Shown here: in pieces, positions 1 to 64,000 of the stretch
How positions within the stretch are numbered: the stretch's first letter is position 1
How the letters are laid out: each line of letters starts with the position of its first letter
Origin: Natrinema mahii
Lineage (GTDB): Archaea > Halobacteriota > Halobacteria > Halobacteriales > Natrialbaceae
NCBI GenBank assembly: GCA_000690595.2
Contig: JHUT02000007.1
Span: forward strand, 62,402 to 126,401
Length of the DNA stretch: 64,000 nucleotides
Direction of reading: 5' to 3'
Position numbers and translations under genes: made by a program
The notes under the pieces: model-generated
The model's input: only the letters and a program-made list of their open reading frames with translations
What the model was told of the DNA's origin: nothing
The model's database searches: none

Positions 1-702
1 TACGGCCGGACCGTCGGCGGCCTCGTCGTCCCCGACGACTCCCCGATCGAGGGCCTCGCGGCCCTCTCGGGCCACCGGATCGGCGTCGTCAGACGCCTCG
101 ACAAGAACTGGATCCTCGTGCGGGCGGCCTGCCGCGAGTTCCACGGCTTCGACCCCGACGAGACGGCTACCCCGGTCGAGGCCGGCTCGAAGGTCGAACT
201 CACCCGGCTGCTCGAGGACGGCGAGGTCGACGGGATCCTCCAGTTCTGGCAGATAATCCCGGAGATCGTCGAGACCGGCCCCTACCGCGAGGTTCTCCCG
301 ATGTCGCGGATCGTCGATCGGCTCGCGGACGCCGACGTCGAGGGCGACGGTCGGCCGATCCCCATCTCGACGTTCCTGACGAGCGAGGACTACCTCGCGG
401 CCAATCCCGACGCAGTGCGCGGGTTCCAGGGCGCGTATCGCGACGCGGTCGACCGGTTGCGACGCGACGACGCTCTCTGGGACGAGATCGGCGAACGGCT
501 CATGTACGAGGACGACCCCGCCGTCGTTCGCGCCGTGCGGGACCGGTGGCGCGAGCTGGTCGTCCGCGACTGGGACGAGGGCACCGTCGACGGGATGGAA
601 CGGCTGTTCGACCGACTGAAAGGAGTCGCCGGCGCGGACGCCCTCGGCGTCGCGGAACTCCCCGAGGGGCTGTTTCGGCTCGACCTCGAGGTGAAGACAT
701 GA
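1..702 (+). CDS. NMT1/THI5-like substrate-binding protein, 5' end outside the window
   Basis: The reading frame is open from base 1 and stops with TGA at 700-702, so only the C-terminal 233 codons are present. The protein has the periplasmic-binding-protein type II pattern of the NMT1/THI5 family: an inter-lobe segment LSGHRIGVV, then a helix-rich lobe with FQGAYRDAV-like text near the end. This family usually binds thiamine-pyrimidine, riboflavin-like or aromatic precursors for ABC uptake. The stop overlaps the start of the next gene (ATGA at 699-702), so the two paralogous genes are translationally coupled. The start, any signal peptide and the partner ABC genes would lie upstream of the window. 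The substrate cannot be told. Confidence 0.75.
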   Translation, partial: YGRTVGGLVVPDDSPIEGLAALSGHRIGVVRRLDKNWILVRAACREFHGFDPDETATPVEAGSKVELTRLLEDGEVDGILQFWQIIPEIVETGPYREVLPMSRIVDRLADADVEGDGRPIPISTFLTSEDYLAANPDAVRGFQGAYRDAVDRLRRDDALWDEIGERLMYEDDPAVVRAVRDRWRELVVRDWDEGTVDGMERLFDRLKGVAGADALGVAELPEGLFRLDLEVKT

Positions 703-1682
703 GCGAGCCCGCCCCGCTCGCCTTCCAACTCAACTGGGAGCCAAACGGCTTCCAGTCGCCGTACTTCCTCGCCCGCGAGGCGGGCTACTACGAGGACGAA
801 GGCCTCGCGGTCGAGTTCGTCGAGGGCCACGGCTCGCCGTACGCGGCCGAACGCGCGGCTCGCGGCGACGCCGATATCGCGCTGGCCGGCGCTAGTGCCG
901 TCCTGGCGAAACGGAGCGAGGGGTTCGAGCCGCTGGCGGTCGCCGCGGTGACCCAGAAGACGCCCGCGGCGGTCTACACTCTGCGCGACGTCTTCGGCGA
1001 GCCCCTCTCCGAGCCCGAACAATTGGCCGGCCGGACGGTCGCGCCCTCCGCGACGAAGACCCGGATCCTCACCGCTCAACTGCTCGAGGACGCGGGGATC
1101 CGCGACGAGGTCGACCTGCTCGCGGTCGATCCCCACACCCACCACCGCGTCCAGCACAAGGTGATCGACGGGACCGTCGACGCGGCGGTCGGCGTCGTCA
1201 CGAACGGGATCGAGATCGGTCGGGAACACGACCGGACGCCCGACGAACTCCCGATCGGGGAGTTCCTCGATATCTACGGGATGACGCTCGTCACGAACCG
1301 GGCGTTTGCGGACGACCACCCCGAGCGGCTCCGGTCGTTCCTCCGGGCGACCGCCCGCGGCTGGGCCGACGCGACCCGCGACCCCGAACGGGCGATCGAC
1401 GTCCTCGTCGACCGGAACGCCACCCTCGAGCGCAACCGAGCGATCGAGCGACTGAAGTTCGAGACCGCCGCCCACCAGTTGCAGTTCACGCCGTACGTCC
1501 GCGACCGCGGCTGGGGGGCACAGGACCCCGACCGCTGGGAGCGCCTCGGCGAGACGCTGTCCGAGACGGCGCTGCTCGAGGGCGAGATCGACCCCGACGC
1601 CGCGTGGACGGACGAGTTCCGCCCCGTCGACGATCCGCTGGTGGCCGAGTACGCCGATCGGGCCCGGTCGACGGCCGACTGA
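699..1682 (+). CDS. NMT1/THI5-like substrate-binding protein without signal peptide
   Basis: 327 residues. The start is ATG at 699, overlapping the upstream stop, because the next protein begins directly with the mature PBP fold (MSEPAPLAFQLNWEPN). The LNWEPNGFQSPYFLAREAGYY segment is characteristic of NMT1/THI5-like binding proteins, and the following GDADIALAG segment is the usual ligand-pocket loop. No signal peptide, Tat motif or lipobox is visible, which is unusual for an ABC binding protein. It may act in the cytoplasm, or it may pair with the upstream gene as a two-protein complex. Family-level assignment is firm; transport of a thiamine or flavin precursor is only a family-based guess. 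Fungal THI5 enzymes share the fold, but I see no feature here that proves enzymatic activity. Confidence 0.8.
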   Translation: MSEPAPLAFQLNWEPNGFQSPYFLAREAGYYEDEGLAVEFVEGHGSPYAAERAARGDADIALAGASAVLAKRSEGFEPLAVAAVTQKTPAAVYTLRDVFGEPLSEPEQLAGRTVAPSATKTRILTAQLLEDAGIRDEVDLLAVDPHTHHRVQHKVIDGTVDAAVGVVTNGIEIGREHDRTPDELPIGEFLDIYGMTLVTNRAFADDHPERLRSFLRATARGWADATRDPERAIDVLVDRNATLERNRAIERLKFETAAHQLQFTPYVRDRGWGAQDPDRWERLGETLSETALLEGEIDPDAAWTDEFRPVDDPLVAEYADRARSTAD

Positions 1683-1825
1683 GACGGGTGGCCGTCCCGG
1701 CGTTCCGGTGGGACCGCGACGCCCCGTGGTCCCACCGGCGACGACGGACGGGGGACCGTCTGGGGCCGCGGATCCGCGATTGGGCGACAGGCATTTACTC
1801 GAGAACGCGCTATATTTCCGTCCGA

Positions 1826-2461
1826 ATGGCCCTCGATCACGACTACGACTTCTGGTTGCTCGATCTCGACGGGACCCTCGTCGACGTCGAGTGGTCCTAC
1901 ACGCGGGGGGTCTTCGACCGGGTCGGCGACCGGCTCGGTCGCGAGTTTACCGACCGGCAGGCCGAGATCATCTGGAACGGTCTCACCGGCTCCCGGGACC
2001 GCCAGCTCGAGGCCTGGGGGGTCGATCCCGACGCGTTCTGGACGGCCTTCCACGAGGAGGAGGACCCGATAGAGCGGGCCGAACGGACCTACCTCCACGA
2101 GGACGCCGCCGTCGTCGGCGACCTCGAGGTGCCCGTCGGGCTGGTCACGCACTGTCAGGAGTTTCTCACCGAGCCCGTGCTGGACCACCTCGACATCCAC
2201 GACTGGTTCGACGCACGATTGTGCTGTACCGAGGAGACCGGCTGGAAGCCGGATCCGACCCCCGTCGAACGGGTGATGAACGACCTCGGCGTCGGCCACA
2301 ACGGCCACCGCGGCGTCCTCGCGGGCGACGGGGCCTGTGACGTGGGCGCGGCCTGGAACGCCGGCCTCGACGCGATCCACGTCGAGCGCGTCGGCCACGA
2401 GCAACGGGGCCGCTGTGTTCTCGGGGACCACCGGGTCACGTCCTTCGACGAACTGTACTGA
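1826..2461 (+). CDS. HAD-superfamily hydrolase (phosphoglycolate phosphatase-like)
   Basis: 211 residues. HAD motif I is LLDLDGTLVD (residues about 9-18, with the nucleophile and acid/base Asp), motif II is the Thr in LVTHCQEF, motif III is the Lys in GWKPDP, and motif IV is GDGACDVGAAWNAG. A helical cap lies between motifs I and II, so this is a C1-cap phosphatase of the phosphoglycolate phosphatase/PGMB group. It probably dephosphorylates a small phosphorylated metabolite in the cytosol; the exact substrate is unknown. The start at ATG 1826 is preceded by TTTA at about 1794-1797, roughly 30 nt upstream, which fits leaderless transcription. It is a single gene between the binding-protein pair and a small conserved protein. 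Confidence 0.85.
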   Translation: MALDHDYDFWLLDLDGTLVDVEWSYTRGVFDRVGDRLGREFTDRQAEIIWNGLTGSRDRQLEAWGVDPDAFWTAFHEEEDPIERAERTYLHEDAAVVGDLEVPVGLVTHCQEFLTEPVLDHLDIHDWFDARLCCTEETGWKPDPTPVERVMNDLGVGHNGHRGVLAGDGACDVGAAWNAGLDAIHVERVGHEQRGRCVLGDHRVTSFDELY

Positions 2462-2552
2462 CCGGTCTCGTCGTTCGGCCGCTTCGAGAGCGATGGACGA
2501 CCCACCGTCTCACCGAAAGGGCTTCAGGAGTTCAGTCGGATTCGGAGTCACG

Positions 2553-2750
2553 ATGAAGTACTGTCTCGACTGCGACTGGCACGCGACCGCCGCCGACGAA
2601 CCCGACCAGCACGACCGCTCCCGGGCGGCGATCGACCACCACGTCGAAACGGGCCACACGATCGACTCGAGCGAGTCGCTCGTCCGGCCGACGACGCCCG
2701 ACGGACTCGGCCCGATCCTCGCCCGCGAACTGGTCCCCTCGAGCGACTGA
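2553..2750 (+). CDS. small conserved haloarchaeal protein with Cys/His pairs
   Basis: 65 residues. The N-terminus MKYCLDCDWHA has a CxxC pair, followed by several His residues (DQHDRS, DHHVETGH) that could complete a zinc-finger-like site of C2H2 type. Similar short proteins are widespread in Halobacteria but have no known function. The start is ATG 2553. Nucleic-acid or protein binding is possible from the putative zinc ligands, but this is inference only. Confidence 0.7.
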   Translation: MKYCLDCDWHATAADEPDQHDRSRAAIDHHVETGHTIDSSESLVRPTTPDGLGPILARELVPSSD

Positions 2751-2772
2751 TGTATCGAGCCGCCGGCCGTCG

Positions 2773-3033
2773 CTACCCGTAGTACTCCTCGAGGTAGTCG
2801 ACGATCTCGTCGCTCTCGTAGCGCTGTTCTTGCCGATCGGTGTCGACGAGGAAGGGGATGGCGTCCTTGCCACCGAGGTCCGTCATGGCCTCGTGGGTCC
2901 ACTCGTTGCAGACCTCGCCGTCGCTTCCGGGCCGACGGGGGTTGTGGATCACGTAGGAGACGCCAAGCTCCGTCAGCGTCTCCCGGACCGTCGCGCTGTG
3001 CGGGCAGTCCTCCGCCTGATAGAGTTCGAGCAT
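2773..3033 (-). CDS. glutaredoxin/GST N-terminal-like thioredoxin-fold protein
   Basis: 86 residues. I chose the second ATG (3033) because the protein then begins directly with the first beta strand, MLELYQAEDCPHS, as in glutaredoxins; an in-frame ATG at 3045 would add four residues. The redox motif is CPHS, a monothiol form rather than the dithiol CPYC. The conserved cis-Pro region (AIPFLVDTD) and the C-terminal SDEIVDYLEEYYG match the glutaredoxin/glutathione-transferase N-terminal family. Haloarchaea generally lack glutathione and can use gamma-glutamylcysteine, so the in vivo thiol partner is uncertain. It is convergent with the preceding small gene. Confidence 0.8.
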   Translation of the reverse strand: MLELYQAEDCPHSATVRETLTELGVSYVIHNPRRPGSDGEVCNEWTHEAMTDLGGKDAIPFLVDTDRQEQRYESDEIVDYLEEYYG

Positions 3034-3175
3034 TCGTTCGTCCAACCACGCGGATCCACATCAACGGTGGCCGGGCAGTCGCCGGCGACGACCGGTCAGC
3101 GAACCGCCGTATTCACGCATACTTACCATTATTTCGACAGGAAAACTTATGCCGGGACCCTCGCGTTATCGGAGC

Positions 3176-3505
3176 ATGGCACGCGACACTCCGGTACGGA
3201 ACAGAACTGCCGCGACCACCACCGAAACACTTCCGAACCTCGTCACGATCGTCGGACGGGGCGTCCCGTCGAACTTCGAGATCTCGGTTGAGGGCGACCT
3301 CGAGATGCTGGCCGACGACCCCGTGGCCGAGGGTACCGTCGTCTCCGGCGGCGTCGCCGAGGGCGCGATCGACGTCGGCGTCCAGCGGTTCCGGTTTTCC
3401 GGACAGATGGCGAACGTCCGACTCGTCGACTGGAACGGCGACGAGGAGGCCGACTCCGCGAGCGTCCCGACGGTCCACGTCGAGTACGGCTCGGCACAGC
3501 GGTAG
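3176..3505 (+). CDS. conserved haloarchaeal protein of unknown function
   Basis: 109 residues. ATG 3176 is preferred over an upstream ATG at 3149, because a TATA-like AAACTTAT at about 3142-3150 lies 27-30 nt upstream and would place the transcript start at or next to it. The C-terminal 80 residues look like a small beta-rich domain (ISVEGDLEML, GVQRFRFSGQMANVRLVDWNG). No catalytic motif, membrane segment or signal peptide is visible. I do not recognise a characterised family. Confidence 0.7.
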   Translation: MARDTPVRNRTAATTTETLPNLVTIVGRGVPSNFEISVEGDLEMLADDPVAEGTVVSGGVAEGAIDVGVQRFRFSGQMANVRLVDWNGDEEADSASVPTVHVEYGSAQR

Positions 3506-3561
3506 GCAGTCACGGCCCCGTCGCGGATCCGGGTAGGGTTTTCCGGCACGCGACGCGTCTC

Positions 3562-3638
3562 TAGTGACAACTGAACCGACGGATACGCAGCTCGCACAGC
3601 CGTCGTGCGGTCGGGTGTCCAATGACCGTCAGTGCTAC
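3562..3638. repeat. dispersed palindromic repeat, copy A (degenerate)
   Basis: About 77 bp that align, in reverse orientation, with the well-preserved copies at 32205-32280 and 32285-32360. Shared blocks are the end motif around ACTGAA, the central hairpin (here GCACAGCCGTCGTGC) and the tail TGTCCAATGACCGTCAGTG. It lies between two convergent genes, the protein ending at 3505 and hemA ending at 3703. Confidence 0.65.
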
Positions 3639-3702
3639 TGTAGCGACGGCCCCACGGCTCTCGACCGTGTTATACGACTCCTCGAGAAGATTCCGGTCCG
3701 TC

Positions 3703-5025
3703 TCAGTCGTCGTCGGTCGCGCCGATGCTCGCCTCGCCGCTCCCGGCGTTGGGCGCGATCGAAGGCGGGGCGATCGGGCCGTCGTTCCCGCCGAACTCCG
3801 GATCGAACAGTTGGAGGGCGGTGTGGATCGTACTCCAGTCGTCCTCGGCCGCGGCCTCCCGGAGGCTCTTGGTCGGCGCGGCGAGCAACTGGTTGACCAG
3901 TGCGTCGGCCATCGACTCGAGGACCTCGCGGTGCTGGTCGGACGGCTCGTCGAGATGCGAGAGGGCGGTCTCGACCTCCCGCTCTTTGATCCGTTCCGCG
4001 GCCTCGTACATCGCCGCGATGGCCTCGTCCGCGCGGGCGCGCTTGTACTGTTCGGTCAGGAGGTCGAACTCCCGATCGACGATCGACTCGACCTCGCGGG
4101 CGGCGTCGGCGCGCTGCTCGCGCGTCTCCGCGGTGATCGACTCGAGGTCGTCGAGATCGAAGACCCGGACCGACGACAGGTCGTCGGCCGTCGGGGCGAC
4201 GTCTCTGGGCTGGCCCAGATCGACGACGACCTGTTCGCTCGGGCCATCGAGGTGACGAGGTTCGAGGACCGGCTCCTCGCTGCCGGTCGCCGTGACGACG
4301 ACGTCGGCGCGCGAGGCAACGCTATCGAGCGCCTCGAGCGGCGCGGCCCGGGCGTCGGTTTCGACCTCGAGATCGTCGACGAGGTGGTCGGCGTGGGCGA
4401 CGGTTCGGTTGGCGACGACGACTTCCGCGACGTCGGCGGCCGCGAGACTTCGCGCGGCGAGTTGCCCCATCTCGCCGGCTCCCACGACCAGCGCGGTCGC
4501 GTCCTCGAGCGGGATCTCCTCGGCGGCCCGGCGGGTCGCAGCCGAGCCCAGCGAGACGACGCCCTCGTTGATCTCGGTCTCGGTGCGGGCGCGTTCGCCG
4601 ACGTGGATCGCCTTCGTGACGCCGGCCTCGAGCATCGAGCCGATGCCGCCGGCGTCGCGTGAATCCTCGTAGGCGGTCCGGACCTGCCCGATGATCTGGT
4701 CCTCGCCGAGGATCACCGACTCGAGGCCGGCGGCAACCCGCATGAGATGGCGCAGGCTCTCGTCGTGGTCGGTCATGACGACCGCCTCGTCGGCGACGCC
4801 GGCGAAGAACTCCTCGAGGGCGGCCCGGCCGACGGCGTGGTCGGGCCCGACGACGTAGGCCTCGACTCGGTTACACGTCGAGAGGACGTACGCCTCCTCG
4901 ATGTCGGGAACGGCCAGGAGTTCCTCGACGGCGCTTTCTTGTCCGTCGGGACTGGCCGCGGCGAGCTGGTCGACGCTACCGCTTCCGTGTGTCACTCGCG
5001 CCGCAGTGACGACCCCGGTCGACAT
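3703..5025 (-). CDS. hemA: glutamyl-tRNA reductase
   Basis: 440 residues. This is the first committed step of tetrapyrrole synthesis: NADPH-dependent reduction of glutamyl-tRNA to glutamate-1-semialdehyde. The catalytic Cys is in LSTCNRVEAYV (residues about 46-56); a Rossmann NADPH domain follows with LVVGAGEMGQLAARSL, and a helical dimerisation domain ends the protein. The ATG at 5025 overlaps by one base the stop of the upstream gene (TGATG); a GTG codon directly before it is an alternative start. It is the last gene of a minus-strand operon with the precorrin-2 dehydrogenase and the siroheme decarboxylase. The C-terminus carries a Gly/Ala/Asp-rich extension of about 25 residues. Confidence 0.95.
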   Translation of the reverse strand: MSTGVVTAARVTHGSGSVDQLAAASPDGQESAVEELLAVPDIEEAYVLSTCNRVEAYVVGPDHAVGRAALEEFFAGVADEAVVMTDHDESLRHLMRVAAGLESVILGEDQIIGQVRTAYEDSRDAGGIGSMLEAGVTKAIHVGERARTETEINEGVVSLGSAATRRAAEEIPLEDATALVVGAGEMGQLAARSLAAADVAEVVVANRTVAHADHLVDDLEVETDARAAPLEALDSVASRADVVVTATGSEEPVLEPRHLDGPSEQVVVDLGQPRDVAPTADDLSSVRVFDLDDLESITAETREQRADAAREVESIVDREFDLLTEQYKRARADEAIAAMYEAAERIKEREVETALSHLDEPSDQHREVLESMADALVNQLLAAPTKSLREAAAEDDWSTIHTALQLFDPEFGGNDGPIAPPSIAPNAGSGEASIGATDDD

Positions 5026-5678
5026 CACGTTCGATCACCCCCAGCACGTTCCTCGCCGAGCACGTCCTCGATCACTTGGGCACAGTTGGAAGTACCCGTA
5101 CGTAAAGCTGTCCAAAGGTCCGGAGAATTGACGACGTCAGTGACTATCGCCCGGCGGCGCTCCGCCGGCACGTCACGGGCCTTGAGTTCCGCGCGGAGTT
5201 CGCCACAGACCCGCGCCATCTCGCCGGCCCCCGAAAGCGTCTCCTCGAGTTCCTCGCGGAGGTACTTGCTCAGCGCGGGCGCGGTGCCGCCGGTCGCGAC
5301 GGCGACGGTCACCGGGTCCTCGCGGACGGTCGCGGGGACGACGACGCTGCCGACGTCGCGTTCCCCCGAGCGATCGGCGCGGTTGACCAACGCGCCCCGG
5401 TCGCGGGCCGCGTCGGCGACGGCCTCGTTGAGCGCCGCGTCGTCGGTCGCGGCGACGACCAGGGCGGGCTCGGTCCGCTCGAGCCACGCCGGGACGTCCG
5501 CGGAGTCGGGCGCGGCCCGGACCCGTTCGGCACCGCCGAACTCGCGATCGGCGAAGGCCGGGCTGACGACGACTACCCGCGCCTCGCGGGCGAACCGCCG
5601 GGCCTTCCGGGCCCCGACGGGACCGCCGCCGAAGATCAGCACCGTTTCGTTCGTGAAATCGTGCAAAAGCGGTATCAT
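5025..5678 (-). CDS. precorrin-2 dehydrogenase (siroheme synthase N-terminal/Met8-like)
   Basis: 217 residues. An N-terminal Rossmann fold (VLIFGGGPVGARKARRFA, residues 12-29) is followed by the dimerisation/helical domain typical of the CysG-N/Met8 family (VATGGTAPALSKYLREELE). The expected reaction is NAD-dependent oxidation of precorrin-2 to sirohydrochlorin; some members also insert Fe2+. It starts with ATG 5678, 28 nt after the upstream siroheme decarboxylase, and its stop overlaps the hemA start, so all three are probably one transcript. The operon context supports a role in siroheme formation as a precursor of heme. Whether ferrochelation is done here or by a separate CbiX-type enzyme is not decidable from sequence. 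Confidence 0.9.
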   Translation of the reverse strand: MIPLLHDFTNETVLIFGGGPVGARKARRFAREARVVVVSPAFADREFGGAERVRAAPDSADVPAWLERTEPALVVAATDDAALNEAVADAARDRGALVNRADRSGERDVGSVVVPATVREDPVTVAVATGGTAPALSKYLREELEETLSGAGEMARVCGELRAELKARDVPAERRRAIVTDVVNSPDLWTALRTGTSNCAQVIEDVLGEERAGGDRT

Positions 5679-5706
5679 TGTCGAAAGTCTGTGTCTGACG
5701 GCGGCG

Positions 5707-6789
5707 TTACTGCGCTCTCGTGTTCGCGTCCGCTCGCTCTGCCATGCGTATGCCGGTCTTCTTCAAGATCTGCGTCGAGTGCAAGGTGTCCCAGTCGTCG
5801 GCCCTTACGTCCCAGTACTCCTCCATCCGTTCCCGAACCTGTTCGACACGGCGCTGGCTCTCGGCCTCGCTGCGGCCGTGGGTCATCGCGAAGAAGTTGT
5901 ACGGCCAGACCCCCTCGTGACGCGGCCGCCGGTAACAGTGGGTCACGAACGGCAGTGCGGCGATTTCGGGTCCGACCTCTGGAACGACCTCGTCGGGCAC
6001 GTTCCAGACCGTCATGCCGTTCTCCGTATACCCCAGCGCGTAGTGGTTCGGGACGACCCCGATCCGCCGGATCTTGCCCTCGCGTTCGAACCGCGCGAGC
6101 GTCTCGAGGACCCACTCGCGATCCCGCCCGATCGCGTCGGCGACGTCGGCGTAGGGCGTTGCCGTCAGGGGCATGCCGTCTTGGACCTCGATCACGAGGT
6201 CGCGTTCGGCCGGCGAGAGCGTCGCCGCGTCGGTCGGCTCGACTTCGGGGCCCCGGTCCGAGAGATCGATGCCGGCCGCCTCGACGTCCCCGTCGCCGTC
6301 CAGCGGGCCGTCGACGTAGAACTTGGCCTCGACGCGGAACTCCCGCTGTTTCGGCAGGTTGTACGTCTCCTGTCCCGTCTCGGCTTCGATCTCGTCGAGG
6401 ACCGCCGCGACGCGGTCTTCCTCGGCCACGCTCACGACGAACCAGACGTTCAGCTGGGGGTGTTCGCGCTCGTAGTTGTGGGCCACCTCGCGGTGGTCGT
6501 TGACCGCCTCGACGATCTCGTCGAATCGGTCCTCGGGGGCGTGCATGGCGACCAGCGTCGCCGCGCCGCCGATCTCCTGGGCGTTGACCAGCGGCCCGAA
6601 CCGCGAGAGGACGCCCCGTTCGTCGAGGTCGCGGATCGTCTCGAGTAGTTCGGTGGCCGTGATGTCGACCCCGTGGTCGCGCACGGCGGCCGCCGCCGGT
6701 TCGAACGGTCGTTCCACGACGGGGAACCCGCCCTGATAGGCGTTGACGACCGCCCGCTCGACGTCCGTGAGGTCGACGTCCGTAGTCAT
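5707..6789 (-). CDS. fused siroheme decarboxylase (AhbA-AhbB type, Lrp/AsnC fold)
   Basis: 360 residues built as two similar halves, each a winged-helix AsnC/Lrp-like unit followed by a ferredoxin-like unit (first about 5-165, second about 190-345). The second half contains THCYRRPRHEGVWPYNFFAM, a signature of siroheme decarboxylase large subunits; the first half has HNYEREHPQLNVWFVV in the matching place. The enzyme decarboxylates the two acetate side chains of siroheme to give didecarboxysiroheme in the alternative (archaeal) heme pathway. In many organisms AhbA and AhbB are separate subunits; here both are in one chain. The neighbours, precorrin-2 dehydrogenase and hemA, fit the pathway. 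It could also have a transcription-regulator ancestry, but the Tyr/His/Arg signature favours the enzyme. Confidence 0.88.
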   Translation of the reverse strand: MTTDVDLTDVERAVVNAYQGGFPVVERPFEPAAAAVRDHGVDITATELLETIRDLDERGVLSRFGPLVNAQEIGGAATLVAMHAPEDRFDEIVEAVNDHREVAHNYEREHPQLNVWFVVSVAEEDRVAAVLDEIEAETGQETYNLPKQREFRVEAKFYVDGPLDGDGDVEAAGIDLSDRGPEVEPTDAATLSPAERDLVIEVQDGMPLTATPYADVADAIGRDREWVLETLARFEREGKIRRIGVVPNHYALGYTENGMTVWNVPDEVVPEVGPEIAALPFVTHCYRRPRHEGVWPYNFFAMTHGRSEAESQRRVEQVRERMEEYWDVRADDWDTLHSTQILKKTGIRMAERADANTRAQ

Positions 6790-6810
6790 ACGTGACCCTC
6801 GGGACTGCCG

Positions 6811-6820
6811 CAGTATAAGG
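6811..6820 (-). promoter_or_regulatory. TATA-like box of the heme operon
   Basis: On the minus strand this reads CCTTATACTG, centred about 26 nt before the ATG at 6789. That spacing places transcription initiation at or very near the start codon, as is common for leaderless haloarchaeal genes. Confidence 0.55.
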
Positions 6821-6876
6821 AAATCGGAGCCGCTCTCTCGGGCCGACCGTCCGCACGATCGGCCGCCGTTTGGCAG

Positions 6877-7293
6877 TTACTCGCCCTCGACGCCCGTCAC
6901 GTCGAACCCCAGGTCGCGGATCCCCTCGAGGACGGCCTCGTGGTCGGCCGTCGCTCGGTAGTAGATGACGATGTCGAAACTGCCCTCGCGGAGCAGCTGC
7001 TGGCACTCCCAGACGAACTCCTCGTCGTCCAGCGTCAGGCCCTGGTGCTGATTCGAGGAGAAGTCGGGGTCGTCGTTGCCCGAGTAGACGTAACAGTCCG
7101 TCGGGTCGTAGCCGGAGTGTTCGGCGATGACGTCGCCGACGTCGATCGTCGCCTGCATCATCTTGACGTCCTCCTGGCCGTCGTAGTCGGTGTGGACGAT
7201 CGCCCCGTTGAGTTCGATCTCGCCGGGTTCGAGCAGCGCCTTGGTCCGCTGGTAGAGGTCCTCGTCGACGGGCTGTTGGTTCGCGTCTGCCAT
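6877..7293 (-). CDS. conserved haloarchaeal protein (DUF5778-like)
   Basis: 138 residues, acidic, no membrane segment. It reads as an alpha/beta single-domain protein with conserved-looking aromatic segments (GYDPTDCYVYSGND, FDIVIYYRATADHEAVL). The family appears restricted to Halobacteria and has no known function; the DUF number is from memory and should be treated as tentative. The start ATG 7293 leaves a short leader. It is transcribed on the same strand as the heme operon and lies upstream of it, with 87 nt between its stop and the operon start, so it is probably a separate unit given the TATA box at 6811-6820. Confidence 0.7.
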   Translation of the reverse strand: MADANQQPVDEDLYQRTKALLEPGEIELNGAIVHTDYDGQEDVKMMQATIDVGDVIAEHSGYDPTDCYVYSGNDDPDFSSNQHQGLTLDDEEFVWECQQLLREGSFDIVIYYRATADHEAVLEGIRDLGFDVTGVEGE

Positions 7294-7459
7294 TGTCAGA
7301 ACCGAGAGGGGCCGGCCCCAAAGCCGTCACGGTTCGGACGGGGCGATCGACCCGTCGTTCGACGGGCATTTACCCGTATCGCCACGCGATACCGACGCAG
7401 TCTCGCGTTCGGAGAATGACACGCAAGACACATAGGCGTCGGTGACCTTCCCTCGAGTA

Positions 7460-8392
7460 ATGAAGCGGTGGCTCCGAAAGCGCGTCGACGCGGCGTACGA
7501 GCGGCTGCTCTCCCGCGAGGTCTCGGGTGCGCCGACCCACGTCGCCGTCATTCAGGACGGCAACCGGCGGTACGCCCGCAAGCGGGGCGGCGACGCCCAC
7601 GAGGGCCACCGCGCGGGGGCCGAGACGACCGAACGCGTCCTCGAGTGGTGTCAGGACATCGGCGTCGAGGAGCTGACGCTGTATGCCTTCTCGACGGAGA
7701 ACTTCGACCGCCCGCCCGAGGAGCGCGAGGCGCTGTTCGATCTCCTCCGCGAGAAACTCCGGGAGTTCGCCGACGCCGACCGCGTCCACGAAAACGAGGT
7801 CCGCATCCGGGCGCTCGGCGACACCGACCGGCTCCCCGAACGGGTCCGCGAGGCCGTCGCCTACGCCGAGGACCGGACCCGTGACTACGATCAGTTCGTC
7901 CTCAACATCGCGCTGGCCTACGGCGGCCGCGCACAACTGCTCGAGGCCGCCCGCGGAGTCGCCGAGAGCGTCGCCGACGGCGATCTCGAGCCCGACGAGA
8001 TCGACGTCGAGGAGATCGAGCGTCGCCTCTACGACAGCCCGGTCCGGGACGTCGACCTGATCATCCGGACCGGCGGCGACGAGCGCACCTCGAACTTCCT
8101 GCCCTGGCACGCCAACGGCAACGAAGCTGCCGTCTTCTTCTGTACGCCCTACTGGCCGGAGTTCTCCAAGGCCGACTTCCTGCGGGGGATCCGCACCTAC
8201 GAACACCGGGCGGAGTCGTGGCGACGGACCCGCGCCCGGCGCGCGATGGCCCTGCTCGGTGCCATCAGCGAGACGGAACTCGCGGAGGCCCGGTCGATCG
8301 TCGACCGGTTCCGCGACTCCCTGCCCTCCGCCGAACGGCCCGACGCCGACGACCTCGAGGCCGGTGACTCGAGCAGTCAGGCCGCGGACTGA
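7460..8392 (+). CDS. uppS: cis-prenyltransferase, catalytic-type (UppS family)
   Basis: 310 residues. It makes long-chain polyprenyl diphosphate, the lipid carrier for glycosylation, from IPP and an allylic primer. The P-loop and catalytic Asp are intact (HVAVIQDGNRRYARKRG, Asp about residue 33), followed by GHRAGAETTERVLEWC and YAFSTENFDRP. The C-terminal active-site block is atypical: after RTGGDERTSNF it reads LPWHANGNEAAVFF instead of the usual WQ-AYAELYF pattern. The protein then continues for about 60 residues without the terminal RxG motif. ATG 7460 is chosen because the protein then starts at the expected MKRWLRKRV; a GTG at 7442 is possible. A second, complementary family member is encoded at 8856-9488. 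Confidence 0.92.
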   Translation: MKRWLRKRVDAAYERLLSREVSGAPTHVAVIQDGNRRYARKRGGDAHEGHRAGAETTERVLEWCQDIGVEELTLYAFSTENFDRPPEEREALFDLLREKLREFADADRVHENEVRIRALGDTDRLPERVREAVAYAEDRTRDYDQFVLNIALAYGGRAQLLEAARGVAESVADGDLEPDEIDVEEIERRLYDSPVRDVDLIIRTGGDERTSNFLPWHANGNEAAVFFCTPYWPEFSKADFLRGIRTYEHRAESWRRTRARRAMALLGAISETELAEARSIVDRFRDSLPSAERPDADDLEAGDSSSQAAD

Positions 8393-8458
8393 CCGCACCG
8401 GTTCTCGCCCTCACCGGTAACGACTACTTTAGCCACCAGAAGACATTTCACTGTCATT

Positions 8459-8848
8459 ATGGCAGTAGTAGTCGTGATGCCGACTCCGAACACCGCCCCG
8501 CCAGTCGACGTCGAACGGTTCGTTCGGCTGACGAACGTCCCGCTCGACGAGGCGTACACGCTCCTCGCGAACCCGCAGACGCGTCTCGCCTTGCACGCGC
8601 TATCGGCGGCCGAACCACCGGTTTCGGTCACCGAACTGGCCGCTATCGTCGCCGACAGGGACGACGCCGACGAGCGAACCGTCGAAGCGTCGCTCGTCCA
8701 CGTCGTCCTCCCGAAACTCGCGGGCGAGGGCGTCCTCGAGTACGACGCCGAAACCAGCCGGATCCGGCTCGAGCGCCCGGTCGTCGCGGCCGCCGATCCG
8801 TTCGCCCCGTCGCGTCCCGAGCGATCGGAGCCGAACGCGTCCCCGTGA
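8459..8848 (+). CDS. winged-helix DNA-binding-like protein (DUF7344-type)
   Basis: 129 residues. The middle section (residues about 25-105) reads as a winged helix: LDEAYTLLANPQTRLALHAL, then VSVTELAAIVADRDD, then HVVLPKLAGEGVLEYDAETS. This fits the HTH family abundant in Halobacteria, with a relative at 13223-13591 in this window. A TATA-like CTTTAG around 8434-8439 lies about 25 nt before ATG 8459, so the transcript is probably leaderless. It sits between the two cis-prenyltransferase homologues. DNA targets are unknown, and a second in-frame ATG seven codons in is possible. Confidence 0.75.
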   Translation: MAVVVVMPTPNTAPPVDVERFVRLTNVPLDEAYTLLANPQTRLALHALSAAEPPVSVTELAAIVADRDDADERTVEASLVHVVLPKLAGEGVLEYDAETSRIRLERPVVAAADPFAPSRPERSEPNASP

Positions 8849-8855
8849 GCCGCGC

Positions 8856-9488
8856 TCAGCGGCCGAACCGTCGCGACCGGTTACAGTACTCCCGGACCGC
8901 CCGGAGGAAGTCCCGCTTGCGGAAGTCCCGCCAGTTCACGTCGGTGAAGTACAGTTCCGAGTAGACCGACTGCCAGATCATGAAATCCGAGAGCCGTTCG
9001 GCCCCGGTCTTGATCACCAGGTCCGGCTCCGACGGGAAGATCAGGTGGTCCTCGACGCGGTCGTCGTCGATCTCGTCGGGGTCCAACTCGCCCGAATCGA
9101 CCCGTTCGGCCAGCGTCCGGACCGCGCTCGTGAACTCGTGTTTGCCGCCCAGCCCGATCCCGATCCGGATCGGCGCGTCGGCCCGAGCCCGATCGCCCGG
9201 ACCACGAACCGCGACCGGCCGCGGCGCGTCGATCGTCTCGAGTTCCCGCTGGAGGGCCGGCACTGCGGCCTCGTCGAGAACGCTCACGTAGACCGTGATC
9301 TGCGACGCGTACTCCGTGGCCCACTCGAAGAAGTCGGTCAGCGTCTCGTAGGCCCCCCGCTCCAGCAGATCGCGCTCGGTGATCACGAGCGCGACGTGAT
9401 CGGGCGGGTCGCCGTCGTGACGCCGGATCCGAAAGGCGAGGTACCGTTCGTACAGTCCCACACCGGCGACTTTCTCGGCGGCTGCCAT
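8856..9488 (-). CDS. cis-prenyltransferase homologue lacking the DGN motif (NgBR-like partner)
   Basis: 210 residues. The start is ATG 9488; upstream codons in frame are low-complexity and unlike the family. The protein aligns with UppS over its whole length, but where the catalytic DGNRRYA should stand it has HVALVITERDLLERG, so the P-loop Asp motif is gone. In contrast the C-terminal block is canonical: DLVIKTGAERLSDFMIWQ, SELYFTDVNW, and an RRFG terminus that supplies the RxG motif. This is the reverse of the neighbour at 7460-8392. The same division of motifs defines the non-catalytic subunit of heteromeric cis-prenyltransferases (human NgBR, yeast Nus1, and a reported Methanosarcina case). 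I infer that the two proteins form one enzyme. Confidence 0.85.
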   Translation of the reverse strand: MAAAEKVAGVGLYERYLAFRIRRHDGDPPDHVALVITERDLLERGAYETLTDFFEWATEYASQITVYVSVLDEAAVPALQRELETIDAPRPVAVRGPGDRARADAPIRIGIGLGGKHEFTSAVRTLAERVDSGELDPDEIDDDRVEDHLIFPSEPDLVIKTGAERLSDFMIWQSVYSELYFTDVNWRDFRKRDFLRAVREYCNRSRRFGR

Positions 9489-9873
9489 ACCGGTTACGGG
9501 TTCGGACCGACCGTTCGACGGCCGTCCGATCCGTCCGGAGCGGGGCCGTTGAGTGCGGTAATACCCGCCTCGAGCGGGTTCACGAACCGTCACCTACCCC
9601 ACCCTACTTCGCTCACCCTGACGGGTTCGCTCGTTGAGGGTGGGGCTTGTCGGTGGACTCCGCCTCTGACTCTGTCGCAGAGTACGAGACAAAGCCTCGG
9701 TTCGGCGTCACCGTCCCCGAGTTCAGGGCAAGATGTGATTGGGTGGTGGGTGGGTGATGCGCTCCTCTTCGCCCTACTGCGCTACTCGGCCTTCGGCCTG
9801 CGTTGCCCCTTGCGGACGGAGACTCCGCGCTACCGCACAGTTGAAGTAACCGCCACAGAAAGGGACCGATATC
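9489..9873. other. intergenic region with hairpin and possible IS200/IS605 (tnpB) remnant
   Basis: This 385-bp gap carries a perfect 9-bp inverted repeat, CCCCACCCT at 9597-9605 and AGGGTGGGG at 9637-9645. It is followed by a minus-strand frame open for about 85 codons (to roughly 9850) without a start codon, ending with TGA just before the hairpin. The arrangement resembles the decayed 3' end of a haloarchaeal tnpB element with its terminal hairpin, but no diagnostic TnpB residues survive that I can point to. Further right are GC-rich short inverted repeats (GGCCTTCGGCC). Part of the region must also hold the promoters of the divergent genes starting at 9488 and 9874. Confidence 0.35.
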
Positions 9874-11199
9874 GTGACAGCACCCGTTGGGCGAGCCGGC
9901 GTGTTCGCGGTTCTCTGTACGCTTTCGCTCGCCGTGCCCCTCTTCGGTCCGCAGGTCGGTGCCGCCGTCGCGGGCGTCGTCTTACTCGGCGCCTACCTCG
10001 TCCCCGAGGGGCCGCTGTTCGATCTGCTCGCCTATCCGGGCGACTACGAGGACGCGCGGCTGTACGGCCTGATCACGTTCGTCCTCGCGGGGGTCGCCCT
10101 CGGGCTCATCGCGACCGCGGCGTCGATGCCGGTCGCCGTCTTCGTCGGAACGATCCTGCTGGTCGGCTACGGCAACCTCGGCGAGCAACTCGTCAGGCTC
10201 CGGACCGACAGCGACGTCGTTCGCGTCGCCGGCTTCTGTCTCGCGGGGAGCGCGGCGGCCGTCGCTGGACTGGCGGGGACGCGGCTCCTCGCCGGCGACC
10301 CCGTCGCCACGGCGCTGCCGGTCGTCGTCTTTCTGGCCGCGAGCGGTGCCGTCCTCGCCGCGTTGCTCCGTGACATGCTGTTGCGCTCCGACGACCCGAT
10401 CGTCGTCCTCTCGGTCGGCCTCCTGCTGTGGCTGCTCGCCGAACTCGGGCCGACCATCGGCCGCCTCGAGATCGCCGTCGCGCTCGCGGTCACGGTCGCG
10501 CTCGGTTACGCCTCCTACGCCCTCGAGACGGCCTCGATCGCCGGGATGCTCACCGGCGTCTTGCTCGTCCTGCTGACGATCGTCCTCGGGGGGTACGGCT
10601 GGGTCGCCGTCCTCGTTTCCTTTTTCGCCATCGGCGGCCTCTCGACGAAGTTCCGGTACGACCGCAAGACCGAACTCGGCGTCGCCGAGGACAACAACGG
10701 GGCCCGCGGCAGCGGCAACGTTCTGGGCAACGCCGCGGTCGCGCTCGTCGCCGTCCTCGGCTACGCGGCCAGCGACGCCGGATTGCTCCCCCACGAACCC
10801 GACCTGTTTCTCTTTGCGTTCGCCGGCTCGATCGCGACCGCGATGAGCGATACCCTCTCGAGCGAGATCGGCAGCGTCTTCGATCGCCCCCGGCTGATCA
10901 CGACGCTGGAACCGGTCGAGCCCGGCACCGACGGCGGCGTCACCTGGCAGGGCGAACTCGCCGGCCTCACGGGCGCGGTCGTCGTCGCCGCCATCGCCGC
11001 CGGCGTCTTTCCCGAGATCGACCTCGTCGGCGGAGCGGTCGTCGTCGCGGCCGGCGTCGTCGGGATGACCGTCGACAGTCTCCTCGGGGCGACCCTCGAG
11101 GGGCCGCTGCTGGGCAATCAGAGCGTGAACTTCCTCGCGACGCTATCCGGCGCGCTTGCAAGCGCCGCGCTGGTGATGGTCGTTCCGCTGCTCGGCTGA
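9874..11199 (+). CDS. DUF92/VTE6-family integral membrane protein (possible prenyl-phosphate kinase)
   Basis: 441 residues with about 12 to 14 hydrophobic segments. The C-terminal half is a DUF92 (TIGR00297) domain: FAIGGLSTKFRYDRKTELG, then GARGSGNVLGNA, then a segment with DTLSSEIGS and a Thr/Gly-rich region before TVDSLLGATLEG. Plant VTE6 of this family is a phytyl-phosphate kinase that uses nucleoside triphosphates. The N-terminal half is a further membrane domain that may correspond to the VTE5/DolK-like fold. GTG at 9874 is the start. Its place next to two cis-prenyltransferases suggests a role in phosphorylating or recycling polyprenyl (or geranylgeranyl) phosphate; that link is inference. 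Confidence 0.82.
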   Translation: MTAPVGRAGVFAVLCTLSLAVPLFGPQVGAAVAGVVLLGAYLVPEGPLFDLLAYPGDYEDARLYGLITFVLAGVALGLIATAASMPVAVFVGTILLVGYGNLGEQLVRLRTDSDVVRVAGFCLAGSAAAVAGLAGTRLLAGDPVATALPVVVFLAASGAVLAALLRDMLLRSDDPIVVLSVGLLLWLLAELGPTIGRLEIAVALAVTVALGYASYALETASIAGMLTGVLLVLLTIVLGGYGWVAVLVSFFAIGGLSTKFRYDRKTELGVAEDNNGARGSGNVLGNAAVALVAVLGYAASDAGLLPHEPDLFLFAFAGSIATAMSDTLSSEIGSVFDRPRLITTLEPVEPGTDGGVTWQGELAGLTGAVVVAAIAAGVFPEIDLVGGAVVVAAGVVGMTVDSLLGATLEGPLLGNQSVNFLATLSGALASAALVMVVPLLG

Positions 11200-11229
11200 C
11201 GTTGGCGTGGACGAAAACCGACACACGAG

Positions 11230-11403
11230 TCAGTCGTCCGCGGTCGAGAACGACGGCTCCGCGAGCGACTGGTCGGACTGGTCCTCGATACCGGGTCGGT
11301 CGTCGGCCCGCGCTTGCCCCCCGGCGGCGGTCGTCGTCGCCCACAGGGTCACGAGAACCCAGACGCCGAGCAGCGCGAGCGCAGCGGTCGCGGGTGGTGC
11401 CAT
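11230..11403 (-). CDS. small single-pass membrane protein
   Basis: 57 residues. It starts at ATG 11403 with MAPPATAALALLGVW, giving one membrane helix (residues about 5-25, ALALLGVWVLVTLWATTTA), followed by a polar acidic tail of about 30 residues. A GTG eight codons upstream is an alternative start. No homologue of known function is recognised. It is convergent with the DUF92 gene, with a 30-nt gap between stops. Confidence 0.55.
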   Translation of the reverse strand: MAPPATAALALLGVWVLVTLWATTTAAGGQARADDRPGIEDQSDQSLAEPSFSTADD

Positions 11404-11470
11404 TACCAGCGGCTCAGTACTCACCACTCATCAACGGTTCGGACCGCACCCGATCGGTGAGCCTCCTATC

Positions 11471-11545
11471 GTCGCCACCGCCAGTCATTGCACACCTGCT
11501 CGCACGACGCCGTCGCGATCAGTGTGCCAATCGTTCAGTGGCCAC
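11471..11545. repeat. dispersed palindromic repeat, copy B
   Basis: 75 bp matching the copy at 32205-32280 in the same orientation: the CAGTCATTGCACACCTG block, a central hairpin CGCACGACGCCGTCGCG, then ATCAGTGTG and TCGTTCAGTGGCCAC. The right end overlaps the last codons and the TGA stop of dnaG (11535-11537 on the minus strand). Confidence 0.8.
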
Positions 11546-12998
11546 GACGCGGCTCCGGCGGCCGGTCGGCGATGTCGTCGATCGCGTGGATCCGGACAGC
11601 CGTCGGCCGTTTGGTGAACGCCCCGAGCGAGCGGGCGACGATCCGGTCGACGCCGCGGTCGGCCGCCAGATCGAGCAGCCGCTGGCCCAGCGCGTCGTCG
11701 AGGACGACCGTCGCCGGCACCGGCTCGAGGTCCGCGAGGGCGTCGTAGGCGTCGCCTGCGTGGACTTCATCGATCGTCTCCCCGTCGCCATCGAGGAACC
11801 GAACGCGGTCGGTCTCCGCGCGGACGACGGCGGCCGCGTGGCCGTAGACGGTTTCGGGGGATCGGTCGTCTTCCGATTCGGCGTCGCCAGTGGGCGTTTG
11901 TTCACCGTCGGACGCCGAGGACGACTCCCCCGCACCGGTTCGGTCCGGCTCGTCCGCCGACCGAGTCGGCGATCGGGTCGTGGCGGTCCGTTCCGTTTTT
12001 GCCTTCGCCGGCTCCGTTCGATCGTCCGGCTGCCTTGCGTCGGTATTGGCGGCGGCAGCCCCGTCGTCGGACTCGGTGTCGGCCGTGGCCGCGGTCGCTC
12101 GAGAGTCGACTGCGTCGGGGCCGGCGTCTGTCGGCGGCGGGGACGGCGTCGCACTGCCGTCGGTCGCGGCGACCGCCTCCCGGGGTTCGTTCAGTTCGGC
12201 GACGGTGTCGTAGGGGACCTTGTTCCGGAGGGCGGCGAACAGTTCGTGATGGTCTAGGTCCTCGACGGAGCCCTCGGCCGGGGCGAAGGCGACGTAATCG
12301 ATGTCGCCGACCTGTGCGAGTTCCTCGAGGATCAGATCGCCGCCGCGGTCGCCGTCGAGGAAGGCCGTGACGGTACGGTGGCGGGTGAGTTCGGCGACCG
12401 CGTCGGGGACGTTCGTCCCCTCGACGGCGATGGCGTTTTTGATGCCGTATTTCAACAGCGTGAGGACGTCTGCCCGTCCTTCGACGACGATGATGGCGTC
12501 GCTGTCCGTCACCCGGGGGCCCGCGGGCAGCCCCTCGTATTCGGTGATGTCCTCGACGCGGACCTGCTGGCGGACCTCCGCGAGGATCTCGTCGGAGGAC
12601 ATGATCGTGTCGTCGAAGCCGGTCCGGAGCAGTTCCTTCGCCCGGTCGACGACTTCCTTTCGCTTTGCCGCCCGGACGTCCTCGATCTCGCGGATCTCGA
12701 GGGCGGCCCGGCAGGGCCCGACCCGCGAGATCGTCTCGAAGGCGGCCGCGAGGGTGGCGGTTTCGACCTTGTCGAGGCTCGTCGCGATGGTTACTTGGCC
12801 GTGTGACTGGCCGCCGGTACTCGTGATTTCGACGTCGATACGGCCGACTTTGCCGGACTGGCGGAGGTCGCGGAGGTCGAGGTCGTCGCCGAGCAGGCCC
12901 TCCGTCTGGCCGAAGATGGCGCCGACGACGTCGCTGCGTTCGACGACCCCGTCAGCCGTCACGTCCGCGTGAATGAGGTATTTCGAAGTGTCTTCCAT
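11535..12998 (-). CDS. dnaG: archaeal DnaG primase
   Basis: 487 residues. The N-terminal domain (MEDTSKYLIHADVTADGVVE) is followed by a Toprim domain with the catalytic Glu in IIVVEGRADVLTLLKYG (about residue 172) and the metal-binding DGDRGGD (about residue 214). It can synthesise RNA primers in vitro and is a subunit of the archaeal RNA exosome, so it works in the cytoplasm in RNA degradation and possibly replication. A low-complexity Thr/Asp/Ala-rich linker (about 280-400) separates Toprim from a conserved C-terminal domain (RFLDGDGETIDEVHAGDAYD). The stop codon lies inside palindromic repeat copy B. A TATA-like box lies at 13054-13062, giving a short leader. Confidence 0.95.
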   Translation of the reverse strand: MEDTSKYLIHADVTADGVVERSDVVGAIFGQTEGLLGDDLDLRDLRQSGKVGRIDVEITSTGGQSHGQVTIATSLDKVETATLAAAFETISRVGPCRAALEIREIEDVRAAKRKEVVDRAKELLRTGFDDTIMSSDEILAEVRQQVRVEDITEYEGLPAGPRVTDSDAIIVVEGRADVLTLLKYGIKNAIAVEGTNVPDAVAELTRHRTVTAFLDGDRGGDLILEELAQVGDIDYVAFAPAEGSVEDLDHHELFAALRNKVPYDTVAELNEPREAVAATDGSATPSPPPTDAGPDAVDSRATAATADTESDDGAAAANTDARQPDDRTEPAKAKTERTATTRSPTRSADEPDRTGAGESSSASDGEQTPTGDAESEDDRSPETVYGHAAAVVRAETDRVRFLDGDGETIDEVHAGDAYDALADLEPVPATVVLDDALGQRLLDLAADRGVDRIVARSLGAFTKRPTAVRIHAIDDIADRPPEPRRGH

Positions 12999-13053
12999 GG
13001 GAGATCTGTCCCCGGGGTGGGGCGGTGACGCGGGAAACGCGTACAGAGACCGA

Positions 13054-13062
13054 TTTATATAT
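13054..13062 (-). promoter_or_regulatory. TATA-like box upstream of dnaG
   Basis: TTTATATAT on the plus strand (ATATATAAA on the coding strand), about 60 nt before the dnaG ATG at 12998. It predicts a transcript start near 13030 and a leader of roughly 30 nt. Confidence 0.5.
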
Positions 13063-13161
13063 GATTTCGTTCGTGAAGGGCAAATAGCTGTTGACCCGCC
13101 GGCGCTTGCGTCGGCTCTCCCGCGGCGACGCGTGCGGTCCCTCGGCGGGGCGAGGCCTCTC

Positions 13162-13233
13162 GTAGCCACTGAACGATTCACACACCGATCGCAACGCTGT
13201 CGCGCGATCAGGCGTGAGACGTTCAGTTGCTCC
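13162..13233. repeat. dispersed palindromic repeat, copy C
   Basis: About 72 bp in reverse orientation relative to copies B, D and E: GTAGCCACTGAACGATTCAC, a central hairpin around CGCAACGCTGTCGCGCG, then ATCAGGCGTGAGACGTTCAG. Its right end overlaps the TGA stop of the minus-strand gene 13223-13591, in the same motif position as copy B overlaps dnaG. Confidence 0.75.
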
Positions 13234-13591
13234 GAGAACAGTTCGCGGTCGATCGCTCGGTCGCGAGATAGCGCCGGAGTTGCTCGAGTTGCGCCGCGTG
13301 ATCCAGGAGCGCGACCTCGTCTCGCTCCTGACTGTAGCGGACGTGGTCCGCGTCCGCCAACTTCGGGACGTGCGTGTGATAGAGCGAGACGTAGATCCGT
13401 TTGACCGCCTCGGACGGAATCTCCGGCAGCGGGCGGTCGTGTTCCCTGACGGCGACCTCGTCGGCCAGGTCGGCGAGCGCCAGCGGCGTCTCGTACTCCC
13501 GGAGACACTGCAGCGCATAGCGACGACGGTGGTGTGAGAGAACGTCGAACGCGTCGTTCGCGGTGTCGTGTTCGTCTTTCGGCCCAACCAT
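13223..13591 (-). CDS. winged-helix transcription-regulator-like protein (DUF7344-type)
   Basis: 122 residues. The core reads AFDVLSHHRRRYALQCLREYETPLALADLADEVAV, then SLYHTHVPKLADADHVRYSQERDEVALLD. This is the winged-helix pattern seen in a large haloarchaeal HTH family, and the protein at 8459-8848 is a distant relative. A putative DNA-binding helix is followed by a wing, and the short C-terminal helix may dimerise. The last codons and the TGA come from palindromic repeat copy C, so the C-terminus after about residue 112 may differ from that of relatives. The target is unknown. It is the first of three minus-strand regulators here. Confidence 0.75.
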   Translation of the reverse strand: MVGPKDEHDTANDAFDVLSHHRRRYALQCLREYETPLALADLADEVAVREHDRPLPEIPSEAVKRIYVSLYHTHVPKLADADHVRYSQERDEVALLDHAAQLEQLRRYLATERSTANCSRSN

Positions 13592-13669
13592 ACAGCATAA
13601 ACCGCCCCCGGACGGAAGAGGTGGAGGGTTGTATAAACAACCAGAACGGTGTCGTCCGGTGGCGAGCGA

Positions 13670-14332
13670 CTACTCCTCGTCGACGTACCCGACGGTCAGC
13701 GTGTTCGCGATGAGGTTCTCGTACGCGCCTCGGAACCGCTTCGAGAGGGCCTGCTGGGAGACGCCCATCCGGTCGGCCAGCTCGTCCATCGTGACCGCCT
13801 GCGGGACCTCGTAGTAGCCCGCCTCGAGCGCGGTCACGAGCGTCTCGCGTTGCTTTGGCGTGAGGCCGTACCGGGCGCTGGCCATCGGCTGTTCCTGTTC
13901 CGTGATCCGCTCGAGGGCGGCGGTGATATCGTGGTCGTCGCAGTAGGTCCGAAACCGCGAGAGGCTCTCCCGGTCGTCGAACCGCATCTGCAGGTCCCAG
14001 CTCGCCGCCTTTCCGGTCGCCCGCAGGATCGTCGCTCCGAGTTCGACGTAGGCGTAGACGATCGTCTCGACGTTTCGCGTCCACTCGCCGCGATACAGTT
14101 TCGCGTCGTCGGCTTCGTCGACGGCCGCGATGTTCGTGACCGAGTCGTCGTCGCGAAACGCCGCTTCGAACGCCGCGTGGTCACCGCCGCTGACCCAGAA
14201 GTACGGCATGATCCTGTCTTCCATCGTCGCGACGACCTGCTCGATCGCGACCACCATCTCCGGGGCGGCGGTCAGCGCGTGGTTGAGCGCGAAGTCGTCG
14301 GACTTGATCGAGAACTCGGCGATGAGGCTCAT
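13670..14332 (-). CDS. HTH-10 (Bat-type) transcription regulator
   Basis: 220 residues. The C-terminal 55 residues form the bacterio-opsin-activator-type HTH: RYGLTPKQRETLVTALEAGYYEVP, MDELADRMGVSQQALSKRFR. The N-terminal 150 residues are the usual beta-rich sensor or effector domain of this group (MSLIAEFSIKSDDFALN). Relatives are cytoplasmic DNA-binding regulators with diverse, mostly unknown ligands. The start is ATG 14332. No operon partner is evident: it is flanked by a DUF7344-type regulator and a membrane-anchored wHTH protein on the same strand with intergenic gaps of about 80-110 nt. Confidence 0.85.
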   Translation of the reverse strand: MSLIAEFSIKSDDFALNHALTAAPEMVVAIEQVVATMEDRIMPYFWVSGGDHAAFEAAFRDDDSVTNIAAVDEADDAKLYRGEWTRNVETIVYAYVELGATILRATGKAASWDLQMRFDDRESLSRFRTYCDDHDITAALERITEQEQPMASARYGLTPKQRETLVTALEAGYYEVPQAVTMDELADRMGVSQQALSKRFRGAYENLIANTLTVGYVDEE

Positions 14333-14440
14333 ACCGCCGATACGCCGGGGGGCATCATAAGACGCCGCCGACGAAGACGCGGCCGCGGACGGCTGTCAAC
14401 GAGTCGCCGTCGACCGGCGGTCACGACGTGGTCTCGAGAC

Positions 14441-23153: not shown

Positions 23154-24062
23154 ATGTCGGAACCAGCCGATCTCGAAGAACTGCGACGCGGGACCGATCT
23201 CGTCAAGCGCGGGTTCGCACGGATGCAGAAGGGCGGCGTCATCATGGACGTCGTCAACGAAGAACAGGCACGGATCGCCGAGGACGCCGGCGCGGTCGCC
23301 GTGATGGCCCTCGAGGCCGTTCCGGCCGACATCCGCAAGCGCGGCGGCGTCGCCCGGATGGCCGACCCCGCCGACGTCGAGGCGATCGTCGACGAGGTCT
23401 CGATCCCGGTGATGGGCAAGTCCCGGATCGGCCACACCAAGGAGGCCCAGATCCTCGAGGCCATCGGAGTCGACATGATCGACGAGTCGGAGGTCCTGAC
23501 CCCCGCCGACGACGCCTACCACATCGACAAGCGCGACTTCACCGCGCCGTTCGTCTGTGGCGCGCGCAACCTCGGTGAGGCCCTGCGCCGGGTCAACGAG
23601 GGCGCGGCGATGATCCGCACCAAAGGCGAGGCCGGCACCGGCGACGTCAACCAGGCCGTCCACCACCAGCGGACGATCAAGGGCGCGATCCGCGAACTCG
23701 AGGGGATGACCCACGAGGAACGCGAGGCCTACGCCCGCGAGATCGAAGCGCCCGCGGAACTGGTCCACGAGACCGCCGAACTGGGCCGGCTTCCAGTGGT
23801 GAACTTCGCTGCCGGCGGCATCGCGACGCCGGCCGACGCCGCCCTGATGATGCACCACGAGTGCGACGGCATCTTCGTGGGCAGCGGGATCTTCGGCGCG
23901 GAGAACCCGCCCGAGATGGCCGAGGCGATCGTCGAGGCGACGAACAACTGGGACGACCCCGAGCGCCTCGCCGAGATCTCGAAGAACCTCGGCAAGGGGA
24001 TGAAAGGCGACGCGAACGCCGACCTCCCCGAGGAAGAGAAGCTGCAGGACCGCGGCGTCTGA
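23154..24062 (+). CDS. pdxS: pyridoxal 5'-phosphate synthase, lyase subunit
   Basis: 302 residues. PdxS condenses ribose-5-phosphate, glyceraldehyde-3-phosphate and ammonia from the glutaminase PdxT to form PLP. Sequence marks are [16 protein letters not shown], the catalytic Lys in [19 protein letters not shown], the flexible [13 protein letters not shown], and the phosphate-binding [15 protein letters not shown]. It forms a dodecamer with PdxT in the cytosol. No pdxT is adjacent here. A run of five T at 24093-24097 downstream may serve as terminator. Confidence 0.97.
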
Positions 24063-24092
24063 TCGGTCACGACTCCCGCCACCTACGCCTCG

Positions 24093-24097
24093 TTTTT
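24093..24097 (+). terminator. oligo-T terminator-like tract after pdxS
   Basis: Five consecutive T 31 nt after the pdxS stop, in a GC-rich setting. Archaeal intrinsic termination typically uses such T tracts without a need for a hairpin. Confidence 0.4.
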
Positions 24098-24191
24098 CGT
24101 ACGGTTACGAACTCGCTTTCGCCGACACACGGCGTTTGCCGGCTCCGGCCAGCGCCGTCCAACCCCGCGACGCTGTCCGGACCGGATCCGA

Positions 24192-24521
24192 CTATCGGGC
24201 ACGCGACGCGACGACGACCAGAAACAGCAGGTACGTCACCAGCGATCCGATCCCGGCCGCAAGGACGGCCGCCGGCGCGAACGCGACGCCGAGGCCGACG
24301 ATCCCGAACGACAGCGCGAGCGCCCCGAACTGGACCGATCTGCGCTCCCAGTACGCCCGGACCGTCTCGTAGTGCCGAAACGCGACCACCTCGAAGCCGA
24401 GCGTCCCGGCACAGCCGAGCGCGAAGAAGGGGCCCGAGAGCGGGGCGTCGACGAGAGCGAACGCGATCGCGAACCCGGCCAGCGAGACCGTCGCAAGCGC
24501 CGCGTCGGTTCGGACGCCCAT
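24192..24521 (-). CDS. small multi-pass membrane protein in operon with thrB
   Basis: 109 residues with four hydrophobic segments (AALATVSLAGFAIAFALV, FFALGCAGTLGFEVVAF, VQFGALALSFGIVGLGVAF, LAAGIGSLVTYLLFLVVV). It starts 8 nt after the thrB stop on the same strand, so the two are probably cotranscribed. No known family is recognised, and the link with threonine synthesis may be incidental. Confidence 0.7.
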   Translation of the reverse strand: MGVRTDAALATVSLAGFAIAFALVDAPLSGPFFALGCAGTLGFEVVAFRHYETVRAYWERRSVQFGALALSFGIVGLGVAFAPAAVLAAGIGSLVTYLLFLVVVASRAR

Positions 24522-24529
24522 CAGCCGAG

Positions 24530-25417
24530 TTACGAGCCGTCCGGGTACAGCGTCGCACCCTCGCTGACGGCCGTCTGGTAGGCCCGACTCTCGACGCCGA
24601 CGGCGTCGAAGGCGTCGACCATCGCCGAGGCGATCGCCCGCTGGTCCCGCCGGCGACAGACCGCCAACATCCCGGGGCCGGCCCCGCTGACGGTGACGCC
24701 GGTCGCGCCCGCCTCGAGGGCGGCCTCACGAACCCGGTCGTAGCCGTGGATGAGTTTTGTGCGTTCGGGCGTGACGACAGCGTCGGCCATCCCCTTGCCG
24801 ACGAGGTCGGGATCGTTCCGGCTCATGCCGACGGCCAGCGTGGCGGCGTTGCCGACGGTGTCGACGAGGTCGTCCATCGTCGCCGACTCTGGGACCACGT
24901 CGCGCGCGTCGCGCGTGGAGACGGAGATATCGGGGAGACAGGCGACCACGGGGACCGAGGCGTCGACCTGCGTGACCCCGTCGTCGGTGACGACGGTAAA
25001 CCCGCCCAGTAAGGCCGGGGCGACGTTGTCCGCGTGGGCCTCGCCGGAGACGAGCGCCTCGCCCTCGGCGGCGACCGGCACGAGTTCCTCCCGGGAGCGA
25101 CCGCGGTCGTACAGGGCGTTCAGCGCGACGGCCGCGGCGGCCGCGCTCGCGGCCGACGACCCAAGCCCCGACGAGGGACGGACCCCCTTGTCGATCCGGA
25201 TGCGGGCCGGGGCGTCGAGCGCCTTCGCGACCGCACCGACGGTGTTCTTCTCAGGGTCTTCGGGAATGTACTCGCTGCCGGCACCGGTGACCGAGATCGT
25301 CGTTTCCGGCGCGCGTTCGACCCGGACGATGTCGGCGGGCATCCCGAGAGCGACGCCGAAGACGTCGAAGCCGCTCCCGAGGTTCGCACTCGTCGCGGGG
25401 GCCCGCACGGTGAGCAT
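24530..25417 (-). CDS. thrB: homoserine kinase
   Basis: 295 residues, GHMP kinase family. It phosphorylates homoserine with ATP in threonine biosynthesis. It starts MLTVRAPATSANLGSGFD, a typical ThrB N-terminus, and ATG 25417 is chosen for this reason. The ATP-binding GHMP motif is PSSGLGSSAASAAAAAVALN (about residues 80-100). The third motif is TVSGAGPGMLAVC near the C-terminus. The length is as expected for archaeal ThrB. Confidence 0.96.
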   Translation of the reverse strand: MLTVRAPATSANLGSGFDVFGVALGMPADIVRVERAPETTISVTGAGSEYIPEDPEKNTVGAVAKALDAPARIRIDKGVRPSSGLGSSAASAAAAAVALNALYDRGRSREELVPVAAEGEALVSGEAHADNVAPALLGGFTVVTDDGVTQVDASVPVVACLPDISVSTRDARDVVPESATMDDLVDTVGNAATLAVGMSRNDPDLVGKGMADAVVTPERTKLIHGYDRVREAALEAGATGVTVSGAGPGMLAVCRRRDQRAIASAMVDAFDAVGVESRAYQTAVSEGATLYPDGS

Positions 25418-25531
25418 GCCGATTCCTTTCCAGACTGCAGTCAAAAAGGTAGCGAACGACGACGACAGCCGCCGCGGCTGCCGTCGGCGACTCGAGCGGT
25501 CCCGATCGGGAACCGACCCGGTCGATCGTCG

Positions 25532-28500
25532 TTACTCGTCGTCGGTCGTGCCGAACGTGAAGACGTCGTCGTCGTCGGCGTCGTCAGCGTCGTCGTCGGC
25601 GTCGGTTTCGCCGTCGTCAGCGTCTCCCTCGTCGGTGTCGGCGTCGGTGTCGGCAGCGTCGTCGCCGACCGGCTCGAGCGGTTCGGCGGCCGCGTCGTCA
25701 CCGTCGTCTTCGACGGCGCCTTCGAACCCGGAACTCTCGTCGGCCGCGGGTTCGTCCTCGGTTGCCGATTCCGTCTCGTCGGGCAGCGACTCGGCCGACT
25801 CACTGTCGTCGGCCAGCGGATCCGGTTCGTCGGCGTCCGCCAGCGGGTCGTCCGTCTCGCCGTCGTCAGCGAGCGGGTCCGTTTCGGTGTCGTCGCCGAG
25901 CGGGTCGGCCGGCTCGCCGTCGTCGGCAAGCGGATCAGCGTCGTCGGTCGCGGTCGCCCCGTCGGCGTCCATCAGCGGCTCCGTCGCCGCTTCGTCCTCG
26001 ATGCCGAGGATCTCTTCGGCCCCGATCTCCTCGGGTGCGTCGGCATCCTCGGGCGCGGGTTCGGCGTCCGTCTCGTCGACGCTCGACCCCTCCGCCTCGA
26101 GGGAGTCCCCGTCGGCGTCGTCGGCCGTCTGCTCGGCGTCCGACGCGGGCGCGTCGTCGGTATCGTCACCGATGCCGGGACTCACTGCCGTCTCGGCGTC
26201 GGCCCCGTCGGCATCGAAGGTGATCCCCTGCTCCTGTTCGGCGGCCGCGTCGTCGACCGCGTACTCGGCGTCGGTACCCAGTTCCGCGTCGACGTCGAAC
26301 GTCGACTCGAGTTCGACATCCTCGATGTCGATCTCGGTGTCGAACCGGTCGAGCGCCTCCGAGAGCTGCGAGGCCTGTTCGGAGAGGCTCGAGGCGGACT
26401 TGGTGACCTCGGTCAGTGCGGTGGTCTGTTCCTCGGCGGCGGCGGCGACGTTCTCGGCCTCGGAGGTCGTCTCCTCGGAAATCGTCGCCGCGTCGTCGAC
26501 CATCGCGACGACCTCCTGCGTCGAGGCCGCCTGCTCTTCGGTCGCCGCGGAGATCTCCTGGACGCCGACGTTGGTCTCCTTGGCGAGGTCGGCGATCTCC
26601 TCGAGCGCGCCGACGACTTCCTGGACCTGCTCGCTTGCGTTCTCGATGTCGGAACTCGTGCCCTCGACCTCGGCGGCCGACTGCTCGGTCCGGTCGCGGA
26701 TCGCCTCGAGGCGGTCCTCGGCCTCGTCGGCGGCCTCGGCGACGTCTTCCGAGAGGGCCTTGACCTCCTTGGCGACGACGGAGAACCCTTCGTCGTCGCT
26801 GCTGCCGCCCGCGGAGCGGGAGGCCTCGATGTTGGCGTTCAGTGCCAGCATGTTGGTCTGGCGGGCGATCTCGGAAATCGTGTTGATCAGTTCGTCGATC
26901 TGCTGGACCTCCTCCTCGAGGCGGCGGATCTCGGTGACGGCCGACTCGGACTCGGTCTCGATCGCCTCCATGGCATCGATCGCCTCCTGGGCGGCCTCCT
27001 GCCCTTCCTGGCCGGTGTTGACGGTCCGTTCGGCGATGTCGGCCACCTCGTTCGAGGAGGCGGCGATCTCCTCGGTCGTCGTCGAGAGGCCGCTCATCTC
27101 CTGGTTGACCGACTGCAGCGACTCGTTCTGTCGGTCCGCGCCGTCGGAAATCTCCTGGATCGATTCGGTGACCTGCTGGGAGGCCGAGCGGACCTCCTCG
27201 CTCGAGGCGGTCACCTGTTCGGAGGCGGTCGCGACGTCGGTCGCGAACCGGTTGAGTTCGGCGATGGTCTGCTCGATCTCGTCGAGCATCTCGTTGAAGT
27301 CCTCGCCGATCTGTTGCATCTGCTCGTTGTCGCTTTCGGCGTCCGCGCGGGCGGTGAGGTCGCCGTCGGCGGCGGCACCCATGACCGCGCAGTACTCGGC
27401 GGCCTTGTCCTCTAGGTGGTCGTTGATCTCTTTGACGCGCTCGCGTTCGCGTTCGGCCTCCTCGCGGGCGGTCTCTGCCTCGCGGATCTGCTCACGCAGG
27501 GCGTCACGCATCGAGTCGAAGCCGTTGTAGAGCCGGCCGATGTTGTCGATCCGTTTCGTCTCGAGGTCGACGTCGAGGTTGCCCTCCTCCATCTGGCCGG
27601 CCTTGTCGGTCAGTCGGTCGATGGAGACGGCGGTGTTCCGGCCGAGGACGGCTCCCACCATGCCGATCATGAGGACGCCGAGGATCGTCGCGTAGATCCC
27701 GTACTGGTTGACCGCATTGACGAACCCGAGGGCCTGATCGGTGGGCTCGTGGGTTACGACGACCCAGTCGGTACCGAACACGCGTGCGGAACTCGTGACG
27801 TACTCGTCGTGGCCGTCCGATTCGAAGCCGTAGGCATCGTTCTCGAAGGCGAGTGATGAACTATCGACGTGCTGGGTCGTCGCGCCCTCGGTCCGGGCGG
27901 CGTCTAACAGGCTGCTGTTGCCAGCGTAGGCGGCCCCCAGCGTCGAGTGGTTGCCGCCGTAGTTGGCGTTGTCGAGCATGATTTCGTCGTCGCCGTCGAC
28001 GACCGTCGTCGTGACTCCCTCCTCGTCTTGGAGCTGGTTCGCGTAGGCCTGCAGGTCGGCGGTGTAGACGATCGCGCGGTCCTCGGTTTCGGGCGAGTAC
28101 TGGACGTACGTGATCACCGTCGTCTCCTCGCCGAGTTCGCCCTCGGCGAGGTAGGCGTCGGACACCCAGGGAACGTTCGTGGTCGCCTCCTCGTAGGCGC
28201 TCGCGTCGACGTTGTCCATCTCGGTCGCGGTCGTCCCACGAAGCTCCTCGTTGGTGCTTGCCGTGACCGTGTCGGTACTGGTGTCGACGTAGGAGATGTC
28301 GAACGTGTCGGCGTCTAGGTGTTCCTCCCAGTCGAGGAACCGCTGTTGGATCGCGTCCGGATCGTCACTGGCGACGACGTCCGATCTGGCGATCGTACTG
28401 ATCGTGTGTTCGTTCTGTTCGTTCCACATCTGCAGGCTCTGTGCTTCCTGCCCCGCTGCAGACGCGTGGTCGTTCTGTACCCGATCCTCCACTTGATTGG

Positions 28501-28627
28501 TAATTGCCCCCGTGGCAGCGTAGCCGATGAGACCGACGGAGAGTCCGAGAATCAACAGCGCGATTCCGAACTTGACGGCGTATCGCCGTCGGATAGCTGT
28601 CGGCACCAGTCGTCGAGCGAAATCCAT
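25532..28627 (-). CDS. methyl-accepting chemotaxis transducer with acidic tail
   Basis: 1031 residues. TM1 (about 19-42) precedes an extracellular sensor of about 260 residues (dCache-like pattern); TM2 is about 308-330; HAMP domains follow (RIDNIGRLYNGFDSMRDALRE), then the cytoplasmic coiled coil with the conserved signalling hairpin around EIARQTNMLALNANIEASRS (about 580-600). Beyond about residue 770 lies a disordered, extremely acidic tail of some 260 residues with DPLADD-type repeats and no visible CheR-binding pentapeptide. It relays ligand state to CheA/CheW and the archaellum. Three binding-protein genes are divergent from it, so it may read liganded binding proteins as BasT and CosT do in Halobacterium. 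Confidence 0.93.
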   Translation of the reverse strand: MDFARRLVPTAIRRRYAVKFGIALLILGLSVGLIGYAATGAITNQVEDRVQNDHASAAGQEAQSLQMWNEQNEHTISTIARSDVVASDDPDAIQQRFLDWEEHLDADTFDISYVDTSTDTVTASTNEELRGTTATEMDNVDASAYEEATTNVPWVSDAYLAEGELGEETTVITYVQYSPETEDRAIVYTADLQAYANQLQDEEGVTTTVVDGDDEIMLDNANYGGNHSTLGAAYAGNSSLLDAARTEGATTQHVDSSSLAFENDAYGFESDGHDEYVTSSARVFGTDWVVVTHEPTDQALGFVNAVNQYGIYATILGVLMIGMVGAVLGRNTAVSIDRLTDKAGQMEEGNLDVDLETKRIDNIGRLYNGFDSMRDALREQIREAETAREEAERERERVKEINDHLEDKAAEYCAVMGAAADGDLTARADAESDNEQMQQIGEDFNEMLDEIEQTIAELNRFATDVATASEQVTASSEEVRSASQQVTESIQEISDGADRQNESLQSVNQEMSGLSTTTEEIAASSNEVADIAERTVNTGQEGQEAAQEAIDAMEAIETESESAVTEIRRLEEEVQQIDELINTISEIARQTNMLALNANIEASRSAGGSSDDEGFSVVAKEVKALSEDVAEAADEAEDRLEAIRDRTEQSAAEVEGTSSDIENASEQVQEVVGALEEIADLAKETNVGVQEISAATEEQAASTQEVVAMVDDAATISEETTSEAENVAAAAEEQTTALTEVTKSASSLSEQASQLSEALDRFDTEIDIEDVELESTFDVDAELGTDAEYAVDDAAAEQEQGITFDADGADAETAVSPGIGDDTDDAPASDAEQTADDADGDSLEAEGSSVDETDAEPAPEDADAPEEIGAEEILGIEDEAATEPLMDADGATATDDADPLADDGEPADPLGDDTETDPLADDGETDDPLADADEPDPLADDSESAESLPDETESATEDEPAADESSGFEGAVEDDGDDAAAEPLEPVGDDAADTDADTDEGDADDGETDADDDADDADDDDVFTFGTTDDE

Positions 28628-28903
28628 GGATAGGTCACGCGTGATTTCGTCGGTACATAAATTGTCAGGCGTGGTTATCGAAGCTGATAATGAACGGGTT
28701 TCTTGCCATCGTCTTCCGAATCTGTGGATTATGCCATGTTCCCTGAGATATCAAATATAGCGGCGTAAAATCAAGGCTATCGGTCGGAACTGGTGGCCAA
28801 AACGAACGCCTCTTCCGATTCTCGCGGCGAGCCACGATGCCGCACTTTCGAGACGAGTTGCTTCGCAAACGTTAAGAAACGGAGGTCGAAACGACCGGTC
28901 AAT
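28628..28903. promoter_or_regulatory. divergent promoter region between transducer and first binding protein
   Basis: This 276-bp AT-richer gap contains CATAAATT at 28656-28663 (AATTTATG on the minus strand, about 33 nt before the transducer ATG). The binding-protein promoter block lies at 28865-28880. Between them I see only short AT-rich stretches and no gene. Confidence 0.5.
28865..28880 (+). promoter_or_regulatory. shared promoter block of the binding-protein genes, copy 1
   Basis: GCAAACGTTAAGAAAC ends 23 nt before ATG 28904. The same block, with small changes, ends 22 nt before the starts of the two paralogous genes (30616-30641 and 32564-32590). The constant spacing indicates a common TATA/BRE-like promoter element inherited with the gene duplications. 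A GGAGG tract (28881-28885) follows and may serve as ribosome-binding site if the leader is long enough. Confidence 0.6.
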
Positions 28904-30238
28904 ATGGACGAAGATAGCTGCGGCCGTCGAAACGGCGGGCGCGCTCCGAGCGATACACCGGCACGAGGGCCGAACCGCCGCCGCGTGCTGAAAACGACCG
29001 CCGGCGGTGTCGCCGGGCTCTCGCTTGCGGGCTGTCTCGAGACCGCCGGCTCGATCGTCGGCGACGACGAGGTCGAGCCGGTTCGGATCGGCGTGCTGGC
29101 ACCCGACCCGGATAGCAATTCGACGGGGCAATCGATCGTTTCCGGTGCTGTGATCGCCCGCGATCAACTCAACGACAACGGGGGCATCGAGGGGCGGGAC
29201 GTCGAACTGGTCCTCGGTGACACGAACGGGAGTCCGCTCGAGGCGCGCCGTCAGTACCAGCGACTGATCCTCGATGAGAAGGTAGACGCGACTATCGGTA
29301 TCGCCACGACCGAGGTGCTGATGGCGTTGATGGACGACATCGCCGAGCAAAAGGTTCCGCATCTCACAGTCGGTTCCGCGACGTCGGGGGCGAGTCAGTT
29401 GGTCAACGAGCAGTACGAGAAGTACAAGTATCACTTCCGTGCCGGCCCGATCAACGACGTCAACCTCGCCGAAACCCAGATCGACTTCCTGGACGATATG
29501 GGCGGCGAAATCGGCTGGGACTCCGTCGCGATTCTCGTGGAGGACTACGACTGGACTGAGAGGCTGTGGCGGGTGTACCAGAACCGACTCGGTGACGTGA
29601 ACGTCGACGTTGCGATGCAACGACGATACCCGCCGGCAACTGACGACTTCTCGGGCATCTACGACGAGGTCGAACGATCGGGTGCCGACGCAGCGATCGT
29701 TTCGGCGGCCCACACCGGAACCCAGGCCGTCATGGATTGGGGACCGGCGGAGCGGCCGTTCGCCTTCGGCGGGATTCACGTCCCGATGCAACTCTCCTCG
29801 TACTACGAGAAGGTCAATGGTGCGTGCCGTTACGCGGCCGGCTACGCCTTCGCGACACCGACCGCTGAAACCACCGACGAGACTCAGCCGTTCGTCCGGG
29901 AGTATCAGAGCAGAAACGAGGGGGCCGCTCCCGTTTACACCGGCTACATCGCGTTCGACGCCATCAAACTCTTCGCTGATGCGGTCGAACGGGCCGGCAC
30001 GTTCGATTCCGACGAACTGGTTGGTGCGCTCGAATCGACCTCCTTTACCGGAACGACCGGAACGATCGAGTTCCACGACGCGGACCACGAACACGCTCAC
30101 GACGTCATCTACGGTGAGGACAACGTCCATCCGCTGTACTTCCAGTGGCGGCAAAACGACGACGGCGAGGGCGTTCAGCAGACGATCTGGCCCGACACGT
30201 ACTCGACGACCGACTACGTCGAACCCGACTGGTTCTAA
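28904..30238 (+). CDS. Tat lipoprotein, branched-chain amino acid/urea-type binding protein, paralogue 1
   Basis: 444 residues, PBP type I fold (LivJ/AmiC-like). The N-terminus has a twin-arginine motif (NRRRVLKTT) and a lipobox (LSLAGC, Cys about residue 46), so the protein is exported folded and lipid-anchored outside the cell. Ligand-domain marks are VRIGVLAPDPDS, GRDVELVLGDTNGSP, RRQYQRLIL and FAFGGIHVPMQL. It is about equally close to the two following genes. No ABC permease or ATPase gene is near, but a chemotaxis transducer is divergent, which suggests a sensory role. The start is supported by alignment of all three genes and their shared promoter block. Confidence 0.9.
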   Translation: MDEDSCGRRNGGRAPSDTPARGPNRRRVLKTTAGGVAGLSLAGCLETAGSIVGDDEVEPVRIGVLAPDPDSNSTGQSIVSGAVIARDQLNDNGGIEGRDVELVLGDTNGSPLEARRQYQRLILDEKVDATIGIATTEVLMALMDDIAEQKVPHLTVGSATSGASQLVNEQYEKYKYHFRAGPINDVNLAETQIDFLDDMGGEIGWDSVAILVEDYDWTERLWRVYQNRLGDVNVDVAMQRRYPPATDDFSGIYDEVERSGADAAIVSAAHTGTQAVMDWGPAERPFAFGGIHVPMQLSSYYEKVNGACRYAAGYAFATPTAETTDETQPFVREYQSRNEGAAPVYTGYIAFDAIKLFADAVERAGTFDSDELVGALESTSFTGTTGTIEFHDADHEHAHDVIYGEDNVHPLYFQWRQNDDGEGVQQTIWPDTYSTTDYVEPDWF

Positions 30239-30277
30239 GCGGGGGTCGGCAGGCAACCGCTTGTCGCTTCCGGCCGG

Positions 30278-30282
30278 TTTTT
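30278..30282 (+). terminator. oligo-T tract after binding protein 1
   Basis: TTTTT preceded by the GC-rich CCGGCCGG palindrome, 40 nt after the stop. Similar T tracts follow the third binding-protein gene (33987-33991). Confidence 0.45.
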
Positions 30283-30615
30283 CGTTCGGTCAACCGCCAC
30301 GACTGCGCACCTCGGTCGTGACTCTCTGGCTTCGCCGGAACGATCGACGGGGGTAGTGACAGTGTCGGTGACTTCATCGGACGGTCGACGGCGCAGTCGG
30401 GACAGTTCGCCGTCGCAGTCCGGTGGGATTTCTGCCCAGCGGTAGCGAGCGATGCGGACGGCGAGGCGATACGCAGGCAGTGAGCAACCAACTGCGGAGG
30501 CGGCTGCTATCAGTCGTCGTTTCGTCCCTGAGCGGAGATTGCGTGGCGAAGACGTGGAACGATACGACCTCCAAATGGCAAGAATAGCATCTCAATTGTA
30601 ATTAGTGTGTGAGTT

Positions 30616-30641
30616 TGCACTATTCGAAAACATTAATAAAC
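30616..30641 (+). promoter_or_regulatory. shared promoter block of the binding-protein genes, copy 2
   Basis: TGCACTATTCGAAAACATTAA followed by TAAAC, ending 22 nt before ATG 30664. It is extended at its left end by TTGCA, which is also present in copy 3. The block is AT-rich in a GC-rich genome, supporting a TATA/BRE function. Confidence 0.6.
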
Positions 30642-30663
30642 ATAGGTTGAAATGATCGTCAGG

Positions 30664-32001
30664 ATGAGTGGGCCCAAGGGACATGGTGGGGAATCGAACG
30701 ATCAACCGACAGTTCGTTCTCGGCGGGTTGACCGTCGACGGCTCCTGAAAACGACAGGCGGGATCGCCGCTGGAGCATCGCTTGCGGGCTGTCTCGGGAC
30801 GTACGGATCGATCGTCGGCGGTGACGAGGCCGACCCGGTTCGGATCGGCGTGCTGGCACCGGATCCGGACAGCGATTCGACCGGCCGCTCGATCGTGCAG
30901 GGCGCTCGGATCGCCGTCGACGAACTCAACGAGAACGACGGGGTGCTGGGCCGAGACGTCGAGATGGTCGTCGGTGACACGAACGCGAGTCCGACGGAAG
31001 GTCGCCGCCAGTACCAGCGGCTCATCCTCGAGGAGGATGTCGACGTCACCGTCGGCATCTCGACGACCGAGGTCCTCGAGCCGCTGATGGACGATATCGC
31101 CGAACAGGAGACCGTCCATCTCACGGCCGGCTCCGCGACGACGACGGCCAGCGAGAACGTCGGCTCGGACTACGACAAGTACAAGTACCACTTCCGGGTG
31201 GGGCCGGTCAACGGGACCAACCTCGCGCAGGCACAGATCGACTTCCTGACCGAAAAAAGCGAGAGCATGGGATGGGACTCCATTGCCGTTCTCGCGGAAG
31301 ACTACGCCTGGACCGACGGCCTGTGGGCGTTCTACCAGAGCCAGTTCCCGGAGACCGACATCGACGTTGCCACGTGGAAGCGGTATCCGCCGGCGACCGA
31401 GGACTTCTCGGACATCTACGACGACGTCGAGGAGTCGGGGGCCGACGCGGTGTTTATCTCGACGGCTCACACCGGTACTGCGGCCTTGCAGGACTGGCGA
31501 CCGGCCGAACGTGAGTTCGCGTTCGGCGGCATCCACGTGCCGATGCAACTCCCCTCGTACTACGAGGAGACCAACGGTGCCTGTGAGTACGCTGTCGGCT
31601 ACGCCAGTGCGGTGTCCACGGCGGAGATCACGTCCCAAACGCAGGATTTCGTCTCCAAGTACCAGTCCGAACACGGCGGGACGAGCCCGGTCTACACCGG
31701 CTACATCGCGTACGACGCCGTCAAAGTGTTCGCCGATGCGGCCACGCGCGGCGAAACCGTCGACTCGACGGAACTGGTCGGCCCGCTCGAGGAGACCTCG
31801 TTTACCGGCACCACCGGCACCATCGAGTTCCACGGGCAGGACGGCCCGCACCCCCACGACGTCATCTACGGCGAGGGCAACGTCCATCCCGTCTACTTCC
31901 AGTGGCAGGAGACCGACGACGGCACGGGCGAACAGACGGTCATCTGGCCCGACGAACACGCGGCCGACGGCGACGAGTACGAGACGCCGGACTGGTTGTA
32001 G
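30664..32001 (+). CDS. Tat lipoprotein, branched-chain amino acid/urea-type binding protein, paralogue 2
   Basis: 445 residues with the same architecture as paralogue 1: Tat motif DRRRLLKTT, lipobox ASLAGC, and a PBP type I body (VRIGVLAPDPDS, MVVGDTNASPTEGRR, HFRVGPVNGTNLAQAQ, FAFGGIHVPMQL). ATG 30664 is chosen over the in-frame ATG at 30652 because the paralogue at 32613 begins at the equivalent codon with a near-identical start (MxGxKGHG) and the promoter-to-start spacing is then identical. It is predicted to be membrane-anchored on the outer face. The ligand is probably an amino acid, amide or similar small polar compound, by family only. Confidence 0.9.
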   Translation: MSGPKGHGGESNDQPTVRSRRVDRRRLLKTTGGIAAGASLAGCLGTYGSIVGGDEADPVRIGVLAPDPDSDSTGRSIVQGARIAVDELNENDGVLGRDVEMVVGDTNASPTEGRRQYQRLILEEDVDVTVGISTTEVLEPLMDDIAEQETVHLTAGSATTTASENVGSDYDKYKYHFRVGPVNGTNLAQAQIDFLTEKSESMGWDSIAVLAEDYAWTDGLWAFYQSQFPETDIDVATWKRYPPATEDFSDIYDDVEESGADAVFISTAHTGTAALQDWRPAEREFAFGGIHVPMQLPSYYEETNGACEYAVGYASAVSTAEITSQTQDFVSKYQSEHGGTSPVYTGYIAYDAVKVFADAATRGETVDSTELVGPLEETSFTGTTGTIEFHGQDGPHPHDVIYGEGNVHPVYFQWQETDDGTGEQTVIWPDEHAADGDEYETPDWL

Positions 32002-32204
32002 TCCGCTCGAGTTTTCCCGGCACTTCGGTTTCAGCGCTGTTTCCGTTTGTTAGCGATCGGACCCCGGAGGGACTGCCGTCGCTTTCCGGTATCGACGACC
32101 GGCGGCGGCCACGGCTTCCGATTCGACGTGCAAGCGCCGGGTCGCCCGTTCGGATACCGACTCGAGCGTTCGGTTCGATCCGATGACCGGCGCTCGGTTA
32201 TATA

Positions 32205-32280
32205 GTAGCCACTGAAAGTCATTGCACACCTGATCGTACGACAGCGATGCGATCAGTGTGTGAATCGTTTCAGTGGCTAC
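32205..32280. repeat. dispersed palindromic repeat, copy D (best preserved)
   Basis: 76 bp beginning GTAGCCACTGAAAGTCATTG and ending AATCGTTTCAGTGGCTAC, so the ends are inverted repeats (GTAGCCACTGAAA/TTTCAGTGGCTAC, perfect over 13 bp). The middle forms a second nested palindrome (CTGATCGTACGACAGCGATGCGATCAG). The element is flanked by TATA on the left and GATC on the right. Confidence 0.88.
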
Positions 32281-32284
32281 GATC

Positions 32285-32360
32285 GTAGCCGCTGACAGTC
32301 ATTGCACACCCGATCGCACGATAGCGTTGCGATCAGTGTGTCAATTGTTGCAACGGCTAC
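32285..32360. repeat. dispersed palindromic repeat, copy E (tandem with D)
   Basis: 76 bp in the same orientation as copy D and 4 bp after it. It begins GTAGCCGCTGACAGTCATTG and ends CAATTGTTGCAACGGCTAC. End-repeat pairing is weaker because of substitutions, but the core (CGATCGCACGATAGCGTTGCGATCAGTG) is well preserved. It is followed by TATA, matching the TATA to the left of copy D. Confidence 0.85.
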
Positions 32361-32563
32361 TATAGCTCGATTGCTCTCGGAACCCCCGCAAGCGACAGCG
32401 AAGCGAGTCGGGCGGGAGCGGGTAGGCAGACGGTGAACTCCGATCGCCGGTTCCGGCCCGCCCGACTCCCGTTCGAGACCGAACGGCGACTGCTCGAGGG
32501 ATGTGGACCGGCACGAACTGATATGCGTATTCAGACGTGTCGGAATATATGTAATATAGTGAT

Positions 32564-32590
32564 TGCAACTATGCGAAAATACTAAGAAAC
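32564..32590 (+). promoter_or_regulatory. shared promoter block of the binding-protein genes, copy 3
   Basis: TTGCAACTATGCGAAAATAC followed by TAAGAAAC, ending 22 nt before ATG 32613. It is closest to copy 2 on the left and to copy 1 on the right end (TAAGAAAC), consistent with common descent of all three. Confidence 0.6.
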
Positions 32591-32612
32591 CCAAGGAGAA
32601 ACGCTTGTCAAG

Positions 32613-33953
32613 ATGAATGGGAGCAAGGGCCATGGTACCGAATCGAACGACGCCTCGACGTCGCGTTCTCGGGCGCTCGACCGACGACGACTCTTGAGAG
32701 CGACGGGTGGAGTCGCCGCTGGAGCATCGCTTGCGGGCTGTCTCGGAACGTACGAATCGATCGTCGGCGGAAGCGCTACCGAGGGACCGGTCCGGATCGG
32801 GTTGCTCGCACCCGATCCGGACAGCGATCAGATCGGCCGGTCGATGGAACGCGGGGCGTCGGTCGCGGTCGACGAACTCAACGACAACGACGGAATCGAC
32901 GGGCGTGACGTCGAACTGGTCGTCGGCGACACGAACGGGAGTCCGTCCGAAGCCCGGCGACAGTATCAACGGCTCATCCTCGAGGAGGGCGTGGACGTGA
33001 CGGTCGGCGTCTTCGCCAGCGAGGCGCTGATGAACATCATCGACGACATCGCCGAACAGGAGACGGTGCACCTCACCTCCGGTGCGGCGACGACGGCGGT
33101 GAGCCAACTGGTCAACGAGCAGTACGAGGACTACAAGTACCACTTCCGCGTGGGGCCGAACAACAACCACGACCTCGGCCAGATGCAGGTCGACTTCCTG
33201 AGCGACAAGGCCGACGATATCGGCTGGAACTCCGTCGCCGTCCTCGTCGAGGACTACGACTGGACCGAGGAGCCGTGGAAGGTCTACCAGAATCAGCTCC
33301 CGGACGCGGGCGTCGACGTCGTCATGGAAGAGCAGTATCCGCCCGCCACGGAGGACTTCACGGCGATCTACGACGAGGTCGAGGCTGCCGGGGCGGACGC
33401 GGCGTTCATCACGACGGCTCATACCGGAACCGACGCGCTCTTAGACTGGGTCACGCCCCAACCGCGCCCGTTCGCGTTCGGCGGCATCCACGTGCCGATG
33501 CAACTGCCCTCGTACTACGAGGCGACGAACGAGGCCTGTCGGTTCGGGGTCGGTCAGAGCAGCGCGACGGCACAGAGTGAGCGAACCGACAAGACGCAGC
33601 CGTTCGTGAACGCGTATCAGGACGCCTACGGCGGCTCGAGCCCGGTATACACCGGCTATCACACGTACGACGCGGTCACCCTGTTTGCCGACGCCGTCGA
33701 GAATACGGGGACGTTCGACGCCGACGAACTCGTCTCGTATATCGAAGGCGTCTCCTTTACCGGCAGCAGCGGGACGGTCGAGTTCTACGATCAGGAGCAC
33801 GAGCATACACACGATCTCCGGTACAACAGCTCCGATCCGGACCCGGTCTACTTCCAGTGGCAGGAAAACGAGGACGGCGAGGGATCACAGGAGATCATCT
33901 GGCCGGAGGACCGAGCGACGGCGGAGTATCAGACCCCCACCTGGCTCGCGTAA
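32613..33953 (+). CDS. Tat lipoprotein, branched-chain amino acid/urea-type binding protein, paralogue 3
   Basis: 446 residues with the same design as the two previous genes: Tat motif DRRRLLRAT, lipobox ASLAGC, then VRIGLLAPDPDS, LVVGDTNGSPSEARR, LVNEQYEDYKYHFRVGP and FAFGGIHVPMQL. Most differences from its paralogues fall in the second lobe (for example ATNEACRFGVGQSSATAQ), which may change ligand choice. It is exported by the Tat pathway and lipid-anchored. An oligo-T tract at 33987-33991 follows the stop. Functionally it is most likely one of several ligand receptors for a shared transducer or a transporter encoded elsewhere. Confidence 0.9.
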   Translation: MNGSKGHGTESNDASTSRSRALDRRRLLRATGGVAAGASLAGCLGTYESIVGGSATEGPVRIGLLAPDPDSDQIGRSMERGASVAVDELNDNDGIDGRDVELVVGDTNGSPSEARRQYQRLILEEGVDVTVGVFASEALMNIIDDIAEQETVHLTSGAATTAVSQLVNEQYEDYKYHFRVGPNNNHDLGQMQVDFLSDKADDIGWNSVAVLVEDYDWTEEPWKVYQNQLPDAGVDVVMEEQYPPATEDFTAIYDEVEAAGADAAFITTAHTGTDALLDWVTPQPRPFAFGGIHVPMQLPSYYEATNEACRFGVGQSSATAQSERTDKTQPFVNAYQDAYGGSSPVYTGYHTYDAVTLFADAVENTGTFDADELVSYIEGVSFTGSSGTVEFYDQEHEHTHDLRYNSSDPDPVYFQWQENEDGEGSQEIIWPEDRATAEYQTPTWLA

Positions 33954-33986
33954 GCTTCCGCTCGAGCGAGCGGGGACGACGGCGCG

Positions 33987-33991
33987 TTTTT
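33987..33991 (+). terminator. oligo-T tract after binding protein 3
   Basis: TTTTT, 34 nt after the stop and just before the convergent MFS gene end at 34031. Confidence 0.4.
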
Positions 33992-34030
33992 CGTCGGTCG
34001 ACGGATCCGGGGCCGGGAGCGTCGCGTCGG

Positions 34031-35296
34031 CTACTCGTTCGCCCCGGCGGGACGTTCGGCCCCGGTGAACCGATCGAGGCCGGCGAGCAGCGCCACCGAG
34101 AGGCCGGCCCCGGCGAGGGCGAAGGTCGCGATCACGCCGAAAAACGCCGCCAGCGAGGCCTCGCCGAGGACGAACCCGCCAATGGCGATGCTCGCCGCGC
34201 CGATCCCGAACTCCCCGAGGTAGGTGTAGCCGTAGGACAGTCCCCGGGTGTCCGGCGGCGTGTACACCGCGACGGCGTTCTGGTAGAACGGCTGGATCGC
34301 AAAGAGGAAGAACCCGAACACGCCACAGAGCGCGACGATAGGGAGCAGTCCCAGTCCGGTCACGGGAACGAACGCCAGTGCCAGCGCCGCGAGAACGCCG
34401 AAGATCGCCAGCAGGCCCCGGGCCGGATCGATCCGATCGGTCAGTTTCCCCCCGGCGTACTGGCCGCCCATGCCGACGACCAACAGGCCGACGTAGATGT
34501 AGTCGGCCGGTTCGATCCCCTCGAGGCCGGCGGGGACGCCCAGTCCCTCGATCGCCGGCAGCCCGTGGAGGATCTCCGGGAGGTAGGTGAGCATCCCCCG
34601 GTAGTACAGCCCCTCGACGGCGACGATGGCGAAGATCAACGCGAAGGCGCTGGCGAACAGCGCCCGCGAGTTCGCGAGGAACTCGGATAGCGACAGTGCC
34701 TCGTCGGGGCCGGCGTCGACGTCCTCGGCGACGGCCGCGGTGGGATCGAACTCCGCGGTGAGTCCGTACAGGACCGCGAGGACGCCCGGCACGGCCAGGA
34801 GGGCGGCGACGAGTTGCCACTCGAGGACGATCAGTAGGGTTGCGGCGACGAAGGGGCCGAGCGCGATACCGGTGTTGCCCGCGATGCCGTGCCAGGCGAA
34901 GACGGTGCCACGCTCCTCGACGCCGGTGCTGATCAGCGCGAGGCCGGCGGGGTGATAGACGCTGGCGGCGACGCCCCACAGGACGAGGCCGACGGCGATC
35001 GCGTAGATCGACGTCGCCAGCGAGAGGACAATGAAGGCGACGCTCATCCCGGCCAAACAGGTGACGATGAGTCGCTTCGTGCCGTATCGGTCCGCGAGGA
35101 CGCCGCCGGGCAACGCGCCGAGCCCGAAGGGGGCATAGCCCAACGCGACGACGATCCCGAACAGGCTCACGCCCGCGTCGAACTCGGTCAGCCAGACGAC
35201 CAGAAAGATCGGAATCGAGGTCTCGAACCAGTGAACCAGCGCGTGGCCGGCCATCGTAAACGCCGCGATCGATCGGTCGTTGCCCTCGAGTGCCAT
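34031..35296 (-). CDS. MFS transporter (12-TM, fosmidomycin-resistance-like)
   Basis: 421 residues with 12 hydrophobic segments. The MFS loop 2-3 motif appears as GVLADRYGTKRLIV, and the equivalent second-half loop as GGKLTDRIDPARGLL. The early segment GHALVHWFETSIPIF resembles fosmidomycin-resistance-type exporters. It probably exports or imports a small molecule with H+ or Na+; the substrate is unknown. It starts at ATG 35296 and stands as a single gene, convergent with the third binding protein and on the same strand as the DUF6149-type gene 102 nt upstream. Confidence 0.88.
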   Translation of the reverse strand: MALEGNDRSIAAFTMAGHALVHWFETSIPIFLVVWLTEFDAGVSLFGIVVALGYAPFGLGALPGGVLADRYGTKRLIVTCLAGMSVAFIVLSLATSIYAIAVGLVLWGVAASVYHPAGLALISTGVEERGTVFAWHGIAGNTGIALGPFVAATLLIVLEWQLVAALLAVPGVLAVLYGLTAEFDPTAAVAEDVDAGPDEALSLSEFLANSRALFASAFALIFAIVAVEGLYYRGMLTYLPEILHGLPAIEGLGVPAGLEGIEPADYIYVGLLVVGMGGQYAGGKLTDRIDPARGLLAIFGVLAALALAFVPVTGLGLLPIVALCGVFGFFLFAIQPFYQNAVAVYTPPDTRGLSYGYTYLGEFGIGAASIAIGGFVLGEASLAAFFGVIATFALAGAGLSVALLAGLDRFTGAERPAGANE

Positions 35297-35397
35297 GGTC
35301 GAGCCGTTGCCCGAACCGGAACACTCCGACTACTTAGCCGTGTGGAAACCGGCTGCTGCCGGCCGCGACCCGCGTCAAAACGCTATCGAGTGCCGTG

Positions 35398-35982
35398 TCA
35401 CTCCTCCTCGTAGCCACCGACGGCCTGCGAGACGTCGACGTCTTCGGGTTCCTCCTGGCCGCCCACGACCAGTTCGCCGTCGTCGGTTTCGACGTAGACG
35501 TCGTCGGCGAACCCGCCCTCGGCGTGGGGGTGGTCGGGGTCGTCGAGCAGTTCGGGGGTCGACGGCGCTTCGGGCAGTCCCGCCGGCGGGGCAAACTGGC
35601 CCAGCGGTTCGTCGATGGTCACGTCCCAGCGCTCGAAGAACTCGCCGTAGCGGTCGTAGTGGGCCTCGAGTTCGTCGACGGGAATCTCCATCATCTCGGT
35701 CCAGCCGTGGTTGTAGAAGTCGAAGTTGGCCTGGATGTGGGTGATCTCGCGGGCCTCGGCCTCGGAGTAGCCCTCCTGGAGCGCACGCAGGTAGGTGTCC
35801 ATCGTCGCGTCGAAGAGGGCATCGAGATGCTCTTTCCGTTCCTCGGCGCGGGCCGGGTCGGCCTTGCCGGTGAAGATCTTGGTATGGAGCCGAACCAGCC
35901 CCGAGTTGGCGACCGAGCGAATCCCCGGCGTCTCGAGGGCCTTGCGGTAGGCGAAGTGTTTCGCGTTCTGTCGCAGTTTCAT
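35398..35982 (-). CDS. conserved haloarchaeal protein (DUF6149-like)
   Basis: 194 residues. It is largely helical in the first 150 (MKLRQNAKHFAYRKALETPG, DALFDATMDTYLRALQEGYSEAEAREITHIQANFDFYNHGWTEMM), followed by an acidic tail ending in EEE. The start at ATG 35982 is supported because the in-frame upstream codons are unlike coding sequence. The family is confined to Halobacteria and has no known role; the DUF number is from memory. No membrane segment or signal is visible. Confidence 0.7.
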   Translation of the reverse strand: MKLRQNAKHFAYRKALETPGIRSVANSGLVRLHTKIFTGKADPARAEERKEHLDALFDATMDTYLRALQEGYSEAEAREITHIQANFDFYNHGWTEMMEIPVDELEAHYDRYGEFFERWDVTIDEPLGQFAPPAGLPEAPSTPELLDDPDHPHAEGGFADDVYVETDDGELVVGGQEEPEDVDVSQAVGGYEEE

Positions 35983-36282
35983 GCCCGTCGGTTGGGGGCA
36001 TGTCCTAAAGAACGGTTCGGACAACATTGTTAGGGTCCGGCGATCGACGACCCCGATTCCGACCGGCGGTTCCCCGCGGCGTCGGTCGGCGACGCAGTCT
36101 GCGATCGTCGGCGATGCCAGCAATCGTTGCATGCTCGAGAATTGGTGCCGGATGGCTCGAGATTAGTAAACTCTGGTGAATATATTCGGGGTTCAGTTTA
36201 CGCTCGTAGTGTCAGACACTGTCGTCCGGCAAAATAGACGAGATAGCAACCCACTTTAACCCGGATTACGAACCATCGGGAT
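35983..36282. promoter_or_regulatory. intergenic region with two palindromic operator-like sites and a promoter
   Basis: 300 bp upstream of the FAD oxidoreductase. Visible are an inverted repeat GTAAACT (36166-36172) and AGTTTAC (36195-36201), a compact palindrome AGTGTCAGACACT (36208-36220), and a TATA-like TTTAA (36255-36259) 26 nt before ATG 36283. The two palindromes lie 35-90 nt upstream of the TATA box, where a repressor or activator would be expected to bind. Confidence 0.5.
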
Positions 36283-37521
36283 ATGACTCAGTACGTCATC
36301 ATCGGTGACGGGATCTCGGGCAGTTCGGCCGCCGAGACCCTCCGGGAAGAGGACCCGGACGCGAAGATTACCGTCATCACCGATGAGGGGGAGCCACTGT
36401 ATAACCGGATTCTCATCAAGGAACACGCGAAGGGCAAACTCCCCGAAGCCCCCATCTCGATCCACGACGAGGAGTGGTACGAGGACCGCGACATCGATCT
36501 CTCGCTCAACACCCACGTCACGAGCGTCGACACGGAGGGGAAGGTCGTCCACACCCACGACAGCGGGGAGATCCCCTACGACAAACTGCTCGTGGCGACC
36601 GGCGGGACGCCGACCCAGTTGCCCGTCGAAAACAGCGACGCCGACGGAATCCACCACTTCTGGACCTTCGAGGACGCCCGCGGGATCCGCGACCACGCCG
36701 ACGAGGCCGGCAGGGGCGTTATCGTCGGCGCGGGCCTGCTCGGAATCGACTTCGCCGCGGTCTGTGGCGCACAGGGAATCGAGGCCGACTACCTGATGCG
36801 TGGCGACCGCTGGTGGCGCTACGCCCTCTCGGAAGCGGGTGCCGAGATCATGCACGAGGGCATGCGCGACGTCGGCGTCGAGCCGGTCTTCGACAGCGGC
36901 GTCGACCGCTTCGAGGTCGACGACGACGGCCGCGTCACCGCCGCGGTCGACCCCAACGGCGACCGCTTCGAGTGTGACTTCGCCGGCGTCGCTATCGGCC
37001 TGTCGTTCAACACCGAGTTCCTCCGGGGGGCCGGCATCGAGCAGGACAACGGGATCGTCGTCGACGAGTACATGCAGACCAACGTCGACGACGTCTACGC
37101 GGCCGGCGACCTCACGCAGTTCCACGACGTCCTGCTGGGCGAGCAGGCCCAGAACGGCTCGTGGGGCTCGGCCAAGGAACAGGGTCGGGTCGCGGCGATC
37201 AACATGGCCGCCGACGCCGAGGCGGAGGGCTTCCAGTGGGTCTCGTCGTACTCCATTACGCACTTCGACTTCCCGTTCCTCTCCTTCGGTCACCCGACGC
37301 TCGGCGACGAACACGCCGAGCGCAAGTACAGCGACACGGAGTGGCGACGTATCGCCTTCAAGGACGGCAAGATCGTCGGCGGCGTCCTCATCGGCGACCT
37401 CTCTCCCCAGAGCAAGTTCAAACAGCTGATGCGCGAACAGCGCGTCGTCGCCGATCAGGCCGAGGTCCTCCTCGAGCAATCAGTCGACCTCGACGACCTC
37501 GCCCCCGCACAGGAGCAGTAA
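36283..37521 (+). CDS. FAD-dependent pyridine nucleotide-disulfide-type oxidoreductase (NirB/rubredoxin-reductase-like)
   Basis: 412 residues. The N-terminal FAD site is VIIGDGISGSSAAETL (residues 5-20), the central NAD(P) site is GVIVGAGLLGIDFAAV (about 148-163), and the FAD-closing motif is VDDVYAAGDLTQF (about 270-282). The order and spacing match the pyridine nucleotide-disulfide family closest to nitrite reductase NirB N-terminal and rubredoxin reductase types. There is no CxxxxC redox pair, so it is not a disulfide reductase. The electron acceptor is unknown. A leaderless promoter and two palindromic sites precede it, suggesting regulated expression. Confidence 0.9.
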   Translation: MTQYVIIGDGISGSSAAETLREEDPDAKITVITDEGEPLYNRILIKEHAKGKLPEAPISIHDEEWYEDRDIDLSLNTHVTSVDTEGKVVHTHDSGEIPYDKLLVATGGTPTQLPVENSDADGIHHFWTFEDARGIRDHADEAGRGVIVGAGLLGIDFAAVCGAQGIEADYLMRGDRWWRYALSEAGAEIMHEGMRDVGVEPVFDSGVDRFEVDDDGRVTAAVDPNGDRFECDFAGVAIGLSFNTEFLRGAGIEQDNGIVVDEYMQTNVDDVYAAGDLTQFHDVLLGEQAQNGSWGSAKEQGRVAAINMAADAEAEGFQWVSSYSITHFDFPFLSFGHPTLGDEHAERKYSDTEWRRIAFKDGKIVGGVLIGDLSPQSKFKQLMREQRVVADQAEVLLEQSVDLDDLAPAQEQ

Positions 37522-37635
37522 CCGCTCTTTTCGATCCGTTCGCAGGGTTTTCCGACGAACCGAATCGAGAGACCGCCGTCTCCCCAACGGCGAACTGCGT
37601 CTCCCGTTCGGCGATTTCTCTGCCGGAAGCGGAAC

Positions 37636-37643
37636 GCTTAAGC
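37636..37643 (+). promoter_or_regulatory. TATA-like box (GCTTAAGC) of a small gene
   Basis: An 8-bp palindrome centred about 26 nt before ATG 37666, the position expected for a leaderless haloarchaeal promoter. It supports that start rather than the GTG at 37657. Confidence 0.55.
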
Positions 37644-37665
37644 GAGACGGATACATTTGGTAACA

Positions 37666-37914
37666 ATGAACATGGCGACCAGTGAACTCCAGTCCCGATC
37701 AGTACGCCCCGAGTCCGCTGCTGTGCAACTCGAGCGAGTCCCGTCCGTGCCGGCGGACGCGACAGTCCGTCACGTCGATCAGTTCGAGACGGAGACGCTG
37801 GACGCCGTCTATCACGCCGTCACCGAGGACCGCCCCGTTTCGGCCGCCGAGACCGACCTCGAGCCGGGCGAGGTGATCGTCTTCACGGACTACTACCGCG
37901 TCGAACGGGTGTGA
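37666..37914 (+). CDS. small conserved haloarchaeal protein
   Basis: 82 residues, acidic, single small domain with pattern VRHVDQFETETLDAVYHAVTEDRPVSAAETDLEPGEVIVFTDYYRVERV. No membrane segment and no Cys. Start at ATG 37666; another Met follows two codons later. Family and function are not known to me. It is followed on the same strand by another short gene after 73 nt. Confidence 0.68.
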   Translation: MNMATSELQSRSVRPESAAVQLERVPSVPADATVRHVDQFETETLDAVYHAVTEDRPVSAAETDLEPGEVIVFTDYYRVERV

Positions 37915-37987
37915 GCCGTCGGAGCGTCGTCTCCCTCCCGGGGGCGGTATCGAAGTCGTTTTCCCGCGTGCGCGCTTTCGATGACGC

Positions 37988-38398
37988 ATGAACGGCGACA
38001 GCGACATGACACTGGCGTTCGAACTCGAGGCGCTCAAGGAACTCGCCTCGCCCGAGCGCGTGTTCGAGGACGCCAGAGGGTGGACCGAGTACATCGGCGT
38101 CGTCTCCGAGAAGCCGACCTACGTCGTCACGAACTTCACCCGGAAGAACCGCATCCGTCAGGACTTCTTCTCCGGGCCCCGTGGCAAAGCCGAGAGCCTC
38201 GAAGGCGTCAAAGACCAGTTCGACACCGGGCGCTACGTCTACGTCGGAGCCAGCGAGGAAGACGAGCAGTTGGCCGAGGAGGTCGACTGGGAGTATCTGG
38301 CGGTCGAAGACGCCGCCGACGCAGCCGACTGGATCATCGCCTCGAGCGCCGACGACGAGGACGACGAGGCCGAAGAGGTCCGCGACGACTGGCCCTAG
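37988..38398 (+). CDS. conserved haloarchaeal protein of unknown function
   Basis: 136 residues. The first 110 residues are a compact alpha/beta domain (MTLAFELEALKELASPERVFEDARGW, YIGVVSEKPTYVVTNFTRKNRIRQDFFSGPRGK, FDTGRYVYVGASEED), followed by an acidic tail. The pattern recurs in many haloarchaeal genomes as an uncharacterised family. A second Met at 38006 is a possible start. No catalytic site is apparent. Confidence 0.7.
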   Translation: MNGDSDMTLAFELEALKELASPERVFEDARGWTEYIGVVSEKPTYVVTNFTRKNRIRQDFFSGPRGKAESLEGVKDQFDTGRYVYVGASEEDEQLAEEVDWEYLAVEDAADAADWIIASSADDEDDEAEEVRDDWP

Positions 38399-38819
38399 AA
38401 CGGGTTGGCTTGCCCGTCCGTTTTCGGCGTCATTGTTGGCCCACTCGAACATTCGCGTCGCAATAGTAACGGCCATAGCTTTCGTGAGTCCGCGGAGAAA
38501 GAGCCAGGATGCCTGAACGACACGGGTCGACCGGAGACGTCGTCCTGCCATCGTGGCAACGGGGACCCCCTCGTCCTCCCCAGCCGATTCGTTCGCTCCC
38601 GCGGGTCGCTCACTCATCCCTCGCACAGTGTCGTCGACTGCTCTCGCTTAGCTCACGGTTCCCTGCGGTCACCGCTCGCTTTCCGAGGCCTCACTGCGTT
38701 CGGCCTCGCTACGCTCGAGCAGTCGCCAGTGCGCGCCACAGCAATCAGAAGACGGGGCGGAACGAACACCTCGGGCCCGAGTCGTCGCGCTTAAGCCCGC
38801 TCCGGCCGAACGGCGGGCA
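38399..38819. other. intergenic region with GC-rich repeat-like filler
   Basis: 421 bp. I do not support a gene here: the short minus-strand frames have no family-like features. Between about 38590 and 38730 the sequence is made of short overlapping inverted and direct motifs (for example GAGGCCTCACTGCGTTCGGCCTCGC in pieces), like the low-complexity filler found elsewhere in haloarchaeal chromosomes. TTAAG at 38791-38795 is the probable TATA box of the next gene, 27 nt before ATG 38820. Confidence 0.5.
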
Positions 38820-39356
38820 ATGGCAGGCCCCGGCGCTGCAGGTGCGGACGGCGGCGATCGGCTCGAGTTACCCTGCGGGACACACCTCGACCCCCACGAG
38901 ATCGATCTGGGGATGCGCGAGTACGACTGTCCCTGCGGGGACGGCCACGCGGTCGTCACGGATGTCCACCCGCCTTCTCGGTTCGTTCCCGAATCGCTGG
39001 TGACCGTCCTGCGGGAGACGGTCGACACCGACGACGAGTTCGAGGAGTTCGGCACGCCCCACCTGCTGGGGGTCGTCCTGGAGGAGTTCCCCGAGGCGGT
39101 CGTCGTCCACGACGCCAGCGACGACGGCGCGGTCGGCTATACGCTCGTCTGGGTCACCGACTTCGACGCCCGCCGGCTCCACGAGGTCGTCGTCGAACTC
39201 GTCGTCGAACTCATGGAACACGCGATCAGCCACGCCGACGACGACGCCGCTGTCTCCGAGTTCGAGTCACAGATGCTCGAGTTCGACGTCGAGGCGTTCG
39301 TCGAGCAGTACCGGGCGGAACGGGAGTTCGAGACCGAACACGACCGCGCGTTATAG
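38820..39356 (+). CDS. conserved haloarchaeal protein (DUF5815-like) with Cys/His N-terminus
   Basis: 178 residues. The N-terminal part has LPCGTHLDPHEIDLGMREYDCPCGDGHAVV in segments, giving three Cys and several His that could hold a metal ion. The rest is helical with LHEVVVELVVELMEHAISHADDDA. The family is haloarchaeal and uncharacterised (DUF number from memory). Its TAG stop (39354-39356) abuts the TAA stop of the convergent histidine kinase, so the two coding regions overlap by six bases. Confidence 0.72.
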   Translation: MAGPGAAGADGGDRLELPCGTHLDPHEIDLGMREYDCPCGDGHAVVTDVHPPSRFVPESLVTVLRETVDTDDEFEEFGTPHLLGVVLEEFPEAVVVHDASDDGAVGYTLVWVTDFDARRLHEVVVELVVELMEHAISHADDDAAVSEFESQMLEFDVEAFVEQYRAEREFETEHDRAL

Positions 39357-41741
39357 ATCGGTCGACTCCCCGTCCTCGAACGAGACGGCCAGCCGGAGGC
39401 CGCCCGCCGCGCTCTCCTCGACCGCGATCGACCAGCCGTGGGCCTCGATCGCCTCGGAGACGATCGCCAGCCCGAAGCCGGTCCCGTCCGGATCGGTGCT
39501 GTAGCCGGACTCGAGGATGGCCGCGCGCTCGGCCGGCGGGACGCCGGGGCCGTCGTCGCCGATCGCGAACCCGTCGGCGGTCCGCTCGAGCGTGACCGTC
39601 ACGTCGTCACCGCCGTGTTCGCGGGCGTTTCGGAAGGCGTTCTCGAAGCAGACGAGCAGCCGCTCCGGATCGGCCTCGACCGTCGGCAGTGAGTCCTCGC
39701 GGACGAGGTCGAGGTCGGGATCGACGGTCCGGTGGGCCCGCTCGGCGATCTCCTCGAGGTCGACCGCTTCCGTTTCGGTCAGGCGCTGGCCGCTCCGGGC
39801 CAGTGCGAGGACGTTCTCGATGAGTGTGTCCATCCGCTCGAGCGCCCAGTCGATCTCCTCGCGGTAGCGCTCGCCCTCGCCGTCGACGTGGGCCGCGAGG
39901 TTCTCGAGGTGGCCCGCTGCGAGGGTCAGCGGGTTCCGCAGGTCGTGGGAGACGGTGCTGGCGAAGGCGTCCAGGCGGTCGTTCTGGCGCTCGAGTTCGG
40001 CCGTCCGCGCGGCGAGTTCGGCCTCGCGACGGGCCCGCTCGAGGGCGGCCTCGACGTTGGCCGCGAGGATGCGCGCGAGGGAGACCGTCTCGGCGTCGAA
40101 GTCGTTGGGCGTCGTCGAACCGGCGATGAAGATCCCCGCGTCGCCCAGCGGGATGTGGATCTCGCTCCGGATCGGCGTCTCGGGGTTGCGAACGTTATCG
40201 GCACGGCGGACGTCGCCGTGGACGAGCGTTTCGCCGGCCGTGAAGGCGTCCCAGGCGATGCTCTCGGGGCCGAGTGCCGGTACCGTCCCGAGCAGGGCTT
40301 CCGTCTCGTCGGTCACCGCGGCCGGGACGAGAACGCCCCGTTCGTCCCGTGATTCGGTGGTGGAATCGGTCCTCGCGGTCGCGTCGCTTGCCGGCGCGGA
40401 CCGGACGGCCGGCCGCTCCTCGTACAGGTAGACGGAGTTGAGTTCGAGCGACAGCGCGTCGCGGGCGATCTCGGTCGCGACGCGAGCGACCTCGTCGGTG
40501 CGTTCGGCGGCCATCAGGCGGCGGGTCCCTTCGTGGAGGCGGTGGATGCGTCGCTCGCGTTCCTTGCGATCGCTGATGTCGCGGATCACGCCGACGCTGC
40601 CGGTGAACGTTCCGCGTTCGTCGACCAGCGGCGCGACGTTGTTCTCGACGAGCAACGGGCCGCCGTCGACGGGCTCGAACTGCATCTCGTAGGTCTCCCA
40701 CGTCCGGTCCTCGTCGGCCAGGATCTCTCGAATGGTCGCTTTCGCCCGTTCGACGTCCTCGTCGGGCATGTAGTCGCTCGGGTGATCGCCGACGAGGTCG
40801 GCACGCGTCGTTCCGAGGACGGCCGCCATCGCCTCGTTGACCATCTCGATCCGCCCGTCCGCGTCGAGAACGAACATCGGATCGCCGACGGTATCGACGA
40901 GCGTTCGGTACCGCTCGAGGTCCCGCTCCCGGCGCTTCTGTGCGGCGATATCGGTGTAGATCGCGTACTCGTGGATCTCGTCGCCGAGATCGACCGCAAA
41001 CACGCGGAGCAGGAACTCCTGGGGGCCCTCCGCGGTCACCCGCTCGTCGATGGTGGTCACGCTCCCGCCCGGGCCGCTTTCCCCGTAGGCGTCGACCGAC
41101 TCCGAGCCGTCGGGGATGAGCCGATCCTCGATCGTCGTTCCGACGAGCGTCGCTCGGTCGTACCCGAACACCTCCTCGAACGCCGGATTGACGTCGAGAA
41201 TCCGGTTGCCGTCGTCGCGAACCGTCAACACGACCGGATCGGGGATGTTCTCGAACAGCGAGCGAAAGCGGTCCCGCTCGGTCGCGGCGTCCCCGTCCGG
41301 ACGGGGAGCGGTTGCCGTCTCGCCGCGCTCCGTCTCGTCGATCGCCCGTCGGACCTGTGCGAGTAGCCGCTCGATCGAATCCTCGCGGCCTCTCGGGACG
41401 TAGCCGGCTAGCCCGGCCCCGATGGCGTCGCTCGCGAGCAGTTCGTCGCCGTCGCCGGTGTAGAGGACGAACGGGACGGACGGCTCCTCGCCGGCCGCGA
41501 TCCGGTCGTACAGCGCCAACGCGCTCGTCCCATCGAGGTCGCGTTCGGTGACGACACAGGTGGGCCCGGACGCCTCCGCGAGCGCGTCGCGGAGCGCGGT
41601 CGGCGTCGCGACGGGGACGACCGTGAGCGCATCCGCTGTCGACTCGAGGGCGTCGACCGTTCGCCGTCGGGATTCGGGTGCCGGGTCGGCGTAGACGACG
41701 GTAGTCGGTCGCGAGAACGGAGGCGGACCGGACCCAACCAT
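39351..41741 (-). CDS. PAS/GAF sensor histidine kinase with degenerate receiver domain
   Basis: 796 residues, no membrane segment. Domains in order are: receiver-like domain (about 14-135), PAS (about 155-270), PAS (about 275-395), GAF (about 405-560), HisKA with the phospho-acceptor His in TVSHDLRNPL (about 598), and HATPase with NAFRNAREHGG, GDDGPGVP and GTGFGLAIVSEA. At the site where a receiver carries its phosphorylated Asp the sequence is CVVTERDLDG, so the acceptor seems replaced and the domain may be a pseudo-receiver. It is a cytosolic sensor typical of haloarchaea, perhaps sensing redox, light or small molecules. No cognate response regulator is adjacent. Confidence 0.92.
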   Translation of the reverse strand: MVGSGPPPFSRPTTVVYADPAPESRRRTVDALESTADALTVVPVATPTALRDALAEASGPTCVVTERDLDGTSALALYDRIAAGEEPSVPFVLYTGDGDELLASDAIGAGLAGYVPRGREDSIERLLAQVRRAIDETERGETATAPRPDGDAATERDRFRSLFENIPDPVVLTVRDDGNRILDVNPAFEEVFGYDRATLVGTTIEDRLIPDGSESVDAYGESGPGGSVTTIDERVTAEGPQEFLLRVFAVDLGDEIHEYAIYTDIAAQKRRERDLERYRTLVDTVGDPMFVLDADGRIEMVNEAMAAVLGTTRADLVGDHPSDYMPDEDVERAKATIREILADEDRTWETYEMQFEPVDGGPLLVENNVAPLVDERGTFTGSVGVIRDISDRKERERRIHRLHEGTRRLMAAERTDEVARVATEIARDALSLELNSVYLYEERPAVRSAPASDATARTDSTTESRDERGVLVPAAVTDETEALLGTVPALGPESIAWDAFTAGETLVHGDVRRADNVRNPETPIRSEIHIPLGDAGIFIAGSTTPNDFDAETVSLARILAANVEAALERARREAELAARTAELERQNDRLDAFASTVSHDLRNPLTLAAGHLENLAAHVDGEGERYREEIDWALERMDTLIENVLALARSGQRLTETEAVDLEEIAERAHRTVDPDLDLVREDSLPTVEADPERLLVCFENAFRNAREHGGDDVTVTLERTADGFAIGDDGPGVPPAERAAILESGYSTDPDGTGFGLAIVSEAIEAHGWSIAVEESAAGGLRLAVSFEDGESTDL

Positions 41742-42006
41742 CTAGCTGTTCCGAAGCAACGGAACGGGTGGTCATAAGGTGTTCGGCCGATAATTCGGGC
41801 CGTAACTATCGGTACGAAAGGGTGTGAACGCCCCTGGACAGCGCGAGTGAGTCACAATCAGCCGACGGAGATCGGTCATCGGGGCCCAAACCGGTAGCTC
41901 CGGCAGCCGGCCGCCGTCGTGGGTTCGAATTTCGAAAAGCGATTTCGAGATTCGTACTGTATCGTGGGGCTTATTACGATGTGCGAACTTCGATTCGACA
42001 AGACAA
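41742..42006. other. intergenic region upstream of carB
   Basis: 265 bp between the divergent histidine kinase and carB. A TATA-like CTTATTA at about 41970-41976 precedes carB. A GGGTTCGAAT motif at 41913-41922 recalls a tRNA T-loop, but no cloverleaf can be built around it. Confidence 0.45.
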
Positions 42007-45000
42007 ATGAGTACGGACACCGCCACCGACGCCGAGACGGGGGACGGCCGCACGATCCTATTGATCGGCAGCGGCCCGATCCAGATCGGACAGGCCGCCG
42101 AATTCGACTACTCGGGCGCACAGGCCTGCCGGGCGCTCCAGGAGGAGGGCGCTCGCGTCGTCCTCGTGAACTCGAATCCGGCGACGATCATGACCGATCC
42201 GGAGATGGCCGACGAGGTCTACATCGAGCCGATCACCACCGACGCCATCGCCGAGATCATCGCGAAGGAAAACCCCGACGGGGTCATCGCCGGGCTGGGC
42301 GGCCAGACCGGCCTGAACGTCACCGCCGAACTCGCCGAGGAGGGGGTCTTAGAGGAGTACGACGTCGAGATCATGGGGACGCCGCTGGATACGATCTACG
42401 CGACGGAGGACCGCGACCTCTTCCGCCAGCGCATGGAGAAGATCGGCCAGCCGGTCCCCGCCTCGACGACCATCTCGCTCGAGGCGGACGAAGAGGTCTC
42501 GGAGATGACCGAGGAGGGCCTGAAAGAGCGCGTCGAAGCCGCCGTCGACGAGGTCGGCGGACTGCCGGTCATCGCCCGGACGACCTACACGCTGGGCGGC
42601 TCCGGCTCCGGCGTCGTCCACGAGATGGACGAACTGCTGCGCCGCGTCCGCAAGGGGCTTCGCCTCTCCCGGAACAGCGAGGTCCTCATCACCGAGTCCA
42701 TCGCGGGCTGGGTCGAGTACGAGTACGAAGTGATGCGCGACGCCGACGACTCCTGTATCATCATCTGTAACATGGAGAACATCGACCCGATGGGGATCCA
42801 CACCGGGGAGTCGACGGTCGTCACGCCCTCCCAGATCGTCCCCGACGAGGGCCACCAGGAGATGCGCACCGCCGCGCTCGAGGTCATCCGCGAACTCGGT
42901 ATTCAGGGCGGGTGTAACATCCAGTTCGCGTGGCACGACGATGGCACCCCCGGCGGCGAGTACCGCGTCGTCGAGGTCAACCCCCGCGTCTCCCGCTCTT
43001 CCGCACTCGCGTCGAAGGCGACCGGCTACCCGATCGCCCGCGTCACCGCGAAGGTCGCCCTGGGCAAGCGCCTCCACGAGATCGACAACGAGATCACCGG
43101 CGAAACGACGGCGGCGTTCGAGCCCGCGATCGACTACGTCGTCACCAAGGTGCCCCGGTGGCCCAAAGACAAGTTCGACGACGTCGACTTCGAGCTGACG
43201 ACGGCCATGAAGTCGACCGGCGAGGCGATGGCCATCGGCCGCAGCTTCGAGGAGAGCCTGCTCAAGGCGCTTCGCTCCTCGGAGTACGAACCCGACGTCG
43301 ACTGGGACGAGGTCTCGGACGCGGAACTCGAGGAACACTACCTCGAACGGCCGTCGCCGGACCGCCCCTATGCGATGTTCGAGGCCTTCGAACGCGGCTA
43401 CACCGTCGACGAGGTCGTCGACCTGACGGGCATCTTCGAGTGGTACACCGAGCGCTACAAGAACATCGCCGACTCGACGCTGGCCGCGCAGGAAGGCGAC
43501 TTCACCGAGGCCGCCATCGCCGGCCACACCAACGCGACGATCGCTTCCGCCGCCGGCGCGGACGTCGACACCGTCGAGACCGAGGTCCCCGGCCGCACCT
43601 ACAAACAGGTCGACACCTGCGCCGGCGAGTTCGAGGCCGAGACGCCGTACTACTACTCCGCGCGCAAGTCCGAGTTCGAGTCCGGCCCGCTGCTGGGCGA
43701 CGCCGCGGCCGGCGAACTCGAGGTCGATCGCGACATCGAGAGCGTGATCGTCGTCGGCGGCGGCCCGATCCGCATCGGGCAGGGCGTCGAGTTCGACTAC
43801 TGTTCGGTCCACGCCGTCCGCGCGCTGCGCGAACTCGGTATCGACGCCTACGTCGTCAACAACAACCCCGAGACGGTCTCGACCGACTACGACACCTCCG
43901 ACGGCCTGTTCTTCGAACCGATCACCGCCGAAGAGGTCGCCGACGTCGCCGAGGCGACCGGTGCCGACGGCGTGATGGTCCAGTTCGGCGGCCAGACCTC
44001 CGTCAACATCGGCGAGCCACTCGAGGACGAACTGCAGCGTCGCGGCCTCGACTGCGAGGTCATGGGCACGTCCGTCGAGGCGATGGACCTCGCGGAGGAC
44101 CGCGACCGCTTTAACCTCCTGATGGAGGAGATGGGTATCTCCCAGCCCGACGGTGGCACCGCCTTCTCCGAGGAGGAGGCGCTGGAACTGGCCCACGACA
44201 TCGGCTACCCCGTCCTCGTGCGCCCCTCCTACGTGCTGGGCGGCCGCGCGATGGACGTCGTCTACAACGACGACGAACTCGAGACCTACATCGAGGAAGC
44301 CGTTCGCGTCGCGCCGGACAAGCCGATCCTCGTGGACGACTTCCTCGAGGACGCCGTCGAACTCGACGTCGACGCCGTCTCGGACGGCCGCAAGGCCATC
44401 ATCGGCGGCATCATGGAACACGTCGAGAGCGCCGGGGTCCACTCCGGCGACTCCGCGTGTATGATCCCGCCCCGCTCGCTCGACGAGGAGACCTTAGAGC
44501 GCGTCCGCGAGGTCACCGAGGACATCGCCGAGGCACTCAAGACGAAGGGACTGCTGAACGTCCAGTTGGCCGTGCGTGATGGTGAAGTGTACGTCCTCGA
44601 GGCGAACCCGCGTTCCTCGCGTACCGTCCCGTTCGTCTCGAAGGCGACCGGCGTCCCGATCGCCAAGCTCGCCGCGAAGGTCATGGCCGGCGAGACCTTA
44701 GAGAGCCTCGACGCCCAGGAGCAGATCCCCGAACACACGTCGATCAAGGAGGTCGTCCTGCCGTTCGACCGCCTGCCGGGCTCGGATCCGCGTCTCGGCC
44801 CGGAGATGAAGTCCACCGGCGAGGTCATGGGCACGGCGAGCGAGTTCGGCACGGCCTACTGGAAGTCCCAGCAGGCCGCCGGTAACGCCGTTAGCGAGGG
44901 CACCGCCGTCGTCGACCTCGACGTCGACGGCTTCGAGAACCACTTCGACGTGGCCGAGTTCGACGACGTGCCCGCGGCCGTCCGCGAGGGCGAGGTCGAC

Positions 45001-45183
45001 TTCGTCGTCAGCCGCGACCGCGACTCGCTCGAGATGGCCGTCGAGGAGGAGATCCCTTACCTCTCGACGGTCGCCAGCGCAGAAGCCTACGTCGAAGCGC
45101 TCGACGAGTTCGACGGCGACCTCGAGGTGGCGTCGGTCACCGAGCGGCCCAAGCGCGCCGCGAAGTGGGGCCAGTCGCAGTAA
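42007..45183 (+). CDS. carB: carbamoyl-phosphate synthase, large subunit
   Basis: 1058 residues, full length. It makes carbamoyl phosphate from bicarbonate, ammonia (from CarA) and two ATP for arginine and pyrimidine synthesis. Two homologous ATP-grasp halves are visible: the first begins LLIGSGPIQIGQAAEFDYSG (about residue 19), the second VVVGGGPIRIGQGVEFDYCS (about residue 580). Each half has its EVNPRVSRSSALASKATGYP or EANPRSSRTVPFVSKATG element. A C-terminal MGS-like allosteric domain follows. carA is not adjacent on either side. Confidence 0.98.
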   Translation: MSTDTATDAETGDGRTILLIGSGPIQIGQAAEFDYSGAQACRALQEEGARVVLVNSNPATIMTDPEMADEVYIEPITTDAIAEIIAKENPDGVIAGLGGQTGLNVTAELAEEGVLEEYDVEIMGTPLDTIYATEDRDLFRQRMEKIGQPVPASTTISLEADEEVSEMTEEGLKERVEAAVDEVGGLPVIARTTYTLGGSGSGVVHEMDELLRRVRKGLRLSRNSEVLITESIAGWVEYEYEVMRDADDSCIIICNMENIDPMGIHTGESTVVTPSQIVPDEGHQEMRTAALEVIRELGIQGGCNIQFAWHDDGTPGGEYRVVEVNPRVSRSSALASKATGYPIARVTAKVALGKRLHEIDNEITGETTAAFEPAIDYVVTKVPRWPKDKFDDVDFELTTAMKSTGEAMAIGRSFEESLLKALRSSEYEPDVDWDEVSDAELEEHYLERPSPDRPYAMFEAFERGYTVDEVVDLTGIFEWYTERYKNIADSTLAAQEGDFTEAAIAGHTNATIASAAGADVDTVETEVPGRTYKQVDTCAGEFEAETPYYYSARKSEFESGPLLGDAAAGELEVDRDIESVIVVGGGPIRIGQGVEFDYCSVHAVRALRELGIDAYVVNNNPETVSTDYDTSDGLFFEPITAEEVADVAEATGADGVMVQFGGQTSVNIGEPLEDELQRRGLDCEVMGTSVEAMDLAEDRDRFNLLMEEMGISQPDGGTAFSEEEALELAHDIGYPVLVRPSYVLGGRAMDVVYNDDELETYIEEAVRVAPDKPILVDDFLEDAVELDVDAVSDGRKAIIGGIMEHVESAGVHSGDSACMIPPRSLDEETLERVREVTEDIAEALKTKGLLNVQLAVRDGEVYVLEANPRSSRTVPFVSKATGVPIAKLAAKVMAGETLESLDAQEQIPEHTSIKEVVLPFDRLPGSDPRLGPEMKSTGEVMGTASEFGTAYWKSQQAAGNAVSEGTAVVDLDVDGFENHFDVAEFDDVPAAVREGEVDFVVSRDRDSLEMAVEEEIPYLSTVASAEAYVEALDEFDGDLEVASVTERPKRAAKWGQSQ

Positions 45184-45319
45184 CACGCTCCGCGGCGTCT
45201 CTTTCTGACGCGGTGTGCGTTCTTTCCGGTCCGGCCAAGCGCAGCGGCACTGTCGCCTCGTCTCTCCCACAGCGGAGACGGGGCCGGGACTGGTGCGGTG
45301 GGTGATCGACCGACGCCGC

Positions 45320-46990
45320 TCACTCGAAGTCGTACCAGTCGAAGCGCTCGACGCCGTAGCGGTAGGACAGCGGCGGCGCGAGCAGGCCGCCGATCAGCAC
45401 GAGCCAGGCCCCGATCGTGATCGTGCGGGCCGACACGTCGAGGTCGGGCAGCGGCGTCCACGCGGTGGCGGCTCGAAGCAGGCCGGCGATCGTCTCCGGA
45501 GCCTCGAGATACAACACGGCGGCCGCGATCGCCGGTAGCGCGATCGCCAGCGTGTAGACGAGGAAGGCGGTCTTGCTCGGCATCACCGCCTCGCGGTTGT
45601 TGGTCACGCTGACGCTGCCAAAGCGGGGAAACGCCGAGCCGATCCCCGACGCCAGCGCCGGCGTGGCGACCGCCCCGACGACGGTGCCGGCGACGAGGAC
45701 GGCGGTCCGCTCGAGCGAGAGTGGACTCACGATCCCGAGGACAAGCGGGACGAGGACCGCGAACGGGACGGCGACGAGCGCGGCGGCGACGATCCGGCCG
45801 CGGATGGCGTCCCGGCCGGTGAGCGTCGACGTGACGACGGCGGGCAGCGCCGGGCCGAGGTCGCCCAGCGGGTTGAGCGTGAACAGTGCCCCGGCCGCCC
45901 AGACGACGTACAGACAGAACAGCGCGACCATGAACGACGGGACCGTCCCGGCCTCGATGATCTGCTGGACGAACCCCAGCGCGCCCAAGAGCGGGTAGCC
46001 GACGTACGCCAGCCGGATCGGTGAGCGCTTCGTCCGTCGGATCGCCGTCACGGCCACCGTCCGGACCGGTCGCCGGAGGACGCTCGAGAGGGTCCCAGTG
46101 AGCCGGTCGTCGGTACGTTCCACGGTCGAGTCGGACTCGTCCTCGGTTCGAGCCGCATCGGCAAACCAGTGGGTTCGTGCGCCGGCCGTCCCGACGACGA
46201 GGGCGGCACCGACGACGAGCAGCGAGCCGACGGCCGCGCCGCCGATCGCGGCCACCGACGGATCGACGACGGGGACGCCGACCAGAAGCAGGTGGCCGGG
46301 CCAACCCAGCGGGCTGGCCTGCAGGTGCCGAAAGAGCGTCGCCGCGATTTCGTTGATTCCCCCGGTCATGATCACGCCGAAGTACGCGACCCAGAAGGCG
46401 GCGAACAGCAGCGTCCGGTACTTGGCGATCGGTTCGTAGGCGGTGATCAGGTGTCGGATCCAGACGCCGACGGCGAACCCGACCGGGACGGCGGTCGCGA
46501 TGAGCACCACCAGGAAAAGCGGCGCGACCAGAACGGGGACCACGGTTCCCACACCGGAGGCAAACGCCGCGGCGAAGACCACCGCCGGTAGCAGTACCCA
46601 GACCAGAAAGCGCGCGATCTCGGCACCGACGAGGCCGACGACGGCGTTGCGGACCGACGTCGACAACAGGAGAAAGGCCGGCTCGTCGACGTCGGCGGTC
46701 GTCGTGACCGCCCGCATGACGGACATGACGACCAGAAACAGCCAGAGAAGTGCCGTCCCACCGGTGACGAACTCGGTGACCGTCGCGGTGCCGGACGCGG
46801 ACAGCGAGCCGGCGGCGGCGCGCTCGCCCAACTCCGGCAGGAAGAGGACCCCGACCGCCGTGATCGGCCCCAGCGCGATCAACAGGGCGACCGCGATCAG
46901 TAACAGTCGCGTCCGGTTGTCCACGATGGCGCGAGCGGTCCGCCGGAACTCCGTTTCGGTAATCGTACGCACGATCGCGACCTGCCCCAT
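45320..46990 (-). CDS. ABC-2-type membrane permease (12-TM, fused two-domain)
   Basis: 556 residues with about 12 hydrophobic segments in two halves, separated by a polar stretch near residues 285-310 (ARTEDESDSTVERTDD). It has an ABC-2 exporter-like layout with an N-terminal amphipathic start (TITETEFRRTARAIVDNRTR). The ATPase at 47154-47930 is divergent and 163 nt away, and the pair probably forms an exporter or membrane-remodelling ABC system; the substrate is unknown. ATG 46990 is the start. The permease is longer than a standard six-TM ABC-2 subunit, so one chain may form the whole membrane part. Confidence 0.8.
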   Translation of the reverse strand: MGQVAIVRTITETEFRRTARAIVDNRTRLLLIAVALLIALGPITAVGVLFLPELGERAAAGSLSASGTATVTEFVTGGTALLWLFLVVMSVMRAVTTTADVDEPAFLLLSTSVRNAVVGLVGAEIARFLVWVLLPAVVFAAAFASGVGTVVPVLVAPLFLVVLIATAVPVGFAVGVWIRHLITAYEPIAKYRTLLFAAFWVAYFGVIMTGGINEIAATLFRHLQASPLGWPGHLLLVGVPVVDPSVAAIGGAAVGSLLVVGAALVVGTAGARTHWFADAARTEDESDSTVERTDDRLTGTLSSVLRRPVRTVAVTAIRRTKRSPIRLAYVGYPLLGALGFVQQIIEAGTVPSFMVALFCLYVVWAAGALFTLNPLGDLGPALPAVVTSTLTGRDAIRGRIVAAALVAVPFAVLVPLVLGIVSPLSLERTAVLVAGTVVGAVATPALASGIGSAFPRFGSVSVTNNREAVMPSKTAFLVYTLAIALPAIAAAVLYLEAPETIAGLLRAATAWTPLPDLDVSARTITIGAWLVLIGGLLAPPLSYRYGVERFDWYDFE

Positions 46991-47124
46991 CAGCGACCAC
47001 CTCGAGTCGATCGCAACGCGCGAGGACGGACGGGTCTCATGATCGGATCCGCGTGACCCACCCAGTAAAACATTCGGATTCTGTCATCACTGCAGCGTTC
47101 GGCGACCGGCACTTATGACATACG

Positions 47125-47129
47125 TTTAA
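47125..47129 (+). promoter_or_regulatory. TATA-like box of the ABC ATPase gene
   Basis: TTTAA in the context TACGTTTAACTATA, centred 27 nt before ATG 47154, consistent with a leaderless transcript. Confidence 0.5.
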
Positions 47130-47153
47130 CTATACCGGCGCGAAAGGACGCCT

Positions 47154-47930
47154 ATGAGCCCTGCCGACGCCCTCGCTATCGAAACCGACGGCCTGACGAA
47201 ACGGTACGGCGAAACGACGGCGGTCGACGACCTGACGATGCGCGTCGATCGCGGTGCCGTCTACGGCTTTCTCGGCCCCAACGGCGCGGGGAAGACGACC
47301 GCGATGCGGATGCTGACGACGCTGACGAAGCCGACCGCGGGAACGGCCAGCGTCGCCGGCCACTCGATCGCCGACCGCGAGTCGGTCTCTCCCCACATCG
47401 GCTACCTGCCCGAGGAGCCGCCGGTCTACGACGAACTCACCGGCCGGGAACAGCTCGAGTACGCCGCCGGGCTGCGCGATATGCCCGAGGACGAGGCGAC
47501 CGACCGAATCGAGTCGCTGCTCGAGCGGTTCGATCTGCTCGCGGACGCCAACAAACGCATCGAGGACTACTCGAAGGGGATGCGCCAGAAGGTCGGCGTC
47601 ATCCAGGCGGTGTTACACGAGCCCGCGGTGGCCTTCCTCGACGAGCCGACGAGCGGACTCGACCCCCGCGCGGCCCGGACGATGCGTGACACCATCGCCG
47701 AACTCGCCGATCGCGAGATGACGATCCTACTTTCGACGCACATCCTCCCCGTCGTCGACGAACTGGCCGATACGATCGGCGTCCTCCACGACGGCAAACT
47801 CGTCGCCGAGGACGATCCCGACCGGCTCAAGACCCGCGCCGAAACCGGCGACGCCCGCAGCCTGGAAGACGCCTTCCTCGAGATCACTCGCGACCACGAC
47901 GAGCCGGCCGCCGAACCCCGCGCCGAGTGA
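47154..47930 (+). CDS. ABC transporter ATP-binding protein
   Basis: 258 residues. The Walker A motif is FLGPNGAGKTTAMRML (about residues 39-54), the Q-loop lies in HIGYLPEEPP, the signature is DYSKGMRQKVGV, Walker B is VAFLDEPTSGLD, and the switch His is in LLSTHILPVVDEL. It is of the drug/ABC-2 exporter ATPase group (CcmA/NatA-like). It couples ATP hydrolysis to the divergent 12-TM permease on the cytoplasmic face. The C-terminal 25 residues are polar and variable. Confidence 0.95.
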   Translation: MSPADALAIETDGLTKRYGETTAVDDLTMRVDRGAVYGFLGPNGAGKTTAMRMLTTLTKPTAGTASVAGHSIADRESVSPHIGYLPEEPPVYDELTGREQLEYAAGLRDMPEDEATDRIESLLERFDLLADANKRIEDYSKGMRQKVGVIQAVLHEPAVAFLDEPTSGLDPRAARTMRDTIAELADREMTILLSTHILPVVDELADTIGVLHDGKLVAEDDPDRLKTRAETGDARSLEDAFLEITRDHDEPAAEPRAE

Positions 47931-48080
47931 CCGGCCGTTCGGCCCCCGATCACTCGAGGTTCGTTTTCGCGACGAAACCGCATTAGCTGTGTGGAGCGGT
48001 CCGTATCGGCGAGCTACGGCCCCGATTTCCCGCAGTTTTTAGTGAGTCGCGATCGTACGTTCGTCCGGAGGTGAGAATCG

Positions 48081-48323
48081 ATGGGACGGAGAGACATCAC
48101 TGGGTTCGAGACGGTCGCTCGCATCGCGGATCGCCTCTCGGCGATCGACCGATACGATTGCCTGCTCGGACTGATTCCGACGGCGCTGACGGTCGCGGCG
48201 CTCGTCGGGCAGGTCCTCGCTCTCCCCACCGAGGCGACGCTCCTCGGTGGCGTCGCCATCGCTTTGCTGGCCGTACTCGACGGACTGTTCTTCCGCCCGC
48301 CCTCCGGATTACAGGGCGCGTGA
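48081..48323 (+). CDS. small two-helix membrane protein
   Basis: 80 residues with hydrophobic segments CLLGLIPTALTVAALVGQVLAL and ATLLGGVAIALLAVLDGLFF. A good ribosome-binding site, GGAGGTGAG at 48067-48075, lies 5 nt before ATG 48081, which is unusual among the mostly leaderless genes here and supports translation from a leadered mRNA. No family of known function is recognised. Confidence 0.7.
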   Translation: MGRRDITGFETVARIADRLSAIDRYDCLLGLIPTALTVAALVGQVLALPTEATLLGGVAIALLAVLDGLFFRPPSGLQGA

Positions 48324-48384
48324 CGCTTCCGTCGCCGCCTCGAGTCCGGATCGGCGGCGAGCCGTCGTCACGACGACGGCCGAG

Positions 48385-48756
48385 CTATGGATCGAAGACG
48401 CCGCGTCGCAGTCCCTCACGAACGGGGTCGTGTTCGGCGTCGGTCGGCGGCGGGCTCGTGACCAGCAGGGCCTCGAGCCGCCCGTCCTCGCTCGCCCGGA
48501 TCCCGCGGTCGACGTCGGCTTTCACGACCACGATATCGTCCGGTTCGACCGCGTGTTCGGTCTCGCCCTCGCGGACGACGCCGGTGCCCGATCGGACACA
48601 GATCGTCACGTCGCTGCCCGGCGCGTGGACCGGGATGAACTGTCCGGGCTCGAAGTAGCCACAGACGACCTTGATCCGGTCGTTTTCGAACACCGGCTGT
48701 GCGCTGAACTGTGCCTCGTCGTACGCCCGTTCGGCGTCGAAATCGGTTGCTGGCAT
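48385..48756 (-). CDS. cupin-domain protein
   Basis: 123 residues forming a single small beta-barrel. Cupin motif 1 region is GYFEPGQFIPVHAPGSDVTICVRSGTG in pieces, and motif 2 is the weaker DDIVVVKADVDRGIR. Only one clear His of the usual metal set is present (VHAPG), so metal binding may be incomplete or shifted. Function could be sugar or nitrogen-compound binding or regulation. It is convergent with the small membrane protein gene. Confidence 0.82.
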   Translation of the reverse strand: MPATDFDAERAYDEAQFSAQPVFENDRIKVVCGYFEPGQFIPVHAPGSDVTICVRSGTGVVREGETEHAVEPDDIVVVKADVDRGIRASEDGRLEALLVTSPPPTDAEHDPVREGLRRGVFDP

Positions 48757-48947
48757 GGCTGCATTTCCGGCGGATCCAGAGCCGCCTCATTCCGTATCGG
48801 AGGAGAGCCGGGCAGACGGGGTCGGTCTTCCCCCGAACATATCGGGAGAAACCCGGAGCCACACGGACCCCGGGAACGGCCGCCTCGAGACGACGCGAGC
48901 GGTCCGCGAACGGAATACTCTAAAACGACCGGGTGCTGTGGATTCGT

Positions 48948-51482
48948 ATGGAGTATCACGAGGCGGCGGACTTCTTATTCGATCTGCGGCGGTTCCGCCC
49001 GAAGCCGGGCACCGAGTCGACGGCCCGGCTGCTCGCCCACCTCGAGTCCCCCCACGACGACGTCGACTGCGTCCAGATCGCCGGCTCCAACGGGAAAGGA
49101 AGCACGGCCCGAATGCTCGAGCGAACGCTGCGGGAAGCCGGCTACTCCGTCGGTCTCTACACCTCGCCCCACCTCGAGGACCTGCGGGAACGCGTCCGCG
49201 TCGACGGTCGGAAGATGCCCCGGTCGGCCGTCTGTGCGTTCGTCGACGCCGTTCGCGAGTACGTGACGACCCGCGGTGCCGACGGCGAGTCGCCGACCTT
49301 CTTCGAGACGATGACCGCCATGGCGCTGTGGCAGTTCGGCCGCGAGGATGTCGATATCGCCGTCCTCGAGGTCGGCATCGGCGGCAAGTACGACGCCACC
49401 AGCGTCGTCGACCCGGTCGCGAGCGCGGTCACCAGCGTCACGCTGGAACATACGGGCATCCTCGGTGACACCGTCGGGGAGATTGCCCGCGACAAGGCCC
49501 ACGTCGCGCCGGCCGACGCGCCGCTCGTGACCGGCACGACCGGGGACGCGCTCGCGGCGGTCCGCGAGGTCGCCGGCGACGTGGTCACCGTCGGCCCGTC
49601 GCCCGAGGGGGGATCGGAACCCACCGCGCCGGACGTCCGCGTCGCCTACGGCGGCCGGACCAACCACACCGAAGCCGCCGTCTCGATCGACGCCGACGAC
49701 TGGGACATCGAGACCGAGATCCCGCTGCTCGGCGAACACCAGGCCGTCAACGCCGGGATCGCGGCCGTCCTCGCCCGACAGGCCGGCGACGTCTCCGAGA
49801 CCGACCTCGAGCGCGGCCTGCGCAGCGCCCACTGGCCGGGCCGGTTCGAGGTGCTGGACACCGAGCCGCTGGTCGTCCTCGACGGCGCGCACAACCCCGG
49901 CGCCTGCGAGGGGCTCGCGGCGACGCTCGAGACCTACGACTACGACGACCTCCATCTCGTCTTCGGCGCGATGCACGACAAGGACCACCGCGAGATGGCC
50001 GCCGCCCTGCCGACGCCGGCCTCGGTCGTGGCGACCGAGCCGACGCTGGACCGGGCCGAGGACCCGGCGGTCCTCGCCGAGGCCTTCGCCGACGCCGGTG
50101 CCGGCCGCGTCCGGACCGAGGCCGCCGTCCAGGACGCGCTGGCGACCGCGCTGGCCGAGGCCGACGGCGACGACTGCGTCCTCGTGACCGGTTCGCTGTT
50201 CGCGGTCGCGGAGGCCCGCTCCCGGTGGACCCGCACCGACGTTCCCAAGCGGATCCGGGACCGCTCGGACGCCCGCGACGCCCTCGCGGAGGCCAACGTC
50301 GCCACGGGCGACGTCGAGCGACTGGACGGCGATGCCGTCCACCGAGTCGTCAGGACGGCACTCCGGGATCGACAGGCGACGGTCCTCAAAGAGGAACTGC
50401 TACGGCTCGGCGGCGAGTGTGCCCTTTCGGGGATCGAGCGCGACGACGAGACCGTCGACGCCGTCCTGATGGGAACCGTGGCCCAGTTCGAGTCCCTCGT
50501 CGAGGCCCTCGAGGCCCGCTCGCGACCCCACGGGCTGGCCGACGTGGCCCGCGAACTGCGGGCGAGCCTCGAGATCGACGCCGACGACGAGTCCGGAACC
50601 GAGGCGGGGGCTCGGTCCGCCGACCGGCCGCGATCGGTCCCCAGCGCCGACGGCGCGAGTCCGTATCCCTGGACTGACCGGACGGCCGTCATGGGCATCC
50701 TGAACGTCACGCCCGACAGCTTCCACGACGGCGGCGAGTACGACGCCCTCGAGGATGCCGTCGCCCGCGCCGAGACGATGGTCGCGAACGACGTCGATAT
50801 CATCGACATCGGCGGCGAGTCGACCCGTCCCGGTGCGGCCCCCGTGTCGGTCGACGAGGAACTCGAGCGCGTGGTGCCGGTCATCGAGCGGATCGCCGAC
50901 CTCGACGCCCTGCTCTCGGTCGACACGCGCCGCGCCGCGGTCGCCGACGCCGCGCTCGAGGCCGGGGCGGACATCGTCAACGACGTCTCCGGGCTCGAGG
51001 ACCCCGAGATGCGGTTCGTCGCCGCCGATCACGACGCGGGGCTGGTCGTGATGCACAGCATCGACGCCCCGGTGGTCCCCGACCGCGACGTCGACTACGA
51101 CGACGTGGTCGCGGACGTGATCGACCAGCTCTCCGAGCGCGTGTTGCTCGCCGAAAAGGCCGGCCTCGATCGCGAGCAGATCATCGTCGATCCCGGCATC
51201 GGCTTCGGCAAGTCCGCCGCCGAGAACTTCGAACTGCTCGATCGGATCGACGAGTTCCGGGCGCTTGGCTGTCCCGTCCTTTTCGGGCACTCCCACAAGT
51301 CCATGTTCGCCAAAGTCGGCCGCGAGGGCGGCGAGCGACTCGAGGCGACCGTCGCGGCGACGGCGCTGGCGGCCGACCGCGGGGCCGACATCGTTCGGGT
51401 CCACGACGTGACCGAGAACGTCGCCGCGGTCCGGACGGCGCTGGCCGCGCGCGATCCGGAGCGTTTCAGCTGGGACTCGTAG
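48948..51482 (+). CDS. folCP: fused folylpolyglutamate synthase-dihydropteroate synthase
   Basis: 844 residues. The N-terminal 420 are a Mur-ligase-type folylpolyglutamate/dihydrofolate synthase: P-loop AGSNGKGSTARML (about 44-56), VLEVGIGGKYDATS, and LDGAHNPGA. A linker domain (about 430-560, with KEELLRLGGECALSG) is of the kind that precedes long dihydropteroate synthases. The C-terminal DHPS starts at about residue 578: MGILNVTPDSFHDGG, DIGGESTRPGA, VNDVSGLEDP, DPGIGFGKSAAENF and GHSHKSMF. It performs pterin-pABA condensation and glutamylation in one chain. TAAAA at 48921-48925 is its likely TATA box, and ATG 48948 is 25 nt further on. The same fusion is known in other haloarchaea. Confidence 0.94.
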   Translation: MEYHEAADFLFDLRRFRPKPGTESTARLLAHLESPHDDVDCVQIAGSNGKGSTARMLERTLREAGYSVGLYTSPHLEDLRERVRVDGRKMPRSAVCAFVDAVREYVTTRGADGESPTFFETMTAMALWQFGREDVDIAVLEVGIGGKYDATSVVDPVASAVTSVTLEHTGILGDTVGEIARDKAHVAPADAPLVTGTTGDALAAVREVAGDVVTVGPSPEGGSEPTAPDVRVAYGGRTNHTEAAVSIDADDWDIETEIPLLGEHQAVNAGIAAVLARQAGDVSETDLERGLRSAHWPGRFEVLDTEPLVVLDGAHNPGACEGLAATLETYDYDDLHLVFGAMHDKDHREMAAALPTPASVVATEPTLDRAEDPAVLAEAFADAGAGRVRTEAAVQDALATALAEADGDDCVLVTGSLFAVAEARSRWTRTDVPKRIRDRSDARDALAEANVATGDVERLDGDAVHRVVRTALRDRQATVLKEELLRLGGECALSGIERDDETVDAVLMGTVAQFESLVEALEARSRPHGLADVARELRASLEIDADDESGTEAGARSADRPRSVPSADGASPYPWTDRTAVMGILNVTPDSFHDGGEYDALEDAVARAETMVANDVDIIDIGGESTRPGAAPVSVDEELERVVPVIERIADLDALLSVDTRRAAVADAALEAGADIVNDVSGLEDPEMRFVAADHDAGLVVMHSIDAPVVPDRDVDYDDVVADVIDQLSERVLLAEKAGLDREQIIVDPGIGFGKSAAENFELLDRIDEFRALGCPVLFGHSHKSMFAKVGREGGERLEATVAATALAADRGADIVRVHDVTENVAAVRTALAARDPERFSWDS

Positions 51483-51521
51483 GAACACCCACCGTTTCTC
51501 TCGGACGGATTCGTCCGCTCG

Positions 51522-54500
51522 TCAATCGTCGCCCGAAACGCTCGCGTCCGGCGTCCACTCGTCCGGCCCACAGCCCAGCGACCGGTGCGGACAGTGCCGG
51601 CAGTGGTCGCCCGGCGTCGTCTCCGCGAACGATGGCTCGTCGACCGCCGCGAGCGTCTCGCGGACCGACTCCCAGGCCGGCAGCTCCTCGGGATCGAACA
51701 GGTCGACGCGTGGACCATCAGTGTCGCCGACGTAGACGTAGCCGACCGCGGCGATCGGTTCGCCGACGCGCCGCTTGCAGGCCCGCAGATACAGCGCCAG
51801 CTGGACGGCGTCCTCGGGTGCGATCCGCTCGGCGGTGGCCTTGTAGTCCAGCACGGCGAGCCCGCCGTCGGGGAGCCGCCGGACCGAGTCGACGTAGCCG
51901 ACCACGTCACCGCTCACGTCCGCGACGTCCTCGAGCGAGAAGGGCAGTTCCGCGGCCAGGGGCTCCCAGTCCGCGACCGGCCGGTCGAACCCGGGCGCGC
52001 CCGCCGCGAAGTAGCGGTCGATGCACGCGAGAACGGGTTCGCGGTACTCGAGGAGGTCCCGCGCGGTGAGCTGGCGGACGGCGGCCTCGCGCCAGGCCTC
52101 GCGACCGTCGTACTCGCGGTGGAAGGCCTCCTCTGCGACGTCGTGGAAGACGGTGCCGACGAGCCGCGAGGCCGTCTCGTCGGCTTCCGTCGCGGCCTCG
52201 TCAGCGCCGCCGGCCGCCGATCCCGCCGTCGCTGGCGGATCGTCGAACGCCCGGACGACGTGGTCGAGGTAGTGCTTGCGCGGACAGGTCTCGTGGGTGT
52301 CCATCGCGGAGTAGCTGTGTCGCATCGCGACGGGCAGTTCGGTCGCGGTCGCGAGCGTCTCGACGGGGAAGCGGACGGTGTCGGTCGTCAGCGCCGACGG
52401 GCGGCGACCGCTCGGGGTCCGGATCGGGGGTCCCGTGCCGTCTCCGTCACCCGCCTCGAGGCCGCCGTGGCTCGCGGCGTCGGCAGCGGGAAGGAGCGTC
52501 CCGTCCCGGAGCTGTCGGCCCAGTTCGTGGACCGTCTCGATCGCCGCGCTGGTCTCGAGGGGCTCGACGGGGCGGTCGCCGTAGCCGGCGTAGTAGGTGA
52601 TCGTGCCGGGGGTCTCGCCGGCCGAGGCAGCAATCTCGTCGGTACGGTCGACCACGGTCTCGGGGTAGGTCTCTCGGACGGCCTCGACGCTCTCGGTCAG
52701 CGACGACCAGAGGTCCATCCGTCGGCCGGTCACCGACCACGCGATCTCGTCGGCCAGACAGGCGTCGGCGGTCTCGGCGGCGAGTTCGTCGTCGGCACCG
52801 CCGTACTCGTAGGTCGATCCGAACAGGAACAGGTGGTTCGCCGCGCGAGTGAGCGCGACGTGGAGGACCCGCCACTCCTCGGCGACGGATTCGGCGGCCA
52901 GGTCGGCCAACAGCGGCGAGTCGACGTCGTCGTCGAGCGTCGCCGCAAGCAGTCGGTCCCGGGCGCGGTCGGCGTAATCGCCCTCGACGCACCACTCTTC
53001 GTCCGAGAGGAAGGGGACGAGGACGGTGTCGAACTCCAGTCCCTTCGCCTGGTGGACCGTCATCACGTCGACGCAGTCCTCGGAGCGACTCCCCCGGGTG
53101 CGGTCGCTCCCGCCGCTTCGCAGCGTCGCCGCGAGCGCGTCCACGAACTCCCCCGAGAGCGACTGGATGACGCCGTCGGACTCGTAGGCCTCGACGAACC
53201 GCTCGATACGATCGAACTCGCGTCGCTCTTCGCTCGTACAGAACCACTCGAGCCGAGTCACGTCCCTGAACCGCCGCACGAACCCCGACAGCGGGTAAAT
53301 GTCGCGGTACTCCTCGAGGGCCGCGAGGTGGTCCCGGACCGTCTCGAGTCGGTCGGGGGCCTCGAGATCGAGCGCCGCCGGCTCGGCGGCGGTCACGGCG
53401 TCGTACAGCGAGCCATCCCGGCGCTGGAGCGTCGCCAGATCGCGCTCGGTGAACCGGTACCGATAGAGTAACACGCGCCGGAGGTGGGCGTCCGCCTCCG
53501 GGTCGACCAGCACCCGGAGGTACGACAGCACCGTCTGCAGGCCGGGCGAGACCTCGCCCCGCGGCGAGCCCGACACCTCGTGGGGGATCCGCAGCGACCG
53601 GAGTTCGTCGGCCACCGCCTGCGCGTGGCGGTTGGTCCGGACGATCACCGCGAGATCGCCCAGCGAGCGCTGCGGGACGTTCTCGGCTTCACCGTTGAGC
53701 AGCCGCGAGACCGTCGTCGCGACCTGTGCCGGCGTCGACTGGGGGATCTCGTCGCTCTCGACCGTGACGACTCGATCCGGCGGCTCCGCTTCGTCGTAGC
53801 TCCCCTCGGTCCGGCCGTCCTCCCGCAGCGTCTTCGAGGACTGGTGGGCGTAATCGCAGGCGTTGGTCAGATCGAGAATCTCCTGGCGCGAGCGGAAGTT
53901 GAGCTCGAGTTCGATCCCGCGGTGGTCGTCCGCGGTCGTCGCCAGTCGGTCGAGCCCCTCGCGGTCGGTGCCGCGCCAGCCGTAGATCGCCTGGTCCTTA
54001 TCGCCGATCGCGAGCAGGTCCGGCCGGTCGGGGCCGTCGGTGAGCTCGGTTAGTAACGAAAACTGGGTCGCGTCGGTATCCTGGAACTCGTCACAGTAGA
54101 CCTGCGTCCACTGGCCGGTGATTGCCGGAGCGACCCCGTCGTCCTCGAGCAGCGTCGTCGCCGTTCGCACCAGTTCGTCGAAGTCGAGCGCTCGTTCGGC
54201 CTCGAGGTGGTCGTGGTAGTCCGCGTAGACGTCGGTGTAGTGGCGGGCCAGCCGGAGGAACTCGACGTAGTGTTTGAGCCGGCCGAAGGGCGTCTGCTCG
54301 AGCCGGTCCGTGGCCGATCCCCAGATCTCGTTGCCGAACAGCGCCCGCGGGAGGTGTTTCGTGGTCGGCTCCGCGAGGTCGAGCGCCTCGATCGCGTTCG
54401 TCACGCAGGTCTGGAGCGCCCGCAGGTAGCGGTCGATGTCCCGAACCACGTCCGCTTCCCGGAACGCGTCCGGCGCTTCGGCGATCTTCACCCGGCAGTA

Positions 54501-55289
54501 CTCGATGAGCGTGCCGTAGTCGACCAGCGACTCGCGGGCGGTCTCGAGGTGGTCCTCGTCGTTGAACCACCGCAGCGCCTCGTTGTCGAAGGACAGCTCC
54601 GCGTCGGCGGTCCGCTCGAGCCAGAGGACGAACTCGTTGCACAGCTCGAGGGTTCGGATCGGCGGCAGCGCCGACCGGAGTCGCTCGGGGGTAATTCCCT
54701 CCCGACTCATCGCGGCGATAAAGTCGTCGACCGCGTCGGCGAGGTCGGCCGTCCCCTCGTCCGAGCGGGCCGAGGCGGCCGCAAACCCGTAGTCGTTGCT
54801 CGCGAGCAGCCGGCCGACGATGCGGCGGCGCTTGCGCTCGGTGACGACCTCGAAGTCGGGCGCGTAGCCGAGGTAGTAGGCGTACTCGCGGACGAGCCGG
54901 TAACAGAAGGAGTGGTAGGTGTAGACGTCGATCGCCGCGGCAGCCTCTGGCGAGAGCCGCTCGGCGACCGCGTCGCGGATGCTCGCGGCGGCCTCGTTGG
55001 CGAAGGTCAACACGAGGACGTCCTCGGGGTCGACGTCGCCGTGCTCGATGGCGCGTTCGATCCGCAACAGCATCGTCGTCGTCTTCCCGGTGCCGGCCCC
55101 CGCGTCGACGGACGTACAGGCCGCGTCGCTCTCGATGACCGCCCGCTGGTTGCCCTTGGGGTCGACGCCGGCCGCGAACGCGTGGCCGGGCGCGTCGCCG
55201 GCGTCGGCTCGGGTCGTGCCGCGATCGGTCCCGGCCTCGAGCCCGTCCGTCGGATCGCGGTCGGGGCCGCTGCGGCGATCCTCAGCCAT
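51522..55289 (-). CDS. AddA/RecB-like helicase-nuclease
   Basis: 1255 residues. This is a complete UvrD-type SF1A motor: Walker A DAGAGTGKTTTML (about 66-78), Walker B CDEFQDTDATQF (about 400), IGDKDQAIYGWRGTD, LNFRSRQEI, VMTVHQAKGLEFDTVLVPF and VLHVALTRAANHLFLF. The C-terminal 270 residues are a PD-(D/E)XK nuclease with GYVDSVRR, VLDYKAT (about 1146) and QLALY. Four Cys placed as in Cas4/AddB iron-sulfur nucleases (THETCPRKHY near 1001, CRHCPHRSLGC near 1230) flank it. It likely unwinds and degrades DNA from double-strand ends. ATG 55289 overlaps the upstream stop by eight bases. It is the third gene of an operon with two RecC/AddB-like genes. Confidence 0.9.
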   Translation of the reverse strand: MAEDRRSGPDRDPTDGLEAGTDRGTTRADAGDAPGHAFAAGVDPKGNQRAVIESDAACTSVDAGAGTGKTTTMLLRIERAIEHGDVDPEDVLVLTFANEAAASIRDAVAERLSPEAAAAIDVYTYHSFCYRLVREYAYYLGYAPDFEVVTERKRRRIVGRLLASNDYGFAAASARSDEGTADLADAVDDFIAAMSREGITPERLRSALPPIRTLELCNEFVLWLERTADAELSFDNEALRWFNDEDHLETARESLVDYGTLIEYCRVKIAEAPDAFREADVVRDIDRYLRALQTCVTNAIEALDLAEPTTKHLPRALFGNEIWGSATDRLEQTPFGRLKHYVEFLRLARHYTDVYADYHDHLEAERALDFDELVRTATTLLEDDGVAPAITGQWTQVYCDEFQDTDATQFSLLTELTDGPDRPDLLAIGDKDQAIYGWRGTDREGLDRLATTADDHRGIELELNFRSRQEILDLTNACDYAHQSSKTLREDGRTEGSYDEAEPPDRVVTVESDEIPQSTPAQVATTVSRLLNGEAENVPQRSLGDLAVIVRTNRHAQAVADELRSLRIPHEVSGSPRGEVSPGLQTVLSYLRVLVDPEADAHLRRVLLYRYRFTERDLATLQRRDGSLYDAVTAAEPAALDLEAPDRLETVRDHLAALEEYRDIYPLSGFVRRFRDVTRLEWFCTSEERREFDRIERFVEAYESDGVIQSLSGEFVDALAATLRSGGSDRTRGSRSEDCVDVMTVHQAKGLEFDTVLVPFLSDEEWCVEGDYADRARDRLLAATLDDDVDSPLLADLAAESVAEEWRVLHVALTRAANHLFLFGSTYEYGGADDELAAETADACLADEIAWSVTGRRMDLWSSLTESVEAVRETYPETVVDRTDEIAASAGETPGTITYYAGYGDRPVEPLETSAAIETVHELGRQLRDGTLLPAADAASHGGLEAGDGDGTGPPIRTPSGRRPSALTTDTVRFPVETLATATELPVAMRHSYSAMDTHETCPRKHYLDHVVRAFDDPPATAGSAAGGADEAATEADETASRLVGTVFHDVAEEAFHREYDGREAWREAAVRQLTARDLLEYREPVLACIDRYFAAGAPGFDRPVADWEPLAAELPFSLEDVADVSGDVVGYVDSVRRLPDGGLAVLDYKATAERIAPEDAVQLALYLRACKRRVGEPIAAVGYVYVGDTDGPRVDLFDPEELPAWESVRETLAAVDEPSFAETTPGDHCRHCPHRSLGCGPDEWTPDASVSGDD

Positions 55290-56328
55290 CGAAGCCCACC
55301 TCCCGGGCGATGTAGTCCTGACAGCAGACGGCGTAGTCACACGTCGGACAGGCGTGGTCCTCGATCGCTGCCCACCGCTTTCCGGGGTCGTACGGCCCCG
55401 ACACCAGCGCGGCGGCGACCGCCGCGAGCCGGTCGTCGACGGTCTCGTTGCGATGTTCGTGGGTCATCCCGAAGGTGTGGTGATCGACGTAGCCGTCGGT
55501 CAGGTCGACGATCTCGAGGCTCGTCTCGACGTCGTCGCGGACCCAGTTTATCGCCGTCCCCGACCGATCGGCGAGCGGAATCTGCACGTATCGGCAGGTC
55601 CGATCACCCAACTCGAGCCGGTCGCGGAGCCCGCGGAGGCCGTCGATGACGACGGCGGTCTCGAGGAGCGCGCCGACGGGAGCGGGGTCGAACGCCGCCG
55701 ACTCGGCGTCGAAGTGGTCGGTAAAGAGGGCGGCGACGTCGCCTTCCCAGTCCGACCGGTACCGGAGGAGGCCAAGCGGCGCGACCGTCGGCACGAACCG
55801 GACGCCGACGAGCGACGAGCCGTCGGCGGTGACGTAGTCGACCGTCGCCGAGATCCGAACCGAGTCGGGAGCCGACGCCGACTCGTCCCCGCGGTCCGCA
55901 CTCGATAGCTCGACCGTACTCGAGAGCGGCAGCCCCGGCCCGACGAGTTCGCCGCCGGTCGCTTCGGCCTCGAGCCGCTCGATCCCCGCGGCGTGGTCGG
56001 CGCCGACGGCATCGACGTACGCGGCGGCCGTCGCCTCGAGGACGCGCCGCTCGTGGCGGCGCTGGATCGCCGAATGGAAGCGCTCGTCGTGGTCGGCCCA
56101 CAGCGTCGCCAGCCGGTCCGCGGCGACCGACTCGAGGGCCTCGCCGTCCGCGTCGGCGCTCCGAAGCGCATCACAGAGGGCGGTCCGCAGCAGGTCGACC
56201 CGGTCGCCGACCGCCGCCGGCTCGCCCGCGAGGTCGTGAACGTGGGCGAACTCGTACTGACGAGGACAGCGCAGGCCGGTCCGGAGCCCCTCGACGGAGA
56301 GGGTGGGAACGGCCTCGGCGTCACTCAT
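55282..56328 (-). CDS. Cas4/AddB C-terminal-like Fe-S domain protein, nuclease site apparently lost
   Basis: 348 residues. One Cys near the N-terminus (GLRCPRQYEFAHV, Cys 21) and three near the C-terminus (CPTCDYAVCCQDYI, about 331-342) have the spacing of the [4Fe-4S] site of AddB and Cas4 nucleases. Between them the place of the GxxD...(D/E)xK centre reads ATVDYVTADG and VGVRFVP, so one acidic residue remains but the Asp/Glu-x-Lys pair is missing. It starts inside the end of the upstream AddB-like gene (8-bp overlap ATGAGTGA) and its stop overlaps the AddA-like start by 8 bp (ATGGCTGA). I read it as the detached C-terminal domain of an AddB-like subunit. Confidence 0.75.
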   Translation of the reverse strand: MSDAEAVPTLSVEGLRTGLRCPRQYEFAHVHDLAGEPAAVGDRVDLLRTALCDALRSADADGEALESVAADRLATLWADHDERFHSAIQRRHERRVLEATAAAYVDAVGADHAAGIERLEAEATGGELVGPGLPLSSTVELSSADRGDESASAPDSVRISATVDYVTADGSSLVGVRFVPTVAPLGLLRYRSDWEGDVAALFTDHFDAESAAFDPAPVGALLETAVVIDGLRGLRDRLELGDRTCRYVQIPLADRSGTAINWVRDDVETSLEIVDLTDGYVDHHTFGMTHEHRNETVDDRLAAVAAALVSGPYDPGKRWAAIEDHACPTCDYAVCCQDYIAREVGFDG

Positions 56329-58585
56329 CCCGGATCACCTCCCCGGCGGCGAACTCGAACTGCGACCGGACCGCCTCGGCGAGTTCCGGGTCGATATCGC
56401 CGTCCTCGAGGACGACCGCGATCTCCTCGAACAGCGCCTCGGTCTCGCCGAGGTCGGCCTCGCCCCCCGTACTCGCCTCCCGGAGGAGTCGCTCGAGTTC
56501 CCCTCGCGGCTGGGCAAGCAGCGCCTCGATGGCGTTGGTCTCGCCGTGGATCGCCGCCCCGGCCGTCGCGTCGACGGACTCGAGGGCGAGCCCTGGCGTC
56601 GCGTCGATCAGTTGCAGGTACCGCGACTCGTCGTGGGTCCGGCGCAGGCCGCCCGAGCCGCGCTCGTAGGAACACAGATAGAGGGCCCGCTCGGCGGCTC
56701 GAGCGCCGAGTGCGAGCCGGCGTCGGGACCGCTGGGCGTGGTAGGTCTCGAAGGGGTCGCCGACGTCGTCGGCGTCGACGGTCGCGAAGGTGTCGGCGAT
56801 CGCGTCGACCGACGGATCGGTGACCGCGGGGTAGCTCGGCATCGACCGCAGCCACGCCCCGGGGAACAGCTGGGTGAGGAACTGCTCGCCGGGGTAGGTC
56901 TCGTCGATCAGATCGAGCAGGAAGACCGCCCGCCGCGAGTCGTATTTGAGGTCGCCGACGGCACAGACGGTGACGCCGCCGGACGGCGGCCGCGTCTCGA
57001 CCGCGTGGACGTACGGCGCGTCGTACTGGATCGTCCGCCGGAGCATCCGGCGCAGCCCCTGCCAGTCCGGGCCCACGAGATCCGTCTCCTCGACGAACGC
57101 GGCGATCTCGAGGACGCGACGGACGCCCTCGTACCCCTCACGGGCGTCGACCCAGTCCTCTTCGCGGGCGATCCGTCCTTTCAGGTCAGTCCGCCGGATC
57201 CAGCGCTCGAGCGAGCGCCGGACGCTCGAGCCGGCGGTCTCGGCGAGCAAGTCCGTCGAGAACGCCGGCACTCGGGCCCGGAGCCGCTCCAGCGAGGCGG
57301 CGACCGAGTCGGGCCGGTCTCGCTCGGTGCCGGCGGGATCGGCGTCGACCCGCTCGAGGACGTCGCCGTCCCGTTCCCGCTCGCACTGGCAGGTGACGAC
57401 CGCGTAGAGTTCGTTGACGGCGGGGTCCTCGGCCAGCGACGGGGTGCCGATCGTCGCCGTCGGGACGCCGGCCTCGCGGAGCCGCCGTCTGGTCTCGGGG
57501 ACGCGTTCGATCCGCGGGACGGCAACGGCGAACGCGTCGAACGGCCAGCCGTGGCGGTCGCGCAGCGACTGGATCTCGGTGGCGACCGCCCGGGCCTGTT
57601 CGCGAGCGGTGTCGGTCCGGAGCCGTCGGGCCCGGCCGGCCGGCTCCGATTCCGCCGACGCGGTGGCCGCCGATCCGGCGTCACCGCCGGACTCCGCGCT
57701 CCGAGTCGACGCCTCGCCGGTCGCGAGGAAGCGCGTGATCGCCCGGTGTGGCGGCCCGTCGGCGTTCGGTCTCGGGGGCTCGAGCTCCTCGACCGAGAGG
57801 CCGGCCTCGGTCGCGACGGCGGCGACCCGGCCGGGTTCGACCCGTGTCCGCTCGACGCTGGCGTGGCGCTCGCCGAGACAGACGAGGTCGGCATCGGTCG
57901 ACAGCGCGGCAAGGTAGCGGCGGTCGAGTTCGCGGTACTCCTCGAACTCGACGGCCAGCACGGCGTCGAAAGCGGCCGTCACGCGCGAGCGCAGGCCGTC
58001 CACGTCGGCCTCGAGCAGGTCGACCGCCCGCGGGATCACGTCCGCCCGCTCGACGTAGCCCCGGTCGGCGAGTTCGTCGTGGAATCGGTCGTTCATCGCG
58101 TAGAGGAAGGCCAGACAGTCGTGGGGGTCCTCGAGATCCGCGAGGCGAATCCGCTGGCGGGTCGCCTCGAGCAGGAGCTGGCCCACGTCGCGGGAAAACC
58201 CCTCGTGGGCGGCGGCGCGCTCGAGGTAGTCGGGGACGGATCGGCTCGCGCCGTCGATCACCACCGAGATGAGTTCGATACGCTCCTCGTACTCGAGGCG
58301 GTCGAGGGTCGGATCGTACGCTTCGATGGTCTTGGAGGCGTGTTCCGGCAGCGACTCGACGCGGGGCGAGCGGGGGCCGCCGGCGCGCTCGACGGGTGCG
58401 TCGGCCAGCGCCTCGGTCAGTGACGCCAGCCCCGCCGGATGCCGTTTCAGCACCAGCACGTTCCGCGGGCCGTGGTCGGCGGCGAGAGCGGCGTACTCGT
58501 CGGCGACGGTCGCGCGGAGGGCGTCGCTTGACGCGGGCGCGGGAAGGAGTTTACACGCTCCCTCGAGGGTTGGCGAGGACGGCAT
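56321..58585 (-). CDS. AddB/RecC-like degenerate helicase subunit
   Basis: 754 residues. Overall layout follows the AddB motor domains, with a helical middle and a second RecA-like region containing GDLKYDSRRAVFLLDLIDETYPGE (in pieces, about 545-565) and a motif-VI-like ALGARAAERALYLCSYERG (about 640). Walker A is absent: the N-terminus reads LLPAPASSDALRATVADEY where a P-loop is expected. Thus it is probably not an ATPase but a scaffold or Chi-type DNA scanner, like RecC. It ends without the Fe-S nuclease domain, which is encoded by the next, overlapping gene. Start ATG 58585. Homology to AddB is by pattern reading and should be tested structurally. Confidence 0.72.
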   Translation of the reverse strand: MPSSPTLEGACKLLPAPASSDALRATVADEYAALAADHGPRNVLVLKRHPAGLASLTEALADAPVERAGGPRSPRVESLPEHASKTIEAYDPTLDRLEYEERIELISVVIDGASRSVPDYLERAAAHEGFSRDVGQLLLEATRQRIRLADLEDPHDCLAFLYAMNDRFHDELADRGYVERADVIPRAVDLLEADVDGLRSRVTAAFDAVLAVEFEEYRELDRRYLAALSTDADLVCLGERHASVERTRVEPGRVAAVATEAGLSVEELEPPRPNADGPPHRAITRFLATGEASTRSAESGGDAGSAATASAESEPAGRARRLRTDTAREQARAVATEIQSLRDRHGWPFDAFAVAVPRIERVPETRRRLREAGVPTATIGTPSLAEDPAVNELYAVVTCQCERERDGDVLERVDADPAGTERDRPDSVAASLERLRARVPAFSTDLLAETAGSSVRRSLERWIRRTDLKGRIAREEDWVDAREGYEGVRRVLEIAAFVEETDLVGPDWQGLRRMLRRTIQYDAPYVHAVETRPPSGGVTVCAVGDLKYDSRRAVFLLDLIDETYPGEQFLTQLFPGAWLRSMPSYPAVTDPSVDAIADTFATVDADDVGDPFETYHAQRSRRRLALGARAAERALYLCSYERGSGGLRRTHDESRYLQLIDATPGLALESVDATAGAAIHGETNAIEALLAQPRGELERLLREASTGGEADLGETEALFEEIAVVLEDGDIDPELAEAVRSQFEFAAGEVIRDE

Positions 58586-58697
58586 GACACGTCACCCTGT
58601 ATGGCCGATTTCGTATTTAAATGTGCGCCACTCACCCGTCCGGTCGCTCGGAGACGGCTCGGCTCCCCTCCGTCCGCCTTCCGCAGTCCGACAATTC

Positions 58698-58704
58698 TTA
58701 TATT
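58698..58704 (+). promoter_or_regulatory. TATA-like box of the CBS-domain gene
   Basis: TTATATT centred 25 nt before ATG 58726, the clearest leaderless promoter in the window. It also argues against longer in-frame starts upstream. Confidence 0.6.
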
Positions 58705-58725
58705 GTCTACCGAATACCATACGGT

Positions 58726-59130
58726 ATGGAAGACATTTTCGTCGCGCGAGTTATGTCAACGGATGTCTATACGGTCGCGCCGGACACGCTCGTCGAGGAC
58801 GCCGCGAGCGAGATGCTCGACAACGGGATCGGCTCGGTCGTCGTCGTCGACGACGACAACCGGCTCGAGGGGATCCTGACGACGACGGACTTCGTCCGGA
58901 TCGTCGCCGAGCGAAAGCCGAAAGACCGAACCCCTGTTTCGACCTACATGAGTACGGACGTCGTCACTGCCGGGGCACAAGATACCATCCGCGACGCCGC
59001 CGACGTGATGGTCGAACGCGACTTCCACCACATCCCCGTCGTCGACGAGGACGAGGGCGTCATCGGGATGGTCTCGACATCGGACCTGGCCGGCTACGTC
59101 TCGCGGGCGCAGGAGCCGAGTCCCGAGTAG
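58726..59130 (+). CDS. two-CBS-domain protein
   Basis: 134 residues made entirely of a CBS pair (Bateman module). The first CBS contains VMSTDVYTVAPDTLVEDAAS and GILTTTDFVRIV; the second contains YMSTDVVTAGAQDTIRDAAD and GMVSTSDLAGYV. Such stand-alone modules bind adenosyl nucleotides and usually regulate partner enzymes or channels in the cytosol. It is divergent from the AddB-like operon, and no partner is obvious. The start at ATG 58726 is fixed by the TATA spacing and by the domain start. Confidence 0.92.
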   Translation: MEDIFVARVMSTDVYTVAPDTLVEDAASEMLDNGIGSVVVVDDDNRLEGILTTTDFVRIVAERKPKDRTPVSTYMSTDVVTAGAQDTIRDAADVMVERDFHHIPVVDEDEGVIGMVSTSDLAGYVSRAQEPSPE

Positions 59131-59216
59131 TCCTTCGGCTTCGGCTCGGACTCCGACGGAGTCCCCCGGTTCGCCCGCGAGCAGCCACACGAGTGCCGAT
59201 CCGCGGCCGGCGTCCG

Positions 59217-59567
59217 TCACTCCGAGTCGGTATCCCCCTCGGGCGCGTCGTCCTCGGTCATCCAGCGGACGACCTCGCCCAGTCGCTTCCGCAACCGCCG
59301 CGCCTCCGCCGGCGTCAGTTCGACGTCCGCGTGGCCGGTCGCGTGGTCCCCCGCCATCGCGTCGATACTCATCACGACCCGGTGGGTCTCGGGCCGCACC
59401 GAGATATCGGCCCGCTCCGGATACTCCCGCGGCGGCCCCATCTCGAGGTCGAGTTCCCCGCGCGTGACGCCGATCCGGACCCGCTCGGCGTCCTCGAGGT
59501 CGAACGAGTCAGTCCGCGCCTCCTCGGTCGCCGGCGCCTCGCCGGCGTCCGTATCGTTTCCGTCCAT
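59217..59567 (-). CDS. conserved haloarchaeal protein, small acidic
   Basis: 116 residues. After an acidic N-terminal 25 residues there is a compact domain: DAERVRIGVTRGELDLEMGPPREY, THRVVMSIDAMAGDH, ADVELTPAEARRLRKRLGEVVRW. The LTPAEARRLRKRL ending resembles several small haloarchaeal families, but I cannot name the function. The start is ATG 59567; the stop of the next gene upstream on this strand is 44 nt away, so cotranscription with it is possible. Confidence 0.68.
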   Translation of the reverse strand: MDGNDTDAGEAPATEEARTDSFDLEDAERVRIGVTRGELDLEMGPPREYPERADISVRPETHRVVMSIDAMAGDHATGHADVELTPAEARRLRKRLGEVVRWMTEDDAPEGDTDSE

Positions 59568-59611
59568 ATTTCGAGAATAGGTGCCAGTCCACTTGGCTGT
59601 ACGCCCGGCCG

Positions 59612-60028
59612 TCACTCGACGGCGAAGGTCTCCTCGTCCAGCAGCCGCCCGCCGGTCCAGCACTCTCGGGCGAACCAGAGAAAATACCCCATCGCGAAGA
59701 CCGTTAGCGCGGCCGTGAGCAGCCACGGCACGCTTCCGGCGGCGAACCCGCGGAGTTGGGTGAGGCCGAACCCGCCACAGCCCGCGGCGAGGAGGCACAC
59801 GCCGACGGCGGCCACGCGGGGCCAGCCGACGGTCCCCCCGGCGATCGCGAGTCGCTCCCGCGTCCCCGCGAGGAGGAGCGTGACGCCGACGGCACCGAGC
59901 CATCCGGCCGGGACCAGCGTCGAAATCGCTCCCGGATCGCCGCCGACGACGAACAGTCCGGCCAACAACAGGGTCGCGACGCCGCCGCCGGCGAACCCGC
60001 GGCGGACGACGGTCTTCGGTCCACTCAT
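59612..60028 (-). CDS. four-helix membrane protein of unknown function
   Basis: 138 residues with four hydrophobic segments (GVATLLLAGLFVVGGDPGA, LGAVGVTLLLAGTRERL, VAAVGVCLLAAGCGGFGL and LLTAALTVFAMGYFLWFA). The C-terminal ECWTGGRLLDEETFAVE is polar and cytosolic or external. No known family is recognised. It is 97 nt downstream of uvrA on the same strand. Confidence 0.7.
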   Translation of the reverse strand: MSGPKTVVRRGFAGGGVATLLLAGLFVVGGDPGAISTLVPAGWLGAVGVTLLLAGTRERLAIAGGTVGWPRVAAVGVCLLAAGCGGFGLTQLRGFAAGSVPWLLTAALTVFAMGYFLWFARECWTGGRLLDEETFAVE

Positions 60029-60125
60029 CGCTCGAGCGGTTCCGACGGAACGCAGTTATACTGTTCGCTGTCGAGCCCGATGCGGGCGGCCGCGCGTTGG
60101 CGCGGTGACGACGCCGCTCGCGCCG

Positions 60126-63089
60126 TCAGTCGTCGTCCAGCGGCGCGGTCACGGGCTCGACCCGCTCGCCGCGGGGCCCCTCGAGGTCGACCTTCGGGAG
60201 CAGGTCCCGCAGGTAACGGCCGGTATGGGAGTCCTCGAGGCGCGCGACCGCCTCGGGCGTGCCGGTCGCGACGATCTCGCCGCCGTTCTCGCCGCCCTCG
60301 GGGCCGAGGTCGATGATGTGGTCGGCGTTCTTGACGAGGTCGAGTTCGTGTTCGATGACGACGACGGTGTTGCCGTCGTCGGTCAGCCGGTGGAGGACGT
60401 CGATGAGCTTGCGCTCGTCCTCGCTGTGGAGCCCGGTCGTGGGCTCGTCGAGCAGATAGAGCGTCTCGCCGGAGTCCTTTTTCCCCAGTTCCTCGGCGAG
60501 CTTGATCCGCTGGGCCTCCCCACCGGAGAGCGTCGTCGAGGGCTGGCCGAGTTTCATGTAATCGAGACCGACGTCTTTCAGCAGCTTCAGCCGGCGGCGG
60601 ATCCGGCTCGAGGACTCGAAGAAGTCGTAGGCCTCCTCGACGGACAGCTCGAGGACGTCGGCGATCGTCTTCCCCTTGTAGGTCACGTCGAGCGTGGCGT
60701 CGTTGTACCGCGCGCCGTCGCACTCCTCGCAGGGGACGTGGACGTCCGAGAGGAAGTTCATCTCGATCTTGACGGTTCCCTGCCCGCCACACTCCTCGCA
60801 GCGACCGCCCTTGACGTTGAACGAGAACCGCCCCTTCTTGTAGCCGCGCTGTTTCGACAGCTTCGTCTGGGCGAACAGCTCGCGGACGTAGTCGAAGACG
60901 CCGGTGTAGGTCGCCGGGTTCGATCGGGGCGTCCGGCCGATCGGTGACTGGTCGATCAGCCGGACCGTCTCGATCTGATCGAGCCCCTCGAGGCCGTCGT
61001 GATCGCCCGGAATGACCGACGTGTTGTCGTTCATCTCGCGGGCCAGCCCCTTGTAGAGGACCTCGTGCATGAGCGTGGATTTGCCCGAGCCCGAGACGCC
61101 CGTAATTGCAGTAAAGCAGCCCAGCGGGATGTCGACGTCGAGATCCGTTAGGTTGTGCTGGCGCGCCCCGAGGACGGTCAGCGCGCCGTCGGGATCGCGT
61201 CGCTCGTCGGGCACCGGGATCTGCTTGCGGCCCGAGAGGTAATCGCCGGTGATCGATGCCTCGGTCGCTTTGACCTCCTCGACGGAGCCGTTCGCGACGA
61301 CCTCGCCGCCGCGCTTGCCGGGGCCGGGCCCCATGTCGATGACGTTGTCCGCCCGCCGCATCGTCTCCTCGTCGTGTTCGACGACCAGCAGGGTGTTCCC
61401 GAGGTCGCGAAGCTCCTCGAGCGTGTCCAGCAGGCGGTCGTTGTCCCGCTGGTGGAGCCCGATCGAGGGCTCGTCGAGGACGTACAGTACGCCGACGAGG
61501 CCGGAGCCGATCTGGGTCGCGAGCCGGATGCGCTGGCTCTCCCCGCCCGACAGCGTGGCGGCTTCGCGGTCGAGGGTGAGGTACTCGAGCCCGACCTCGA
61601 CCATGAAGCTCAGTCGCGCGCGGATCTCCTTTAAGATCTCTTCGGCGATGACCTTCTCGCGCTCGGTGAGGTCGGCTTCCATCGACTCGAAGTGATCGAG
61701 GGCGTCGCCGATGCTCATCGCGTTGATCTCGGTGATCGAAGTGTCGTCGACCAGCACGGCGCGGCTGGCGGGCTTGAGCCGGGTGCCCTCACAGGCCGGA
61801 CACTCCGTGACCGACATGTAGTCCTCGATGTGGTCCCGGGTCGAGTCGGAGTCGGTCTCGATGTACCGGCGCTCCAAGTTCGGGATGACTCCCTCGAAGC
61901 GCTTTTGCTTCCGGCGGGTGCCGTTCTTGGTGCTTCGCTTGAAGACGACTTCCCCGTCCGTGCCGTAGAGGAACGCCTGCCGGACGTCTTCGTCTAACTC
62001 CTCGAACGGCGTCGACAGGGAGACGCCGAAGTGTTCGGCGACGGCGTCGAGGCGGGTCTGGTAGTACGAGCGGTTGTAGCTCCAGGCCTCGAAGACGTGC
62101 TTGAGCGGCTTGGACTCGTCTTGGACGACGAGGTCTTCGTCGACCTCCTTGGTCTCGCCCAGTCCCTCACACTCCGGACAGGCACCGTGGGGCGAGTTGA
62201 ACGAGAACGAACGGGTCTCGATCTCGGGGACGTCGATCCCGCAGTGCGTACAGGCCAGATCCTTCGAGAACTCGACGACGAAGCGGTCGTCCTCCTCGCG
62301 TTCCTCGCCCAGCGCGCCGGTCCGGCGGGCCTCCTCGCCGAGGTCGGCGGCGACTGCTTCCGAGGCGTCCGGAAGGATGACCTTCAGGACGCCCTCGGCC
62401 TCGGCAAGCGCCGTCTCGACGCTGTCGATGATCCGCGGGCGGGCCTCGGTCGAGACCTTCACGCGGTCGACGATCACGTCGACGGTGTGATCGAAGTTCT
62501 CGTCTAAGTCCGGGTCGTCCATCGTGAGATCGTACTCCTCGCCGTCGATCTCGACGCGGGCGTAGCCCTCCGAGACGAGTTCCTCGAAGAGGTCCTCGAA
62601 GGCCCCCTTCTGGTCGCGGACGACCGGTGCCGCGAGCTTGGCCTTGGTCCCCTCGGGCAACTCGAGGATGCGCTCGACCATGTTCTGGGCCGACTGCTCG
62701 CCGACTTCGCGACCGCACTCCGGGCAGTGGGGCGTGCCGACGCGGGCGTACAGCAGGCGCAGGTAGTCGTGGAGTTCCGTCACCGTCCCGACCGTCGACC
62801 GGGGGTTGTTCGCGGCGTTTTTCTGGTCGATCGAAATCGCCGGGGAGAGCCCCTCGACGGTCTCGACCTGTGGCTTGTCCATCTGACCCAGAAAGTTCCG
62901 GGCGTACGCCGAGAGGCTCTCGATGTACCGCCGTTGCCCTTCGGCGTAGACCGTCTCGAAGGCCAGCGAGGACTTGCCCGACCCCGAGAGGCCGGTGACG
63001 ACGGTAAATTCCTCGCGGGGGATCGTCACGTCGATGTCCTTGAGGTTGTGTTCTTCCGCACCGCGGACGTCGATAGTGTCCTTGCTCAT
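60126..63089 (-). CDS. uvrA: excinuclease ABC subunit A
   Basis: 987 residues. UvrA is the damage-recognition ATPase of nucleotide excision repair. It has two ABC-type ATPase halves: Walker [21 protein letters not shown] (about 32-51) and [18 protein letters not shown] (about 670), with signatures [17 protein letters not shown] and [17 protein letters not shown]. Zinc-binding Cys clusters are seen in [11 protein letters not shown] with CPECEGLG, and in [10 protein letters not shown] with CEECDGA. It is of ordinary bacterial type; haloarchaea acquired UvrABC from bacteria. uvrB and uvrC are not in the window. The start is ATG 63089, with 224 nt to the divergent gene at 63314. Confidence 0.98.
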
Positions 63090-63313
63090 CGTTCGCTCGC
63101 GAATCGGGACTGTTCGGGGTCGCGATACGGTGTCGAATTCATTGTACTGAGTCAGTGGCCGGAAGAACTTAACGCGTCTGAATGCCCAATGCCATGGGGT
63201 GTGTTGACGTTCGAAATCGCCCCTCGAGCCGCCCCTTCGAACCCCACGGCCGTCGGCGACCGCGGGTCGCGACTTTCGCCCGTCTTTATGCCGCCGGGGC
63301 CGAAACGGGGCAT

Positions 63314-63547
63314 ATGGACGAGATCGATCTCGAGGAACTCGCGGCCTCGCTGACGCTCCGGGAGGAGAACCAGGCGATCAAGAGCTACCAGAACACGGTC
63401 GCGGTCGCCTGCCCGGCCTGTGACGAGCAGTTCGACGACCTCGTCGTCTGCAAGGAGAACCCGACGAGCCTGAACCTCTCGAAACAGCTTGATCTCTGTG
63501 TCGGGTCGGCCGACGGCAAGGGCGTCATCTTCACGCACAAAAAATAG
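63314..63547 (+). CDS. small CxxC protein of a conserved haloarchaeal family (DUF7385-like)
   Basis: 77 residues. The pattern is LREENQAIKSYQNTVAVACPACDEQFDDLVVCKE, followed by SLNLSKQLDLCVGSADGKGVIFTHK. It has a CxxC pair and two further Cys that could bind zinc. Similar proteins are sometimes called flagella cluster protein in haloarchaea, but that name rests on gene neighbourhood only, and there are no archaellum genes here. Start ATG 63314. Confidence 0.7.
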   Translation: MDEIDLEELAASLTLREENQAIKSYQNTVAVACPACDEQFDDLVVCKENPTSLNLSKQLDLCVGSADGKGVIFTHKK

Positions 63548-63607
63548 CGATCCGGTACCGTCGATCGCTCCGTCGTCGCTCGAGTCGGGACCGCCGTTCA
63601 GACGCTC

Positions 63608-63672
63608 TACTGTGAGTCATTGCCGGTGGGACCGCAGGACGGTCGCGGTCCCACCGGGAAATCGTTACAGTA
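63608..63672. repeat. dispersed palindromic repeat, copy F (variant core)
   Basis: 65 bp sharing the end motifs of the family (TACTGTGAGTCATTG at the left, AATCGTTACAGTA at the right) but with a different, stronger central palindrome, GGTGGGACCGC and GCGGTCCCACC. It lies between two convergent genes, 60 nt after the 63547 stop and 7 nt after the stop of the minus-strand gene 63680-63949. It can fold into a long hairpin and may act as a bidirectional terminator. Confidence 0.65.
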
Positions 63673-63679
63673 AACCGTA

Positions 63680-63949
63680 TCAGGCCGAGGGCAGATCGCG
63701 ATTCCACCCGGGGTCGTGGCCGGTCTGCTCGATGAGATCGGACCGACACGCCGGACAGTAGTCGGGGGTGGCGGATTTGCCTCGAGGGACGTACACCGCG
63801 TTGCCGCATTCCACGCACGCGTCCGCGACGATGGTTACACAGTCCGCACAGACGTTGAAGTCGTCGACCGTGAGGTCGCGCAGGGGTTCGAGTTGTTTAT
63901 CCAGGAGATACTCGTCGATGACCGCCTGACAGCTGTGACACGGTTTCAT
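63680..63949 (-). CDS. small double zinc-ribbon-like protein
   Basis: 89 residues with four CxxC pairs: CHSC (residues 4-7), CADC (about 34-37), CVEC (about 45-48) and CPAC (about 65-68). Alternate pairing would give two treble-clef or rubredoxin-like zinc sites. It lacks a membrane segment or signal. Such proteins often act as adaptors in transcription or protein complexes, but function here is unknown. Start ATG 63949. Palindromic repeat copy F follows its stop directly. Confidence 0.75.
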   Translation of the reverse strand: MKPCHSCQAVIDEYLLDKQLEPLRDLTVDDFNVCADCVTIVADACVECGNAVYVPRGKSATPDYCPACRSDLIEQTGHDPGWNRDLPSA

Positions 63950-64000
63950 AGCGATGCTTATAGGCCCATGTTACCATAGCGTAAATACTTGTCTCCGTGA

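Follow-up and report, generated by a model that had tools for sequence, protein, structure and literature searches.

A conserved haloarchaeal operon encoding a candidate AddAB/AdnAB-type helicase-nuclease with a divided AddB/AdnA-like subunit

Three overlapping genes, here named A, B and C, lie in a 64,000-nucleotide stretch of the Natrinema mahii genome (contig JHUT02000007.1; hereafter the window). Gene A encodes an inactivated SF1 helicase, gene B a Fe-S-type PD-(D/E)XK nuclease domain and gene C a complete UvrD-type motor joined to a second such nuclease. We propose, with a probability of about two in three, that the products constitute a single AddAB/AdnAB-type ATP-dependent helicase-nuclease whose AddB/AdnA-like subunit consists of two polypeptides. 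The operon is conserved among haloarchaea and the active site of B has been lost in the clade that includes the window; the clade in which all six active-site residues of B are intact is new here. The initial annotation, made from the window sequence, was right on the architecture and missed both the likeness to AdnAB and the clade with an active B.

Layout, conservation and setting of the operon

The three minus-strand reading frames and the two 8-bp overlaps described in the initial annotation, ATGAGTGA and ATGGCTGA, are present (Table 1). The TATA-box-like element TTTAAATA is, from its sequence and position, likely to be the operon promoter, and the leader would then be very short. No gene for a RecD-like helicase (SF1B 5′-3′ motor) was found adjoining the operon in the window. 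The genome is near Natrinema, the best named relative being Natrinema thermotolerans (88% in B).

Table 1 Features of the A-B-C operon in the window.
Feature	Position	Strand	Description
Gene A	56321..58585	-	754 aa; inactivated SF1/UvrD-fold helicase, AddB-like N-terminal part; without Walker A, motif II is AVEFEE
Gene B	55282..56328	-	348 aa; PD-(D/E)XK (PDDEXK_1) Fe-S-type nuclease fold, active site lost; C21, C327, C330, C336 and D164 kept
Gene C	51522..55289	-	1255 aa from ATG at 55289; UvrD-type motor and intact PD-(D/E)XK nuclease; AddA/AdnB position
A stop/B start overlap ATGAGTGA	56321..56328	-	8 bp; 4- or 8-bp overlap conserved in relatives
B stop/C start overlap ATGGCTGA	55282..55289	-	8 bp; 4- or 8-bp overlap conserved in relatives
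TATA-box-like element TTTAAATA	58614..58621	-	~30 nt ahead of the A start codon

Gene A was found in 85 of 253 genomes sampled from the order. As the marker of the operon it is present in 46 of the 50 genomes of the Natrialbaceae, the family of the window, and in 39 of about 203 genomes from the other families. Sixty-nine A-bearing haloarchaeal loci were examined in two sets, 51 in the first and 18 in a second that served as a fresh test of the first-set findings. The gene order proposed from the window is conserved, with B directly 3′ of A in 67 of the 69 loci and C next where the contig allows. The order A-B-C is found in 50 of the 51 first-set loci, the C frame being shortened or broken in two; within the second set B adjoins A in 17 of 18 loci (the remaining one is a contig end) and C is as expected in 16. 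The A/B and B/C junctions are 4- or 8-bp overlaps almost throughout both sets and, because both the gene order and these overlaps recur across loci, the 8-bp overlaps of the window are not due to chance. The single first-set exception, a plasmid copy matching Halorubrum lacusprofundi (L065:6928-7863), carries only a 311-aa remnant of A with neither B nor C found beside it, and is a decayed copy. Across the 69 loci, A was seen without B and C only where it is a truncated remnant or where the contig ends, and the loci examined contained no open frame of sufficient length to be an A-B fusion that matched both. Our literature search found nothing on an archaeal A-B-C operon; most subscription papers were outside its coverage, making this weak evidence of novelty.

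The operons of the Natrialbaceae are mostly on large chromosomal contigs. In the Natrinema/Haloterrigena group the operon has uvrA and a CBS gene at one end and a fol gene at the other, and the CBS neighbour is kept more widely within the family than the uvrA/fol setting. Adjacency to uvrA was considered as a functional link and rejected; it is confined to part of the Natrialbaceae and so is probably positional. The active-B copies belong to a broad clade whose operons are partly on plasmids, near Cdc6, type III R-M, BREX-5, SIR2 or SbcCD-like genes. Five active-B loci (L053:3207-5327, L054, L055, L067 and L083) have a gene for a PLD-family protein of ~706-715 aa (PLDc_2; weak Tyr-DNA phosphodiesterase and NgoFVII matches) that ends 5 bp upstream of A, and in another subclade a distant relative of this protein (about 28%) is encoded downstream near the operon (L125:19765-21909 and close relatives). 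The PLD-family protein is a possible fourth component. A pair of SbcD/Mre11-like and Rad50/SMC-like genes is directly upstream of A-B-C on a Natrinema zhouii plasmid (L126:7209-11454) and at two related loci (L046 and L143). A viral origin of the operon was rejected, relatives being absent from the viral contigs searched.

Gene A, gene C and the placement of the Fe-S-type cysteines

Gene A encodes an AddB/AdnA-type SF1 helicase that has been inactivated, as follows from profile and structure matches together with the absence of Walker A and a degenerate motif II. The helicase-type Walker A is missing from every member of the family, and motif II is AVEFEE where active motors have VDEFQD; the initial reading of the first gene as AddB-like and devoid of Walker A is borne out. 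Taken as a single sequence, A had no meaningful match in Pfam or NCBIfam and a single-sequence search was also empty. A profile of 34 members searched against PDB placed AddB (3u44_B) first, with an E-value of 2.3e-8, followed by UvrD1 (5.5e-8). Profile comparison with hhalign gave 98.0% for archaeal AddB, 97.9% for UvrD-Cas4 fusions, 96.0% for AdnA, 90.5% for AddA, 26% for AdnB and 2.2% for RecC, where the AdnA and AdnB comparators are unannotated tandem Nonomuraea genes identified by their layout and the RecC comparator is a single E. coli sequence. The alignment with AddB covers residues 15-733 of A on residues 1-820 of archaeal AddB, i.e. the whole length of A. The 754-aa protein is thus related to AddB, as initially suggested, but UvrD-Cas4 fusions are as close and AdnA is nearly so.

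The AF2 model of A (pLDDT 79) matched UvrD (4.6e-20), AddB (1.4e-18, TMq 0.58) and AdnB (TMq 0.58) in Foldseek, the match to RecC being weaker (4e-11). By hmmsearch the scores were about 1e-20 for UvrD-Cas4 fusions versus about 1e-11 for AddB. Members of the A family matched the curated addB_Gpos model weakly (best 9e-5, below cut-off), and curated AddB cut-offs were reached by neither A nor B. The helicase tree groups A with AddB (91/87), via long branches flagged as unsafe; with AddB left out A finds no firm placement. Chi is read by inactivated helicase regions of AddB and RecC (PMC4824097), and in a low-confidence alignment the AddB Chi/latch residues F210, F68 and E129 fall on the F of AVEFEE, on an L and on a variable E of A, respectively.

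Gene C has the full UvrD-type motor, PD-(D/E)XK nuclease and four cysteines attributed to it in the initial annotation. The Pfam domains UvrD-helicase (UvrD_N), UvrD_C and PDDEXK_1 are all complete, the SF1 motifs are all present (GAGTGKT, YCDEFQDTD, GDKDQAIYGWRG and MTVHQAKGLEFD) and the nuclease is intact (DYK/QxxxY). Walker A, motif II, motif III, the nuclease residues and the four cysteines are retained in every full-length C. One cysteine (C1002) precedes the nuclease core and three (C1230, C1233 and C1240) follow it, as in Cas4, where this arrangement binds Fe-S clusters (PMC4176176); judged from sequence, the cysteines of B and C probably bind such clusters. By profile comparison C is nearest to the UvrD-Cas4 fusions and then to AddA, and its score against the curated addA_Gpos model was 141 bits, the cut-off of 707.65 not being reached.

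A joint alignment of the nuclease domains revealed four cysteine columns common to B, C, AddB, AdnA and the UvrD-Cas4 fusions and missing in AdnB and in six of the seven AddA-like proteins compared. By its four cysteines C differs from the typical AddA/AdnB partners. AdnA and the UvrD-Cas4 fusions are known cases of a motor subunit with a Fe-S nuclease; the new partition of activities put forward initially therefore stands for the AddA/AdnB position, which C occupies, and not for the combination of motor and Fe-S nuclease as such. The AddA-like protein that does have the four cysteines (L120:9354-13139, 1261 aa) is from a non-halobacterial relative. The window genome encodes a third PDDEXK_1 protein (G000:C1:837841-838539, L122), in which a four-cysteine nuclease domain precedes a Walker A-bearing SF1 helicase; the layout of this protein is Dna2-like.

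Two states of the gene B nuclease domain

Gene B is the counterpart of the C-terminal nuclease domain of AddB/AdnA. PDDEXK_1 was detected in 33 of 34 B members, and the best Foldseek match of the AF2 model (pLDDT 87.5) was AddB 4cei_B (E-value 4e-4, probability 1.00), which agrees with the initial view of the 348-aa protein as a Fe-S-type nuclease domain of the AddB kind. The hhalign values were 94% for the C-terminal nuclease of UvrD-Cas4 fusions, 94% for C, 43% for AddB and 32% for AdnA (both weak), and 0.1% for RecC; against PDB sequences the B profile gave chance matches only. The nuclease matched by B sits downstream of the A-matching part in UvrD-Cas4 fusions, AddB and AdnA (hhalign), so that A and B, in this order, are collinear with a single AddB/AdnA chain. 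The suggestion of a RecC-like subunit in two chains is correct in that A and B together match a single chain in order, but their similarity to RecC itself is negligible; 'RecC-like' is a state of A-B and not its ancestry.

The B of the window has RFV at the position of DYK, with D164 and the four cysteines kept. The RecB-family active site was scored on six residues (H, D, D, K, Q and Y), five of which the B of the window lacks. The first set comprised 19 B sequences with all six and 32 with five lost, with no intermediates; among the 17 B sequences of the second set, 11 had all six and 6 were decayed, one of the latter keeping DYR, plausibly a half-way state. A few loci were counted twice via different collections and, after the addition of four annotated plasmid copies, there are 71 distinct B sequences: 33 are intact, 37 have lost four or five of the six residues and one plasmid copy is off at one position. 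D164 and the four cysteines are present in all. The initial description of the middle gene, as having four cysteines and no nuclease pair, fits the clade of the window and does not extend to the family, and B as a generally dead nuclease is ruled out by these counts. The decayed B sequences are those of the window's clade; the intact-B clade is often on plasmids.

A tree of A and C, with B left out, has the active-site loss as one change on one branch; this tree is not self-rooted, and the change is read as a loss rather than a gain because the site is intact in all other nuclease groups (C, AddB, AdnA and UvrD-Cas4). The B genes of the window's clade have a dN/dS of 0.2-0.5, indicating purifying selection, and their cysteines are invariant. 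This suggests that B still does something. RecC has been proposed to derive from an AddB-like subunit with a dead nuclease, AddAB resembling an intermediate stage (PMC1185551), and the loss in the window's clade parallels, in archaea, the proposed decay from AddB to RecC. The dead and active states of B occur side by side in one archaeal order, in operons that otherwise match, so the proposed step from AddB to RecC could be tested by a swap of the B gene.

Comparison with known systems and alternative readings

AddAB has, like A-B-C, a dead SF1 helicase body with a Fe-S-type PD-(D/E)XK nuclease on one side and a motor with a nuclease on the other, the AddB-like part being encoded ahead of the AddA-like part, and it shares with the active-B clade the possession of two nucleases. 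Unlike in AddAB, where AddB is one chain, the nuclease domain is a separate gene in every locus examined here, and in the window's clade the second nuclease is dead. RecBCD resembles the operon of this clade in that RecB corresponds to C as the active motor-nuclease and RecC to A-B as a dead helicase with a dead nuclease; it differs in that a RecD-like helicase is absent from the operon, the RecC-like part is split, B retains four Fe-S-type cysteines and a direct sequence match to RecC is absent. In the actinobacterial AdnAB (layout in PMC13309787) the Fe-S-type nuclease is likewise in the product of the first gene, AdnA, which A matches far better than it does AdnB, and a motor-nuclease, AdnB, is the product of the second. 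AdnA and AdnB both have a Walker A motor, whereas here only C has one; AdnB lacks the Fe-S cysteines and no subunit is split. The UvrD-Cas4 fusions (pfam12705 branch), described in mesophilic archaea (PMC5704561), combine a UvrD motor with a four-cysteine nuclease as C does, but those found here have neither an A nor a B partner while C is tied to both.

The proposed A-B-C heterotrimer would load on duplex DNA ends. C would be the sole motor, a UvrD-type translocase expected from its family to move 3′-5′, and would pull and unwind the DNA; in the lineage of the window it would also be the sole nuclease, its Fe-S-type PD-(D/E)XK domain doing the cutting. A-B would hold one strand and guide the strands, with A as the DNA-guiding dead helicase body, and A might in addition be a DNA reader. 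The outcome would be end resection that feeds RadA recombination, degradation of foreign ends, or both. Where B is intact, in the sister clade, both strands would be cut, as by AddAB, while in the window's clade B may have taken on a structural role, which is the step suggested for RecC. Haloarchaea would in this way gain a candidate RecBCD/AddAB-type end-processing enzyme besides Mre11-Rad50.

The descent of A and B is a separate matter, compatible with the heterotrimer mechanism. Rather than from AddB, they may stem from an AdnA-like UvrD-Cas4 fusion that was duplicated and split, the resemblance to AddB and RecC then being convergent decay. We consider this origin a strong contender, though short of probable. 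The profile of A matches the fusions practically as well as AddB and more strongly by hmmsearch, C is nearest to the fusions, and B matches the fusions and C better than AddB. Such scores can be inflated by similarity to well-conserved active motors, however, and the helicase tree, long branches notwithstanding, puts A with AddB. A wider evolutionary reading seems to us rather unlikely: that haloarchaea evolved a RecBC-like machine, independently of proteobacteria, from an AddAB-like ancestor with two nucleases. Of these, the second would have ended as a non-cutting Fe-S part, and the dead helicase as a reader of DNA sequence, with a Chi-like signal on Natrialbaceae chromosomes, and the two-nuclease sister clade would retain the ancestral state. 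The operon is a reason to seek Chi-like sequences in archaea.

The neighbours of the active-B operons (R-M, BREX and PLD-family genes) point to defence as much as to repair, several of these copies being on plasmids beside type III R-M, BREX-5, SIR2 or SbcCD-like genes, and a link to defence loci has been drawn for UvrD-Cas4 fusions (PMC5704561). The operon as a whole could accordingly be read as a defence system, a helicase-nuclease that destroys linear DNA from invaders and serves repair only in second place, if at all. This is unlikely in view of its near-universal, mostly chromosomal presence in the Natrialbaceae, which differs from the patchy occurrence of defence genes, its fixed site between uvrA and the fol gene in the Natrinema/Haloterrigena group and the lack of viral relatives. 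PADLOC returned only generic UvrD-helicase matches for C and none for A or B; a partner specific to Gabija or another PADLOC system, such as GajA, was not detected. Least probable of all, and in our judgement very unlikely, is that the three products are co-transcribed yet act separately, with C alone a working helicase-nuclease and A and B regulators or accessory factors. In other archaea of the phylum, fusions with the architecture of C do stand without A and B, but the genes of the operon stay together and overlap at their junctions in almost all loci, and the A genes found without B and C are truncated or at contig ends. The heterotrimer is the reading that we prefer for A, B and C.

HerA-NurA with Mre11-Rad50 are proteins unrelated to A-B-C, and DNA-end resection is a likely shared niche. 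The initial annotation set the operon against a normal archaeal reliance on these proteins; as a simple replacement of HerA-NurA it is ruled out, NurA-family genes coexisting with it (Pfam NurA in 96 of 97 haloarchaeal genomes, including the window genome and the Haloferax volcanii control). The match in the control contrasts with a 2020 review, according to which H. volcanii lacks HerA and NurA. Bacterial-type AddB-AddA gene pairs also occur in archaea: one of them (L115) matches the AddB and AddA models, below curated cut-offs, and such pairs, overlapping or adjacent, were seen at five loci of non-halobacterial members of the phylum (L114, L115, L116, L118 and L119).
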